From contig JACZJB010000136.1 in the NCBI GenBank assembly GCA_014860805.1, positions 36,948 to 100,947 of the forward strand: 64,000 nucleotides of DNA, in the 5' to 3' direction. Numbering within the stretch: position 1 is the first letter of the stretch; the number at the start of each line of letters is the position of its first letter. This DNA is from Anaerolineales bacterium (GTDB lineage: Bacteria > Chloroflexota > Anaerolineae > Anaerolineales > Villigracilaceae). The notes beneath the pieces were generated by a model, which did not search any database, was not told where the DNA came from, and worked only from the letters and a program-made list of their open reading frames with translations. This document shows positions 1 to 64,000 of the stretch, one piece after another. The translations under genes and the position numbers were made by a program.

Positions 1-34
1 AGATTGCTTCGTCGCTCCGCGGTTTGCAATGACG
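1..34. repeat. Partial copy of the same REP-like element at the window edge
   Basis: AGATTGCTTCGTCGCTCCGCGGTTTGCAATGACG matches the right half of the 745..843 element. Confidence 0.65.
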
Positions 35-39
35 GATGA

Positions 40-750
40 TTACTTCTGTCCATAATAGGCGTTTGCGCCGTGTTTCCTCAGATAATGTTTATCCAACAGT
101 TCCTGTTGCATGGGCGGGATGTTGGGATTGAGCATCAAAGTGTGCAGGTTCATGAACGCGACTTCTTCCATTACCACCGCATTGTGAACAGCATCCATCG
201 CATCCTTGCCCCATGCAAATGGACCATGACTGTAGACCACCACACCAGGAACAGCATCGGGATTTTTATCTTTAAATGTCTCTATGATGACGGTCCCCGT
301 CTCTTTCTCGTACTCGTCCTGAATCTCTTCGACAGTCATTTTTCTTGTGCAGGGAATCTCGCCGTAGAAGTAATCACCATGCGTGGTGCCGAGCGCCGCA
401 ATGCCGCGACCCGCCTGCGCAAAACTCGTTGCCCAACGACTGTGAGTGTGGACGATGCCGCCGATATTGGGGAAGGCTTTGTACAGTTCCAGATGCGTAG
501 GCGTGTCGGATGAAGGTTTGAGTTCGCCGTCCACGACCTTGCCTGTTTCCAATTCCACCACCACCATATCTTTCGCTTTCATCGTCTCATAGGCAACTCC
601 AGAGGGTTTGATCACGACCAAGCCCCTCTCGCGGTCAATGCCAGAGACGTTGCCCCATGTGAAGGTGACGAGTCCATGTTTTGGGAGCAGCAGGTTTGCT
701 TGAAATACTTGTTCTTTGAGTTTCTTGAGCATGATTTCTCCACATGTCAT
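40..750 (-). CDS. araD: L-ribulose-5-phosphate 4-epimerase family (AraD/SgaE/UlaF class II aldolase-like)
   Basis: 236 aa; class II aldolase/epimerase signatures ([44 protein letters not shown]). Confidence 0.9.
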
Positions 751-843
751 TGCGAGAAGCGAACGATAGTGAGCGACGAAGCAATCTCATGGCAAAGTTG
801 AAGATTGCTTCGGGCAAAGAGCAAGAGCGCCCTCGCAATGACA
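745..843. repeat. REP-like/palindromic intergenic element
   Basis: TGTCATTGCGAG (745-756) ... GAAGCAATCT ... AGATTGCTTC ... CTCGCAATGACA (832-843). Confidence 0.75.
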
Positions 844-851
844 TAAATTTA

Positions 852-2450
852 TTACTTCAACCCTTCCACCGCCGCGCGTTCAATGCCAAGACCTGCTTTG
901 TAGCGTTCCATGAAAGCCGCAAAGCCAGAGACATCCTTCGCATCAGGTGCAATCGTAGAGCTTTTTTCGTTGGCGAACACTTTGCCGTTCAAATAATCTT
1001 CGAGTGTTTCATTTCCAGTTTTATTGAGCACATAGGCTGCGAGCAGAGCCATGCCCCATGCGCCGCCTTCGCCTGCGGTTTCCATCACCGAGACGGAGGT
1101 GTTCATCGCTGCCGCCATGATCTTTTGCCCAACCCCTTCTGTTTTGAAGAACCCGCCATGACCCAGCAATTGGTCAAGTTTTACGTTTTCCTGAGAGAGA
1201 ATATCCATGCCGATCTTCAACGTGCCCACCGACGAGAACAAGTGTGTACGCATAAAGTTTGGCAGGGTAAAACGGCTTTCAGGGGTGCGGATAAATAACG
1301 GGCGTCCCTCGGTCAAATCTGTGATGGATTCGCCTGAGAGATAGTTGTAGGCAAGCAAACCACCGCCATCGGCATCACCCGCGAGCGCCATTTTGTAAAG
1401 CATCTCAAACAACTTCGATTGGCTGATTTCCACGCCGAGCGCCTTTGTGAATTCGCCGAAGAGTCCCACCCACGCGTTCAAATCTGATGTGCAGTTGTTG
1501 GCATGGACCATTGCCACAGGTTTGCCAGTAGGCGTCGTCACCATGTCGATTTCGGGATAGAGTTTGGACAACGCCTTCTCCAACACGATCATGGCGAAGA
1601 CGGACGTCCCAGCCGAGACATTACCCGTTCGCTCTGCCACGCTGTTGGTTGCCACCATGCCCGTGCCTGCATCTCCCTCAGGCGGACAGAGCGGAATGCT
1701 AGCCTTGAGTCCTCCGCTTGGGTCGAGCAGCTTCGCGCCTTCTTCGGTTAGCGTGCCAGCGGATTCACCGGCAACGAAAACTTTGGGCAAAATATCTTCG
1801 AGCTTCCACGAGATGTTTTCGGCTTTGAGCAGGTCATTGAATTGACCGAGCATTTTTTTGTCGTAGTCATTGATCTTGCTGTCAATGGGGAACATGCCCG
1901 AGGCTTCGCCAACTCCCAGCACCTTTTGGCCCGTCAACTTCCAGTGGACATAGCCCGCCAGTGTGGTTTGGTGGCTGATGTCTTTGACATGCGCTTCTTT
2001 ATTCAAGATGGCTTGATACAGGTGTGCAATACTCCAGCGTTGGGGAATGTTGAATTGGAAGAGGTTGGTGAGTTTTTCGGCGGCTTGTCCCGTCATGGTG
2101 TTGCGCCAGGTGCGGAAGGGGACAAGTAAATTGTCGTTCTTGTCAAATGCCAGATAGCCATGCATCATGGCGCTGAATCCCATCACGCCGACGGTCTTGA
2201 GCGTGACGCCGTATTTTTCAGAGACATCTTTGCTGAGGTTCTGATAACTCTCCTGCAAGCCTTTCCAAACATTGTCCAAACTATATGTCCAGATGCCGTT
2301 TTCATATTGGTTTTCCCATTCAAAACTTCCTGACGCAATCGGCGCATGATCTTCGCCGATCAACACTGCCTTGATGCGGGTGGAACCAAGCTCGATGCCA
2401 AGTACGGTCTTGCCGCTTTCGATTGATTTTTTAATTTCATTTTTATCCAT
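852..2450 (-). CDS. FGGY-family carbohydrate kinase (ribulokinase/xylulokinase-like)
   Basis: 532 aa; N-terminal [28 protein letters not shown] near C-terminus; in operon with AraD-type epimerase. Confidence 0.85.
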
Positions 2451-2463
2451 ATATGTCTCCTCA

Positions 2464-2561
2464 TGTCACCCTGAGCGGCAGCGAAGGGTCTCTACGATTA
2501 TCTAAGAGATTCTCACCGCACTGCGCGCGGCGCATGTGTCGCTATTGCTCAGAATGACAAA
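2464..2561. repeat. Related REP-like element
   Basis: TGTCACCCTGAGC...GCTCAGAATGACA imperfect terminal inverted repeats in the kinase/epimerase intergenic gap. Confidence 0.6.
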
Positions 2562-3554
2562 TTATCCTGGGTACCAAACCTTGCGTGGATCGTCTTCCGC
2601 CCGCACATAATCGAATGCGGCGTCGACCATCTTTTTCAAGTCGTATTCAGGTCGCCAGCCGAGTAAAAACCTTGCTTTTGTGTTGTCGAGCCACGTGGAG
2701 TGGAATTCGGTTTTGATCCCCACGGTGGGGAAGCCGCGAGTTGAATTCAAATACTTACCCATCTCGCCGTAGTCCACAGGTTCGTCCATGCAGATGTTGA
2801 AGAGTTGCTGGCGGGCTTTGGGGTGGTCGATGGCAGCCAGGATTGCACTTACCAAATCGTCAACGTGGACAAAGTTTCGTTTAACGGGAACAGCTTCCAG
2901 ATTAAGCATGATCGGGATGGTCTGCGTCCGCACGTATTCATCTGCAGTTTTCTCATCCATAAAATCACGCCAACGCGGACCGCCGAAGACATCCTCTCCG
3001 AACGAGAGTTGATATTTGAAATCATCCTTCTCCATGATCCACGGCGCGCGCAGACAACATCCATTCAAGTTGTATTGGATGTAGTATTGCTCAAGCATGA
3101 CTTCTTCGAGAACTTTGGAGAGTGCGTAACAACCCTGATACGCGGAATGTTTTTGCGTTTCAGTGACGGGGATGGGATGCGGATAAACGAAGTGCCCGAT
3201 GCCCGCATCGCCGCCGACCATGATGAACTGCTTGAAAGTCTTGCTGGTACGGCAGGCTTCAAGCAGCCAGAAGAGACCTTTGACCGCCACGTCCATAATT
3301 TGCTCAGGCGTCTCTTTGACGGTTGCAAGATGCAGCACATGCGTCACGCCATCCATCGCTTTTTCGACAAGGTCGCGATGTTCGATGGAGCCGTGGATGT
3401 TTTGGATTCGTGGATGAGGGGGAAGTTCGCGGTTGTGGCACAAGGCGCGAACCGTGAACGAATTGAATTTGGAATCTGCCAGCATGCGATTGATAAAGGT
3501 CTGTCCCACCTTGCCTGTTGCGCCTGTTACAAGAACGATCTCAGAGTTAGGCAT
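2562..3554 (-). CDS. NAD(P)-dependent epimerase/dehydratase (extended SDR)
   Basis: 330 aa; VTGATGKVGQTF Rossmann motif, YxxxK-type motif (YALSK). Confidence 0.85.
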   Translation of the reverse strand: MPNSEIVLVTGATGKVGQTFINRMLADSKFNSFTVRALCHNRELPPHPRIQNIHGSIEHRDLVEKAMDGVTHVLHLATVKETPEQIMDVAVKGLFWLLEACRTSKTFKQFIMVGGDAGIGHFVYPHPIPVTETQKHSAYQGCYALSKVLEEVMLEQYYIQYNLNGCCLRAPWIMEKDDFKYQLSFGEDVFGGPRWRDFMDEKTADEYVRTQTIPIMLNLEAVPVKRNFVHVDDLVSAILAAIDHPKARQQLFNICMDEPVDYGEMGKYLNSTRGFPTVGIKTEFHSTWLDNTKARFLLGWRPEYDLKKMVDAAFDYVRAEDDPRKVWYPG

Positions 3555-3557
3555 CTT

Positions 3558-4730
3558 TTATTCCTGACATTTCGTCCATTGCCCATTGTTTTTGCTGGAT
3601 GCGATGGCGCTGAAGACAAATTTCAAAGTCATCAAGCCGTCGAACGAGTTCGGGAAATACATTGCTAAGGGATCGGGAGTCTTCCCTGACCTCCTGGCGG
3701 CAATCGCTTCTGCTGCATCAGAATAGATATTTGCAAAGCCTTCATGAAATCCTTCGGGATGTCCTGCCACGATGCGGGATGAATGTTTTGACAAGGGCAA
3801 TGTGCCAGGTCCATTGGGGGTTCTGTTTTGTGACGGCGCACCCAGCGGCTTGAAGGTCAACGCCTGCGGGAATTCCTGCATCCATTCCAGCGAGCCTTTC
3901 GTGCCGCTCACGCGAATCCGCAGACAATTTTCCACGCCCGCAGCAGCTTGTGTTACCCAATAACTTCCGCGCGCGCCGTTATCGAAGCGTAATAACGCGC
4001 CGCCATAATCGTGTACCGCCCTGTTCGGCACGATGTTGCCAATCTCCGCGGCAACCTCTGCAATTTCAAGTCCAGTAACGAAGCGCACCAGATTATGCGC
4101 GTGCGAACCGATATCGCCCATTACGAGGGATGGACCTCCGCGAACGGGATCGAATCTCCACGACTCGGACGGATCAGGCTTGCTTTCATCTGCTTTGCCG
4201 CCTTGAACATATTCCACCTGAATGAGTCGAATCGTGCCAAGCTGCCCATCTGCGACCATTGCTTTCGCCTGCCGCACCATCGGATAGCCCGTGTAGTTGT
4301 GAGTGAGGCAGAAGACCAGATCCGTCTCCAGCACTTTTTTATGCAGGGTCTCTGCTTCTTCGAGCGTATTGGTCATTGGCTTGTCACAGATGACGTCAAA
4401 GCCGCGTTCCAACGCCCACATGGCATAATCAAAGTGGCTGTCATTTGGAGTCATGATGGCGATCACATCCGCGCCGTCTTTGCGTGCGGCTTCACCATCC
4501 AGCATTTCTTTGACGCTTGCGTAAAGGCGATTGGGATCCAGCCCCAGTTCCAGCGCATCTTTTTTTGATTTTTCAAGATTGGAAGAGAATATTCCAGTCA
4601 CGATTTCGTAACGGTCATCGAGCCGCGCCGCCTGTCGGTGCATTGCACCGATGAAGGATCCAGACCCGCCGCCGATAACAGCCAATCGCAGTCTGCGCCC
4701 CAACATGTCAATCACTGGATTCAAAGACAT
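3558..4730 (-). CDS. Gfo/Idh/MocA family oxidoreductase
   Basis: 390 aa; RLAVIGGGSGSFIGAMH and CDKPMTNTLEEAE (conserved EKP/DKP motif). Confidence 0.88.
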   Translation of the reverse strand: MSLNPVIDMLGRRLRLAVIGGGSGSFIGAMHRQAARLDDRYEIVTGIFSSNLEKSKKDALELGLDPNRLYASVKEMLDGEAARKDGADVIAIMTPNDSHFDYAMWALERGFDVICDKPMTNTLEEAETLHKKVLETDLVFCLTHNYTGYPMVRQAKAMVADGQLGTIRLIQVEYVQGGKADESKPDPSESWRFDPVRGGPSLVMGDIGSHAHNLVRFVTGLEIAEVAAEIGNIVPNRAVHDYGGALLRFDNGARGSYWVTQAAAGVENCLRIRVSGTKGSLEWMQEFPQALTFKPLGAPSQNRTPNGPGTLPLSKHSSRIVAGHPEGFHEGFANIYSDAAEAIAARRSGKTPDPLAMYFPNSFDGLMTLKFVFSAIASSKNNGQWTKCQE

Positions 4731-4731
4731 C

Positions 4732-5199
4732 TTATTTCTCCTTTGCTAAAAATGTGCGGATCGATTCAACAACCAATTTGTGGTCTTCTTCCTGCGGCAA
4801 GCCAGAGACGGTAATCGTCCCTACCATGCCTGTGCCTTTGACGAAAATGGGGAAGCAGCCCCCATGCGCGGCAAATTCACTTTCAGGGATGAGATAACTT
4901 TCTTCGATACTCCTGCCTTTGCTCTTTAGCAATTGCCCCATGTAGAAAGAACTGTGGCCAAAGCGATTCACCAAACGGACTTTTCGTTTGACCCACTCGT
5001 CATTGTCCGCGGCAGTGCCGCGCATGCTGGCATGAAACAGTTGATGTGCTCCGCGTTGAATATCAATCGTGACGGGGATGTTCTCACGCATCGCATGCTC
5101 CGCCATCTGACTGCCGATCTGCCAGGCTGTGGCTTCATTGAAATTTGTGAACTGAAGTTCCTGTTCTTCCTGTAGCAATTCCACTAGGATGTCATCCAT
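4732..5199 (-). CDS. UPF0303 / heme-degrading-domain (HbpS-like) protein
   Basis: ORF 4732..5226; start re-assigned to MDDILVELL (5199) because a purine-rich RBS (AAAGGA) lies just upstream. Family recognised by GRGxxxEESY...FAAHGGCFPI. Confidence 0.75.
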   Translation of the reverse strand: MDDILVELLQEEQELQFTNFNEATAWQIGSQMAEHAMRENIPVTIDIQRGAHQLFHASMRGTAADNDEWVKRKVRLVNRFGHSSFYMGQLLKSKGRSIEESYLIPESEFAAHGGCFPIFVKGTGMVGTITVSGLPQEEDHKLVVESIRTFLAKEK

Positions 5200-5311
5200 G
5201 TGCTTTGTCCTTTGGCAATACAACACTTACGAAAACTCAATTCGCTTTAGTCAATACACAAATATATTATTTTGTGAAAATTTACTACTTAATGATGAAG
5301 ACTTTCGCCAA

Positions 5312-5344
5312 AAAGGAAAGCAGTTGAGTGAACTGCTTTCCTTT
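5312..5344 (-). terminator. Perfect 14-bp stem hairpin downstream of the ABC permease gene
   Basis: AAAGGAAAGCAGTT-gagtg-AACTGCTTTCCTTT between permease stop (5361) and the next gene start (5199). Confidence 0.75.
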
Positions 5345-5360
5345 GATGTGTTTGCTTTAC

Positions 5361-6524
5361 TTATGCGCTCTTGTTCTTATTGTAGACGTCAAATAAAACC
5401 GCAAGCAACAACACGATACCTTTGACAACCTTCTGCCAATCGATTCCAACGCCCATGATGGACATGCCGTTGTTCAAAACGCCGATGAGAAAAGCGCCTA
5501 CCACTGCGCCGATAACTTTACCGACCCCCCCGGTAGGCGATGCGCCCCCGATGAAACAGGCGGCAATTACGTCTAGCTCCATACCATCCCCGGCATTGGG
5601 CGTGGAGCTATTTAAGCGGGCCGCAACGATCAAACCTGCCAAGGCGGCGAGAACACCCATGTTGACAAACGTATAAAATAACAAGCGTGTCGTATTGACA
5701 CCTGAGAGCATGGCAGCCTTTACATTACCGCCCATTGCATAAATACGGCGACCTATTACTGTCTGGCTGGTCATAAAAGCATAAGCCGCGATCAGCACAA
5801 AAAGGAGGACGAGCACATTTGGAAGACCCTTATAGGAAGCCATCAAATAGCATAAGCCCATGACCGCCCCAGTAATGGCAATATTTTTGACAACAAAAAA
5901 ATAGAAAGGTGTTACCTCAAATCCATATTTTTGCTGATTTTTTCTTGTCCGCAGATCCAGCCATATTAATAAAACTGAAAGTATCACCCCGATCAGGATG
6001 GTTGTAATATGGAGTCCTTCGCTGTTAAAAATATCTGGAATAAATCCGGAGCTGATATTTTGAAATCCTCTCGGAAAAGGTCCTACTGACTCTCCCTGAA
6101 GCAAAGCGATTGTCAATCCTCGAAATATCAAAAAGCCTGCTAACGTAACAATGAAGGCTGGGATTTTTAAGTACGCAACCCAATAGCCTTGAAAGGCGCC
6201 AATTGCCGCGCCGAGCAGCAGGGAAATCGCAACAACTAAAACCCAATTAACATCGTATCTTACTATCAGCACGCCAGCAAGCGCGCCAACAACGGCGACA
6301 ACAGACCCCACGGATAAGTCGATCCAGCCAGAAACAATAATTAACAGCATACCCAGGGCCATGGTGATGACATAACTGTTCTGCAGAACAAGGTTGGTTA
6401 TATTCACGGGCTTAAATAGCACGCCCTTGGTCTGAACCTGGAAGAACACCATGACCGCAATTAGCGCGATCAACATGCCATATTCGCGAACATTATTCTT
6501 GAAAAGAGTTGTCAGGGTTTTCAT
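5361..6524 (-). CDS. gguB: Sugar ABC transporter permease (XylH/GguB/MmsB-like)
   Basis: 387 aa polytopic; [19 protein letters not shown] and [13 protein letters not shown] motifs of ribose/xylose-type permeases. Confidence 0.9.
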
Positions 6525-8062
6525 TGTGCCATTACCTCTTGTTGTGTCATAATGTACTTCATTACTTTTTCTTGAGATGCTTCGCTGGCCGGCATTTCGC
6601 CGACGACTTTACCGTCGCGCATTACATAAACACGATCACAAACCCCCAAAATCTCCGGCAATTCTGATGAAATCAGGATGATCCCTTTTCCTTCACTAGC
6701 CAGACGATTAATGATGGTGTAAATCTCATATTTCGCTCCAACATCAATACCGCGTGTGGGCTCGTCAAGAATCAGGATTTCCGGACTTGCAAACAGCCAT
6801 TTACTGAGCACAACTTTTTGTTGATTGCCGCCGGAAAGATTAAGAGCCAATTGCTGAATACTGGAACACTTAATATTAAGTTTATCCCGATATTCACCGG
6901 TAACCCTCATTTCTTGAGGCTCATTGATCACTTGACGGGTGGAAATTTCTTCAAGATTCGCCAAAGTGATGTTATTTTTGACCTCCTGGATCAGGATCAG
7001 CCCATACGCTTTGCGGTCTTCCGTTGCGTAAGCGATTCCGTTGGAAATAGCTTTATCGATGGTGCTGATGTCTATTTCCTTCCCGTGTTTATAAGCTTTG
7101 CCGCTGATACGTGTGCCATATGCGCGGCCAAAAATACTCATCGCCAGTTCAGTTCTCCCAGCTCCCATTAACCCAGAAATTCCAACAACTTCGCCCTTGC
7201 GGACGGAAATATTTACATTAGTACTTACTTTTCGATCTTCGTGAATCGGGTGATATACGTTCCAATCACGCACTTCGAAAACAACATCCCCAATATTCCT
7301 TTCACGCGGCGGGAAGCGGTGTGTCATATCGCGACCTACCATGCCGCGAATAATACGGTCTTCTGTAATATTATCTTTCTTGCAATCCAAGGTCTCAATT
7401 GTGGAGCCGTCGCGAAGGATCGTGATGGAATCAGCCACTTTGTTGACCTCGCTTAATTTATGAGAAATTAAAATTGAGGAAATCCCATGCTCTTTGAGCT
7501 GAAGCAATAAACCAAGCAGTTTCTCGCTGTCACTTTCATTTAATGATGCTGTAGGTTCGTCCAAAATAAGAAGCTTAACTTCTTTTGCTAGTGCTTTGGC
7601 AATTTCAACCAATTGTTGTTTGCCCACACCCATATTTGTAATTAATGTAGTGGGCGGCTCGTGCAAACCCACTCTCTCCAGCAATTCTGCGGTTTTGGAA
7701 ATGGATTCGTTCCAATCAATTACACCGTTTTTAGCGCGCTCATTACCGAGAAACAGGTTTTCAGCGATGGAAAGAAAAGGAATCAATGCAAGTTCCTGAT
7801 GGATGATGACAAGTCCAACTTTTTCAGATTCGGTGATGTCTCGAAACCGACATTCCTTGCCTTGAAAATAGATTTCCCCTTCATATGTGCCGTATGGATA
7901 TATGCCACTTAACACATTCATCAGGGTCGATTTTCCCGCTCCGTTTTCTCCCACCAGAGCATGGATCTCTCCCTGCGTCACGCTAAAACTCACATTATTA
8001 AGCGCTTTTACGCCGGGAAAAGTTTTTGTGATGTTGCGCATTTCCAAAATGACGTCAGACAT
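6521..8062 (-). CDS. gguA: Sugar ABC transporter ATP-binding protein with duplicated ATPase domain (XylG/GguA/MmsA-like)
   Basis: 513 aa; Walker [20 protein letters not shown], second-half signature LSGGNQQKV and [15 protein letters not shown]; overlaps gguB by 4 nt. Confidence 0.93.
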
Positions 8063-8178
8063 ATTATTCTCGTCCTTGTTTTGTATGGGGTGATAAATGG
8101 CAAACTCGTTGACCTTATTTTAACTTAAATTCTTATAGACTGAAATAAATATCGAACTATTTAGTTGTAAAGCAAGAT

Positions 8179-8210
8179 GGTGCGTGAGAATATTTCTACT
8201 CTCACGCACC
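8179..8210 (-). terminator. Perfect 11-bp stem hairpin between substrate-binding protein gene and gguA
   Basis: GGTGCGTGAGA-10 nt-TCTCACGCACC; lies between SBP stop (8224) and gguA start (8062), typical place for an attenuator/processing hairpin. Confidence 0.65.
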
Positions 8211-8223
8211 ACGGAAAAACCAC

Positions 8224-9321
8224 TTACTTCAGATCTTCAGCCTTGATGTAGCCGCTGTCTACCAGTTCTTTCTGATAGTTGTTGATATCAATGCTGATGG
8301 GTACCAACAAGTAGGAAGGTACAACCTTGACGAGGTTGTCATAGGTCGTGGTGTCGTTGATCTCAACCGTTTCGCCCTTCAGAGCCTGGTCAGCCATCTT
8401 GGCAGCCTGCTTGGCAAGAACGCGGGTGTCCTTGAACACGGTATAGGTTTGTTCGCCGGCGATGATCGACTTGACGGAGGCAACTTCTGCATCCTGGCCG
8501 GTTACAACAGGGCACGGCAGTTCAGGTGTGCAGTAACCAACGCCCTTGAGAGAGGAGAGGATACCGATGCTAAGACCATCGTAGGGGGAGAGAACCGCAT
8601 CCACACGTTTGTCGGTGTAGTACGCGCTCAAAAGATTGTCCATGCGAGCCTGGGCAGTCGCAGCGAGCCAGCGCAGAGTACCGACTTTGTCCATGCCCAT
8701 TTGACCACTTTGGATGACGATCGTGCCGTCGTCGATGAAGGGTTGGATGACGGACATGGCGCCATCATAGAAGTAGAAAGCGTTCGTGTCGTCGGGGGAG
8801 CCGCCGAAGAGTTCGACGTTGAAGGGACCAACGCCAGCGGGGGCTTTTTCGCCGGGTTTCAGGCCAAGGCCTTCGAGGAGCTGAGTGCCCTGGATGACGC
8901 CGACGCCGAAGTTATCGAAAGTGGCATAGTAATCGACATTCGCCGTCTTGGTGATCAGGCGGTCGTAGGAAATTACGATGGCGCCGCTATCATGAGCCTT
9001 CTGGAGAACATCAGAGAGGGTTGTGCCATCGATGGCTGCAATCACAAGAACCTTGGCGCCCTTGGTGACCATGTTTTCGATCTGGGCAAGCTGGTTGGGG
9101 ATGTCATTGTCAGCAAATTGCAGGTCAGTTTCGTACCCCATGGCCTCGAATTCTTTGACCATGCTCTCGCCGTCAGAGATCCAGCGAGTTGAACTCTTGG
9201 TGGGCATGGAAATACCAACCAGTTTCTTTTCAGACGCAGCAGAGCCAGCGCCACAAGCCGAGAGTACAAGGCTGGCCAGCATCACTACTGCCAAAAGTTT
9301 ATAAAGCAAGTTCTTGGACAT
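8224..9321 (-). CDS. chvE: Multiple-sugar-binding periplasmic lipoprotein (ChvE-like SBP)
   Basis: Start re-assigned to [26 protein letters not shown] (lipobox LSAC; AAGGAG RBS). Type I periplasmic-binding fold. Confidence 0.88.
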
Positions 9322-9547
9322 TTCTTCTCCTTGATTAATAGGTGACTGTTTATTGGCGTACTGATTTAGAAAAGACAAAAATCGTTGCCAAAAAATACAC
9401 GATTATCTTTTCTCGGAGCGTGCACATCAAACGCCAATCGACCTATGTGCACTTCCTTCTTGCCAAACCCTTTCACTTCCCTTTTGCCTCACCTCCTTGC
9501 TTTTTAGTTTCTTCACGATATCGAATGAAAGAACGGGATGAAAAAAC

Positions 9548-10591
9548 TCAAACCCGCTTCGTACTTTCACGAACAATCAGGGTGGGTTGTATGAACCTTG
9601 ATTGTGCAATGACAGATTGATTCCCCTGCCGCGCCTGAATCATTTCCACTATGCTTTGCACGGCTTGTTCTCCAAGCATTTGGAGATCTTGAGAGATGGT
9701 TGTCAGGGCGGGGTAAAAATATGCCGATTCAGGAATATTGTCAAAACCAATAACAGCTAATTGATCAGGGATCGATATGTTCCGTCGGTGGGCCTCACGC
9801 AAAACACCCAAAGCCATTTGATCGTTGGCGACAAAAACCGCATCCATTTGTGGGAACGCTTCAAGCAGCTGAATGAATGCCTGATCTCCGCTGGCCGATG
9901 ACCAATTTCCCTCGGTGCAGTGCTGATCTGAAGCATCCATAGCCATCTTGAGCAGTGTTTCGCGCCAGCCGCGCTTGCGCTCATCAGCTTCCCACCATGC
10001 CAATGGGCCTGAAATATGCCCTATATTTTTTCGTCCGCAGTCCAGCAGATGCTGTACAGCCAACACACCGCCTTGATAATTATCTGTTGCAACACTGGAG
10101 ATGCCGCTGCGCGGTTCCATTGCAAGGAATAGAACCGGTACAGGGATTTTTCCAAGGCGCTCGTCAAGCCAGTTATGATTTTCTCCGATCTCCGGAGCAA
10201 CCCATAATATTCCATCCACCTGACGGGCCAAGAGTGAGTCGATTACATCATCTATTCTATTTGTATCGAAATTATCGATTTCTTTCATCAAAAGCATGTA
10301 ACCGAGTTCATCCGCTTTATCGGCAATGCCGTTGAGAGTTCGAGACGGTCCAATATATTTGAGACCAAATGTGACGACCCCCAGGGTATAACTGCGTTGT
10401 TGACTTAGACTGCGTGCAAGGGTGCTGGGGCGGTAGTTCAATTCCTCAACCACAGCTTCCACACGCTGACGGGTCTCTTCTGAAACGTACGAAAACTTAT
10501 TCATCACACGCGAAACGGTTTGGGTGGATACCCCGGCTGCCTGCGCTACATCCTTAATCGTGATGCGCTTTCTTCTTTCAGAAGGGATCAA
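9548..10591 (-). CDS. LacI-family transcriptional regulator
   Basis: 347 aa; ITIKDVAQAAGVSTQTVSRVMN helix-turn-helix plus sugar-binding domain. Confidence 0.93.
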   Translation of the reverse strand: MIPSERRKRITIKDVAQAAGVSTQTVSRVMNKFSYVSEETRQRVEAVVEELNYRPSTLARSLSQQRSYTLGVVTFGLKYIGPSRTLNGIADKADELGYMLLMKEIDNFDTNRIDDVIDSLLARQVDGILWVAPEIGENHNWLDERLGKIPVPVLFLAMEPRSGISSVATDNYQGGVLAVQHLLDCGRKNIGHISGPLAWWEADERKRGWRETLLKMAMDASDQHCTEGNWSSASGDQAFIQLLEAFPQMDAVFVANDQMALGVLREAHRRNISIPDQLAVIGFDNIPESAYFYPALTTISQDLQMLGEQAVQSIVEMIQARQGNQSVIAQSRFIQPTLIVRESTKRV

Positions 10592-10610
10592 GGTATTATC
10601 CTTTTGGGTA

Positions 10611-10640
10611 ATGTTATCGATAACATGTTATCGATAACAT
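10611..10640. promoter_or_regulatory. Two overlapping 16-bp palindromic operators
   Basis: ATGTTATCGATAACAT at 10611-10626 and again at 10625-10640, sharing 2 bp, just upstream of the lacI start. CG-centred palindromes are typical LacI-family operators. Confidence 0.8.
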
Positions 10641-10713
10641 AATAACAAAAATGTTAACCAAAGTCAAGTGGAAGTTAATCCTTTTTCCCCCCGCAAAACA
10701 GAAAAGCGTCCCT

Positions 10714-11778
10714 CTAGCAAATTCTCGGCAGCATCTCGCCAGCTAGCATATCCACGATGCGGGTACTACCCAACGCGGTCTTGAGCAAAACCCGTCCGCG
10801 AGGCTCAGCAGTGACTTCACCGATGATGACCGCGCCTTCGCCGTATTTTGTGGCATGCATGGCAGCCAACACTTTCTCCGCATCTTCGCGGGCAACCATC
10901 ATCACCAACTTGCCTTCGTTGGCAATGTATAACGGGTCGAATCCAAGCATCTCGCAAGCCGCAGCAACTTCCGGGTGGACGGGAAGCGTTTCTTCGTTCA
11001 GCAGAATCCCCATGTTGGATTGAGTCGCGATTTCGTTGAGCGTGGTTGCCAATCCGCCGCGTGTGGGATCGCGCAGCACATGCACATTGCTGCTTGCATC
11101 CAAAATGGCATCGATCAAATGATTGAGCGGAGCGACGTCACTTTGCAGGCTGGATTGGAATCCCAACTCGCCGCGCGCGGCCAAAACTGCAATGCCGTGA
11201 TCACCGATCGAACCAGACAGGATAACTGCATCGCCATCTTTGGCATTCGCGCCGCTGATGGAAACTCCCTCGCGTACCACGCCGACACCAGCTGTGGTGA
11301 TGTACAGCCCGTCCGCTTTTCCTTTTTGCACAACCTTGGTATCGCCCGCCACGATCTGCACACCCGCTTCATCTGCCGCGGACTTCATCGAAGCTACCAC
11401 CTGCCTGAGCGTTTCCATCGGCAGACCTTCTTCAAGGATAAACCCCGCAGTCAAATACAACGGCTTCGCGCCCAGCATCGCCACGTCATTGACCGTGCCG
11501 CAGACTGCCAGTTTGCCAATATCTCCACCGGGGAAGAACAGCGGATAGACCACATGCGCATCTGTGCTGATGGCGAGATTTGCATGCAAGTTTGACTCAA
11601 CCCGCGCCGCATCATCGCCCGCACGCAAAGCAGGATTGTCAAATGCAGACATGAACGCCTTTTGGATCAACTGTTGACTCATCCGTCCGCCCGCGCCATG
11701 CCCCATCACGATCTGCTCGTTATGAGTCAATGATGGAGCACATACCGCGCCTTCGATGTTGATCGTTTCGTCAGTCAT
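10714..11778 (-). CDS. hypE: Hydrogenase expression/formation protein HypE
   Basis: 354 aa; VMGHGAGGRMSQQLI, GDTKVVQKG, C-terminal PRIC. Confidence 0.95.
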   Translation of the reverse strand: MTDETINIEGAVCAPSLTHNEQIVMGHGAGGRMSQQLIQKAFMSAFDNPALRAGDDAARVESNLHANLAISTDAHVVYPLFFPGGDIGKLAVCGTVNDVAMLGAKPLYLTAGFILEEGLPMETLRQVVASMKSAADEAGVQIVAGDTKVVQKGKADGLYITTAGVGVVREGVSISGANAKDGDAVILSGSIGDHGIAVLAARGELGFQSSLQSDVAPLNHLIDAILDASSNVHVLRDPTRGGLATTLNEIATQSNMGILLNEETLPVHPEVAAACEMLGFDPLYIANEGKLVMMVAREDAEKVLAAMHATKYGEGAVIIGEVTAEPRGRVLLKTALGSTRIVDMLAGEMLPRIC

Positions 11779-11843
11779 AAAAAAACCTCATTCAAGGAAA
11801 GTAGTGAGTGAACTTTTTCCACTTCCTACTTTCTACTCGCTAT

Positions 11844-12926
11844 TTATCTTCCATACTTGTAATATGCCGCGCAAGCCCCTTCGGACGAGACCATTGTCGC
11901 GCCGAGCGGATTTTCTGTCGTGCATTCCCTGCCAAACGCGGGACAATCGTGCGGCTTCTTCAATCCCTGCAGGATTTGGCCTGCAATGCAAAGCGGAGAT
12001 TCCTTCGTGTGGATGTCGCCGACGTTGAAACGCTTCTCAGCGTTGAATTCGTCGAACTCAGGCCGCAGACACCAGCCGCTCATCGGAATTTCGCCAATGC
12101 CGCGCCATTTGCGGTCACATTCCATGAACACTTTGTGGATGGCATCCTGTGCGGGTTTCAGACCTTCAAAGGTCACCGCGCGGGAATACGCATTTCCAAT
12201 TTCAACTTTACCCGCTTCGAGCAATTGGACAGTTGTCAAAATCCCCTGCACGATGTCGAGCGGCTCAAAGCCAGTCACCACCATCGGGATCTTGAACTCT
12301 TCCAGCAGCGGCGGGTATTCGTGATAGCCCATCACTGCATTGACGTGCCCCGCAAGCAAAAATCCCTGCACGCGGTTGTGCGGCGAACCCAAAATTGCCT
12401 TCATGGCAGGCGGAACGCGCACATGTGACACCAGCACGGAGTAATTCTTCAATCCGAGCCGTTGCGCCTGCAAGACGCTCATTACATTCGGCGGGGCGGT
12501 AGTTTCAAACCCGATCGCAAAAAACACAACCTGCTTATCGGGATTTTTCTCAGCCAATGCCACAGCATCCAGCGGAGAATAGACCACGCGCACATCCCCA
12601 CCCTGTGCTTTCACAGAAAACAGGTCACGCCCAGAACCGGGCACGCGCAGCATATCGCCATACGAGCAGAAGATCACATTCGGCTGCGATGCAATTTCCA
12701 ACGCCTTGTCGATCAACTCCAGCGGAGTCACACACACCGGGCAACCGGGACCATGTACCAGTTCGATTTGAGGCGGAAGCAACTGGTCAATGCCATGACG
12801 CACGATCGCATGAGTCTGCCCGCCGCAAATTTCCATTAACGTCCACGGACGGGTTACGGTGCGCCGAATTTCTTCGATCACATTTTTTACCAGCGCCGCA
12901 TCGCGGTATTCGGTCACGTACTTCAT
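11844..12926 (-). CDS. hypD: Hydrogenase formation protein HypD
   Basis: 360 aa; [35 protein letters not shown]. Confidence 0.96.
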
Positions 12927-13180
12927 TAGGTTAGCTCGGGTCCCAACTCTTCTTCAATCGCCCCGATCTGCCGCAGCAGTTCAAGAGTTTCCAATGCTTC
13001 CGATTCGCTCAACAGGCTGATCGCAAACCCTACATGGATGATGCAATACTCGCCAACTTTTGCTTCGGGCACATAGTCCAAACAGGCTTCACGGAAGATC
13101 CCGCCGAAATCCACTTTCGCCATATGCAGTCCGTCTTTTTTGTACGTCTCAACAATTTTTCCAGGCACGCCTAAACACAT
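12926..13180 (-). CDS. hypC: HypC/HybG/HupF family hydrogenase chaperone
   Basis: 84 aa; MCLGVPGKI start; TAATG overlap with hypD. Confidence 0.95.
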
Positions 13181-13181
13181 T

Positions 13182-15512
13182 TCAACCTCTCAATCTAGTT
13201 GCCGCAATCGCGGCCTGTCCTAACGAGAGTCCGCCGTCGTTTGTCGGAACCTCTCGATGTATGTATACTTCGAATCCATCTTTTCTTAATAGTGATAATG
13301 TTCGTCCTAATAGTGTGATATTCTGCCAGACTCCGCCAGACAAAACAACGGGCCGAATCCCCGTTTCCGCGCTGATTTTCGCAACCATCTCCCGCACCGC
13401 TTCTGCCAGCCCATTGTGAAAGCGCGCCGAAATTTTTTGAATGGAGATTCCCGTTGCTGCGTCTTTTACCAACGCCTCAACAACGCCTCGGACTCCGACC
13501 AAGCCTGATGCAACGCCAAAGGAATACATCCCCGCCTCAGCAGGATCTGCCAACGCCTCGAACTCAATGGCTGCCTGACCTTCATAATTAACTTTTTGCC
13601 GAACACCCGCCAAAGCTGCCGCCGCATCGAACAACCGTCCCATCGACGAAGTCATGGGCGTGTTGATTCTTCTCTCCAACTGCGCTTGCAAAACAACGAG
13701 GTCTTTCGCGTTGAATTCAGCAACAGAATCAAGCCGCGTATCCCACTCCAAACCGAGGCTCCACAACAAAGCCAGCGCCGTGCGTGCAGGTTTCCGAATT
13801 GCCGCGTCCCCGCCCGGCAAAGGGAAATATTCCAAATGAGACGCGCGTTGAAACGATTTGTAATCCCCAACCAAAAATTCCCCGCCCCAAATTGCACCGT
13901 CTTCTCCATAGCCTGTCCCATCGAACGACACGCCGATGACGGGTTCATTCAGTCCATGCTCGGCCATGCAGGCGGCAATGTGCGCATGGTGATGCTGAAT
14001 ATCGAAGAGTGGAAGATTTTCGCGCTCGGCTCGTTCATTCGCGTAGATAGATGCCAGATAATTTGGGTGCATGTCACATGCAATTGCTTCAGGCTTCACG
14101 CGGAACAAACGCTCGAAATGCTCCACGCCTTGCTCAAACGATCTCAACGTTTCGTAATTTTCCATATCCCCAATGTGGTGGCTCAGAAACGCATAATTCC
14201 CATTCGTGATGCAAAACGTATTCTTCAACTCAGAGCCCGTCGCGAGCAATTGCGGAACATCAAAAGGCAGTTTGACGGGAAAAGGCGAATAACCACGTGA
14301 GCGGCGAATGGGATAAATGGTTTTCTGGTGGTCGTCCGCCGTATCGAGACCACTGTGATGGGTGAACACTCTTGCCACCGAATCATCGCAGCGGATATGA
14401 ATATCACGATCATGCATCAGAAACGCATCAGCGAGTTTGGATAATCGCTTTCGTGCTTCATCGTTGTCTGTGGCAATGGGTTCTTCGGAGAGATTGCCGC
14501 TGGTGAGAACCAAAGGAGGAAGGATGGGTAATGAATGATGAATGGAATCTGCAAAAAGAAGGTGGTGCAAAGGAGTGTATGGAAGCATTACACCGAGCCA
14601 ACCCTGCTTGGGTGAAACTTCTTCCACGATGGTTGATTCGGGCCTTTTCTTCAGGAGAACGATAGGCCGTGCTGTAGACTGCAATAGCTCACGCTCTGCG
14701 TCGTTGAGGAAGCAATGCTGCTCAATCGTTTCGATGTCAGGCATCATCAATGCGAAGGGCTTGTCCACGCGCAATTTGCGGGTGCGGAGTTCGGTGACTG
14801 CTTTTTCATTTGTTGCGTCGCAAGCGAGATGAAATCCGCCAAGACCTTTTATTGCAACGATATTTCCTTTTGTCAGTAAATTGCGTATTTCAAGAATTGC
14901 TTCATCGCCATCTTTCTTTTCCTTTTCATCTTTTGTTTCCAGCCAAATCTGCGGCCCACACACAGGACATGCCACGGGTTGCGCATGGAACCTGCGATTT
15001 GTTGGGTCGGTGTATTCGCGCTCGCAATCTGGGCAGAGCGGAAAGCCCGCCATGGTGGTCTTCGGTCTGTCGTAGGGGATGTCTTTGATGATGGTGAAGC
15101 GCGGTCCGCAGTTGGTGCAGTTGATGAAGGGATAGTGATAGCGACGGTCAGACGGGTCGAAGAGTTCGCGCAGGCAGTCGGGGCAAATGGAAACGTCCGG
15201 TGAGATGGGCTGGAATGCGCCGTCCACGGATTCAGAGTGGCGAATGTCGAAGGAACTGAATCCGTTGGCAGGGCGGAAAGAGGCGGAGAATTCGTCTATG
15301 CGGGAGAGGGTTGGGGCTTCGTCCTGTAATTTTTGGATGAAGATGTCGAGGATGTCTTTTTCCCCATCCACTTCTACTTCAACACCTGCGGATGTGTTCT
15401 TGACCCAGCCTTTGAGACCGAGGCGCGTGGCAAGGTTATAAACAAAGGGTCGGAAACCGACCCCTTGTACGATGCCTGTGATGTGAATTCGAACACCAGT
15501 TTCAGGTTCCAA
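13182..15512 (-). CDS. hypF: Carbamoyltransferase HypF
   Basis: 776 aa; acylphosphatase-like N-terminus (GIVQGVGFRPFVY), CPDC...CTNCGPRFTI zinc motifs, Kae1-like C-terminus (HHHAHIAACMAEH). Confidence 0.95.
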   Translation of the reverse strand: MEPETGVRIHITGIVQGVGFRPFVYNLATRLGLKGWVKNTSAGVEVEVDGEKDILDIFIQKLQDEAPTLSRIDEFSASFRPANGFSSFDIRHSESVDGAFQPISPDVSICPDCLRELFDPSDRRYHYPFINCTNCGPRFTIIKDIPYDRPKTTMAGFPLCPDCEREYTDPTNRRFHAQPVACPVCGPQIWLETKDEKEKKDGDEAILEIRNLLTKGNIVAIKGLGGFHLACDATNEKAVTELRTRKLRVDKPFALMMPDIETIEQHCFLNDAERELLQSTARPIVLLKKRPESTIVEEVSPKQGWLGVMLPYTPLHHLLFADSIHHSLPILPPLVLTSGNLSEEPIATDNDEARKRLSKLADAFLMHDRDIHIRCDDSVARVFTHHSGLDTADDHQKTIYPIRRSRGYSPFPVKLPFDVPQLLATGSELKNTFCITNGNYAFLSHHIGDMENYETLRSFEQGVEHFERLFRVKPEAIACDMHPNYLASIYANERAERENLPLFDIQHHHAHIAACMAEHGLNEPVIGVSFDGTGYGEDGAIWGGEFLVGDYKSFQRASHLEYFPLPGGDAAIRKPARTALALLWSLGLEWDTRLDSVAEFNAKDLVVLQAQLERRINTPMTSSMGRLFDAAAALAGVRQKVNYEGQAAIEFEALADPAEAGMYSFGVASGLVGVRGVVEALVKDAATGISIQKISARFHNGLAEAVREMVAKISAETGIRPVVLSGGVWQNITLLGRTLSLLRKDGFEVYIHREVPTNDGGLSLGQAAIAATRLRG

Positions 15513-15529
15513 GTTTCAGGTTCCAAGTT

Positions 15530-16189
15530 TTAGGCGTGTGAGGCGTGTTGCATTAGCCAGCTAATCCATGCATCAAGACCTTCGCCTGTGCGGCAGGAAA
15601 GCGGGAATGTGGTAACGCCAGGGTTGAGCACCTGCACGCCGCGTTCGAAATAATCCATACGGAACTCGACGTAGGGGAGGAGGTCGATTTTATTGATGAC
15701 GAGCGCGTCCACGCCGCGATAGGTGCCTGGATATTTATAGGGTTTGTCATCGCCTTCGGGAATGGAAGCGACGAGCACGGTCTTGTGCGTGCCGAGTTTG
15801 AAGTTGGCAGGGCAGACGAGGTTGCCGACATTTTCGACGATGAGCAGGTCAAATTGAGTCAGGTCAAGTTGTTCGAGTGCGCCGCGCAGCATGACCGCGT
15901 CGAGATGACAGTCGCCGCCTGTGTTGATCTGAATGGCGGCATTCGCGCCTGCGGCGGCGGCTCGGTCTGCGTCGATGGATGTGGCGATGTCACCGTCAAT
16001 GGTGGCGACACGCAGTTTGTCTTTGAGCAAAGGCAATGTCTTCTCGATGAGCGAGGTCTTGCCTGCGCCAGGGGATGCCATGATGTTGATGGAAAAGACG
16101 CCAGCGGAATCGATGCGCGTGCGGTTTTCTTGCGCTAAACGGTCATTGGCATTGAGGATGTTTTCGACAATTGGGATATTTTGAGGCAT
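15530..16189 (-). CDS. hypB: Hydrogenase nickel incorporation GTPase HypB
   Basis: 219 aa; SPGAGKTSLIEKT P-loop, ENVGNLVCPA, NKIDLLPY; no His-rich N-terminus. Confidence 0.95.
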   Translation of the reverse strand: MPQNIPIVENILNANDRLAQENRTRIDSAGVFSINIMASPGAGKTSLIEKTLPLLKDKLRVATIDGDIATSIDADRAAAAGANAAIQINTGGDCHLDAVMLRGALEQLDLTQFDLLIVENVGNLVCPANFKLGTHKTVLVASIPEGDDKPYKYPGTYRGVDALVINKIDLLPYVEFRMDYFERGVQVLNPGVTTFPLSCRTGEGLDAWISWLMQHASHA

Positions 16190-16212
16190 TTTGATTTCCG
16201 ATTTTTGTTTGA

Positions 16213-16554
16213 TTATTCCACATCGATGGATTCAAGTGCAAATTCCTCACCAGCGATAACCTTTGCCCCTACTCCGCCGCATTGCGGGCAGACTAATTCT
16301 CTGTCAGTGGGGTGGTATTTGTGGAAACAAGTCATACATTGCAATTCGGCGGGGATGCGGCGGAAGTGGAGCGTGGCTTTTTCTGCGATGGTGTCCTTGG
16401 CGATGATCTCCCAGTAGAACTGGATGGAGTCATCCACCATGCTGGCGAGTTCGCCCATGACGATGTGCAGGTCAGTAATGCGTTTGGCACCTGCTTTTTC
16501 AGCGTGGCCGAGTGCGATTTTTAGGAGGGATTCGGTTATGGGAAGTTCGTGCAT
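16213..16554 (-). CDS. hypA: Hydrogenase maturation nickel metallochaperone HypA
   Basis: 113 aa; MHELPITESLL, zinc motif CMTC...CPQC. Confidence 0.94.
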   Translation of the reverse strand: MHELPITESLLKIALGHAEKAGAKRITDLHIVMGELASMVDDSIQFYWEIIAKDTIAEKATLHFRRIPAELQCMTCFHKYHPTDRELVCPQCGGVGAKVIAGEEFALESIDVE

Positions 16555-16671
16555 TGGCTATTCCGATTTCTATTATCTTTAAAGTTTTAATCACAGCAAC
16601 AAAATCATATCAGTGTTTTAAGTATATGTGAGGTGCAAAATGTCCCGAGTTAGATCGCCTACTTGCTAATT

Positions 16672-16719
16672 AAAAAATCACCCCGGGGACGATTGCCGTT
16701 TGAGCAACTGTCCCCGGGG
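16672..16719 (-). terminator. Rho-independent terminator of the giant gene
   Basis: CCCCGGGGAC (16681-16690) / GTCCCCGGGG (16710-16719), with a T-run (TTTTTT) at the minus-strand 3' side (about 16672-16677). Confidence 0.8.
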
Positions 16720-16735
16720 CATTGTGCGAAATTAG

Positions 16736-19700
16736 CTACTTTTCAGGGATAACGCTGACAAGCACGGCGCGGACGAGCCGGCGGGAGGTGAACTTCCTGA
16801 GTTCACTGTTCCAGTTTTCACAGGTAACGAGAGTGACCCAGTCATATTCTTCGTGCTTGAAGAGCGCGGAGAGGCTGGCCGGGGAGATCAGTCGGTTCTG
16901 CTGAACCTGGTAGATGTATATCTGCCCATTGGCGTGAATCCTGAATTTGTCACCAATTTTCAAATCCTTGATGTAAGCAAAGGAAGTGAGGTTGCCGTTC
17001 GGGTCGGTGGCGTGGCCAGTCAGAATGGTGTTGCCCGCCCAAGTGGGGTAGGCGGAACCTTCAAGATAGCCGATCTTGCTTTCCAGCCAGGTGACGTCCC
17101 AGCCGTTGTTGTACTTGATGCCCACGATCGGTTGGTTGATGCTCAGGGAGGGGATCTCCAGGCGGAGATTCTCTTTGGTTTCGTAGAGCAGATTCCCAGT
17201 TTGAGCAGGAAGCGGGGTAATCTCGCCGGGAGCAAAGCCTGTGACCGGGATCATGACACCCGAAGCAGGGAGCTCGAATCCCGTGTTCGCTGCGCCGCCG
17301 CTGCCTCCTCCGCCAATTCCATTCGGGATTGTGAAGGTGCGGACCATATCAGTCCCTGCAGTGTTTCCATCACCTGCAAGCTCAAGGCCATAGAGATCTG
17401 TGATGGAGGTGGTACCGCAAATGAAGAGGCGATAGTTGCCATAGGCGAGAGGTAAGCCATCATTTACGTTGACAGTGGCAATGAAAGGACCCGCGCCGCC
17501 ATTATTACTGTAGGTTACGAAGTTGATGGTAATGGCAATATCCTGTGAGCTTACACCACCGGCGCAACTGACAGTTTGAAAATCATCAGCGTTGTCATGA
17601 ACCAGCATAAAGTTGGCCGGGTTGGTGACATCGTCCAGCGCGGTGTTGCCGGCTGGGTCATTAAGATCCTGGTCGAAGGTGACGATGAATTGCGTGACGC
17701 TGGCTGTGACCACTTCAGCTTCTGCAAGGATGCCGTCCCCGGTGTCTGCAACAGTGTTGATTCCATTCGTGACAACTTTAGGCGGCATGGGCAAAATTGA
17801 AAGATCCATGCTGGCGGAATCTGTCAGGTTGCCGCCTGAACCGTTGTTGCCGAGATCGTCAACGTCAATTTGCAGAGTGTCGCCGCCATTGAATCCCGCT
17901 GGTGGATCGTAGCGCATGCCGTTGAGCGCGGCGTTGATGTCACTCAGCGCGCCGCTGAAGGTCATTGTGTTATCGGTTGTTCCGTCGCCTGTGCTGAAGA
18001 TCAACCCACTGGTGGTGCTGAGGGTGAGCCTGCCTTGTATAACGGTGAGGGTGGTTTGGACAGCATCCGTGCCGGCATCGGGGTCGCTGAGTGTGATACG
18101 GGATGCATTGGCAGTGTTGAAGAAGAGCGGAGAGCTTTCGTCCACATTCTTCGAATTAGATTGGAGCGTAATAACCGGCGCATCATTGACATTCGAGATG
18201 GTGATGATGAATTGTTCTTCCATGAATAAACCGCCCGCATCTTCACTGTGAATGCAGATGGTGAGGGTGCCCTGGATGTCGGCATCCAGAACTGCGGCTG
18301 TTTCGAGAGTATCGCCATTCAATTGGAATGATGCATCGTCGGGCCCGCCGCAGAAGGAGTAGGTGAAAGTATCGCCGCTGTCTGGATCGGTTGTGGATAG
18401 AGTCCCGACAACGGTGCCGGCAGGCAGGCCTTCGTTCACGATGCTGTTCGAAAGAGCAATGTCTGTGGGAATGTCGTTGACGTTCGCAACAACGATAGTG
18501 AAAGGCTGCTCGACATTTACAGTACCATCTGTGACTCGCAAGGTGACGTTATGGTTGCCGATATGTGCATTGGTGGGCGTGCCGCTAAGGGTGGCAGTTC
18601 CGTTACCATTATCCACGAGGGACAACCATGCAGGCAGTGTGGGAGCGGTAATGGTGAGCGTGTCACCCAGGTCTGGATCTGAGGCGGTGATATTGTAGGA
18701 GTAAAGGACATCTTCCGTGGCACTCGTAACTGCTGTGCTGGTGAAGGCAGGAGCGTCATTGACATTGGCAACTGTAACAACAAATATCTGATCTGCGCTG
18801 GCAGTACCGTCGCTGACTCGCAATGTGACGTTGTGATTGCCGACGTTTGCATTGGTCGGTGTGCCAGAGAGCGTGGCTGTTCCATTTCCATTATCCACAA
18901 GGGATAGCCAGGCAGGTAAGGTTGGGGCAGTGATGATAAGGCTGTCACCAACGTCAGGATCATTGGTTGTAATGTCATAGGTGTACAGCGCGGCTTCGGT
19001 AGCGGAGGTCACGGCTGTGCTGGTAAAGGCAGGAGCATCGTTGACATTGGCTACTGCAATCGTGAAGTTTTGCTGAACAGAGACCGTTCCGTCACTGACT
19101 TGCAGTACCACAGGGTTGTTTCCGGCGTTTGCATTAAGTGGAACGCCGCTGAGTGTGGCTGTGCCATTGCCGTTATCTACCAAAGAGAGCCAGGAGGGCA
19201 GGGTCGGTGCGGTGATGGCGAGAACAGTTCCCAGGTCCGGATCTGAAGCGATGATGTTGTAAGTGTAGAGGATGTCCTCGGTGGCGGCGGTCACCGCTGT
19301 GCTGGTGAAGGCAGGGGCGTCATTGACATTGGCAACGGTTATGACAAAGTTCTGATCGACATTCAAAATGCCGTCGCTGACTCGCAAAGTGACGTTGTTC
19401 GCCCCGACATTGGCATTGCTGGGTGTCCCAAAGAGTGTGGCTGTTCCATCACCGTTGTCAACGAGGGAGAGCCATGCAGGCAATGTTGGAGCAGTGATCG
19501 TGAGTACGGAACCCAGATCAGGGTCGCTGGTTGTAATGTTGTAAATATAGGACAGATCTTCGGTGGCTGCGGTGATGCCTGCACTGGTGAAGAAAGGCGC
19601 GTCATTCGTGTTGCCTACATCGATCGCGAAAACCTGATTGACATTCGCAATACCATCACTGACATTCAGGGTGACGTTATGTATGCCCACGTTCGCATTG

Positions 19701-22700
19701 ACTGGCGTTCCGCTGAGTGTGGCTGTGCCGTTGCCGTTGTCAGTAAAGGTCAACCAGGCGGGGAGAGTCGGCGCGGTGATGGTTAGAACAGCTCCCAGGT
19801 CCGGATCGGAGGCGGTGATGTTATAGATGTAGAGGGCGTCTTCCGCTGCTGTTGTGATCGGGGTGCTGGTAAAGATGGGCGCATCGTTCGTGTTAGTCAC
19901 CGTGATCGTGAATATCTGATCCACATCCGTGACGCCATCATTGACGCGCAAGGTGACATTATGAATGCCGACATGTGCGTTCAATGGTGTGCCGCTGAGG
20001 GAGGCGGTGCCATTGCCGTTATCCACGAGCGATAGCCAGACAGGCAGGGTGGGAGCAGTAATGATGAGCGTATCGCCGTCTGGGTCACTGGTTGTAATGT
20101 TGTATGTGTATGCGCTGTCCTCGGCCGCATTGGTGATCGGCGTGCTTGTGAAGGCTGGCGGGTCGTTGATGGGATTCACCGTGACTGTGAATGTAGTTTC
20201 AACGAACAAGGTGCCGGTATCTGTGGCGCGGATGGTGATTTGCGCTGAGCCGTTTGCATTCGGTGCGTAGTCCAGCACCAAATTCTGGTTGCCAGTGACG
20301 CTCAACGAAGTAAATAGTGCGGCATTCGTATTGCCGGTTATCGAGTACGTGAGCGCGGAGTCTGCATCTTCCACATCTGCAAAAGAGGTCCACAGGTCAA
20401 TTGTGGTGTTCGGCGCATCTTCATCTACAGTGACATTGGCAATGCCAGAGGTGACGGGTGTATCGTTGACAGGATTCACTGTGACTGTGAAAGTCGTTTC
20501 AATGAACAAGCCACTCGCATCCGTGGCGCGGACCGTGAGCTGGGCACTGCCAAATTGATTGGGTGCATAGTCCAGAACAAGGTTCTGCCCGCCTGCAACG
20601 CTGACAGATGTGAACAGTGCGGGATTCGTATTCCCTGTGATGGTGTAGGTCATCTGCGCATCTGTGTTTTCCACATCCGCAAAGGACGGCCACAGGTCTA
20701 TTGTCGTGTCCGCGGCATCTTCGTTAACTGTTACATTCGCTATGCCTGTGGTGGTGGGCGCATCATTGATTTCAGTGATATTGACCGTGAAGACGGTTTC
20801 AATGAACAGGCCGCCTGTGTCGGTAGCCCGAACTGTAATTTGGGCACTGCCGCTGGCGTCTGGCGCAAAATCAAGGACGAGGTTTTGGCCTGCATTTATG
20901 TTGTGCGAGGTGAACAAAGCAGGGTTGGTATTGTTCGCGACGGTGTAGACCAAGGCGCTGTCAGCGTCTTCGATGTCTGCAAAGGAAGGCCATAAGTCAA
21001 TTGTGGTGTTTGCCGCGTCTTCATCCACAGTGACGTTGGAAATGCCAGTTGTGGTAGGCGCATCATTGACCGGATTAACTGTCACAGTGAACGTGGTTTC
21101 AACAAACAGGCCGCCCGAGTCAGTTGCGCGGACGGTAATGTCTGCAGTGCCCGCCTGGTTTTCAGCGTAATCGAGAACCAGGTTTTGATTGGCGAGGATA
21201 TCCACCGACGTGAAGAGCGCCGCGTTGGTGTTGGTTTGGATGGCGTAGGTCAAAGCGCTGTCAGGCTCATCCAAGTCTGAGAAGGAAGTCCACAAGTCAA
21301 GGGTCGAGTTTGAAGCGTCTTCATCCACAGCGACGTTTGCAATACCGCTGGTTGTCGGTGCATGGTTGACGATTTGCAGATAGGTCAATTCCACGCTTTC
21401 GATTGTAGGCGTGATGTTCACATCCGCCGTGCCGAGCGTAACACGGTATTGGGCGTATTGTCCGTTGGGGCTGGCGATCACACCGCTGGTGGCTTGCCAT
21501 GCAGACCAGGTTCCATCAGGCGTGGGAGTGTTGCCTGTGCGTGTTTCAAATGCAGCGTTCGTGCCGGCAGGGATGGAGCTGACCGAGATGAGATCGAGCC
21601 AATCCACAACCGAGCCTGCATCGAAGATGCGCGACTCGAAGGCACAGGGGGTGCCATACGGAGTCAAACGCATCCAGTCGACAATGGCTGCCGTGCCGCC
21701 TGCGTCGTAGTCGCTGATGGCGGGACGCATATCTGCCAGCGCGACGTTGTGCTGGGCGTAGAAAATGCCGTCAATATAAAAGGAAACAGTGGTGCCCGTC
21801 CAATCAATGCGATAACGATGCGGCGTGCCGATCCATGTTCCGGGGATGGGCGTGTTTTGCCCATCGCTGGTCCGTGCATAGAACTGGTTGGTTGTATTAT
21901 TTGTACTAAAGATCGCCCAGCTTCCGCCAAAGTCTGGCGCGCCGATCAATCCCACGTGCTGGAACTGGCTGGCTGTAAATGTGGCTACAAATTCGAAGCT
22001 TCTGCCAGGAGTAAAAGTTGTTGTCGAATAATATGCAGCAGCGCCATCGACCACAACTTGGCCGCCGCCTACAGTGGATGTTCCGCCCGTCCAAGGCGCG
22101 CTTACCCAGCCTGCCGGGAGACTGGCTCCGCTAAACTCCGTGCCAACGGTTGGGTTGAGGATTAACTCTCCGTTGGTCGTTTCTGTGATGTAGCAGGCGT
22201 TCGTACCGGACCCGAAATCTGATCCTGTTGTATCGAGCAATCCATCCGCTTTGGTGATAAAACTCCAATCCGAATCAGCGCCGAGCGGATTGCCAGCCAA
22301 ATCAGCGACTGCACTTTCCACATGGACAGCATATTGCGTCCCCAGCGCAAGGTTGCTGTTCGGGTTGAGCGTGGCAGTTACGCCGGAATAGCTGAGAGTA
22401 AACGGCACTGGAGTATTGGGACCATCCAGGGTTAATGAGAAGTTGGCAGGGATGATGGTGGCCGGATCCATGGGTTCGCTGAATGTAACCGTGATATTGC
22501 CGGTCTCATCCACATCCACTGCGTTCGGCGCAGGGACGCGGCCGATAATGGTTGGCGATGTGACATCCGCACCAATGGAATATGTGATTGAAACGTCTTC
22601 CAAGACCGGCGTGAATGTATTATTCGATGCGGCCAGTACAACCTGATATTGGATGTAGCGTGAATTACCGCTTAATGCCGATCCGGATGTTGGCACTGAC

Positions 22701-25700
22701 TGGAAGGAAGTCCACGTGCCGTCCGGAGTGGGCGTGTTGCCGATGCGGTAAGAGAATGCAAAAGATGTACCTGCGGGTGTTTGACCCGTCCATGCCATGG
22801 TTTCCCAGTTGACAGGCTGGCCTGCGTCAAAGACGCGCGAAGTGAAGGTACAAGGCGAAATATACGGGCTGACGTGCATCCAATCCACCGTGAGGGCGGG
22901 GTTATTGAAGTCGTAGTCACTGGCAGCGGCGCGCATTTGGGTGTTGATGGTCACAGTGCGGCTGAGAACATTCACTCCATCAATATAGAAGTTGACGCTG
23001 TTTGCGTTCCAGTCGATGCGATAGTGATGTGGACTGCCAATGTATTGAGCGCCCAGTGCAATTTTGTCTTCACCGACGTTGAACGGTCCGCCGGCATTCG
23101 CCAGAATACGGGCATAAAGCTGTGAACCGTCATTGCTTGTGGAGAACATGATCCAGGGCGAATTGTTGAAAGTCGGGTCGCCGCCGCCGAAGCCAACATG
23201 CTGGAACGACTGGCCGGTAAATGTCGCTACGAATTCCAATGATGTTCCGGGGTTAAGCAGTGTATCGTTTCTGGCAGAAACACCGTTCAAGGTCAGCAAA
23301 CCTCCGCTGACAGAAGGAGTTCCGCCCGTCCAGGCATTGCTGGACCAACCTGAAGGCAAAACGAAACCGTCAAACTCAGCGGCAATGGTAGGCGGCAAAA
23401 TCAATTCGCCGTTGCCGGTCTGAGTGGGATAGGCACAGCTTAAGTCTCCGCTGCTGAAATCACCGAGGATGGTATCTCCGAGTGTTCCGGACGGTGTGGT
23501 GAAATTCAGAGTCGCTGGCGGGACTGGAGATGTTGACGAGTTTGCGCTCGCATCCGCAGAGGTGACGCGGAAGTAATGCGTGGTGTTCGGGATAAGGCCC
23601 GTCAACGTGATGGAGTGTGTCGTGGTAAGAACTGCATCAGTGGAATTGAGATTCAAAGCAGCAGAATCAGTTCCAAAGTCCACGCGTGAATCGGAGGCTT
23701 CGTCCGTCGTCCAAGTGATGGTGACTGTCCCATCGCCATTGACGGTGGAAACGATATTTGAAATGACGGGCGCAGTTGTATCAAGTGAATAGACAGCCTG
23801 ATAATCCCCACCGGGGGCAAGGAAGTTGGCGTATTCGATCCCTTTGATGGTTTCAGTAGTGTACGTTACCGGGCTACCGTTACGCGTAATGCTTTGAAGG
23901 GGCCCCGCGTTGGATTGCGTGGGCAGCATGGCGTACAGCCCATTTGCTCCGCCGCCAACCGAAACATGGAAGTCAAGAGCGTTTCCATTCCAGGTGATTC
24001 CGCTGAAGGCGGAGAGGTTGCGGCCATCCAGCCAGGTCAATAATTGTTTGGCCGAGATGACAGGCACACTGCGTGCCTGAGCAGATGCGACCATCGCCAG
24101 TGCGGCAGTGTTGGCGCTGGGGCCGCCATCGGTGTGCATATTGGAAGTGAAAGCGCCATAATAACCGGGTGCGCCAATCGCATTGTCGAGGAGTACATCA
24201 ATGTTGTATGGGAATGTCTGTCCTGATTCGTCTGTAAATTGAGTGGTCGCCTGATAGACATCGATCAGCGTGCCATCAAGATCAGCGAATCGCATGGGCA
24301 TGCCCGAGCCAGTGAACAAGCCGGGACGGTCCTGAATCCAACTGGCAGGCCAGTAATAGTAGTTGGTATCTAGGCGCATACCGTTATCCAGTTGGACTTT
24401 CGGTTGAGTAGACCAGTCACTGAAGGCAATGCAATGTGTGCGCTGGGTGGTTTGCGGGTTTATGCTTGGGAACTGTGCAAGCAGTGCAGGGATCTGGGTG
24501 GCGTAATCGTTCGCAAGGGAGGCCGGTGTAAAGTTGGCACAGCCTGTATTGATATGAACCGCGAACTCGTATCCCTGCGCCTGATAGGCTGCCAGTTGTG
24601 CGTTTGTGATGGGCGCATTGGTATACAAATATGTGCTGCTGCGCACACACTCCCAATCGTTTACATTGCAGCCAACCGGGCTGAGGGAATTGTAAGCGTT
24701 GAGACGATTAACAAGGTCGCCACCGCCGTGTTCATCGTGGGTCATAACGAAGACCGCTTTTTCGCCGCGCGGGAAATACCAGAAACGCGGCAGGGGATTA
24801 TTGTCCGCATTCATGGAAAAGATCATGTTGGCAAGCAGGCGTTGCTGTTCATCCGCCTGTGGGATTTGAACTTTATTAAAGTCCACCCAATCTGGATAGA
24901 ACAAGTTATCCGAGCGGATTGGCCCGGCTTGTCCGTCACGGCTCTGACCTGCCCAGGCAGGATTGCCCTGACGGGTATACACAACCGAACGCGCCAGGTC
25001 GTACGTGAAAGCTGCTGCCTGCCCACCGTTTGATCCCACGCTGACAATTGTTACTGCGGGGTTTGTGGTGGCAGTGGTCGCGTTGGAATACAGCGTCGCA
25101 ATGGATGTTGCTCCGCTCAAGGTATAACGATCGGCAGTGCCGTGGAATTGAATGGTCTGATTGACAATGCCTGTTCCCGGCGCAGAAGCTGTGTTGACCA
25201 GTATATATCCTTCGCTTAATGTTGTGCCAGCGGGGGTTATCCCAAGGAGGGAGGCAAGCTGCGGGTCGGGTTTCATCGCGATCAAATTACCGCCGTTATT
25301 GACCCAATTTGTGATCAGGCCAACTTCTGTCGGTGTCAACGTTATTTCGCCAAGAATGACGACCTGATAATTGTTGAGCAACGCGCCGGTGAGGTTGGAA
25401 ATATCCGTGGCTGTGAATTCGTTCAAGCCTTCGGCGCGCAGGATTTCAGCGTAATAGCGGCTGAATGGATTGGCTGCGCTGGACAGAACGAGAATGGGTC
25501 CACCAGGACCTTCGTTGGGCGGGGGACCCTGGGTGGAGAATGTCCATGTGTAATTGGAGGCGAGCGGGTTACCTGCGATATCCGTTACACCGGATGCTCC
25601 GCCGATCACTCGGGCGGTGTATGTTGCTGAAAGGGTCAATGCTGAGGAAGGATTAAGAGTCACTGTCCGCGTGCCGGCGTTATAAGAAACAGTGGCAGGC

Positions 25701-28700
25701 ACCAGGTTGTTGGAAGCGTCGCGCAGTTCAACGGTGGAATTTGTGATGGTGAGCACATCCATGCCCTCGCTGAAAGTGGCAGTTATGCTTGTCCCGGTGC
25801 CGACGTTTGTGACGCCATTCAATGGGGCGACAGTTGTGATCGTTGGCGCGGTATTGTCAATTGGGGTATCGGGCGCGAAAAGTACATCCACCCAATAGTT
25901 GCTCGCCTGAAATGAACTTTGCGGGAAGGCGCTGCTTCCATAGTTATACACACCGTTTGGCCCATCTGGGTCTGCATTTGACAATGCACGCAATGGCGCA
26001 TTGTAAACCTCGGATGTGAAATAATTATTTGCAGCGGCGTAGTTGCCGGATTGAGTGAAATAAGAGCCGATGTAGGTTGTATTTGCATCGATATGGACGG
26101 GCGTGTCAAATAGAATTTCCTGCCAGCCGACATCTGCGGAGTTATTGGTGTAGTTTTTTGCTCCTAATTGTGTTCCGTTCGATGCCCATAGATGCCCAAT
26201 GAATGGACCCGTGTTCGCTGCGCCTTTATAGAATGTGATGCCGATGATCGAACCGGGGACGTCAGACTTAAATTTAAAACCAGCTTCAATGGCTGTCGGG
26301 TCATTTACAGATGCATTGCCTGTAATCGTTCCCTGCTCCCAGACGCTGTAAATTTGCGGCGTAGAGTCGAAGATAACATCCACCCAATAATTGCTGCTTT
26401 GATATGTTTGGGCCGGGAAGGAGCTTGGGCCATAGTTATACACGCCATTTGGGCCATCTTCGCCATTGGCTAAGGCGCGTAATGGCGCGCTGTTGAATCC
26501 GGTGACAAGGTAATTAACATCGGAAGAATATCCACCATTAGCCGAATGATAGGAGGCAACATAGGTTGTGTTTGCAGTGATTTGAACAGGCGTGCTGAAA
26601 TAAACTTCCTGCCAGCCGGATGCGGTTTCACTGGTGAAGACCGCTTCGGCTAATTGCGTTCCATCAGAAGCCCAAAGATGCCCGGTATGCGTGCCAGTGT
26701 TGGCGGTATCTTTGTAGAAGCGCAAGCCGGTGATGTAACCGGCTTCAGAAGATTCGAATTTGACACCTACTTCAATAGGCTGTCCATCATTCTCATATAG
26801 GTTGGCAGGGGTGAATGTATCATTCCAAATCGAGCAGGGACAAACGCGTTCAATTACATTCAAAGTGATGCTTGCGGAAGGTGCGCCAATGTTGCCGCTA
26901 TCGTCAATGGCACGGCTGAGAATTGTGGCAGTTGTGTTGGGTGTGCCGGGAATCCAGTTGTAACTCCACGCTGTGCGCCCTGTTGCCATTTTCCACGTTG
27001 CGCCATTGTCAAGCGAGACCTCAACTGCCGCAACTACACCGCCGGTATCTGAAGCGGTGCCAGATATAGTGAGAGCACTTCCACTAGGCGCATTAGCGCC
27101 GGTGATGGGAGAAACGATGGCTGCTGTTGGGGGGGTAAAATCTGTCGAAGCCGTAGCAGTTGTCAGGTTGTTTTGAAGCGAGCCGGGTTGTACTCCCATG
27201 TCTGCAAAAAGGTTAACTGTCGCTTGTTGCATACTTGGGTCTTCTGTGCTTGTGCCGCGGTCATGGTTGCCGTCAAGCCCCCACACCCATTGAACGGTTC
27301 CAGCTCCCAAGACTAGTGCGCCGCTTGGCGCGCGATACATGGAGAGGTGGTGCGTTTGACCATTGGAGTTGGTGGTCGAAAGCCAGAAACGCCCATCCGG
27401 ATAATTATCTTCGTATAGTGGTTGTTCATGGTCCCACTCGTATCCAAGCGTGTTGCTTTCGAGGTTGGCAATTGTCGCCGGGGAAAGAGATGCGATTGGC
27501 GTGTTGCGCCAGAAGCGCAGCGGACCAAAATCATCGGGCACCTGAATTGTTGCTGTGTTCCCCATCCAACTTATCGTACCCATCAGGGAATTTTCAGGAT
27601 TACAACCATCGTGTCCTGCAACACTGCATCCATCGCGCCACAAACCCGTCCATGTATTTGGGTCGGGATCGCAGTTGTTGTTTCCTTGGCAGGAATAATG
27701 TTCACTGCCTGCAAGCGAGCCTTCCTTGTAAGAGACCAATGTGCGGAAAGACGTATTCGTTCCGTCGATGCTGTTTTCCCAGCGTGTCTTCCAGTAGACT
27801 GAGTTTCCACTAAAGAATGCCAGATGCACACCCGCGTCGCGCGCTGCTTCCACTGCTGCACGCTGTTCGGCGGACCAATATTCATCATGCCCAACGGATA
27901 GAAATATGTTGTGCTCTAGAATCTCAGAACTAAAGCGATGTGAATCAACGTCTGTAAAATAACTGACGTCATATCCGTTGCGCTCCAGCCAGCGGATCAT
28001 CGGATACTCGGAGTTGAACCAAAAATCTTCGGTTGAGTTCGAGCGAGTGAGGAAGGGGCGATTGTAGCTGACTTTGTGTGCATGGTTTGGAGCGGCATAT
28101 AAACTATACCCACCGTATCCATTGTATGCCTGCCAGGTGGTATCAGAAGTTTGGAACAACAAATCTGAATTGCCGTCATCATCACGGACGATAAAAGTAA
28201 TATGGCTTGCGCCCGGTGTTGCATCGTCACGAACCAGTTTGGCAATATAAATACCTGAGGTGGCGGTTCCAGGTACCACCCACGAAGCGGATTCCGCCCA
28301 ATTGCCGCAATCTACAAGATTGATATTATCTGTTCCATTGAATAAACAGGCTGGCTGTATTTGCGGCAAAACCGCAGATGGGGCAATTGTAGCGATCTTG
28401 CGCGCGCCATTTCCCGCATAATATCCCATGCGATAAATATCAATGTGATATGCGCTTGCGTTTGTGTCAATCTTAAAGCGCACCGTGGCGCCCTGATTAA
28501 CGCTGATGTCGGTGGCAAAGCCTTGAATGTTCGCGTCGCCTGCGCCGCTTACATCCCACTCACTGGGCGGGTTGCCCGGCAGGCAGTTCTCCGCCACGAT
28601 CTCGTTTGGCGGAGTAACACAATCGGCATCGAGAGCGGGCTGCGGAGGTGCAGATGAGTTCTCAATGCCGATTGAATTGTTTTCTGACGAGCTGATTCGC

Positions 28701-28828
28701 TGGCTCTCCCGGGCGTATGCCACTTGGCCTGGAGAGCCAATTGCCCCGGCAACGACCATAAATAACAAGATTAGTGTAATTAGTTTGTGAAGTACTGATT
28801 GTGTAGTGGAAGCCGATAGATTTTTCAT
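16736..28828 (-). CDS. Giant (4030 aa) secreted multidomain protein with C-terminal sortase domain
   Basis: Signal peptide; N-terminal N,N-dimethylformamidase-beta-like C-terminal domain (HDEYWSAEQRAAVEAARDAGVHLAFFSGNSVYWK); two DUF4082-like modules; SbsA-like Ig; polysaccharide-deacetylase-like region; FN3; two LamG/ConA-like modules; 4 cadherin-like and 6 putative-Ig repeats; sortase TLVTC. Single open frame of 12.1 kb. Confidence 0.92.
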   Translation of the reverse strand: MKNLSASTTQSVLHKLITLILLFMVVAGAIGSPGQVAYARESQRISSSENNSIGIENSSAPPQPALDADCVTPPNEIVAENCLPGNPPSEWDVSGAGDANIQGFATDISVNQGATVRFKIDTNASAYHIDIYRMGYYAGNGARKIATIAPSAVLPQIQPACLFNGTDNINLVDCGNWAESASWVVPGTATSGIYIAKLVRDDATPGASHITFIVRDDDGNSDLLFQTSDTTWQAYNGYGGYSLYAAPNHAHKVSYNRPFLTRSNSTEDFWFNSEYPMIRWLERNGYDVSYFTDVDSHRFSSEILEHNIFLSVGHDEYWSAEQRAAVEAARDAGVHLAFFSGNSVYWKTRWENSIDGTNTSFRTLVSYKEGSLAGSEHYSCQGNNNCDPDPNTWTGLWRDGCSVAGHDGCNPENSLMGTISWMGNTATIQVPDDFGPLRFWRNTPIASLSPATIANLESNTLGYEWDHEQPLYEDNYPDGRFWLSTTNSNGQTHHLSMYRAPSGALVLGAGTVQWVWGLDGNHDRGTSTEDPSMQQATVNLFADMGVQPGSLQNNLTTATASTDFTPPTAAIVSPITGANAPSGSALTISGTASDTGGVVAAVEVSLDNGATWKMATGRTAWSYNWIPGTPNTTATILSRAIDDSGNIGAPSASITLNVIERVCPCSIWNDTFTPANLYENDGQPIEVGVKFESSEAGYITGLRFYKDTANTGTHTGHLWASDGTQLAEAVFTSETASGWQEVYFSTPVQITANTTYVASYHSANGGYSSDVNYLVTGFNSAPLRALANGEDGPNGVYNYGPSSFPAQTYQSSNYWVDVIFDSTPQIYSVWEQGTITGNASVNDPTAIEAGFKFKSDVPGSIIGITFYKGAANTGPFIGHLWASNGTQLGAKNYTNNSADVGWQEILFDTPVHIDANTTYIGSYFTQSGNYAAANNYFTSEVYNAPLRALSNADPDGPNGVYNYGSSAFPQSSFQASNYWVDVLFAPDTPIDNTAPTITTVAPLNGVTNVGTGTSITATFSEGMDVLTITNSTVELRDASNNLVPATVSYNAGTRTVTLNPSSALTLSATYTARVIGGASGVTDIAGNPLASNYTWTFSTQGPPPNEGPGGPILVLSSAANPFSRYYAEILRAEGLNEFTATDISNLTGALLNNYQVVILGEITLTPTEVGLITNWVNNGGNLIAMKPDPQLASLLGITPAGTTLSEGYILVNTASAPGTGIVNQTIQFHGTADRYTLSGATSIATLYSNATTATTNPAVTIVSVGSNGGQAAAFTYDLARSVVYTRQGNPAWAGQSRDGQAGPIRSDNLFYPDWVDFNKVQIPQADEQQRLLANMIFSMNADNNPLPRFWYFPRGEKAVFVMTHDEHGGGDLVNRLNAYNSLSPVGCNVNDWECVRSSTYLYTNAPITNAQLAAYQAQGYEFAVHINTGCANFTPASLANDYATQIPALLAQFPSINPQTTQRTHCIAFSDWSTQPKVQLDNGMRLDTNYYYWPASWIQDRPGLFTGSGMPMRFADLDGTLIDVYQATTQFTDESGQTFPYNIDVLLDNAIGAPGYYGAFTSNMHTDGGPSANTAALAMVASAQARSVPVISAKQLLTWLDGRNLSAFSGITWNGNALDFHVSVGGGANGLYAMLPTQSNAGPLQSITRNGSPVTYTTETIKGIEYANFLAPGGDYQAVYSLDTTAPVISNIVSTVNGDGTVTITWTTDEASDSRVDFGTDSAALNLNSTDAVLTTTHSITLTGLIPNTTHYFRVTSADASANSSTSPVPPATLNFTTPSGTLGDTILGDFSSGDLSCAYPTQTGNGELILPPTIAAEFDGFVLPSGWSSNAWTGGTPSVSGGLLTLNGVSARNDTLLNPGTSLEFVATFTGQSFQHVGFGGGDPTFNNSPWIMFSTSNDGSQLYARILANAGGPFNVGEDKIALGAQYIGSPHHYRIDWNANSVNFYIDGVNVLSRTVTINTQMRAAASDYDFNNPALTVDWMHVSPYISPCTFTSRVFDAGQPVNWETMAWTGQTPAGTSFAFSYRIGNTPTPDGTWTSFQSVPTSGSALSGNSRYIQYQVVLAASNNTFTPVLEDVSITYSIGADVTSPTIIGRVPAPNAVDVDETGNITVTFSEPMDPATIIPANFSLTLDGPNTPVPFTLSYSGVTATLNPNSNLALGTQYAVHVESAVADLAGNPLGADSDWSFITKADGLLDTTGSDFGSGTNACYITETTNGELILNPTVGTEFSGASLPAGWVSAPWTGGTSTVGGGQVVVDGAAAYYSTTTFTPGRSFEFVATFTASQFQHVGLIGAPDFGGSWAIFSTNNTTNQFYARTSDGQNTPIPGTWIGTPHRYRIDWTGTTVSFYIDGIFYAQHNVALADMRPAISDYDAGGTAAIVDWMRLTPYGTPCAFESRIFDAGSVVDWLDLISVSSIPAGTNAAFETRTGNTPTPDGTWSAWQATSGVIASPNGQYAQYRVTLGTADVNITPTIESVELTYLQIVNHAPTTSGIANVAVDEDASNSTLDLWTSFSDLDEPDSALTYAIQTNTNAALFTSVDILANQNLVLDYAENQAGTADITVRATDSGGLFVETTFTVTVNPVNDAPTTTGISNVTVDEDAANTTIDLWPSFADIEDADSALVYTVANNTNPALFTSHNINAGQNLVLDFAPDASGSAQITVRATDTGGLFIETVFTVNITEINDAPTTTGIANVTVNEDAADTTIDLWPSFADVENTDAQMTYTITGNTNPALFTSVSVAGGQNLVLDYAPNQFGSAQLTVRATDASGLFIETTFTVTVNPVNDTPVTSGIANVTVDEDAPNTTIDLWTSFADVEDADSALTYSITGNTNAALFTSLSVTGNQNLVLDYAPNANGSAQITIRATDTGTLFVETTFTVTVNPINDPPAFTSTPITNAAEDSAYTYNITTSDPDGDTLIITAPTLPVWLSLVDNGNGTASLSGTPLNAHVGIHNVTLRVNDGVTDVDQIFTITVTNTNDAPIFTSTPITTAAEDALYIYNITASDPDLGAVLTITAPTLPAWLTFTDNGNGTATLSGTPVNANVGIHNVTLNVSDGIANVNQVFAIDVGNTNDAPFFTSAGITAATEDLSYIYNITTSDPDLGSVLTITAPTLPAWLSLVDNGDGTATLFGTPSNANVGANNVTLRVSDGILNVDQNFVITVANVNDAPAFTSTAVTAATEDILYTYNIIASDPDLGTVLAITAPTLPSWLSLVDNGNGTATLSGVPLNANAGNNPVVLQVSDGTVSVQQNFTIAVANVNDAPAFTSTAVTSATEAALYTYDITTNDPDVGDSLIITAPTLPAWLSLVDNGNGTATLSGTPTNANVGNHNVTLRVSDGTASADQIFVVTVANVNDAPAFTSTAVTSATEDVLYSYNITASDPDLGDTLTITAPTLPAWLSLVDNGNGTATLSGTPTNAHIGNHNVTLRVTDGTVNVEQPFTIVVANVNDIPTDIALSNSIVNEGLPAGTVVGTLSTTDPDSGDTFTYSFCGGPDDASFQLNGDTLETAAVLDADIQGTLTICIHSEDAGGLFMEEQFIITISNVNDAPVITLQSNSKNVDESSPLFFNTANASRITLSDPDAGTDAVQTTLTVIQGRLTLSTTSGLIFSTGDGTTDNTMTFSGALSDINAALNGMRYDPPAGFNGGDTLQIDVDDLGNNGSGGNLTDSASMDLSILPMPPKVVTNGINTVADTGDGILAEAEVVTASVTQFIVTFDQDLNDPAGNTALDDVTNPANFMLVHDNADDFQTVSCAGGVSSQDIAITINFVTYSNNGGAGPFIATVNVNDGLPLAYGNYRLFICGTTSITDLYGLELAGDGNTAGTDMVRTFTIPNGIGGGGSGGAANTGFELPASGVMIPVTGFAPGEITPLPAQTGNLLYETKENLRLEIPSLSINQPIVGIKYNNGWDVTWLESKIGYLEGSAYPTWAGNTILTGHATDPNGNLTSFAYIKDLKIGDKFRIHANGQIYIYQVQQNRLISPASLSALFKHEEYDWVTLVTCENWNSELRKFTSRRLVRAVLVSVIPEK
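16739..17168 (-). other. Sortase-like domain at the C-terminus of the giant protein
   Basis: 143 aa: LRLEIPSLSINQPIVGI...NTILTGHATD...DWVTLVTCENW...SRRLVRAVLVS; candidate catalytic His codon 17012-17014, Cys codon 16820-16822, Arg within SRRLVR. Confidence 0.85.
18470..20175 (-). repeat. Six tandem ~94-aa (about 282-285 bp) Ig-like repeats in the giant protein
   Basis: Consensus NDAPAFTSTAVTSATEDxLYTYNITASDPDLGDTLTITAPTLPAWLSLVDNGNGTATLSGTPTNANVGNHNVTLRVSDGTxxVDQxFxITVANV; DNA-level period visible from recurring 'cattgacattggc'. Confidence 0.88.
20175..21370 (-). repeat. Four tandem ~100-aa cadherin-like repeats in the giant protein
   Basis: Consensus NDAPTTTGIANVTVDEDAANTTIDLWPSFADVEDADSALTYTITGNTNPALFTSVSVxGGQNLVLDYAPNxxGSAQITVRATDTGGLFIETTFTVTVNPV. 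Confidence 0.88.
25870..26840 (-). repeat. Duplicated DUF4082-like modules in the giant protein
   Basis: Two copies of ...VGVKFxSxxxGxIxGxxFYKxxANTGxxxGHLWAS(D/N)GTQL...WQEVxFxTPVxIxANTTYxxSY....APLRAL...GPNGVYNYGxSxFPxxxxQxSNYWVDVxF. Confidence 0.75.
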
Positions 28829-29159
28829 GTTTCCTTCCCAATTCCGACAGATCTAATCTGATTTAGAAATGGATATAAAAATACGTTTTTAAATAAAAGC
28901 AAAAAAATAGCGTTCAAGCTAACAATTCTGTAAGGTGCCTAGGTTATTTTAATGGGTTTTGAGCCCATGTCAACATGTAATTTAGAGGAAAATAATCACC
29001 CTTTTATAGTGACATTATCTGGTGACTTGTGTGTGGCGGGGGAATTTCAGGGGCTGATTGGTTAGCTAGAAAAGGCAAGCAGCCCTATTGAAGGGCACTC
29101 GCTTCTATTTTATGTTCTTTTGAAGGTTTTCTACAGAGCAGGTGTTTTAGCGATTGGAA

Positions 29160-30761
29160 TTATCTTTGCATTTGCAGCCATAGATAGGAATATGGCTGAA
29201 GCGTCAGATTCTCGGCGATGATGTATTTTTGTTGCGCGAACAGGTCCAGATAATTTTGTTGAAATTTCTTTGGAAGCATCATCGATTCGGCAGATCCGCT
29301 CAGGTTGTTGAGGATTAGCATGGTGTCTTCTTCGTGTTGGCGGATATAGGCTGCTACTGCGGGATTGCCTGTTTCGATCCATTCCATCTGACTGCTTCCA
29401 AAGGCGGCGTGTTTTTTGCGGATGGCGATCATTCGCTTTATGGAGTTGAACAATGAATCAGGATCATCGATCTGGCTGGCAACATTGATATTTTGATACC
29501 CCAGTTTTCCTTTGACAAGTTCCGAATATGGCTCGTTGATGGAAAACCCCGCATTTGGAGAGTCGTCCCATTGCATGGGCGTGCGGACGCCGTTGCGATC
29601 GGGTAGATCAAGGTTGTCGCCCATACCGATCTCGTCGCCGTAATAGATGATTGGGGAGCCCGGCAGGGTGAACAGCAGTGAATTGGCAAGTTCAATTTTG
29701 CGACGATCATTATCGAGCAGGGGAGCGAGGCGGCGGCGTATGCCAAGGTTTAGTTTCATGCGCGGTTCGTAGGCGTACTGTTCCCACATCCACTGGCGTT
29801 CTTCGGGTGTGACCATTTCCAGGGTGAGTTCATCATGGTTGCGGAGGAAGGTGCACCATTGGCAGTTCTCAGGGATGGGCGGTGTGCGCCGCATAATTTC
29901 CGCCATATCTTCAAAGCGCCCCTTTTTGAGAGCCATGTAAATGCGCGGCATGATCGGGAAGTGGAATCCCATGTGGAATTCATCGCCGTCTCCGAAGTAT
30001 GGACGAACATCCTCGGGCCATTGATTCGCTTCGCAAAGCAGGATGCGCCCAGGATAGTGCTCATCCATAAATGAACGCAATTTTTTCAGGTAGATATGGG
30101 TTTCTGGCAGGTTTTCACAGTTGGTGCCTTCACGCTCAAACAGGTAGGGAACTGCATCAGCACGGAAGCCATCAATTCCCAGGTCCAGCCAGAAGCGTGC
30201 GACATTGAGCATTTCCTCCTGCACTTTGGGATTATCAAAATTCAAATCAGGCTGGCTGGCATAAAAACGATGCCAGTAGTATTGTCCCGTCTTTTCATCC
30301 CATGTCCAGTTGGATATTTCGGTATCCAAAAAGATGATGCGCGCATCCTTATACTTTTGGTTTGTATCGCTCCAGACATAGTAATCGCGATAGGGTGAAT
30401 TGCGATCGGAGCGGGATGCCTGGAACCAGGGATGGGCATCCGATGTATGATTCAGCACAAGGTCCATGACGATGCGGATGCTTCGCTGATGGGCGGCTTC
30501 GATCAACTCCTTTAGATCATCCAGCGAGCCATAGGTTTTATCCACATTGTAATAATCAGCAATATCGTAGCCGTCATCCTTCAACGGCGAAGGATAGATG
30601 GGCATGATCCAAATGCAATCTACGCCGAGCGTTTGCAGGTATTCCAGCTTTTCAGTAAGCCCGCGCAAATCGCCGCGGCCGTCACCGTTGCTGTCTTTAA
30701 AAGCACGCACAGAAATTTCATAAAATACGGCGTTCTTGTACCAGAGAGTTGTATCCATCAT
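29160..30761 (-). CDS. GH13 family alpha-glycosidase / trehalose synthase-like
   Basis: 533 aa; [68 protein letters not shown]. Confidence 0.88.
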
Positions 30762-30767
30762 AAGATT

Positions 30768-32525
30768 TTATTTGACCGAGTTTCCAGTATTTTCCTGAAT
30801 CGCAAGTTCGATGAAGACCGCTGCGCTCCACCCGAAAATTGGTGCGGCGGATTTGGGCGGTTCTCCCGTTTGAGAGTTGTAGTATTCGCGGATGCCCGGC
30901 TGATTTGCGATCAGGTTTAATGTTTTTTCGCGCAGTTCGTTTGCAAGCTGATATTCGCCAATGGTTTGCAACGCTTCGACAAAAAAATAATTGATGTTGG
31001 CCCAGATGGGACCGCGCCACATTTTGTCGGGGCTGTAGGCTGGGTCGTTGTACGCGACAGTAGGGATGCCAAACCTGCCCAGGAATTCAGACGGGTCTTG
31101 CAAGTGGGCGAGCAATTGTTTTGTGATTTCTTTCGGAAGTTGACCGGTCCACAACGGATAGAGGTTGAAAGGCGTTGTGACAGGGATGGGCTTTTCGTTG
31201 TGTAGAGCCTGGAAGATTCCTGCTTCTTCATCCCAAAGATGTTCGATCATGCGCTTTGTAAGTGCCTCAGCTTTTTGTTTCCATTGTCTTGCCTCATCGG
31301 TTTTTCCGATGATTGCGGCGATTTCTGCCAGCGAATTCATTTGAATCACCAGGTAGGTGTTGATGTCCGGCGATTCAACAGGCATGCCATGATCCCAAAG
31401 TGGGCTGTTATCCAATCCCGATGAATAAGGATGCGTGTATTGCACAATTCCATCTTTGTCGTCATCATTATGGTCGAACCACCAGGCATTCCACCGTACG
31501 AGCGGTTCATAGATTTCCTGCAAGAAATCCGCGTTGGGGTCTGATGTATGAATTTTCAAGGCTGCCCATGCCATAATGGGAGGTTTCGTAACGCGTGCGT
31601 GGATTGGATGATTGATTTCTGATACGACGCCTTCATCGAAAATTGCATCGGGAAGCATCCCATCCGTCAGTTGATTTGCAAGCATCACGCGGATTTGATC
31701 GCGCGCAAGCTGCGGATCAATGTGGCGGAAAGCAATAGCATGCAGGGCGCTATCCCATAGCCAGGCGCCAACATAAAACGCCTTGGTCGGCATCATGGCT
31801 TCGTATTTGACATAGCCCGATGGACTGACAAGATTATTTGCCATAACCCACAACGCATACGCGTATTTTTCGCGTCTTGACTCGCTGACAACCGGTGCGC
31901 GCTCGAACCAGTTGTCCCAACGGATTTGAGCAGCCTTGTGCACGCTGGAGAATGGCAGTGATGGGGGAGCACCATCATCACCAATGTGAAGAGTGATCGA
32001 GCTGTCTTCCTCTGCTCGAACGATGAATGTGATCATGTGACCATCTTCATCTACGCGGGTCTGGTGGGTGACCACGGTGCCATTGCTCACGCTGTATGCC
32101 GCTTCACGGACATGCCGCAATTCTCCGCCGGTCTCTGTCTTGAGCCAGTGAATTGGCCGTATTCGAAAACGCATCCCGACAGTTTTATGGTCTGGGAGAC
32201 CAATTGCCAGCGTAGTTTCATCTTGAAAGACCAGGCGGAATTCTCCGGCGCTGGTTTGAAGCGTCAACATTTCAGGTGATGTGGATGTCTTAAATTCGAG
32301 CAGGTTCGCGTGTTCGTCCACAAAAGACAGGTCATCGATGAACGGCGGGCGATGCAGATAACTTTCGATGCCCGGTTCCACTTTGATAAGCCGCTCTGCG
32401 AGTTTTATGTATAAAGTTGATTTATCGCGATGTTGATAAACCAGCAGGCGCGAACCTCGATCACTGAAAGGGACGTTTTTAATGTCGATCTGGTCTTGCA
32501 GGAGTTTTCGTAATGAAATATCCAA
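30768..32525 (-). CDS. GH63/MGH1-like alpha-glucosidase family protein
   Basis: 585 aa (alpha/alpha)6-barrel-type sequence: YVGAWLWDSALHAIAFRHID, LDNSPLWDHG, MWRGPIWANINYF. Confidence 0.8.
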   Translation of the reverse strand: MDISLRKLLQDQIDIKNVPFSDRGSRLLVYQHRDKSTLYIKLAERLIKVEPGIESYLHRPPFIDDLSFVDEHANLLEFKTSTSPEMLTLQTSAGEFRLVFQDETTLAIGLPDHKTVGMRFRIRPIHWLKTETGGELRHVREAAYSVSNGTVVTHQTRVDEDGHMITFIVRAEEDSSITLHIGDDGAPPSLPFSSVHKAAQIRWDNWFERAPVVSESRREKYAYALWVMANNLVSPSGYVKYEAMMPTKAFYVGAWLWDSALHAIAFRHIDPQLARDQIRVMLANQLTDGMLPDAIFDEGVVSEINHPIHARVTKPPIMAWAALKIHTSDPNADFLQEIYEPLVRWNAWWFDHNDDDKDGIVQYTHPYSSGLDNSPLWDHGMPVESPDINTYLVIQMNSLAEIAAIIGKTDEARQWKQKAEALTKRMIEHLWDEEAGIFQALHNEKPIPVTTPFNLYPLWTGQLPKEITKQLLAHLQDPSEFLGRFGIPTVAYNDPAYSPDKMWRGPIWANINYFFVEALQTIGEYQLANELREKTLNLIANQPGIREYYNSQTGEPPKSAAPIFGWSAAVFIELAIQENTGNSVK

Positions 32526-33710
32526 TTATCCTTTGACCGCGCCTGCCATCATGCCGCGTACGAAGTAACGCTGGAAGGCGAAGAATACAATCATCGGCAG
32601 CAGCATGGAAAGGAACGCGGAGGCAGTCAGCAAGTGCCAGCCAGCACCGAGGGATGTCACCATGTTGCTAATTTGATAGGTCATAACCGGGGTGGTGCCG
32701 CCCAAAAATACCAGGGCAACCAGCAGGTCATTCCAAACCCATAGGAATTGGAAAATTCCAAGCGAAGCTATGGCTGGCATGGCCAGCGGAATGACCAACT
32801 TCGTAAATGCAGTCCAGTGAGAGGCGCCGTCGAGATACGCAGCTTCAAAAAGATCGCTGGGCAGGGAGCCAAGGAAGTTGCGCATTAAATAAATCGCATA
32901 CGGCATACCAAAACCGGTGTGAAAGAGCCAGACTCCCAGGAATGTGCCGTTCAATCCCATCTGGGCATACAACCGTGAGATTGGAACCAATGTCATCTGG
33001 AGGGGGACAACTTGAAGTCCGACAAGGATGGCAAATAAAATAAAGCGTCCTTTGAAATGCATCCAGGCAAAGGCATACCCGGCGAATGCGGCAAACAGGA
33101 TCGGAAGAATCGTTGCGGGTATCGTGATGAAAAGGCTGTTTAGAAAAGCGCGTCCCATGCCGCGTGGATTTAACAAATCGCTGGCATCGCATTTGAGATC
33201 CAGAGATTGCGCGTTTTCGCTGCAATCCTGCAGATAGCTGTTTCTGCCGCGATAGCCGACCAACGCGTCTACATAGTTGCTGGTTGTAAAGCGAGAAGAG
33301 ACCTCTCCCGAAGAGGCGCCTCGCAGGTAGGATGCAATGTCCGCAGCTTCTTGTGAAGTGGGAAGCGGGATATCGCCCATGTGAGGCTTGCCATCAATGT
33401 CTTTGCGCAGAAGCGCCAGTAATTGCAGTGAACGCGGGTATTTGGCGGTCAACTCCGGGTTGGATAAATCCGCTTGTGGGATGGTTTTTCCATCTGCTCC
33501 ATGGCAGGCGGCACATGATTGAATATAGGGGGCGTTTGCTTCCTGGGAGGAGAATACTGTCCACCATCCCGTTGTGTTTACATCCTGTACCGGGCGAATG
33601 GAGGTGATCAATAGGCCAAATGTTGGAACGACCCAGATGAGGATCGTAAATATGACAATGAAGTGGGTCGGAATTCTGCCCAAGACACGGTTGATCTTGT
33701 CGCGTTTCAT
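32526..33710 (-). CDS. MalG-type carbohydrate ABC permease with inserted c-type cytochrome domain
   Basis: 394 aa; permease EAAYLDGASHWTAFTKLVIPLAMPAIA (EAA loop); residues ~50-135 contain CAACHGADGKTIPQADL...GKPHMGDIPLPTSQEAADIASYLRG. Confidence 0.93.
   Translation of the reverse strand: MKRDKINRVLGRIPTHFIVIFTILIWVVPTFGLLITSIRPVQDVNTTGWWTVFSSQEANAPYIQSCAACHGADGKTIPQADLSNPELTAKYPRSLQLLALLRKDIDGKPHMGDIPLPTSQEAADIASYLRGASSGEVSSRFTTSNYVDALVGYRGRNSYLQDCSENAQSLDLKCDASDLLNPRGMGRAFLNSLFITIPATILPILFAAFAGYAFAWMHFKGRFILFAILVGLQVVPLQMTLVPISRLYAQMGLNGTFLGVWLFHTGFGMPYAIYLMRNFLGSLPSDLFEAAYLDGASHWTAFTKLVIPLAMPAIASLGIFQFLWVWNDLLVALVFLGGTTPVMTYQISNMVTSLGAGWHLLTASAFLSMLLPMIVFFAFQRYFVRGMMAGAVKG
33300..33580 (-). 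other. Mono-heme cytochrome c domain inserted in the permease
   Basis: CxxCH codons at 33501-33515 (TGTGCCGCCTGCCAT read on minus strand); candidate distal Met codon 33378-33380; cytochrome-like terminal helix DIASYLRG. Confidence 0.88.
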
Positions 33711-34669
33711 CGCATCGCCTCCTGTGCCAGAAATCTTTTGATGTTGTAGTAAATAAAGGGAATGATGGCGATCACAAGAATAACCGCCACAGCGGTACCA
33801 CGGCCCATGTTGAAGTTTTTATACATTTCGGTGTACATACGGTTGGCGATCACATTTGTGCCGAAATTACCGCCGGTCATTACATAAACGATATCAAATA
33901 ATTTCAGAACGTTGATGACCATGGTTGTGATCACCACTAAAATTGTCGGCATGATGATCGGGACCATGATTTTCCAGAATGCGGTCCATTCAGTGGCGCC
34001 ATCCACGCGTGCCGCTTCAAGGATTTCGTCGGGCACGGATTTTAATGCGGCGGAAAGGATCGTCATGCAGAACCCGGTCCACATCCAAATACCCACAACG
34101 ATTAACATCAAGGTGTTGACGCCCGGTGTGGACAGCCACGAAACGGGTTTGCCCCCGAGACTGGTAATGATCGAATTCAACAGGCCGATCTGAACTTGCT
34201 GTGTACCGTAGTCGTAGACGAATTTCCAGATGATCCCAGCTCCGACGAACGAAACAGCCATGGGCATGAAAATGATCGCCTTTGCCAGGGCTTCATATTT
34301 CACCCGATCTGCCAGCACCGCGAACGCGAGTCCAATTGATACGGTTCCTGTCGTCATCAGGAATATCCATTTGATATTATTTCCAAAGGATGACTTCCAG
34401 AATGTTTCCCAAAAGGACTTAAATGAGGTGAAGTCGAATTCAGATGTTAACGCGTAACGATAGTTTTCAAAGACGCCCCAACAGGCTTTGCCGGCTGCGC
34501 AGGTTGTCGCCGCAGATGCGGTACCATCCCCGTTCTTAAAGCTGAGAGCGACTGTATTTATCATTGGATAAACAATAAAGAAAGACATGACCAATAGCGC
34601 GGGCAATAAATATAGCCAGGGTGCGATAAGACCCTGCTTCATGATCTTGGGGATGTTTTGGGACGCCAT
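33707..34669 (-). CDS. MalF-type carbohydrate ABC permease
   Basis: 320 aa; EAARVDGATEWTAFWKIMVPIIMPTI EAA loop; overlaps following permease by 4 nt. Confidence 0.92.
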   Translation of the reverse strand: MASQNIPKIMKQGLIAPWLYLLPALLVMSFFIVYPMINTVALSFKNGDGTASAATTCAAGKACWGVFENYRYALTSEFDFTSFKSFWETFWKSSFGNNIKWIFLMTTGTVSIGLAFAVLADRVKYEALAKAIIFMPMAVSFVGAGIIWKFVYDYGTQQVQIGLLNSIITSLGGKPVSWLSTPGVNTLMLIVVGIWMWTGFCMTILSAALKSVPDEILEAARVDGATEWTAFWKIMVPIIMPTILVVITTMVINVLKLFDIVYVMTGGNFGTNVIANRMYTEMYKNFNMGRGTAVAVILVIAIIPFIYYNIKRFLAQEAMR

Positions 34670-34688
34670 AGGGGGTACCTCCTAAAAA

Positions 34689-34718
34689 GATTGGGGATGC
34701 TTCAAGGCATCCCCAATC
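34689..34718 (-). terminator. Perfect 12-bp stem hairpin between SBP and permease genes
   Basis: GATTGGGGATGC-ttcaag-GCATCCCCAATC. Confidence 0.7.
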
Positions 34719-34734
34719 CATATGACGATAGTAC

Positions 34735-36027
34735 TTACTTTAATGCTTCAGCTTGCACAGCAGCCGCATCGCTCAATGCTTTATCCAGATCGCCGCCGTT
34801 CAAATACTCTACGATGGCTTTCCATTCGGCGTTTCCGAAGCCGCCGGGAATGGTGTCGCCAATATCGGGAGTGAAGCCTTTTGTTTCGGCGAGAGCCTGC
34901 CCAAGTTTTTGTAATGCAGGATCAACGTAGTTGCCGTTTGCGCCTTTGTTGGGTGATAAACCGAACGTTGCTTTTGCCCAATTGGCTCCTCCCTCTGTTG
35001 AGGAAAGATAAGCCACCAGTGCTTTTACAGCTGGTTTGTCGCTAAAGGCCATCATCCAGTCCGCACCGCCTTGCAAACCTTGAGCTCCAGGGACGATAAA
35101 GAAATCGTAATCAGTACCCTGCTTGAGGTCGGGGAACTGAGCCGCGATATTTCCGCCGGCAAAACCTGACTGCTTGACCATCATGGCTTCTGCTGGATCA
35201 GAGAAGGGCTTGAAGATCGCATCGCCGAAGCTGGTTGAGAGGGTGCCTTCGGCGCCGCCAACAGCATATTTCGGATCTGTTGCCCATTTTCCATAGGTTT
35301 CATAAGCAAGCTTTACGCCCGGATCATTGTAGGGGATGCTGCCATCCAAAATACCCATTACATAGTCTGGGCCCTGTTGCACAAGCAGAATATCCTGAAT
35401 GAAGTCCGATGCGGTCCAACCTGTTGCATCACCTGACTCAATTCCCATACTCCAGGGAACGTTTCCGTCGGCAGCCATCTTTTCCACAAGTGCATCCAAT
35501 TCATCCCATGTTGCAGGGACCGTGTATCCCAAGGCTTCGAAGTTTGCCGGGCTGTACCAGATGATCGTCTTTACATCGGCTTTGATGGGCAAGCCAAGCC
35601 ATTTGCCGTCAATGGTGCCGGGGGTGATGAAAAATTCCGCATAATTAGCGCGGTTTGCGCCCAGATCATCCATGCTAATCAGTTTATCCTGATACTGCAC
35701 CAGTTGAGCCACATTCCAGAATGCAATATCAGGCGGGGTGCCGGCCTGGACGCGGGTATCCAATAACGCCTGATCACGAGTGGATTCTGGCTTCAGTACG
35801 ATGCCGCAGGCATCTACAAATGGTTGCAGCACCTGGTTCAAGTTCGTCTCTTCCACGCCTGACCATTGGTAAAGCATGCTAATTTCATCGCCAGGTTGAG
35901 CCCCCATACACATTTCGGATTGCGCAGCAGGAGCCTCGGTCATGGCGGGGGCCGCACTACCACAGGCAGTTAACAACATGGCGGTTACAACGAACAAGGC
36001 AAAGGTTTGCCAAAAGAACTTTTTCAT
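34735..36027 (-). CDS. Carbohydrate ABC substrate-binding lipoprotein (alpha-glucoside type)
   Basis: 430 aa; lipobox LLTACGSA; type II SBP pattern. Confidence 0.9.
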   Translation of the reverse strand: MKKFFWQTFALFVVTAMLLTACGSAAPAMTEAPAAQSEMCMGAQPGDEISMLYQWSGVEETNLNQVLQPFVDACGIVLKPESTRDQALLDTRVQAGTPPDIAFWNVAQLVQYQDKLISMDDLGANRANYAEFFITPGTIDGKWLGLPIKADVKTIIWYSPANFEALGYTVPATWDELDALVEKMAADGNVPWSMGIESGDATGWTASDFIQDILLVQQGPDYVMGILDGSIPYNDPGVKLAYETYGKWATDPKYAVGGAEGTLSTSFGDAIFKPFSDPAEAMMVKQSGFAGGNIAAQFPDLKQGTDYDFFIVPGAQGLQGGADWMMAFSDKPAVKALVAYLSSTEGGANWAKATFGLSPNKGANGNYVDPALQKLGQALAETKGFTPDIGDTIPGGFGNAEWKAIVEYLNGGDLDKALSDAAAVQAEALK

Positions 36028-36157
36028 TCTTCTCTCCTTAATATTTCAGTACTTCATTATTATTGGTTGATATGTTGAATGGGGGATGAATCAATGCTGC
36101 CACACACCTCCTTTATACTGAATAATGGACTAGGCGGAACAGAATGAAAGACTTTTT

Positions 36158-36175
36158 CATGAAAGCACTTTCATG
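36158..36175. promoter_or_regulatory. LacI-family operator upstream of the alpha-glucoside operon
   Basis: CATGAAAGCACTTTCATG; 14-bp core is the exact reverse complement of the site at 37260-37273. Confidence 0.78.
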
Positions 36176-36245
36176 AAGAAAGTATAGCATATCTTTCTTG
36201 AAAGTCAATAAGTTTATTAAAATTGATTTTTTACTTTATGCGATT

Positions 36246-37256
36246 TTAAGTGGTCAGACGTTCGATCAACTTTAAAGGAAGGTTGATATGTTGAAGCGGG
36301 CGCTCAGACTCACCGATGCGGGACAGCAGGATCTCGGCAGCCAGCCTTCCCGATTCATCCAAGTGCTGGCGGATGGTTGTTAAATCCACATGTTCTGCCA
36401 CATCAATGTCATCAAAACCGACCAGAGCCAGATCGTCCGGTATTCTTTTACCCATTTCCCTTGCAACTTTCATGACACTCATAGCCTGCATATCTGATGC
36501 TGCAAAAATTGCAGCAGGCGGTTTGGAAAGGCCGATTAATTCACGGGCAGCCTGGCGTGTCTCCATGGCTGTGTAAGGGGCGGAACGGATATAGGTTTTT
36601 GCCAATGAAAAGCCGGCATCCTGTAGCGCCTGCTTGTATCCCGTCAGACGGGATTTAATGGGATGAATTGCAAATCGTTCGGGGGGCTCAATATCCCCTA
36701 GAAATGCAAAACTTCTGTACCCTTTTTTGATGAGATGCTCCGCAACCAGACGTCCGCCGTTCATATCGTCGATCAAGATGCTGTTCAATTGCGGGTGGGA
36801 GTATTCGATCAACACAGTTTCCATGCCGCTTTTGGATAATCGCAGGGCATCCTGGTCTCCCATGGAGAGTGACATGATGATCAACCCATCGATATTCCTC
36901 ATTAGAGGAATGGAGGAGATATATCCCTGAAGATGGTCCATCGAGTCTACAGGGTAGATTACTAATTCATAATTGGCTTTCGATAGTGCAGACGCAACTC
37001 CCCGAAGCCTCTGGACAAATGAAGGAGCGGTAAAGAACGGCGTCAACACACCAATGCGGTCGGTATTCTGCAAGGCGCGGGCGCGGGCGTCTGCACGCGG
37101 AATGAATCCCAATTGGTCAATTGCATCCATCACGCGCTTGTGAGTTTCAGGATTGACCTTGTCCGGATCATTCAGTACGCGTGAAATAGTTGAAATACTT
37201 ACACCGGATTTTTTTGCTACATCGTAGATCGTTGGAGACTTCTTTTGAGCAGTCAT
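36246..37256 (-). CDS. LacI-family transcriptional regulator
   Basis: 336 aa; PTIYDVAKKSGVSISTISRVLNDPDKV. Confidence 0.94.
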   Translation of the reverse strand: MTAQKKSPTIYDVAKKSGVSISTISRVLNDPDKVNPETHKRVMDAIDQLGFIPRADARARALQNTDRIGVLTPFFTAPSFVQRLRGVASALSKANYELVIYPVDSMDHLQGYISSIPLMRNIDGLIIMSLSMGDQDALRLSKSGMETVLIEYSHPQLNSILIDDMNGGRLVAEHLIKKGYRSFAFLGDIEPPERFAIHPIKSRLTGYKQALQDAGFSLAKTYIRSAPYTAMETRQAARELIGLSKPPAAIFAASDMQAMSVMKVAREMGKRIPDDLALVGFDDIDVAEHVDLTTIRQHLDESGRLAAEILLSRIGESERPLQHINLPLKLIERLTT

Positions 37257-37259
37257 TGT

Positions 37260-37273
37260 TGAAAGTGCTTTCA
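37260..37273. promoter_or_regulatory. Autoregulatory operator of the LacI regulator
   Basis: TGAAAGTGCTTTCA directly upstream of the start codon, matching the 36160-36173 core in reverse complement. Confidence 0.75.
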
Positions 37274-37327
37274 GTTTAGCATATCGGCTTGCGAAGCGTC
37301 AATGTGAGATTTGAAGAGTCTCACCCT

Positions 37328-37395
37328 ACTGTCCACTTGACCAGTAAAAACTCCCCCGTTGGCAGGGGAGTTTTTACTTTCACGAACTTATGATG
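37328..37395 (+). repeat. Intergenic hairpin module family A, copy 1
   Basis: CTGTCCACTTGACCAG ... CTCCCCCGTTGGCAGGGGAG (37351-37370) TTTTT ... TTATGATG. Confidence 0.75.
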
Positions 37396-37417
37396 TGAAG
37401 GAAAAGGAGACTTCAAT

Positions 37418-37696
37418 ATGAATACGATTATCAGCATATCTGCATTCGCCATCTTGACCATTCTGTGGCTCGGATTTGGTTATGCCCTGGCTTTCAATCA
37501 AGCCGTCCTAGATACGGTCTGGCAATTCTTTCGCGGGATGCCGTTCGCGGTTCAAATAATCGTTGGATTTCTCATCCTCCCCATAGTCTTGGGATTATGG
37601 ATCTGGGAATCTTCCTGGCCCCTTTGGCTTCGCCTGATTCTCGTACTCGGGCTTGGATTCGCTACGATTTACACCTTCTTCCCGAAACAAACATAG
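37418..37696 (+). CDS. Small hydrophobic membrane protein
   Basis: 92 aa, three hydrophobic segments; ATG preceded by AAGGAG. Confidence 0.7.
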   Translation: MNTIISISAFAILTILWLGFGYALAFNQAVLDTVWQFFRGMPFAVQIIVGFLILPIVLGLWIWESSWPLWLRLILVLGLGFATIYTFFPKQT

Positions 37697-37712
37697 AGCT
37701 TAAGGAATTGCA

Positions 37713-38939
37713 ATGAAAATCATTCTTAATATTCTGGTCACCATTCTTGTAATTCTATTTTGCTTGACGGTGGTTTTATTGCCATTGACAACCTCTGTCC
37801 CCGCATGGGTCTGGATAGTACTTGCTCTTGCTGATATCGTGCTGGTCATTGCTCTGTTTCGAATTACTCCTGTTGGACGCGGCATCACTATTTCGCTTTC
37901 TGGCATGATCCTTGTTTCGATCCTCGCAATCATCACTTCACAGATCTTTGCCGCTACACCTCCCATCACGGATGGTAATGGCGAACCGCTCCCCAATTCC
38001 ATCGCCACACTCGAAAAGGTGACTCTGAATGAAAGCGAGCAGTGGATCACCATCCGTGGGCAGGATGTAGACAAGCCGATTCTGTTGAATCTCGGCATGG
38101 GCGGTCCCGGCGGAGGTGGATTCGCCACTCGGTCCCTTTTTGAGTCGTTGGAAAAAGATTTCGTAGTGGTAAGTTGGGATGAACCCGGTACGGGCAAATC
38201 CTATAACGCGGTCCCTTTCTCTGAATTGAACAAACAACGTTTTGTCGAAGATGCCCATGCGCTGACATTGTATCTGCGCGAACGATTCCATCAGGAAAAG
38301 ATCTATGTCTATGGCGTTTCGTGGACAAGCATTCTGGGCGTTTGGCTGGTTCAGGAATACCCGGAGCTATATTATGCCTACATCGGCAACGGGCAGATGG
38401 TCAACATCATCCGGGATGATGTCATGGGCTATGAGTTGGCGCTCAGCTACTCGGTCGAAAGAGGCGATGCGAAAATGGTGGAAACCCTCCAGCGTAATGG
38501 TCCGCCTCCTTATACGGGCGAAAATATGTTGGATAAGTATGTCACCTATTTGGATGTGCTGAACGATTATATGCACTCTCCTCACTATACAGTCATCGTT
38601 CCAATCGTCCCTTTTATTGCACCGGAGTATGGGCTGGTGGACAAGATCAACCACACACGTGGACTGATCCGATCTTTTGAAGTGGTGTATCCGCAATTGC
38701 AGGATGTTGACTTCACGACACAAGCCGCAAAGCTGGATGTGCCCGTCTACATTTTTGCGGGGCGTAATGATGTGAATGCGATGTCTTCGTTGGTGGAAGA
38801 GTATTTCAACATTCTTGAAGCGCCGCACAAGGAATTGATCTGGTTGAACGGCGGACATGGACTGGATGGAAGTAATCTCGGGCAGTTCGTGGACGTGATG
38901 GTCAATCAGGTGCTTGCAGAGACCTATCCAAACAAATGA
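37713..38939 (+). CDS. Membrane-anchored alpha/beta hydrolase (proline iminopeptidase-like)
   Basis: 408 aa; N-terminal TM segments then ILLNLGMGGPGGGGFATR, SWDEPGTGKSY, YGVSWTSILGVW (nucleophile elbow-like), GGHGLDG. Confidence 0.82.
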   Translation: MKIILNILVTILVILFCLTVVLLPLTTSVPAWVWIVLALADIVLVIALFRITPVGRGITISLSGMILVSILAIITSQIFAATPPITDGNGEPLPNSIATLEKVTLNESEQWITIRGQDVDKPILLNLGMGGPGGGGFATRSLFESLEKDFVVVSWDEPGTGKSYNAVPFSELNKQRFVEDAHALTLYLRERFHQEKIYVYGVSWTSILGVWLVQEYPELYYAYIGNGQMVNIIRDDVMGYELALSYSVERGDAKMVETLQRNGPPPYTGENMLDKYVTYLDVLNDYMHSPHYTVIVPIVPFIAPEYGLVDKINHTRGLIRSFEVVYPQLQDVDFTTQAAKLDVPVYIFAGRNDVNAMSSLVEEYFNILEAPHKELIWLNGGHGLDGSNLGQFVDVMVNQVLAETYPNK

Positions 38940-39012
38940 ATTACAAGGAGAAAAACCTTTCGGTAAAAAGCCGGTGTACACAAGGCATCTTGCAGAGGAC
39001 GATGATTGATTG

Positions 39013-39082
39013 ACCTGTCCATTTGGATAGTGAAAACTCCCCTCCTGGCGGGGGAGTTTTTATTTCACCAAAATTATCATGC
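39013..39082 (+). repeat. Intergenic hairpin module family A, copy 2
   Basis: CTGTCCATTTGGATAG + CTCCCCTCCTGGCGGGGGAG (39037-39056) TTTTT ... TTATCATG. Confidence 0.8.
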
Positions 39083-39103
39083 TGGAAGAAAGGAAACTAA
39101 ACA

Positions 39104-39496
39104 ATGAAAACAATCGCACAACCAGCAGTCATTACCCCAACCATCATCGGACTTGCCTTGTTATTCGCCGCAGTGACATTCATCGGCGTGACAAGTAAAA
39201 AGGTCCCCCTGCTCTCCAACATCCGCGTGGACATCGTCCTGCTCGTCATCATTGGCATGACCATCTGCTCGCAGGGCGGCATCGGACGCGTCGCTGCAAC
39301 GGGACAGTGGACACATACGCTCTCGATCATTGGCTACCTCCTTGGCGGACTCATCCTACTCATCGCGCTGGCGGTCTTCGTCGGCTGGAAACTTCCGTTC
39401 ATTGCGAACGACCAGCAAGCTTTATTCGCCATCGCAATTCTCGCAAGTCTCAAAGTAGTGAATGCGGTGACACACTATCTACTGGCACGCGGCTGA
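39104..39496 (+). CDS. Small integral membrane protein
   Basis: 130 aa with hydrophobic segments; initiated downstream of module A copy 2. Confidence 0.65.
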   Translation: MKTIAQPAVITPTIIGLALLFAAVTFIGVTSKKVPLLSNIRVDIVLLVIIGMTICSQGGIGRVAATGQWTHTLSIIGYLLGGLILLIALAVFVGWKLPFIANDQQALFAIAILASLKVVNAVTHYLLARG

Positions 39497-39502
39497 TTGA
39501 TT

Positions 39503-39595
39503 GTCTGTCCACTTGCCCACTATCCATCTGGACAGTCCCAAACTCCCCCAGTGACGGGGGAGTTTTTTATTCCATTTGGCTATGATCGATCATGA
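39503..39595 (+). repeat. Intergenic hairpin module family A, copy 3
   Basis: Nested CTGTCCACTTGCCCACTATCCATCTGGACAG + CTCCCCCAGTGACGGGGGAG (39543-39562) TTTTTT. Confidence 0.8.
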
Positions 39596-39609
39596 AAGGA
39601 AATGTTCCC

Positions 39610-40524
39610 ATGAAAAAGTTTTTCTTATTTCTCTCACTCTTCATCATCGTCACTTTAGCGTGTGACGTGTTGGTGAATATCGCACCCACCAACACGGTTC
39701 CCACTATAACTGAAACTCCTGTTTTGATTGAGCCTCCCACAACCACACCTGAAGTTTTCATTTCGTTGACACAGGCGATCCCCGCGACAGCTATTGTCCT
39801 GCCATCCCCTGAGACAAAGACATCCGTCACTTTTGGACGCTTAAGCCTCGATATTCCATTGAGCGTTGCAAGTGGCGCCAGCGGACAGGAATATCCACGC
39901 AACGACTCGGAAGATTCCGCCTACTGGGACAAGACCCCAGGTCATTTGCTAGTCTCGTTGAATGACTACTACATCCTGCAAGGAAAATTCCACCAGCCTC
40001 AAATTTATGTTTACCCGGCATTAGATTATGCAACACTGTTTCCTGGTGCATTTGAAAGCATGCATCGCTTGCGAAATGTTATGAGCGCTGTCGTGCCGAT
40101 GACTCTCGATCAACTCCCTGCGGTTCCATTCTTCAATGCCGCGCAGGTCTTTGCCTCGAACATCCAAGCGATCTCCTTCCAGAATGGGAGCGGCATCCGC
40201 TTCCTGACAGAGTATGCCCAATATGCTGCGCCCGTGAACAACCATGAACTGATCTATCACTTTCAGGGTTTTACCGATGACGGTGAGTATTACATCGTTG
40301 CCATCCTCCCGGTCACTGTCCCTGTGTTGGCAGAAACCAGTGACGCTGGCGCGCCTCTTCCTCCGGGAGGGATTCCCTATCCGTTTATGGCTGACCCCAA
40401 TGCCGATATGCAAGCCTACTACGCTTCAATCACTGACCTTTTGAATGCTACCTCGCCCGAAGCATTCACTCCCTCGATCAGCCAATTGGACGCGTTGATC
40501 CAGTCCATGTGGATTGCTCCGTAA
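39610..40524 (+). CDS. Putative lipoprotein of unknown function
   Basis: Start re-assigned to MKKFFLFLSLFIIVTLACDV (lipobox-like TLAC) with upstream GAAAGGAA. Confidence 0.7.
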   Translation: MKKFFLFLSLFIIVTLACDVLVNIAPTNTVPTITETPVLIEPPTTTPEVFISLTQAIPATAIVLPSPETKTSVTFGRLSLDIPLSVASGASGQEYPRNDSEDSAYWDKTPGHLLVSLNDYYILQGKFHQPQIYVYPALDYATLFPGAFESMHRLRNVMSAVVPMTLDQLPAVPFFNAAQVFASNIQAISFQNGSGIRFLTEYAQYAAPVNNHELIYHFQGFTDDGEYYIVAILPVTVPVLAETSDAGAPLPPGGIPYPFMADPNADMQAYYASITDLLNATSPEAFTPSISQLDALIQSMWIAP

Positions 40525-40527
40525 ACC

Positions 40528-40600
40528 ACCTATCCATTCGGATAGCTCCAAACTCCCCCCGCGGCGGGGGAGTTTTTCCTTCCCTTTCGATATCATGCAT
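40528..40600 (+). repeat. Intergenic hairpin module family A, copy 4
   Basis: CTATCCATTCGGATAG (40530-40545) + CTCCCCCCGCGGCGGGGGAG (40553-40572) TTTTT. Confidence 0.8.
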
Positions 40601-40628
40601 TTGAAAATATAAATCGTAGGAGTCACAC

Positions 40629-41453
40629 ATGAATCTCAAAACCTGGGCATCCCGTCATCCAATTCTCACTTACCTCATTCTGACGATGATCTGGTCGTTT
40701 GGCATCTGGTCGTTTTTGTTCCTGTACATTAAGCCCGGTGGATTGTTGAAATCGCCTCCGCCAATTTCATTCCTGTTTGTTGTGCTGGGCGGGTTTGGAC
40801 CTTCGCTTGGCGGTCTGCTCACTACATGGCTAATCTACGGACGCGAGGGACTGCAAGCCCTGTGGGACAGGATCCGCATCGGACGTGTGGGAGGCTGGTG
40901 GCTTGCTCTTTTGGTTATCCCTGCGGTGACAGCGTTGACTCCGCTCTTTCGCTGGCTGACAGGCTACCCCGTTGATATTGAAGCGATGGTGAACCTGCTT
41001 GGTCCCGGCATTGCCTTGGGACTCGTCGCTGGGTTGATGGAAGAATTCGGCTGGCGCGGTTTTCTTCTCCCGCATCTACTTAAACGTCACTCCCCATTTG
41101 TTGCCACTCTGCTGTTGGGTCTGATCTGGGGTGGTTTGTGGCACGGCTATGCAGATTACTTTGGGCTGGGCGGCAGAGGCTGGGTCTCCCTGGCGTTGAT
41201 TACCTTGCTTGGTCCTGTCCTATTGACCGCATGGTCATTTATCATCACTTGGGTGTATGAACGAACACAGGGCAGTTTGCTGATTGCCTATCTCATGCAC
41301 GCCAGCCTTTCGTCCAGCGCGTTGATCTTCGGGCAAACGTATACAACCACCGCTGAAGAAATTACGTGGACGGCGATCAGCACCGGGCTTGCCATCTTCG
41401 CGGCGGTTTTCATCTGGCTATTCGCCCGCCGCCGTGGCTCACAGACATCTTAA
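40629..41453 (+). CDS. CPBP-family intramembrane metalloprotease
   Basis: 274 aa; EEFGWRGFLLPHL and later GGLWHG motifs (Abi/CAAX). Confidence 0.88.
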   Translation: MNLKTWASRHPILTYLILTMIWSFGIWSFLFLYIKPGGLLKSPPPISFLFVVLGGFGPSLGGLLTTWLIYGREGLQALWDRIRIGRVGGWWLALLVIPAVTALTPLFRWLTGYPVDIEAMVNLLGPGIALGLVAGLMEEFGWRGFLLPHLLKRHSPFVATLLLGLIWGGLWHGYADYFGLGGRGWVSLALITLLGPVLLTAWSFIITWVYERTQGSLLIAYLMHASLSSSALIFGQTYTTTAEEITWTAISTGLAIFAAVFIWLFARRRGSQTS

Positions 41454-41621
41454 GAACTTCAGTGCTTTGCGAAAACAAAAGTCCGGGCTTTCGAATAAGT
41501 CAAAGGACAACAAGATGACATCATTCAATCCACTTTCCATTTTCACGGACTCGTGCCGAGTCACACGCGTGCAAATTTCGCAACGTGTGGGCGGAGAAGT
41601 TCAACTGAACGAAATAAGTCC

Positions 41622-42353
41622 ATGCAAAGCAAATTGATCCTTTTCGAAGGCATTGCTCGATTAAGCGATTCAGAATATCAAGACTTGCTTGCACGTCATT
41701 CAGAGTTGACTGAAATCGTTCAAGAACATGCATCCATTCGCGGCGACGACTATTTATTGAAGTATCGAAAACTTCAAAATTTATATCTGGAAAAGATGAA
41801 GCAATCTCTGATCGATGAGCTGTCCCGTTTCGATGTCTATGATGGCTTGCCAATGGATGAATACTGCCGCCTCGCACTTGACCGTTGGCAGGATTTTTGC
41901 GAATCGGCGAAAGACTCAGGTGAAGTCACCTTGATGGAGTGTTGCTATCTGCAAAACCCGCTTACGGTCATGCTTGCCCGTCACGATGCTGACCAACAAA
42001 TCGCACGTCAACATATCGAAAAACTGACCGCTGTTATCTACGAATTGAATCCGCTGGTGATCTATCTACAGCCGCGTGACGTGACTGCGGCACTGCAACA
42101 CGTCCGCTCAGAGAGACCAAAAGAGTGGGTGGAATTCGTCACCTGGTATCTGACTGGGCAGGAGTATGGCAAGGCTCATCACTTGAGTGGATATGAAGGC
42201 GTCATTCAGTTCTATGAAATGCGTCAAAAGTTGGAGACAGAAGTTCTTCATGGTTTGCCAATTCAGCAACTGGTGGTCAAACATTCAGGGGGCGACTGGG
42301 AAAGATGTGCTCTGGAGATTGTCAACTTTATCAAGCCGTTCTTTTTGTGTTGA
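41622..42353 (+). CDS. P-loop-NTPase-family-like protein lacking a recognisable Walker A
   Basis: Start re-assigned to MQSKLILFEG; body matches a remembered family with FDVYDGLPMDEYCRLALDRWQDF...ECCYLQNPLTVMLARH...VTWYLTGQEYGKAH, but EG is followed directly by IARLSDSEYQ. Confidence 0.55.
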   Translation: MQSKLILFEGIARLSDSEYQDLLARHSELTEIVQEHASIRGDDYLLKYRKLQNLYLEKMKQSLIDELSRFDVYDGLPMDEYCRLALDRWQDFCESAKDSGEVTLMECCYLQNPLTVMLARHDADQQIARQHIEKLTAVIYELNPLVIYLQPRDVTAALQHVRSERPKEWVEFVTWYLTGQEYGKAHHLSGYEGVIQFYEMRQKLETEVLHGLPIQQLVVKHSGGDWERCALEIVNFIKPFFLC

Positions 42354-42356
42354 GGA

Positions 42357-42425
42357 AACTATCCATTTGGACAGTGACAAACTCCCCCAGCGGCGGGGGA
42401 GTTTTGGTTTCAGTCACAGTAAGAT
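42357..42425 (+). repeat. Intergenic hairpin module family A, copy 5
   Basis: CTATCCATTTGGACAG (42359-42374) + CTCCCCCAGCGGCGGGGGAG (42382-42401) TTTT. Confidence 0.8.
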
Positions 42426-42450
42426 GAAGACAATAAAAAAGGAGAAAAAC

Positions 42451-43350
42451 ATGTCCATCAAATCCATTCTCAAAATCATTCTTCAGGGGCTTGGCGCAAT
42501 GCTGGCGTTTGTGTTTAGTCTGGTCGTCGCCAATATGCTTTCTCCGCTTTCATCAGAGATCATGGCGGCAGGCGCTTCTGCCACAGGCTTTCTTTCTGCT
42601 GGGATGGCGTTTCTTTTCAATGCCGCTGTCAATGCTGTGATCCTTGTCTGGGCAGCGCGTTGTTCCAGTTTACGCGGGCTGAGAATGGCCGGGCAGTTAT
42701 TCGTTCTGTCATTTGGCGCACAGGTTTTCATGACCCAGATCGAGACAGGTTATTTCCTATCCGCCTTCCCTCTTCTGAACGGTAATTTCCAACTATATAA
42801 TCTGATCTGGCGCGGCTTCCTTACATCCCTTTTCTTTTCGGCGCTCGTGACATGGATATGCGCGGGTTTTTCAAAGGACGCCCGACCTCAAGAAATGTTT
42901 TCAGTGACTGCAAACAATGCAGTCAAGCAAGGTTCCTGGCTGCCTGTTGTGTATATTTCTCTCTACATGCTGTTCGGCTACTTTGTGGCTTGGCAAGTGA
43001 AAGAATTGCGGCTGTTCTATGGTGGACCCGTTGAATTGAACGGCTTTTTTGAGCAATGGGGGATTACGGCGATGGCAAAACCTGAATTCCCAGTCTTTCA
43101 ATATTTCCGCGGGATTCTCTGGATGTTGTGCCTGGTTCCGTTGTTCATGGGATTCTCTGGCAAACGCCTTGAGCTGATTGCACTCTCCACTCTCGCGCTT
43201 GCCCTTTTGCCGACCGCCCAACTGGCATTTGCCAATCCTCTTATGCCCGCCGCTGTCAGCCTGGGTCATTTTTGGGAAGTTTCCATCTCGACAGGAATTT
43301 TCGGGGCGCTATGTGCCTGGTTTGTTCCCGTCGAAATCAACCCCACCTAA
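42451..43350 (+). CDS. Integral membrane protein of unknown function
   Basis: Start re-assigned to MSIKSILKIILQGLG (AAAAAGGAG RBS); multiple TM segments. Confidence 0.7.
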   Translation: MSIKSILKIILQGLGAMLAFVFSLVVANMLSPLSSEIMAAGASATGFLSAGMAFLFNAAVNAVILVWAARCSSLRGLRMAGQLFVLSFGAQVFMTQIETGYFLSAFPLLNGNFQLYNLIWRGFLTSLFFSALVTWICAGFSKDARPQEMFSVTANNAVKQGSWLPVVYISLYMLFGYFVAWQVKELRLFYGGPVELNGFFEQWGITAMAKPEFPVFQYFRGILWMLCLVPLFMGFSGKRLELIALSTLALALLPTAQLAFANPLMPAAVSLGHFWEVSISTGIFGALCAWFVPVEINPT

Positions 43351-43351
43351 C

Positions 43352-43410
43352 CCCTGTCCACTCGGACAGTCCCAAACTCCCCCAGCGGCGGGGGAGTTTT
43401 TGATTGAGCA
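43352..43410 (+). repeat. Intergenic hairpin module family A, copy 6
   Basis: CTGTCCACTCGGACAG (43354-43369) + CTCCCCCAGCGGCGGGGGAG (43377-43396) TTTTT. Confidence 0.8.
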
Positions 43411-43452
43411 GACATATTATTGAATTGGAAGGAATTCAAAAGGAGAATCGAA

Positions 43453-43626
43453 ATGGACAAAAAATTTGGCTACTATGTTTTTGGAGGGGCTTTGATTGGA
43501 GCCTTCTTCGGATTGATATGGTCAGCGGGTAACAATTTACTGGCAGGGCTGGGTGTCGGCGCGCTCATAGGTGCTTTTATCGGATGGTTCGCCGCCGCGG
43601 CAATGCTTCAGCAAAACAAAAAATAA
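43453..43626 (+). CDS. Small glycine-rich membrane protein
   Basis: MDKKFGYYVFGGALIGAFFGLIWSAGNNLLAGLGVGALIGAFIGWFAAAAMLQQNKK; AAAGGAG upstream. Confidence 0.65.
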   Translation: MDKKFGYYVFGGALIGAFFGLIWSAGNNLLAGLGVGALIGAFIGWFAAAAMLQQNKK

Positions 43627-43637
43627 CGAGAGCACAC

Positions 43638-45146
43638 ATGACCAAAGAACAAAAGACCAACAATCTTATTCTGTTCATCATGGCGCTGGGCGCGGTCATC
43701 TTCCACATCGCCCTGAATGGACAGTATGGTTTTCATCGCGACGAACTTGATTTCATCATGAACGCTCGCCAACTCGATTGGGGCTACGTCTCGTATCCGC
43801 CGATCACGCCGTTCTTCGCGCGCATCGGACTCGAAATATTCGGCGAATCCCTGCGCGGACTTCGTGTTCTGCCTGCCATCGCACAGGGCATCGTCATGAT
43901 CCTTGCCGCATGGATGACGCGTGATATGGGCGGCAAACGCAATGCGCAAATTCTTACTGCATTCGCCGTGTTCATTGTGCCGATTTCGATGTTTGGTGGC
44001 ACCGTCATCATGTACTTCGCCTTCGATTATCTGTGGTGGGTCGTGGTTGCGTTCTTCATGGTGCGCCTGCTTGCCACCGACGACCCGCGTTACTGGCTTG
44101 GCATCGGCGCGGGCATCGGTCTCGGCATGATGACCAAATACACGATGGCATTTTTTGTCGCGGGTTTGGTTATTGCAGTGCTTGTCACGCCTGTGCGAAA
44201 ATATCTGCGCTCGAAGTGGTTATATCTCGGCGCGGCGTTGGCGCTGCTGATCTTCCTCCCCAATCTCATCTGGCAGATGCAGCATGACTTCATTGCCTTT
44301 GATTATCTCTCCTCCATTCACGCGCGGGATGTGGATTGGGGACGGGCGGACGAATTCCTGCCCGAACAACTTTACCTTACGACCAATCCTCTTTCCCTGC
44401 CCTTGTGGACGGTCGGACTCAGCCTGTGCCTGTTCTCTGCTTCGATGAAGCGTTTCCGCACTTTGGGCTGGATGTTCCTCGTCACGTCCGTATTGTTCTT
44501 TATCAACAAGGGGCGCGGCTATTACACGGGACCATCTTATGTGATGCTGCTGGCGGCGGGATGTGTCTGGTTCGAAGGATTGTTCGAGAGGCTTGGTGGA
44601 AAAAAGCGTCAGCTTGGATACGGCGTGTTGTGGACGACGCAGGTGATCGGGAGTCTGATCGGAGTCATCCTGATGAAACCAATCGCGCCGATCAATACTC
44701 CGCTGTGGGATTTCTCCATCGGCATCACAGACGATTTGTTTACTGAAATGGTCGGTTGGCAGGATATGACCGCGCAGGTCGCGGAGATATATCAATCCAT
44801 CCCTGACAATGAAAAAGCGCGCACTGTGATTTTGGCTGGCAATTATGGTGAGATCGGCGCATTGGATTTGTATGGGGATGAATATGGCTTGCCGCGCATC
44901 ATTAGCGGTGGAAATAGCTACTGGTATCGCGGCTATGGCGACCCCGAACCTGAGACTGTGATCGTGGTTGGTTTTGAAAGAGGATATGCGGAGCAATTCT
45001 TCAAGTCGTGCCAGTTTAGCGGCACGGTAAAAAATTCTTATAACGTGAAGAACGAAGAGACAACCTTCCATACTGGTTTATACGTCTGCCGTGAACCGCG
45101 CCGTCCGTGGGGCGAGATGTGGCAGGAAATGCAGTGGTATCAATGA
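43638..45146 (+). CDS. Glycosyltransferase family 39 (PMT/ArnT-like) membrane protein
   Basis: Start re-assigned to MTKEQKTNN; GYHRDE-like GFHRDELDFI, GYVSYPPITPFFARI typical of GT39/PMT_2. Confidence 0.85.
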   Translation: MTKEQKTNNLILFIMALGAVIFHIALNGQYGFHRDELDFIMNARQLDWGYVSYPPITPFFARIGLEIFGESLRGLRVLPAIAQGIVMILAAWMTRDMGGKRNAQILTAFAVFIVPISMFGGTVIMYFAFDYLWWVVVAFFMVRLLATDDPRYWLGIGAGIGLGMMTKYTMAFFVAGLVIAVLVTPVRKYLRSKWLYLGAALALLIFLPNLIWQMQHDFIAFDYLSSIHARDVDWGRADEFLPEQLYLTTNPLSLPLWTVGLSLCLFSASMKRFRTLGWMFLVTSVLFFINKGRGYYTGPSYVMLLAAGCVWFEGLFERLGGKKRQLGYGVLWTTQVIGSLIGVILMKPIAPINTPLWDFSIGITDDLFTEMVGWQDMTAQVAEIYQSIPDNEKARTVILAGNYGEIGALDLYGDEYGLPRIISGGNSYWYRGYGDPEPETVIVVGFERGYAEQFFKSCQFSGTVKNSYNVKNEETTFHTGLYVCREPRRPWGEMWQEMQWYQ

Positions 45147-45778
45147 AGCAAACGAAAAGCAAGCTTATTAGCGAGTTGACCAACTACGTCAACCTTGAAC
45201 GATTGACCTTTCTCGTGGATGGTGTGTTTGCCATCACGATAACTTTGCTCGTGTTGGAACTTCGCCTCCCTGAATCAAATAACGCCAACCTCGCGGAAAA
45301 CCTGCTCGCCATGCTGCCGCGTCTCTATATTTACTTCATCGCTTTTTATTCCATCGCCAATCACTGGGTCGTTCATCAACGCATGTTCCGCCATATCACC
45401 AATGTGGATACGACCATGCTTTGGCTCACGATTCTGGGATTACTCTTCATCACGTTGATCCCTGCCGCTACAGCCATTATCGGTCGTTTCCCTGGTGAGA
45501 AACTGGCTGTCGCCTGTTTTTCAGCCAATAGTTTCTTTCAGGCATTGAGTAACTGGGGCTTCTGGGCTTACGTTGTAAAGAAACACAAACTATACGCTGC
45601 GCAATCTGATCCGCGTTTACTGGCGATCACTTCACAAGTCTGGCTTATTATCAGCGCAGGGTGGTTCCTATCGATCTTTCTCGGTTATGTAAATGTGTAT
45701 GTCGCCTATGCTTCATGGATCCTTCTGCCAAATCTGGTTGGCATATGGGGTAGCCGAAGACGAAGGCAATTAATTTGA
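45143..45778 (+). CDS. TMEM175/DUF1211-family ion channel-like protein
   Basis: Overlaps previous stop (ATGA); FLVDGVFAITITLLVLELRLP signature. Confidence 0.85.
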   Translation: MKQTKSKLISELTNYVNLERLTFLVDGVFAITITLLVLELRLPESNNANLAENLLAMLPRLYIYFIAFYSIANHWVVHQRMFRHITNVDTTMLWLTILGLLFITLIPAATAIIGRFPGEKLAVACFSANSFFQALSNWGFWAYVVKKHKLYAAQSDPRLLAITSQVWLIISAGWFLSIFLGYVNVYVAYASWILLPNLVGIWGSRRRRQLI

Positions 45779-45817
45779 ATTTAAAAATGTTGAGGAAGGT
45801 TTTGGGGTGTTGTAAAT

Positions 45818-45851
45818 AAAACAGGAGTGGACTCAGTGTTCGCTCCTGTTT
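45818..45851. terminator. Hairpin between convergent genes
   Basis: AAACAGGAG...CTCCTGTTT. Confidence 0.6.
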
Positions 45852-45914
45852 GTTAAGCAGAATCAGTTGTCGGTTAAGAAAGAAGCGTTGTCCTGAGCTT
45901 GTCGAAGGGCAGGG

Positions 45915-46697
45915 TTATATCATCAAGTAAACCAGCACGGTTGTTACATCCAACAAGGCGTGGACGATGACGAAGTAAGGCAAAAGAGATGGGCGGAGTT
46001 TGATGACTAGTCCTGTGAAGAGGGCGAAGGGTAGGAACATGCCGAAGCGCCAGAGGAAGTAGCCGCCGTCGAGGATGGTGGGCAGAAACATGTGTTGGGC
46101 GGCGAGGAAGAAGGAGGCGATAAGCCAGGCGAGCCAGCCGTTGATCTGTTCGGAGAGACGTGGCATGGCATAGGCGAAGTAGGTGGGGAGTTCGGCGAAG
46201 GCGATGGTGAGTGGGAATAGGAAACTCAAGACGAATGCCCAGGTTGGGATGGGTCGGAAGAGTATGTTCGTGGCGATCATGGCATCGCCGAAGATGGCTT
46301 TGGCGAGGGGTTCACGCGGCGCTCCGACGATGGGCATGGCAATGATGCTGAGACCGATGAACCAGAGCAGATCTTTCTTCCATTCGGTGCGTGAGAATTT
46401 GAAGATGTCGATGAAACGTTTGCCTTCGGCATTGTATAAGCGGATGAGCAAATAGATGGAGACGAAGTTGGCAAGCGAGACCATGATCGTCCACCAGCGG
46501 GCGGATTCGTCCCAGGCGGAAGGTGTGCCTGTAACAATGAGGGTCAGGGCGATCAGGGCTTGAAAGAGGAGGAACAAGACGGAGCGCGAGATAAGCATGA
46601 GCCAGGGACGGGAGATTGCTTTTGAATCTGTAACTGGCATGGATTTGGGTTGGGCAGTGGTTTGCATCTGATTTGTCTTTCCAGGATGATCGTACAT
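45915..46697 (-). CDS. CPBP-like integral membrane protein with degenerate active-site motif
   Basis: FAELPTYFAYAMPRL where CPBP proteases have EExxxR; AQHMFLP retains the His motif region. True start may be 46667 (MQTTAQPK). Confidence 0.65.
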   Translation of the reverse strand: MYDHPGKTNQMQTTAQPKSMPVTDSKAISRPWLMLISRSVLFLLFQALIALTLIVTGTPSAWDESARWWTIMVSLANFVSIYLLIRLYNAEGKRFIDIFKFSRTEWKKDLLWFIGLSIIAMPIVGAPREPLAKAIFGDAMIATNILFRPIPTWAFVLSFLFPLTIAFAELPTYFAYAMPRLSEQINGWLAWLIASFFLAAQHMFLPTILDGGYFLWRFGMFLPFALFTGLVIKLRPSLLPYFVIVHALLDVTTVLVYLMI

Positions 46698-46699
46698 TC

Positions 46700-46755
46700 A
46701 TTGAAAAAAGACTCCCCTGTCGCTGGGGGAGTCTTTACTGCCATTTGGATAGGTG
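46700..46755 (-). repeat. Intergenic hairpin module family A, copy 7 (minus orientation)
   Basis: On minus strand CCACCTATCCAAATGG...AAAGACTCCCCCAGCGACAGGGGAGTCTTTTTT; hairpin 46712-46731. Confidence 0.75.
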
Positions 46756-46757
46756 GT

Positions 46758-47672
46758 TCAGGAGGGGTTATCTTGTGGCTTCAAAGCATCCCGCTTCAAG
46801 AAGATGACTAATGCCACCAGCACCATTGCCCATGAGCCAATGAGTCCAGCCGCCGAAGGTCCGAGCAATGTGTTGGGAGTGCCCTGTGTAAAGAACACAA
46901 AGATGCCAGCGATGCCATTGAACGCGCCATGACCGATGACTGCGGGCCAGACACTTCCGCCGCGCAGGGCTGCCCAGCCAAGGAACGTGCCAAGGATGAA
47001 CATGATCCATACCGTCATAAGGATGCCTGCCCACGGCGCACCAGGGTAATTCATGCCGTAGTTGTGTCCCATGGCGATGAGTGGAGCGTGCCACAGACCC
47101 CAGACGAGTCCCATCATAAGCATTGCTTTCCTTCCGCCGAGCGGCATCAACTTGGGTTGAAGATACGCACGCCAACCGAACTCCTCTCCCAGGATAGGTA
47201 TGGCGTTCAAGATGGGAGCGATGAAGACCGCTGTCAGTGTTTGCGAAAGGATAATTATCCACGGATCAATCGCAGGCGGAGTCTGACCCGTCGCTGCGGC
47301 GGATTGTTCCATCAACTTTGTTACTGCTGAAAATGTGGGATCATAATACTGTGGGAATAACAGGAAGAAGAGTCCCATACCCAAAAAGGTAAAAATGGCA
47401 GGAGCGATCCAGCAGATCAGCCAGTACAGCCAGCTTTTCTTGAAGTTGGGTTGCAGATAAAGTCCCTGCCAGCCTTCACGGGTGATGAGACGGGTGAGGA
47501 TGTGGGCAAGCGCAGGTGCAAGCATGTATCCGCCGCCCAATGCGATGAGAGTAACTGGGGTCGGTGTGAGCCCGCCTGTGAGATAAAGCGCCAACGCCAC
47601 AAGCCAGGCGATCCCAAAAGCGAATGCGATGTATATCCAAACACGCTTCCAATCTACAACATGGTTTTCCAT
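46758..47672 (-). CDS. CPBP-family intramembrane metalloprotease
   Basis: Start re-assigned to MENHVVDWKR; LGEEFGWRAYLQPKL, GLVWGLWHAP. Confidence 0.87.
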   Translation of the reverse strand: MENHVVDWKRVWIYIAFAFGIAWLVALALYLTGGLTPTPVTLIALGGGYMLAPALAHILTRLITREGWQGLYLQPNFKKSWLYWLICWIAPAIFTFLGMGLFFLLFPQYYDPTFSAVTKLMEQSAAATGQTPPAIDPWIIILSQTLTAVFIAPILNAIPILGEEFGWRAYLQPKLMPLGGRKAMLMMGLVWGLWHAPLIAMGHNYGMNYPGAPWAGILMTVWIMFILGTFLGWAALRGGSVWPAVIGHGAFNGIAGIFVFFTQGTPNTLLGPSAAGLIGSWAMVLVALVIFLKRDALKPQDNPS

Positions 47673-47948
47673 TTTTGTACTCCTTTTTCCTCTTTTCGAA
47701 TGGGCCGCCTTGTTAGTGTACATTTGCCTGAAGACATATGTACCTGCCAAACGTCAGGGATTTACCCTGTCCGAGTGGATGGGTACACTTTACCGCAAAG
47801 TATTAGAATTTGCATGGCAGGTTGAAAATTGCTCCGATATTGGAGGCGATTCGTATCTTTAACTTATTTATTCTTTAATTTGCATGATCAAGCCGCAAGA
47901 ATTGGAACTCCCGTTTTTATAAAATCACTATTCATTTGTCCACTCATT

Positions 47949-47988
47949 AAAAACGCCGCCAACCTCATAAAAGGTTGGCGGCGATGCC
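47949..47988 (-). terminator. Intrinsic terminator of the SnoaL-like gene
   Basis: GCCGCCAACCT-cataa-AAGGTTGGCGGC. Confidence 0.75.
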
Positions 47989-48018
47989 ATAATATCCAGG
48001 CTATTTAACTCTTAATAG

Positions 48019-48465
48019 TTAGTTCAAACCTGAAGGCTCAACTCCAAGTTGACCAAGGATCGCGGTCAGATCAGCGCCATAGGTCGGCTCCACTGCCCAT
48101 AAAGTGATCTTGTCCTTCTTGATGGTTATTCTTGTTTTTGCCATTTTGGCAGAAACAGGCTTATTTGTGGCAGGCGTCATGCCCATTTTCATGTTCACCA
48201 GGTTGAGCGCTCCTGTTTGGGTGCCGCTCAGTTGTGTGGTGAATCTCACAATATCGCCGTCCGTGCCGATCATTTTAAAGTGATAGTCCAGGTCCGGGAA
48301 TGCGGTCTTCAGGTTGATGCTCATTTCAAGCCAGGCTTCCTTGTTGATCGGTTCAGAGACCGGACCGCTGAACTGAAAGTCATCTGCCAGCATGGATTTT
48401 GCGAGTTCGAATTCACCCTTCTGGACAGAATCCATGAGGGCTTGTACAGTTTCTCTTTTATTCAT
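48019..48465 (-). CDS. SnoaL-like/NTF2-fold protein (ester cyclase-like)
   Basis: Start re-assigned to MNKRETVQALMDSVQKGEFELAKSMLADDFQFSGP. Confidence 0.7.
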   Translation of the reverse strand: MNKRETVQALMDSVQKGEFELAKSMLADDFQFSGPVSEPINKEAWLEMSINLKTAFPDLDYHFKMIGTDGDIVRFTTQLSGTQTGALNLVNMKMGMTPATNKPVSAKMAKTRITIKKDKITLWAVEPTYGADLTAILGQLGVEPSGLN

Positions 48466-48736
48466 AATGTTTTCCTTTACTACTTTTAATCGTGCCGATC
48501 CAGACAAATGGGCTTGGATTTAATGGATATTCCCTATGGAATATCCTCCATTTCCCCCGGATGATGAGCATATTGTTCACCGAATGCCTTAATCAGTGTA
48601 ACACACTAGCTGTTCAAGAATATGCGAATTAAACCGGAGCAGCAGGAACTAGATTCAATTCCGTCTGTTTATTGCAGTAGAATGAATATATGGACACACG
48701 GGGGTTCATCGAGATACGTGAAAGGAAACTCGTCTT

Positions 48737-50290
48737 ATGCAGCAGAATCGGAAAACTTCTGAAGAGGAATATAAGAATATTTTTGAAGCCGCAAGCGACG
48801 GGTTGATCATCCATGATATGAACAAGAGACAGGTGGTGGAGGCGAATGCCGCCGCCTGTAAAATGCACGGATACACCCGCCAGGAATTCATCGGGTTGAG
48901 TTCATCTGCGTTTATGCCTGCGGATAGTTACAAGCAGTTTCTGGAGCATATCCAATCTGCCCAGAATGGAGGGGAATTTGAATCGCTGGTTATCCACACA
49001 CGCAAGGATGGCACGCCATTCCATACCGAGGTGCGCAGATCCATCATCGACTTTCGAGGTCAGCAATGTCTGCTGAGCGTGATTCGGGATGTGAGCCAGC
49101 GTATTCAAACCGAAAAAGTCCTCGGCGATGAGATCGAAGCCAGAATGCGCGAACAGGTGATCCTGCTTGCCATTTCTCATACCTTGGCATCCACATTGGA
49201 ACTTCAGCCGGAATTGATTCTCGATCAATTGCGCGAGATCATCGAATACAGGCATGCGGGATTATTTTCATTTGAGGGTTCTCAATTGGTCACTCTCGCC
49301 ATGCGCGGGACAACCCAGGTGGAGCGATCCCTGCCCATCATTATTCGTGTGGATAACCCTGAACATCTTGTCGATCTATTTAATGGGCACCGTCCCATTC
49401 GCATCGCGGACATATGGAGCGATGAGCCTCAAGCGCAATTCCTGCGCTCATTTTTGAACGATGGTGCTGCAATACTGCTCGAAGGAATGCATTCCTGGAT
49501 GTGGGTGCCGCTGGCGGTGAAGGGCCGCATCATCGGCGGGATAGGTGTCGCGCATGAAGAACGGAATTACTTCAATCCCCATCAAGCAGACCTGGCTCTC
49601 AGCGTTGCCAACCAGGCAGCCATCACCATGATCAATGCGGAGCTGTACGGGCATGCGCAAGCCATTGCCGTGTTGGAAGAACGTCAACGCCTTGCGCGTA
49701 ACCTGCATGATGCAATTAATCAATCTCTGTTTTCGGCAGGGTTGATCGCTGAAGTACTACCGCGCTTATGGGAGCGTGATCAAGTAGAGGCGCGTCGCTC
49801 GCTGCAAGATCTGCGCCGCCTTACGCGTGGAGCGCAAGCCGAAATGCGCGCCCTGTTGGCTGAACTGCGCCCCACCACATTGACAGACTCAAACCTCGGA
49901 GAATTGTTGACCTTATTGGGGAACGCGCATTCGGGCCGCACAAATATTCCTGTGGAAGTGACCGTCACGGGAGAGTTCATCCCGCCAGCCGAAGTGCAGA
50001 TCGCCTTCTACCGTGTGTGTCAGGAAGCGCTTTATAACATTGCCAAACATGCAAAAGCCAGCAGGGTTGTGATCGACCTTCGTCAAAGTGAAGAAATGCT
50101 TAATTTGCGCATTCAGGATAACGGTCAGGGGTTTGAACCGACGCACCAGTTCTCAGGTCATTACGGCATGAGCATTATGCGGGAACGCGCAGAATCTGTG
50201 AAAGCCGAGTTGTCCGTTGTCAGTCAGCCCGGTCAGGGAACTGAAATTTCCATTCATTGGAAAAACCCCGACAAAAAGGAATCCTTATGA
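48737..50290 (+). CDS. PAS-GAF sensor histidine kinase (HisKA_3/NarX-like)
   Basis: 517 aa; PAS segment, GAF-like segment, ERQRLARNLHDAINQSLFS, HATPase. Confidence 0.92.
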   Translation: MQQNRKTSEEEYKNIFEAASDGLIIHDMNKRQVVEANAAACKMHGYTRQEFIGLSSSAFMPADSYKQFLEHIQSAQNGGEFESLVIHTRKDGTPFHTEVRRSIIDFRGQQCLLSVIRDVSQRIQTEKVLGDEIEARMREQVILLAISHTLASTLELQPELILDQLREIIEYRHAGLFSFEGSQLVTLAMRGTTQVERSLPIIIRVDNPEHLVDLFNGHRPIRIADIWSDEPQAQFLRSFLNDGAAILLEGMHSWMWVPLAVKGRIIGGIGVAHEERNYFNPHQADLALSVANQAAITMINAELYGHAQAIAVLEERQRLARNLHDAINQSLFSAGLIAEVLPRLWERDQVEARRSLQDLRRLTRGAQAEMRALLAELRPTTLTDSNLGELLTLLGNAHSGRTNIPVEVTVTGEFIPPAEVQIAFYRVCQEALYNIAKHAKASRVVIDLRQSEEMLNLRIQDNGQGFEPTHQFSGHYGMSIMRERAESVKAELSVVSQPGQGTEISIHWKNPDKKESL

Positions 50291-50934
50291 ACTCGATTCA
50301 AGATAAACCGATTCGCGTCATGCTCGTTGATGACCACACCATGGTCCGCCGCGGGCTGGCGACTTTCCTGAAAGTTTTTGATGATCTGGAACTGGCGGGC
50401 GAAGCGGAAAGCGGCGCGGATGCCGTTAAACTTTGTGCAGAGATTCAGCCGGATGTGATCCTGATGGATATGGTGATGCCGATCATGGATGGGGCAAGCG
50501 CCACACGCATCATCCGCCAGAAGTTTCCGCAGGTGCAGGTGATCGCGCTGACCAGTTTCAAAGAGGGGGAGTTAATAAAGAAGGCGTTGGAGGCGGGAGC
50601 GATCGGATATTTACTTAAGGATGTTTCCGCCGATGACCTGGTTCGCGCCATCCGCTCCGCGCACGTTGGTCGCGCCACACTCTCCCCGGAAGCTGCCCAG
50701 TCTTTGGTAGAGACTGCCAATCTGCCGCCTTTGCCCGGTGTAGACCTGACCGAACGCGAACGGGATGTACTGGTGTTGATGGTCGAAGGATTAAGCAATA
50801 CCCAGATCGCAGGCAGGCTGACCGTGAGTCCATCCACGATCAAATCGCATGTCAGTAACATCCTGTCCAAATTGGGCGTAGCCAGCCGCACCGAGGCGGT
50901 GACGTTGGCGTTACGCAACCATATCGTCCCCTGA
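50287..50934 (+). CDS. NarL/LuxR-family response regulator
   Basis: RVMLVDDHTMVRRG receiver; LTERERDVLVLMVEGLSNTQIAGRLTVSPSTIKSHVSNILSKL; overlaps the kinase gene. Confidence 0.94.
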   Translation: MNSIQDKPIRVMLVDDHTMVRRGLATFLKVFDDLELAGEAESGADAVKLCAEIQPDVILMDMVMPIMDGASATRIIRQKFPQVQVIALTSFKEGELIKKALEAGAIGYLLKDVSADDLVRAIRSAHVGRATLSPEAAQSLVETANLPPLPGVDLTERERDVLVLMVEGLSNTQIAGRLTVSPSTIKSHVSNILSKLGVASRTEAVTLALRNHIVP

Positions 50935-51034
50935 AGTTCTTTGTAAGAGCGACGGTTAAAAAAATGCTTCCCGCCAGGATGAGGGGGGCATCCTAACGAG
51001 AAGCAACTATATATTACCAGATAATCAGTTATTG

Positions 51035-51110
51035 TCTCTCCCCCAAATGATGGAGATATAAACTCCCCAGCCGATGGATGCGGCTGGGGAGTTTATATTC
51101 TAGAATTAAC
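51035..51110 (+). repeat. Intergenic hairpin module family B, copy 1
   Basis: TATAAACTCCCCAGCC(gatggatgc)GGCTGGGGAGTTTATA, 16-bp perfect stem (51057-51097), preceded by CTCTCCCCCAAATGATGGAGA. Confidence 0.8.
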
Positions 51111-51164
51111 TAGCATCAGCGCATTGACTGTGCGCTCAATGCAGGAAAGGCACCCAAAATATTT

Positions 51165-53447
51165 ATGAAATCTGCTTCGGAGAAGGGAAACAGATCGCTC
51201 GAACTATCTTTGAAAGATTCAGAGATCCGTTACCGCCGTCTGTTTGAAGCCGCGCAGGACGGTATTTTGATTCTGGATGCCCAGACGGGCATGATCGAAG
51301 ATGTCAATCCGTATCTGATAAAGATGCTGGGCTATTCGCGCGAAGAGTTTGTGGAAAAAAAGTTGTGGGAGGTGGGGGCATTCAAGGATATCAAAGCCAG
51401 CAAGGATGCATTTGAAGTATTGCAAGACAAAGAGTATATCCGCTACGAAGACCTGCCGCTCAAGGCTAAGGATGGTCGGCTGGTTCAGGTTGAATTTATC
51501 AGCAATGTGTATTTGGCTGGGGATGAAAAGGTCATCCAGTGCAATATCCGTGACAACGCAGAGCACAAACTGATCATTGCGGCCTTGCAGGCAAACGAGA
51601 AGAAATATCGGGATTTGATCAACCAAAGCCCGGACGGTTATTTCATCATTGAAGTATCGGGCAATATACTAACTGTCAATGAGGCAATTTGCAAGGAACT
51701 TGAATTCAGCGAGGAAGAATTCCTTTCCATGAATATTTGGGAGATCATCCCCGAACACTATCTGGAGCAATACCGGGAAAGACTGACGAAAGCCTTGAAA
51801 GGGGAGAGCTTGCAGGAATCGACTGAGTATGCGGTGCTTGGGAAACATGGAGGGATTCATTATGTGGAAGTTCTATCTGCCCCGCGTTACAGCGGCGTGG
51901 ATATTATCGGTTTCCAGGGAGTCGCGCGTGACATCACCGCCCGCAAGCGGGCGGAAAAGGCGCTACAGAACTCTGAGAAAAAATTCCGCAAGCTGGTTGA
52001 ACACCTTCCTACGGTGGTTTATATAAACGCAGTCGGTGATGCAAGCTCCACGATTTACATCAGTCCGCAGATCGAGGCCCTGATGGGATACACCCCGCTG
52101 GAATGGCTGGCCGATCCGAAATTATGGTCGAAAACACTGCATCCTGAAGATCGTCAGGATGTACTGGCACAGATTGCCCGCACGGATCAAAACAATCTAC
52201 CATTTGAAATGGACTATCGCATGATTTCTCGTGATGGACGCCTGGTTTGGGTTCATGATCAGATCGTGCTGGTAAATGATCTGGAAGGCAAGCCGCAATT
52301 CTGGCAGGGGATCATGCTCGATATTACGGAGCGCAAGCAGGCAGGGCAAAAAATCCGCCGCCAGATCGATTATCTGACCGCTCTGCAGGATATTGACCGT
52401 ACCATCGCCTCTGATGTTGACATGCACTTAAGTTTGAATGCTCTGATCGCGAAAGCCCGCTCCCTGCTTGCCGTGGATGCCGCCGCAGTGTTATTGGTAG
52501 ATTACAGTATGAACGCCTTCGAATTTGCCGCCGGGAGTGGTTTTCAGACGGATACCGCGCCAGGTTCCACGGTAAAACTAGACGAGACGCATGCCGGCAG
52601 AGTGGCCTTGGGACATCATATTGTAAAAATTCTGGATCTGAAGAGCGAAGCGACGAATTCATTCATGACAGGCTACCTCAATGGGGAGGATTTTGTCAGT
52701 TACCATGGCGTACCCTTGGTCATCAAGGGGAAAGTGATCGGTGTGTTCGAGGTGTTCCAACGTTCACTGACCAGGCGCGACCAGGAATGGCTTGATTTCC
52801 TCAATGCCCTGGCAGGACAAGCTGCCATTGCCATCAGTAATGCCCAGCTTTTTGAAAACCTGCAGCTATCCAACATTGAACTGACCCAGGCTTATGACGC
52901 CACGATCGAAGGCTGGTCGCGCGCACTCGACCTGCGTGACAAGGAAACCGAAGGACATTCTCAGCGGGTTACCAAAATGACAGTGGAACTCGCGCGCAAC
53001 TTCGGCTTGAGCGATGCGGATCTGGTACAGGTCCGCTGGGGATCGCTGCTGCACGATATCGGCAAGATGGGCGTGCCGGACAGAATCCTGTTGAAGCCAG
53101 GTGCTTTGACAGATGATGAATGGATCGCGATGAAGAAGCATCCCGTCTTTGCGTACGAGATGCTTTCCCCCATCCACTACCTGCGGTTGGCGCTGGATAT
53201 CCCTTATTGTCATCACGAAAAATGGGATGGCTCTGGGTATCCGCGCGGATTAAGCGGCGATCAGATCCCGCTGATCGCGCGCATTTTCGCAGTCGTGGAT
53301 GTGTGGGATGCAGTCACATCCGAACGTCCCTATCGCTCCGCCTGGACCAAGTCCGATGCGTTGAAACATATCCAAGCTTCATCCGGCATACATTTTGACC
53401 CGCAGGTGGCGGATCAATTTTTGGATTTAATTGGAAGGCAGCTATGA
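51165..53447 (+). CDS. Multi-PAS-GAF-HD-GYP putative c-di-GMP phosphodiesterase
   Basis: 760 aa; three PAS regions, GAF, HD-GYP (LLHDIGKMGVPD...HHEKWDGSGYPRGL). Confidence 0.92.
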   Translation: MKSASEKGNRSLELSLKDSEIRYRRLFEAAQDGILILDAQTGMIEDVNPYLIKMLGYSREEFVEKKLWEVGAFKDIKASKDAFEVLQDKEYIRYEDLPLKAKDGRLVQVEFISNVYLAGDEKVIQCNIRDNAEHKLIIAALQANEKKYRDLINQSPDGYFIIEVSGNILTVNEAICKELEFSEEEFLSMNIWEIIPEHYLEQYRERLTKALKGESLQESTEYAVLGKHGGIHYVEVLSAPRYSGVDIIGFQGVARDITARKRAEKALQNSEKKFRKLVEHLPTVVYINAVGDASSTIYISPQIEALMGYTPLEWLADPKLWSKTLHPEDRQDVLAQIARTDQNNLPFEMDYRMISRDGRLVWVHDQIVLVNDLEGKPQFWQGIMLDITERKQAGQKIRRQIDYLTALQDIDRTIASDVDMHLSLNALIAKARSLLAVDAAAVLLVDYSMNAFEFAAGSGFQTDTAPGSTVKLDETHAGRVALGHHIVKILDLKSEATNSFMTGYLNGEDFVSYHGVPLVIKGKVIGVFEVFQRSLTRRDQEWLDFLNALAGQAAIAISNAQLFENLQLSNIELTQAYDATIEGWSRALDLRDKETEGHSQRVTKMTVELARNFGLSDADLVQVRWGSLLHDIGKMGVPDRILLKPGALTDDEWIAMKKHPVFAYEMLSPIHYLRLALDIPYCHHEKWDGSGYPRGLSGDQIPLIARIFAVVDVWDAVTSERPYRSAWTKSDALKHIQASSGIHFDPQVADQFLDLIGRQL

Positions 53448-53451
53448 AATT

Positions 53452-54393
53452 ATGAATCTTGGAAACAAAAAGTCTTTGCTTGAACTATCTTTGAGAGATT
53501 CAGAGATCCGTTACCGCCGCCTGTTTGAAGCGGCGCAGGACGGTATTTTGATTCTGGATGCCGAGACGGGCGCGATCACGGATGTCAATCCTTTTATGGT
53601 CAATATGCTGGGGTATTCACGCGCAGAGTTTATCCAAAAGAAGCTCTGGGAAGTTGGCGCATTTAAGGATGTCGAAGCCAGCAAGGATGCATTTCAAGCC
53701 TTGCAAAAGGATGAGTACATCCGATATCAGGATCTGCCGCTCAAAGCAAAGGATGGACGGTTGGTCCAGGTGGAATTTGTCAGCAATGTGTATTGGGCGG
53801 GCAGTGTCAAGGTTATTCAATGCAACATCCGTGACATTACAGAGCGTAAGCAGGCTCAGGATGAGCTGCTTAAAAGTGAAGCATCTCTGCGTGAGCAGTC
53901 GGTTCGGGATCATCTGACCGGCCTGTTCAACCGCCGTTATATGGAAGAGACCCTGAAACGCGAGTTGCTGCGCGCCTCACGAAAGGGATCTTCATTGGGC
54001 ATTATCATGTTGGATGTGGATAATCTTAAACAATGCAATGACACCTGGGGACATGCGGCTGGCGATGCGGTCCTGCGTGAGCTGGGAAATGTATTGCTCG
54101 GGAATTTTCGTGGTGAAGATGTCCCTTGCCGGTATGGCGGCGATGAATTTGTGATTATCCTGCCGGATGCTTCACTGGCGGCAACCTACGAGCGCGCCGA
54201 ATCTCTGGGTAACTATGTCAGGCAGTCCCAATTCAAATTCCAAGAACAAACTCTCGGCACGATCATGCTTTCAGTGGGCGTTGCCATCTTTCCGGAACAT
54301 GGCTTGACCAGTGACGTCATCTTGCAGGCAGCCGATGCTGCACTTTACCGCGCCAAGCGCGCAGGGCGCGGGCAGGTGGTATTGGCAGATTAG
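53452..54393 (+). CDS. PAS-GGDEF diguanylate cyclase
   Basis: PAS domain plus DHLTGLFNRRYMEE and CRYGGDEFVIIL. Confidence 0.93.
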   Translation: MNLGNKKSLLELSLRDSEIRYRRLFEAAQDGILILDAETGAITDVNPFMVNMLGYSRAEFIQKKLWEVGAFKDVEASKDAFQALQKDEYIRYQDLPLKAKDGRLVQVEFVSNVYWAGSVKVIQCNIRDITERKQAQDELLKSEASLREQSVRDHLTGLFNRRYMEETLKRELLRASRKGSSLGIIMLDVDNLKQCNDTWGHAAGDAVLRELGNVLLGNFRGEDVPCRYGGDEFVIILPDASLAATYERAESLGNYVRQSQFKFQEQTLGTIMLSVGVAIFPEHGLTSDVILQAADAALYRAKRAGRGQVVLAD

Positions 54394-54412
54394 TTCGATT
54401 GAATGGCGCCAG

Positions 54413-54490
54413 AATCCTCCCCCAAGTGGGGGAGACGCGAATTCCCCAGCCGATGGATGCGGCCGGGGAATTCGCATTCTATAATGATAG
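54413..54490 (+). repeat. Intergenic hairpin module family B, copy 2
   Basis: CTCCCCCAAGTGGGGGAG then GCGAATTCCCCAGCC(gatggatgc)GGCCGGGGAATTCGC. Confidence 0.8.
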
Positions 54491-54579
54491 AGAAGTAATA
54501 CAGGTACATTGAAACTGGCTGCATGTAAAGAGTCGTCAGGCAGTTTTAAATTCGTTCAACTTGAAAAAGGAGTAATTCC

Positions 54580-54786
54580 ATGTCAGTTGCAAAAGTAAGT
54601 GAAATCATTGCGTCTTCGCCAACCAGTTTTGAGGATGCGATCAAGGTGGGTGTTGCGCGCGCTCATAAAACGCTGAAGAATGTCAAATCCGCTTGGGTCG
54701 AGAATCAACAGGTCAAACTGAATGATAAGGGACAGATCACGGAATACCGCGTCCAGTTGAAGATCACCTTCATTCTCGAAGATTAA
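54580..54786 (+). CDS. Dodecin family protein
   Basis: 68 aa; VSEIIASSPTSFEDAIKVGVARAHKTLKNVKSAWV. Confidence 0.9.
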   Translation: MSVAKVSEIIASSPTSFEDAIKVGVARAHKTLKNVKSAWVENQQVKLNDKGQITEYRVQLKITFILED

Positions 54787-54807
54787 GCGTTTGTTCAGGA
54801 GAAGAAA

Positions 54808-55188
54808 ATGATCAATTTCATTATATGGATCATCGTGGGGGCTGTGATCGGCTGGGCAGCCAGCCTGATCATGAAGACCAACAGCCGGCAGGGATTGATC
54901 GCCGATATTATCGTTGGCATCGTTGGAGCATTTCTGGCGGGTATCTTTCTGAGTCCGCTGTTCAACATTGGCACGATCAACGAAGGTGACTTTAGCATCC
55001 CAGCCCTGTTGGTGTCGCTGGGCGGAGCCATCATCCTGCTGGCGATCTCCAAGTTGTTCCGCAATGTTGCCGGGTTCCTGGCGGTCGTGATCATCGTACT
55101 GCTGGTATTCGTCTACTTCAATTGTTGGGTGATGGCATCGGACTCCATGTTTTGTGCCTCCATCAGACTCCTGCCATTCCTGCAATAG
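54808..55188 (+). CDS. GlsB/YeaQ/YmgE family membrane protein with C-terminal extension
   Basis: N-terminal ~86 aa aligns with the 56590..56844 paralog; extra ~40 aa at C-terminus. Confidence 0.85.
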   Translation: MINFIIWIIVGAVIGWAASLIMKTNSRQGLIADIIVGIVGAFLAGIFLSPLFNIGTINEGDFSIPALLVSLGGAIILLAISKLFRNVAGFLAVVIIVLLVFVYFNCWVMASDSMFCASIRLLPFLQ

Positions 55189-55224
55189 TTCTTTTGCAGA
55201 AAATAAAGACACTGGAGGTGCACC

Positions 55225-55620
55225 ATGAAAGGATTTGTACAAAACATCGAAGATATTGTCGACAAGAACAAGGATTTTCGACGGGTACTTTATACAGCCG
55301 GGAATGTTCAGCTTGTTGTCATGTCCTTGAACCCCAGGGAAGAGATCGGGATAGAATTGCACGAGTTGGATCAATTCTTTCGTGTGGAAGAGGGGACCGG
55401 CGAAGCGCTTCTTGAAGGAGTCCGCACAGTGATTAGCGCAGGCTTTGCCGTGCTCGTTCCCGCAGGCACGCAGCATAACATCATCAATACCGGTAATGTT
55501 CCATTAAAACTTTATACACTCTATGCTCCTCCAAATCATCGTGACGGTGTTATTCACCACACCCGCGCCGATGCAGAGAAGGATGATGAACACTTCGACG
55601 GTAAAACGACAGAGCAGTGA
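55225..55620 (+). CDS. Cupin-domain protein
   Basis: NPREEIGIELHELDQFFRVEEGTGEALLEG...VPAGTQHNIINTG. Confidence 0.88.
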   Translation: MKGFVQNIEDIVDKNKDFRRVLYTAGNVQLVVMSLNPREEIGIELHELDQFFRVEEGTGEALLEGVRTVISAGFAVLVPAGTQHNIINTGNVPLKLYTLYAPPNHRDGVIHHTRADAEKDDEHFDGKTTEQ

Positions 55621-55671
55621 TCTAAAAGGCGGCTGAAACATACAAATGCATAAGCCGAATCATAAATAGGT

Positions 55672-55745
55672 TTTCCCCCAGGTGGCGGAGACAGATACTC
55701 CCCAGCCGCAGGATGCGGCTGGGGAGTATCCATTGTAGGATGAAT
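55672..55745 (+). repeat. Intergenic hairpin module family B, copy 3
   Basis: GATACTCCCCAGCC(gcaggatgc)GGCTGGGGAGTATC. Confidence 0.8.
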
Positions 55746-55747
55746 GT

Positions 55748-56119
55748 ATGACCCGCGTATATGTAGCCGATGCCAAACTTGAAGAACGTTCCGCCCTGCG
55801 TTTGTTAATTCTTGATATGAAGATGAAAATAGCAGGCGAGGCAGCCGATTGGTCCACAACACTGAAGCAAGTTCCCGTCAGCCGTGTCGATATGCTGCTG
55901 GTGGATTGGGACCTGTTGCCCCGTGAGCCTGTTGCGGCTCTGGTGGAACTTCGGAAAGCTTGCCTAGGCGCGCTGGTCGTTGTGCTCATCAGTCATTTGG
56001 ATGCCCGTCAACAAGCCGCACTCTCCGCCGGGGCGGATGCCTTTATCAGTAAAGATGAAACGCCCGAGCGTGTGGCTGAACGCATACGGATTGTTGCCGC
56101 AGGCGTTCTTAATAAATGA
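55748..56119 (+). CDS. Atypical stand-alone receiver-like protein
   Basis: REC-like fold pattern (VDMLLVDWDLLP, GADAFISKDETPE), but the N-terminal acidic pair is altered (VYVADAKLEE). Confidence 0.65.
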   Translation: MTRVYVADAKLEERSALRLLILDMKMKIAGEAADWSTTLKQVPVSRVDMLLVDWDLLPREPVAALVELRKACLGALVVVLISHLDARQQAALSAGADAFISKDETPERVAERIRIVAAGVLNK

Positions 56120-56220
56120 CGGCCATGACTGGATGAGAGATTTGAAATCCGGCGCGCCAAGCTGTCTCGAGCGCCGGCGTACATTGAGACAGCTTTTATG
56201 AAAAAACCAAGGAGACCAAA

Positions 56221-56460
56221 ATGAATCAAGACATAATTGAAGGCAAGTGGAAACAAATGCGAGGCGAGGCCAAGGCATGGTGGGGCAAACTCACCGATGA
56301 CGATCTCGACCGCGCGGCTGGAAAGTTCGAAGTCCTGGCTGGTTTGCTTCAGGAAAAATACGGTTATTCCCGCGAGAAGGCCGCCAATGAGATCGATAAG
56401 CGCGTGACCGAATTTGAAGAGGGTCTGAAAAATAAAACCCAGCCTGCCGCTGTTAAATAA
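56221..56460 (+). CDS. CsbD-family stress protein
   Basis: MNQDIIEGKWKQMRGEAKAWWGKLTDDDLDRAAGKFEVLAGLLQEKYGYSREKA. Confidence 0.92.
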   Translation: MNQDIIEGKWKQMRGEAKAWWGKLTDDDLDRAAGKFEVLAGLLQEKYGYSREKAANEIDKRVTEFEEGLKNKTQPAAVK

Positions 56461-56589
56461 TTCGGCTTGCAAAACGTAGGAGCGATTCCTTCTAGGATTA
56501 TCGAGACACTTTTCTCTCGAAAGGCGGGTCGCTCCTCATTTACCTGTTATGGAAATCCATAACGGGAATCATTCAAAAAGGAAAAGAAA

Positions 56590-56844
56590 ATGAACCTCAT
56601 TATTTATTTGATCGCTGGTGCAATTGTCGGCTATATCGCCAGCAGGATCATGCACACAAACTCACAACAAGGCTTGCTGCTTGATATCGTCGTCGGCGTT
56701 ATTGGTGCTTTTATCGCCGGCTACTTCATCAGCCCGCTCCTGGGCATTGGCACCATCAACGATGCCATTTCCCTCCCGACCTTATTGGTCACCCTGTTGG
56801 GTTCCGTTATTCTCTTGTGGATCGTCAAACAAGTCCGCCGTTAA
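56590..56844 (+). CDS. GlsB/YeaQ/YmgE family membrane protein
   Basis: 84 aa; AGAIVGYIASRIMHTNSQQGLLLDIVVGVIGAFIAGYF. Confidence 0.88.
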   Translation: MNLIIYLIAGAIVGYIASRIMHTNSQQGLLLDIVVGVIGAFIAGYFISPLLGIGTINDAISLPTLLVTLLGSVILLWIVKQVRR

Positions 56845-56911
56845 AGCAGCAAAAGTACTAAAGCGAACATGATCTTTTTATTAACTGGCACATGTTCAGA
56901 AGGAAAGAAAA

Positions 56912-57325
56912 ATGTCAAACGAAAATAGAGTATCAGAAGTCAGATCATCTCAAAACGAACCGGGACGCGAACAGCGCATCTTCAGTTTTAAAGCGACTCA
57001 ACTCATCTGGTTGCTGCTTGGTCTGCTTGAAGCTTTGATCGCGCTTCGCATCGGACTTAAGCTGGTAGGGGCCAATCCCGAGAGTCCGATCGTCGCCCTG
57101 ATATACGGCTTCACATACCTGTTCCTCTTCCCGTTCGAGGGATTGGTCGCTTCCCCTACAGCTGGCAGCATGGTGTTGGAACTGTCCTCCATGTTTGCGA
57201 TGCTGATCTATGGATTGATCGCCCTGGCTGTGGAAAGAATCGTCTGGTTGATCTTTTACCGCCCGCGTGGTCCCGTGGTTGCAGTGACCGAAACGAGCAC
57301 GAGCGAAAGTCACACACCTCGATAG
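56912..57325 (+). CDS. YggT-like integral membrane protein
   Basis: IWLLLGLLEALIALRIGLKLVGANPESPIVALIYGFTYLFLFPFEGL. Confidence 0.7.
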   Translation: MSNENRVSEVRSSQNEPGREQRIFSFKATQLIWLLLGLLEALIALRIGLKLVGANPESPIVALIYGFTYLFLFPFEGLVASPTAGSMVLELSSMFAMLIYGLIALAVERIVWLIFYRPRGPVVAVTETSTSESHTPR

Positions 57326-57340
57326 ATCAGGCATATTGGT

Positions 57341-57508
57341 ATGAATTATCTCTTCCGTCAAAAAGATTCCGAAATACAGAAGCCAGGCGGCTTTTCCGCA
57401 ATCTTGCAGTGGCTCGCCAGGCTGATAAGTTTCATTTGGTTGACGGAAGAGGAACAGAATAATGCCGGGATTTATCTTGGCAGACTAGATGAAGACCACG
57501 AAGAGTAG
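57341..57508 (+). CDS. Small hypothetical protein (55 aa)
   Basis: MNYLFRQKDSEIQKPGGFSAILQWLARLISFIWLTEEEQNNAGIYLGRLDEDHEE; below the ORF-track cut-off. Confidence 0.45.
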   Translation: MNYLFRQKDSEIQKPGGFSAILQWLARLISFIWLTEEEQNNAGIYLGRLDEDHEE

Positions 57509-57521
57509 AAAAGGATAGAAC

Positions 57522-57875
57522 ATGTTAAATGATAATCAAGAAATTCAATATCACAACAATAACACCTTCAGTGTTTTTATAGGGTTGTTGGTTGGTGGCC
57601 TGGCTGGTGCTGTGGCAATGTTGTTGCTGGCGCCGCAATCTGGAAAAGACACCAGGGTACAGATCCAGAAAAAGGGTATCGAACTGCGCGACCAGACTTC
57701 TAAAATGATCGAAGATACTGTGTCTTCGGCGCGTTCAAATGCAAACAGGATATCGATCAGTGGGCGCATGAAGGCTGAAGAATTATTGCAGCAAGGTCAA
57801 GCGCTGGTGGTCGAGCAATTAGACCATGTATCCGAAGCCGCGCAAGCTGGAAAAAAGACAATCCAAGGTTCCTAA
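57522..57875 (+). CDS. YtxH-domain protein
   Basis: FIGLLVGGLAGAVAMLLLAPQSGKDTRVQIQKKGIELRDQ. Confidence 0.85.
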   Translation: MLNDNQEIQYHNNNTFSVFIGLLVGGLAGAVAMLLLAPQSGKDTRVQIQKKGIELRDQTSKMIEDTVSSARSNANRISISGRMKAEELLQQGQALVVEQLDHVSEAAQAGKKTIQGS

Positions 57876-57878
57876 TAT

Positions 57879-57926
57879 CCGAAACGACGGCCCTTGAGAT
57901 CCTGGCTTAGCAAGGGATCGTTTCGG
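57879..57926 (+). terminator. Two-tier hairpin after ytxH-like gene
   Basis: CCGAAACGA/TCGTTTCGG (57879-57887 / 57918-57926) with inner CCTTG/CAAGG. Confidence 0.6.
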
Positions 57927-58020
57927 GACTCGCCAGCTATGCTTTGTTGCTGACGGTGCCCGGGTTGTGAGATAGAACTTCACAGTTTTTGCAGATAGCT
58001 TTACCCAAAGGAGAATTGAA

Positions 58021-58170
58021 ATGAATGATAGATTGAAATGGATCTTGCTTGGAGTATTTTTGATCATCACAGGACTGGGTCTTCTGGGTATAGGCCTTGG
58101 TGGAATATTAAGCGTTGTTGCAGGAGTCTGCGCGTTGATCGCAGGTATCTTGTTCATAATCAATCGTTGA
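58021..58170 (+). CDS. Small membrane protein (49 aa)
   Basis: MNDRLKWILLGVFLIITGLGLLGIGLGGILSVVAGVCALIAGILFIINR; AAAGGAG RBS; below ORF-track cut-off. Confidence 0.65.
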   Translation: MNDRLKWILLGVFLIITGLGLLGIGLGGILSVVAGVCALIAGILFIINR

Positions 58171-58186
58171 TCTCAATCCCCTTCTC

Positions 58187-58218
58187 AGGCACGGTCTCTT
58201 AACAAGAGGCTGTGCCTT
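58187..58218 (+). terminator. Hairpin with T-rich tail
   Basis: AGGCACGGTCTCTT-aac-AAGAGGCTGTGCCTTT. Confidence 0.65.
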
Positions 58219-58261
58219 TGATGGCGATTCTTTTAACCGTTCAATGAAATGATGGATTTCC

Positions 58262-58411
58262 ATGCTTAAGTTTGTGATCCTGATGACCATCCTGCTATGG
58301 ATTCATAGTTTCTTTGGTCATTCTGCTTCTCCGGGAGCTTATCGCTCCAGCGGTATTTATTTTTTGAGTATCGCTATTGTTGGTTTAATTATTATTGGAT
58401 TTTTATCTTAA
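58262..58411 (+). CDS. Small membrane protein (49 aa)
   Basis: MLKFVILMTILLWIHSFFGHSASPGAYRSSGIYFLSIAIVGLIIIGFLS; below ORF-track cut-off. Confidence 0.55.
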   Translation: MLKFVILMTILLWIHSFFGHSASPGAYRSSGIYFLSIAIVGLIIIGFLS

Positions 58412-58500
58412 TCGGAATTCACCGGTTTATTTCTGAGGTGTAAGTTGTTTTTGCTGAAGCGCATTTTTACATTGCTCTTCGGTTTGAAAAGGAAGACATC

Positions 58501-59526
58501 ATGTTGAGTGAACAGACCCACAAAGACAGCCCTGCACAGGTTTCGAGGTGCGAAGAACGTATCCTGTTATTGGAGCATGGAAAAAGCCTCAGTCCGGTTG
58601 AAAAAAGGGATGCAGGTGTAAAAGCAGAGATAGCCGATATCCTTTGGAAAGACGACATTCTGCGGGCATTAGACTATCACGAAATCGATGTTCATTTCAA
58701 AAATGGGGTCGTTACCTTGAACGGTCATATTTCAAGTTCAAACAGCCAGAAACGGATTGAAAATGCCCTTCATGCGATTTCTGGGATTGTGGAAATAAAA
58801 AACAATCTCGTTTCAGACGACAAACTTACACTTGATGTGGCAGCGGCACTGGGAGATTTGGAACATACGTATGGCTGTAAGTTTTTTACGGGCGCATCTC
58901 ATGGAGTAGTATCTGTAAATGGGACCGTCAAAAGTAATAATGTCAGGTTGCTAGCGGAGAAATGTATATCGGATAATCCCAGTACCCGCGGTGTTATTAA
59001 TAACATTCAAATTCTCGGGAATGAGCCGATGGTACAAGATCAACCGTTCCTGCAGCCAGCCATCGGGCAAACCATTTATTTTCTTGATTGGGTGCCCGGA
59101 GTTGTACACCAGGTGATTATAAATCCCAATAACCGGCGTGTGATCGCCATGATCGTTCGCGGAAAATTAACCAGCCAACAGGATGAACTTAATTCGATGA
59201 ATGATGGCAGTACCCTTCCACCAGAGCGTCTTGTTGTTATTCCCATGAACACGGTCCGCCATCTAACCAAGACCTCGGGGTTCCTTCAAATTAACGGCAA
59301 TGAAAGAAGCCGGTATATGGACTTCTTCCCTGCTTCTTTAATAACCCCTTCCAAAGATTGGGTGCCTCCATATCCATATTGTCCTGAGGATGTATTGTTC
59401 CCGGTGGAATACAAGGAAAATAATGTGCAAATTGAATACAAGCCTGATCAATATTCTTTTGCGACATTATCGAAACATACACGACTCGGAGATCAGCTTC
59501 TTGCCAATGATAGTCTGGGTGGCTAG
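58501..59526 (+). CDS. BON-domain protein with PRC-barrel-like C-terminal region
   Basis: 341 aa; IDVHFKNGVVTLNGHISSSNSQKRIENALHAISGIVEIKNNL (BON) and GVVSVNGTVKS second BON; FLDWVPGVVHQVIINPNNRRVIAMIVRG. Confidence 0.75.
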   Translation: MLSEQTHKDSPAQVSRCEERILLLEHGKSLSPVEKRDAGVKAEIADILWKDDILRALDYHEIDVHFKNGVVTLNGHISSSNSQKRIENALHAISGIVEIKNNLVSDDKLTLDVAAALGDLEHTYGCKFFTGASHGVVSVNGTVKSNNVRLLAEKCISDNPSTRGVINNIQILGNEPMVQDQPFLQPAIGQTIYFLDWVPGVVHQVIINPNNRRVIAMIVRGKLTSQQDELNSMNDGSTLPPERLVVIPMNTVRHLTKTSGFLQINGNERSRYMDFFPASLITPSKDWVPPYPYCPEDVLFPVEYKENNVQIEYKPDQYSFATLSKHTRLGDQLLANDSLGG

Positions 59527-59528
59527 CA

Positions 59529-59759
59529 ATGAATAAAAAAATATATAACTTAAGATTGTTCCGCTATTTCAGGCGATTGATTTATGGCAAGAATCCAGGC
59601 AATATGTCACCAACCGAGAAGAGAAAGGCCGTGGTTGAAACCAGCCTGCGTTGGGAGGATGATGGCGGGCCGGTCGTTGAGGTCGCCGCGCCAACTGACC
59701 CGCTGATAAAGAACGATCCAAACCAGCCAGCCGATGGTTCTGGAAATGATTTATCTTAG
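59529..59759 (+). CDS. Hypothetical protein (76 aa)
   Basis: Starts 2 nt after the BON gene stop; co-directional. Confidence 0.5.
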   Translation: MNKKIYNLRLFRYFRRLIYGKNPGNMSPTEKRKAVVETSLRWEDDGGPVVEVAAPTDPLIKNDPNQPADGSGNDLS

Positions 59760-59809
59760 TTTGATGTGAAATCGTGATGCTCCAATCTGAATAAAAGGAG
59801 ATACATCTT

Positions 59810-60460
59810 ATGTTACCAATTGGTGATGACAATAGCTCTCGTAGATTAATCCCTTTGGTCACTTACGCGTTGATCGTCTTGAATATCCTGTTTTTTCTAG
59901 TAGAGATGAGCGGCGGTGACGCTTTTATTGTGCAATGGGCTTTTATTCCCAGCCGCTTCCTTGCCAACCCCGTTGCTGATTTTCCAACATTGTTCACTTC
60001 CATGTTCATGCATGCCGGGTTGCTTCATTTGGGCGGCAATATGCTTTATTTATGGATCTTCGGCGACAATGTGGAAGACCGCTTCGGGCATACAAAGTTC
60101 CTGATCTTTTATTTGCTCTGCGGTCTCGGGGCAACATTTGCGCAGTTGATGTTCAGCCTTGATTCGAACATCCCCAATCTGGGTGCGTCGGGTGCCATCG
60201 CAGGAGTGCTTGGTTCTTATATTTTGATGTTTCCCAAAGGTAGGATTCGAGTTTTACAGGGTCAGCGGGTTGTTCAAGCACCCGCATTGATGGTGATTGG
60301 TTTCTGGATCGTTCTGCAGTTATTTAGCGGCATCGGTTCCATCGCAGCAACCACAGACACGGGCGGCGTGGCATACATGGCACACATTGGTGGATTTGTC
60401 GCAGGGTTTGTACTGACTTTTTTGCTCAGAGGAAATACATCAACCCAGTTGACTGCTTAA
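59810..60460 (+). CDS. Rhomboid-family intramembrane serine protease
   Basis: GGNMLYLWIFGDNVEDRFG, GASGAIAGVLGSY (catalytic Ser), AHIGGFVAGF (catalytic His). Confidence 0.93.
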   Translation: MLPIGDDNSSRRLIPLVTYALIVLNILFFLVEMSGGDAFIVQWAFIPSRFLANPVADFPTLFTSMFMHAGLLHLGGNMLYLWIFGDNVEDRFGHTKFLIFYLLCGLGATFAQLMFSLDSNIPNLGASGAIAGVLGSYILMFPKGRIRVLQGQRVVQAPALMVIGFWIVLQLFSGIGSIAATTDTGGVAYMAHIGGFVAGFVLTFLLRGNTSTQLTA

Positions 60461-60470
60461 GAGGATCTGC

Positions 60471-61745
60471 ATGGCGCTTCATTCCCCTTCGAGTCCATAT
60501 GATTGGACATTCCGCCGCGTCGTCTGGGCGACGCTGGTATTCGCTTCGGTTATCTTTTGCTTCTGGCTTCTCTATCAGTTTAACCAGGTCGTTTTTGTTC
60601 TCTTTATCGCCATTGTAATAGGGACGGTCATTCGGCCAGCCGTCGCCTGGTTGCATCAGCGTGGACTCCCCCGTACGGTAGGAGTTGTTTTTGTCTATCT
60701 TCTGTTATTGTTCCTGCTTGCGGGTTTTCTGATGTTGCTATTTCCGTTGGTCATTGAGCAAAGCACAACCATGGTTGCCGCAATGCCGGGCTATTATCAA
60801 AACCTGCGTGAATGGATGATAAATTACCCCAACCCGTTCATTGTGCAATTAAGCGAATTCATCCCAGTGACGCTTCCAAGCCTGAGCCCAGTTCAGCAGA
60901 CGGGGGAGGACGTCATGACTTCAGTGGGGCAGGTATCTGGTTATGTGACATCGGCAGCCCGCTTCTTTTTTATCTTCATTGTCGTTCTGGTACTTGCCTA
61001 TTATTGGACGATTGATGGACCGCGCGTCATCCAGTCGTTTTTGCTGTTGGTTCCACAAGAGAAGCGCGAGAATATCGGCGAATTGGTCTCTGCCATGGAA
61101 GTCAGAGTGGGACACTATATAGTCGGGCAGGGTGTCCTTTGCCTGGTGATCGGTATTCTGGCTCTGATTGCTTATCTAATTATCGGGTTGCCCAATGCAA
61201 TTGTCCTGGCGCTTGTTGCGGCTTTGTTTGAGGCGGTTCCGATCATCGGTCCATTGCTGGGGGCTGTCCCTGCTGCGATCGTGGCATTGTCCATTTCGCC
61301 CGATAAACTGATCTGGGTCATCGTTGCGACAGTTGTTATCCAGCAGTTGGAGAATAGCCTGTTGGTACCTCGTGTTATGAGTAAGGCAGTTGGAGTCAAC
61401 CCCTTCGTTACGCTGCTTGCGCTGTTTGCCTTTGGTTCTTTCTATGGCGTTATTGGAGCGCTCATGGCAATTCCCATGGCGGCCACCATTCAACTGCTGC
61501 TCAATTATTTTGTCTTTCACCCGGCAGCAATGGAAGCGGATGCTTCAACCGGGCGTGATTACGCCAGTCGTTTGCGTTATGCGGCTCAGGATCTGGCACA
61601 GGATCTACGCAAACAGGCACGGCTCAGGAAAAGAGGCACCGACTTGCGGATCAAGCAGATCGATCAGGTGATGGACGAGATCGAGACAATAACAACCGAT
61701 CTGGATGCATTATTGGCTCAGGCAAGCGCGGTGGATGAAACATGA
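60471..61745 (+). CDS. AI-2E family transporter
   Basis: 424 aa; polytopic; PIIGPLLGAVPAAIVAL, QQLENSLLVPRVMSKAVGVNPFVTLLALF. Confidence 0.88.
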   Translation: MALHSPSSPYDWTFRRVVWATLVFASVIFCFWLLYQFNQVVFVLFIAIVIGTVIRPAVAWLHQRGLPRTVGVVFVYLLLLFLLAGFLMLLFPLVIEQSTTMVAAMPGYYQNLREWMINYPNPFIVQLSEFIPVTLPSLSPVQQTGEDVMTSVGQVSGYVTSAARFFFIFIVVLVLAYYWTIDGPRVIQSFLLLVPQEKRENIGELVSAMEVRVGHYIVGQGVLCLVIGILALIAYLIIGLPNAIVLALVAALFEAVPIIGPLLGAVPAAIVALSISPDKLIWVIVATVVIQQLENSLLVPRVMSKAVGVNPFVTLLALFAFGSFYGVIGALMAIPMAATIQLLLNYFVFHPAAMEADASTGRDYASRLRYAAQDLAQDLRKQARLRKRGTDLRIKQIDQVMDEIETITTDLDALLAQASAVDET

Positions 61746-62953
61746 CAAAACAAGTTGCAGTGTTTGGTGCGGCGGTCATGACCACGCTGCTTGCGTTGGT
61801 TGTGTTCTGGCAGTTTCGCATTGTGGCTGTTTATATTATGGCTTCGCTTGCACTGGCAGCGACGGTTCGCCCATTGATCCTGAATTGGAAAAAACATGGC
61901 TGGGTGATGCGTGTGGTCTTGATCCTCCTTTACCTGGTTGGATTTGGCGGCTTCGGCTTCTTGATCCTGTTTGTTGGCAGGCACGCGGTTAATGACATCC
62001 AACAATTGGCTGAAACCCTGTCCGTGCAGGGTGCCTGGAGTATGCCGCTCTGGTTGGAAGGCAGCTCATTTCAAAAGTTACTGGTTGCATGGCTGCCTGT
62101 ACCGGCGGCGTTGTTTGAAGCGATGACCGGCGAACAAGGTCAATTTGTTCTGCCTGCCATGCTCAACTTCACGGAGAACATCGGCACTTTTGTAAGCGGC
62201 GCATTCCTTATTTTATTTTTGAGCATTTATTGGAGTATCAACCAGATTCATTTTGAACGGCTCTGGCTTTCGTTGCTTCCATCTGAACAGCGCAAACGCG
62301 CCCGCGGAATTTGGCGGACGATCGAACCAGACCTTGGTGCATATATCCGCAGTGAACTGATTCAAAGCCTGCTGGCTGTATTGTTATTAGGCGCTGGTTA
62401 TTGGCTGCTTGGATCGCCGTTCCCGGTCTTGTTGGCATTGCTCGGCGCTTTGGCGTGGCTGGTACCTGTGGTGGGCGTCCTGCTGGCAGTGATTCCGCTC
62501 ATGTTGATCGGAATGTTGACCAGTGTGCAACTCAGCCTTATTACAGTTTTATATACGGTCATTGTGGTGGTTGCCTTGCAAGTGTTGGTGGAGCCGCGTC
62601 TGTACAGACGGAATTGGAATAGTCCGATCCTGACTCTCATCATCATGGTAGCCATGGCAGATGCGTTTGGTTTGATTGGCATCATAATTGCACCGCCTGT
62701 TTCTGTTTTACTTCAGATCGTGTGGAAGCTTCTGGTCAGCAACCGTCTGGCGCCAGGAGCCGCCATTCAAATTTTAGATCTCAAGGAACGTCAGGAACAT
62801 CTTCGAACTGTGATTGCAGAAATGGAAGAATCTGTGCCGCCCTTGGTCCTGAGCAGCATGGAGCGCCTCACTGCTTTACTGGAGAAAGCCGAACCCATCC
62901 TGCCTGTAGTTTCGCTGGCTGAAACTTCTGAATCTCGCCTGCCATTGTCATAA
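61742..62953 (+). CDS. AI-2E family transporter, divergent paralog
   Basis: 403 aa; 4-nt overlap with preceding gene; LVPVVGVLLAVIPLMLIGML, LVEPRLYRRNWNSPILTLIIMVAMADAFGLIGIIIAPPVSVLLQ. Confidence 0.82.
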   Translation: MTKQVAVFGAAVMTTLLALVVFWQFRIVAVYIMASLALAATVRPLILNWKKHGWVMRVVLILLYLVGFGGFGFLILFVGRHAVNDIQQLAETLSVQGAWSMPLWLEGSSFQKLLVAWLPVPAALFEAMTGEQGQFVLPAMLNFTENIGTFVSGAFLILFLSIYWSINQIHFERLWLSLLPSEQRKRARGIWRTIEPDLGAYIRSELIQSLLAVLLLGAGYWLLGSPFPVLLALLGALAWLVPVVGVLLAVIPLMLIGMLTSVQLSLITVLYTVIVVVALQVLVEPRLYRRNWNSPILTLIIMVAMADAFGLIGIIIAPPVSVLLQIVWKLLVSNRLAPGAAIQILDLKERQEHLRTVIAEMEESVPPLVLSSMERLTALLEKAEPILPVVSLAETSESRLPLS

Positions 62954-62955
62954 TT

Positions 62956-63030
62956 ACTCTCCCCCAGTAAGCGGAGACAAACACTCCCCAGCCGATGGAT
63001 GTGCCGCGGGAGTGTTTTGTTTATGATGAG
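62956..63030 (+). repeat. Intergenic hairpin module family B, copy 4
   Basis: CTCTCCCCCAGTAAGCGGAGACAAACACTCCCCAGCCGATGGATGTGCCGCGGGAGTGTTTT. Confidence 0.75.
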
Positions 63031-63151
63031 ATAGTAACCTGCGCGCTTTGGGTGATGGTTTTTATACGCTGATCCCAGCCAAAAGTACACATCGCATTCG
63101 GACTATTAAACCACCCGTAAGGGATTCGAACGAACAAGAAAGAGACTGTCC

Positions 63152-64000
63152 ATGAAAATTAAAAATGTTTTTGCCTTAAATACCATTCTGGCAATTGTTT
63201 TGCTGCTGACATCATGCAGCACGCTAAAACCGACCCCTACAGCACAACCTGAACCAACACCGACTGTTGTGGTCATCCCTGTTACAGGCGCGCAATATCA
63301 ATTTGTTACCGATAAACTTCTGTTGCCTGTAACACGTACACTGACCCAGGATTTTGGACTGAATATCGATGACGATGACAGACAAAATACGGATAACAAA
63401 TTTGGGGATTTGCTTACTCTGCTCACATCGGTTGCCCCGGAACTTGAATTACAGTCAACGCTTGATCAGGCGGTAGACAACGGACAACTGGTCACTCTGC
63501 ACATGGTGAAGGCGGATGATTTTTTGAATGACCCCAGTGTTTTATGGTCTGTCTATTTAGGGCAACGGACTCAGGCTGCGCCTGCATTTGACGGCTCGGA
63601 CCAATTCACGCTTGACTCAGCCACGCCTCTTGACTCGCCGATAGTTGGTTCGCTGACGAATGGCCACTTCACAGGTGGGCCGGGTGCGGCGCGAGTCCGT
63701 ATGCTTTTGCTTGGTCAGCAAGTCGAGGTGGATCTGATCGGCGTACGCCTTGAAGCAGATGTCAGCGCGGCTGGATGCGTTAACGGCAAACTAGGCGGCG
63801 GCATCACTGTGGAAGAATTCCGCAATAGGCTTCTCCCAGCCATCGCGGATGGACTCAATCAAGTGATTGCAGCAAATAATTCGGCAGCGACCCCGATCCT
63901 GCAAGCCTTTGACTCAAATAAAGATAAGGTCATCACCGTTGAGGAACTCGAGAAGAATCCTGTGTTGATGCTCGCGGTTTCCCCCGATCTGGATCTGCTG
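63152..64000 (+). CDS. EF-hand-containing lipoprotein (truncated by window end)
   Basis: Translated directly: MKIKNVFALNTILAIVLLLTSCSTLKPTPTAQPEPTPTVVVIP...FDSNKDKVITVEELEKNPVLMLAVSPDLDLL, open to the edge; absent from ORF track. Confidence 0.7.
   Translation, partial: MKIKNVFALNTILAIVLLLTSCSTLKPTPTAQPEPTPTVVVIPVTGAQYQFVTDKLLLPVTRTLTQDFGLNIDDDDRQNTDNKFGDLLTLLTSVAPELELQSTLDQAVDNGQLVTLHMVKADDFLNDPSVLWSVYLGQRTQAAPAFDGSDQFTLDSATPLDSPIVGSLTNGHFTGGPGAARVRMLLLGQQVEVDLIGVRLEADVSAAGCVNGKLGGGITVEEFRNRLLPAIADGLNQVIAANNSAATPILQAFDSNKDKVITVEELEKNPVLMLAVSPDLDLL

Follow-up and report, generated by a model that had tools for sequence, protein, structure and literature searches.

Few transporters are as well understood as the ABC sugar importers, and to our knowledge none of these importers contains a redox cofactor in the permease. 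A gene found in 64,000 nucleotides of DNA from an Anaerolineales bacterium (this whole stretch being termed ‘the window’) raises the question of whether a cytochrome domain has genuinely been built into such a permease and, if so, what it might do there. The Chloroflexota concerned abound in sludge and groundwater, and most of them have not been cultured. An initial inspection of the DNA that used no database searches (the ‘sequence-only reading’) had described a 394-residue MalG-like permease, interrupted by a c-type cytochrome domain and read in one frame from end to end; that description is borne out by the Pfam domains of the permease and of the cytochrome, which lie in the same unbroken frame (Table 1).

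Table 1. Features of the locus. Positions are those of the window, here and throughout; residue numbers are those of the 394-residue fusion permease.
Feature	Position	Strand	Basis
MalG/SugB-type ABC permease with internal cytochrome c domain, 394 aa	32526..33710	-	Pfam, AlphaFold2 model, Foldseek
Permease core with EAA loop (EAAYLDGASHWTAFTKLVIPLAMP)	32529..33155	-	PF00528; structural match to SugB and MalG
Clade-specific second loop segment, Cys163 and Cys174	33189..33224	-	Cys pair invariant in 34 fused sequences
Cytochrome c domain, residues 54-135 (about), first extracytoplasmic (P1) loop	33306..33551	-	PF00034/PF13442; boundaries from unfused orthologs
His110-Met111, His110 being the likely distal heme ligand	33378..33383	-	Conservation
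CAACH heme c attachment motif, residues 66-70	33501..33515	-	Both Cys and the His invariant
Transmembrane helix 1, about residues 17-38	33597..33662	-	Sequence; helix 3-37 in model
MalF-type partner permease, loop with Cys pair TTCAAGKAC	33707..34669	-	PF00528
Sugar-binding lipoprotein (SBP), lipobox LTAC	34735..36027	-	Nearest solved relative AcbH 3oo6; conserved neighbour
LacI-family regulator	36246..37256	-	
MGH1/GH63-like glycoside hydrolase	30768..32525	-	PF22422
GH13 trehalose synthase-like enzyme (TreS)	29160..30761	-	TIGR02456, 823 bits, above cut-off

The permease and its operon

By the criteria that apply to permeases, the protein is a MalG-type permease: the BPD_transp_1 family (PF00528) matches residues 207-387 above its cut-off (E 1.6e-15), an EAA coupling loop begins at residue 289, the fold is that of MalG and SugB, and the gene lies in an operon with a MalF-type partner and an SBP. 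The residues E289, A291, D294, G295 and P308 are invariant across 34 fused sequences (alignment A1) and are invariant or nearly invariant in a second alignment (A2). When the permease part was compared with solved structures using Foldseek, SugB was matched with E 3.7e-9 and MalG with E 1.5e-8.

The genes form a run that consists of the LacI regulator, the SBP lipoprotein, the MalF-type permease, the fusion permease, the GH63/MGH1-like hydrolase and the trehalose synthase-like GH13 enzyme, with the MalF-type gene and the fusion gene overlapping by 4 bases. From this gene context, the type I importer is probably of the alpha-glucoside type, with trehalose, maltose or another alpha-glucoside as its substrate. 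The operon of the fusion permease contains no ATPase gene, and the predicted transport of sugar is assumed to be powered by a shared ATPase that is encoded elsewhere. Elsewhere in the window, a gene on the minus strand (16736-28828) encodes a 4030-residue surface protein with many cadherin-like repeats and an apparent sortase-like C-terminal domain (TILTGHATDPNG ... WVTLVTCENW).

The inserted domain and its heme ligands

The insert, which had been placed at 33300-33580, was delimited by alignment with orthologs that do not contain it, yielding a segment of 82 residues (bounds in Table 1) that is flanked by GWWTV and an RFTxxNY segment and that bears out the earlier placement. The Pfam family Cytochrom_C matches residues 62-131 with 24.1 bits against a cut-off of 21.3, so that the cytochrome and BPD_transp_1 families both exceed their thresholds within a single frame; the sequence of the insert alone is above the cut-offs for both PF00034 and PF13442 (Cytochrome_CBB3), and the latter is matched by all 34 family members scanned (34/34). 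With C66, C69, H70 and G71 invariant across the 34 aligned fused sequences, the domain is a genuine c-type cytochrome domain, as had been proposed, and a chance occurrence of CxxCH is ruled out by the family profiles in combination with conservation across more than 50 homologous loci.

The identity of the distal ligand is a different matter. The methionine in the segment GKPHMGDIPLP (Met111) had been put forward for this role and is not supported, as the position is not conserved (M, L, V, I and T all occur there among relatives), whereas the adjacent His110 is retained by 42 of 43 proteins and by 11 of 11 others. Because His110 is conserved and position 111 is variable, the ligation predicted for the fusion family is His/His, by way of His70 and His110. 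The sole exception among the 43 (L066) displays a typical GQMP in place of the histidine, as if its distal ligand had been exchanged. The label ‘c-type cytochrome domain’ is therefore safe, while the label ‘His/Met class I cytochrome’ is not, since the family has no conserved distal methionine.

The insert had also been assigned to the first extracytoplasmic loop, and this placement stands: it is predicted to lie outside the membrane because it follows a first transmembrane helix with a K/R-rich (‘positive-inside’) N-terminus, and the model places it with confidence on the outer side. The AlphaFold2 model in question was built from 111 aligned sequences (pLDDT 91.2, pTM 0.81) and was adopted in place of one built from only the 34 fused rows, which reached a pLDDT of 57.5 and was set aside. 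Within the insert, the model contains a helix that ends at the CxxCH motif, two short helices (residues 85-88 and 94-102) and, at its C-terminal end, a further helix (residues 119-133); the order of these helices in the full-permease model fits a cytochrome topology, the Foldseek matches being those of the permease part.

Occurrence and descent

When 399 Chloroflexota genomes and the GTDB genome collection were searched, the same fusion turned up in many assemblies and proved widespread among relatives. A first extraction yielded 39 fused proteins, every one with CxxCH (39/39), and 15 more were added later, bringing the total of fused loci with this motif to more than 50 in dozens of related Chloroflexota genomes; a few of these loci share one genome or stem from near-identical ones, so that independent species are somewhat fewer than loci. 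Three genomes that carry the fusion (G005, G112 and G342) are assembled as single contigs. At a threshold of E 1e-9 or better, a profile of the insert matched 23 of 298 sampled Anaerolineae genomes, belonging to 15 of 185 genera, and where the matching region was viewed as DNA (22 of those 23 genomes) it was a permease fusion in all 22. The same SBP and MalF genes stand beside the fusion wherever the contigs reach far enough.

In a tree of the permease from which the insert had been removed, a single clade (support 100/99) contains every fused protein. Nested within it are two groups of unfused proteins, one in Leptolinea (L071) and the other in a group of Anaerolineaceae that includes L067, L068 and L080, and the simplest reading of the best tree is one ancient gain of the domain followed by two losses. 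After both losses the transporter, the SBP and the MalF-type permease remain in place, which argues that the cytochrome domain is an accessory that transport itself would not need.

The two parts of the protein evolve at different rates, with a mean identity of 53% for the insert versus 86% for the permease core, and with dN/dS values (for those pairs where they could be computed) of 0.05-0.31 versus 0.00-0.04. On these ratios the insert is under purifying selection, and its faster evolution fits that of a loosely constrained domain.

The same loop also exists in other forms. One relative (L082, 7974-9563) has two tandem cytochrome domains in it, each with CxxCH, and several others (L085, L086, L087, L107, L108, L111 and L083:5936-7027) have there a different insert, free of heme and about 60 residues long (HREW ... 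VIWIGNKRxGRIxxQ). In Brevefilum (L083:7102-7872 and L019), an open frame of 257 residues that belongs to the clade aligns with the window protein over residues 171-394 only.

Heme c assembly and terminal oxidases

The sequence-only reading had called for a look at cytochrome c maturation. The family that comprises CcmF, CcmC and CcsA (PF01578) is present in all 28 fused genomes searched, of which 27 are distinct, and genes of the CcmF/CcmC type are accordingly found in 27/27 of the latter. Among genomes whose ortholog has lost the domain it is present in 9 of 16 and missing from 7 of 16, a figure that may partly reflect gaps, as nearly all of the genomes are metagenome assembled. The link between the domain and the assembly genes has the expected direction for most of the ways in which the two losses can be paired; these represent two independent events, which cannot reach significance, and once phylogeny is counted the link is not significant. 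In three genomes whose permease has lost the cytochrome (G425, G426 and G432), CcmC-like genes contain in-frame stop codons, and a decay of heme c assembly in these organisms is possible.

Heme-copper oxidases are found in 21 of 27 fused genomes versus 2 of 16 unfused genomes, a correlation between domain and terminal oxidase that is gone when only independent pairs are counted. No oxidase was seen in the fused genomes G072, G407 and G410-G412.

What the domain may do

The reading preferred here, which as a whole is given a probability of roughly 0.45, is that of a MalG-side permease with a heme c domain in its P1 loop that acts as a redox-responsive accessory element. Very probably the Ccm system attaches heme c to the domain outside the membrane, with His70 and probably His110 as its ligands. 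The heme would exchange electrons with extracytoplasmic redox partners, its redox state would alter the engagement of the P1 loop with the sugar-binding protein, and uptake would thereby be matched to the respiratory state. Because the P1 loop of E. coli MalG contacts MalE, going by the title of a study (Daus 2007) that is cited in PMC3150292, a redox-responsive effect on docking is favoured over a relay or a structural role; a redox-responsive accessory role for the domain has a moderate likelihood. Several points count against this reading: an examination of the operon's own genes identified none for an electron-transfer partner, the link with heme c assembly depends on two losses, some unfused genomes retain assembly genes, and the insert evolves faster than the permease core. 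The fusion may tie sugar uptake to the electron-transfer state of the cell, as such a role would suggest. That the importer is gated outright, with the oxidation state of the heme directly switching uptake on and off and so coupling import to respiration or to redox conditions outside, is possible and rather doubtful.

Two alternatives retain the heme and assign it other work. The permease might do no more than anchor a monoheme cytochrome at the outer face, where it would pass electrons from one respiratory complex to another, or between donors and acceptors outside the cell, and leave sugar transport unaffected by its heme state. The families in which the domain falls (cbb3-type and class I carriers), the oxidases of most fused genomes and the tandem pair of domains in one relative are all consistent with such a carrier, but throughout the clade the domain is found in a sugar operon, which is an odd location for a general carrier, and in some fused genomes no oxidase was seen. 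Bis-His ligation is associated with a lower potential than that of the usual oxidase donors, and the potential predicted for this domain would accordingly fall below theirs; a tethered carrier is considered unlikely. The other alternative is that heme c serves only as a folding cofactor, in a spacer or lid that helps to hold the SBP on the transporter. A contact between P1 and binding protein of the kind indicated by the title cited above would agree with this, as would the heme-free insert of L085-L087, L107, L108 and L111, which indicates that additional domains are tolerated in the loop and perhaps put to use. Against it, the domain has disappeared from two lineages in which the transporter and SBP are still the same, and the undecayed heme motif is not readily explained by a purely structural role; docking alone is likewise unlikely.

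The remaining alternatives dispense with the heme or with the fusion. The insert varies more than the rest of the protein, as would fit a cytochrome domain that was captured and has since ceased to carry heme, but such a relic is highly improbable given a CxxCH motif that is invariant in every fused protein, a His110 that is nearly so, dN/dS values far below 1, and heme c assembly genes in every fused genome tested. Although the window genome consists of 274 contigs, the chance that the gene is a chimera of assembly or binning is virtually nil: this explanation is ruled out by the recurrence of the fusion in many independent assemblies, the three single-contig genomes among them. Absence of the insert from relatives together with a chimeric assembly, or a predicted structure with no cytochrome fold or with a cytoplasmic CxxCH, had been named as grounds for rejecting the fusion; the insert is instead widespread in relatives, is carried by the three single-contig genomes and is confidently predicted to fold outside the membrane.

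A selected heme c domain on a loop that may touch the SBP would offer a direct route by which the state of electron transfer could control nutrient uptake. Even if its role were to be only the carriage of electrons or docking, it would still be a cytochrome carried within the translocation unit of a transporter.

Relation to known proteins

No description of a fusion between a cytochrome c and an ABC sugar permease was found in the open-access literature. The insert shares with CcoP-type cbb3 subunits and class I cytochromes c (PF13442, PF00034) its CxxCH motif, predicted helix order and sequence family; those proteins use a distal methionine, whereas the insert has a conserved histidine and is sited inside an ABC permease. 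The nearest parallels are two proteins of which neither is of the same kind as the fusion permease. PuuD, a membrane urate oxidase with a C-terminal cytochrome c (PMC4562309), is likewise a membrane protein of another function to which a cytochrome c has been fused, but there the cytochrome c is joined to the end of an enzyme and not inserted within a transporter. CydDC is an ABC transporter with a heme-responsive ATPase (PMC4132815, PMC10374445); it is of the exporter type, handles non-covalent heme and has no cytochrome c domain.

Among the best structural matches to the fusion permease are the corresponding subunits of LpqY-SugABC (SugB, 8hps_B) and of E. coli MalFGK2 (MalG, 3puv_G), which have the same type I permease fold with about 25-30% identity over the aligned core. 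Both are without a cytochrome in the P1 loop, and the fusion clade differs from them additionally in possessing cysteine-containing loop extensions in both of its permeases. In the fusion permease this is the segment with Cys163 and Cys174, which may form a disulfide; it is kept in those members of the clade that lost the cytochrome and is missing from the outgroups. The MalF-type partner and its orthologs contain a parallel clade-specific loop with a conserved cysteine pair (TTCxxGxPCWG), and both loops persist after loss of the cytochrome.
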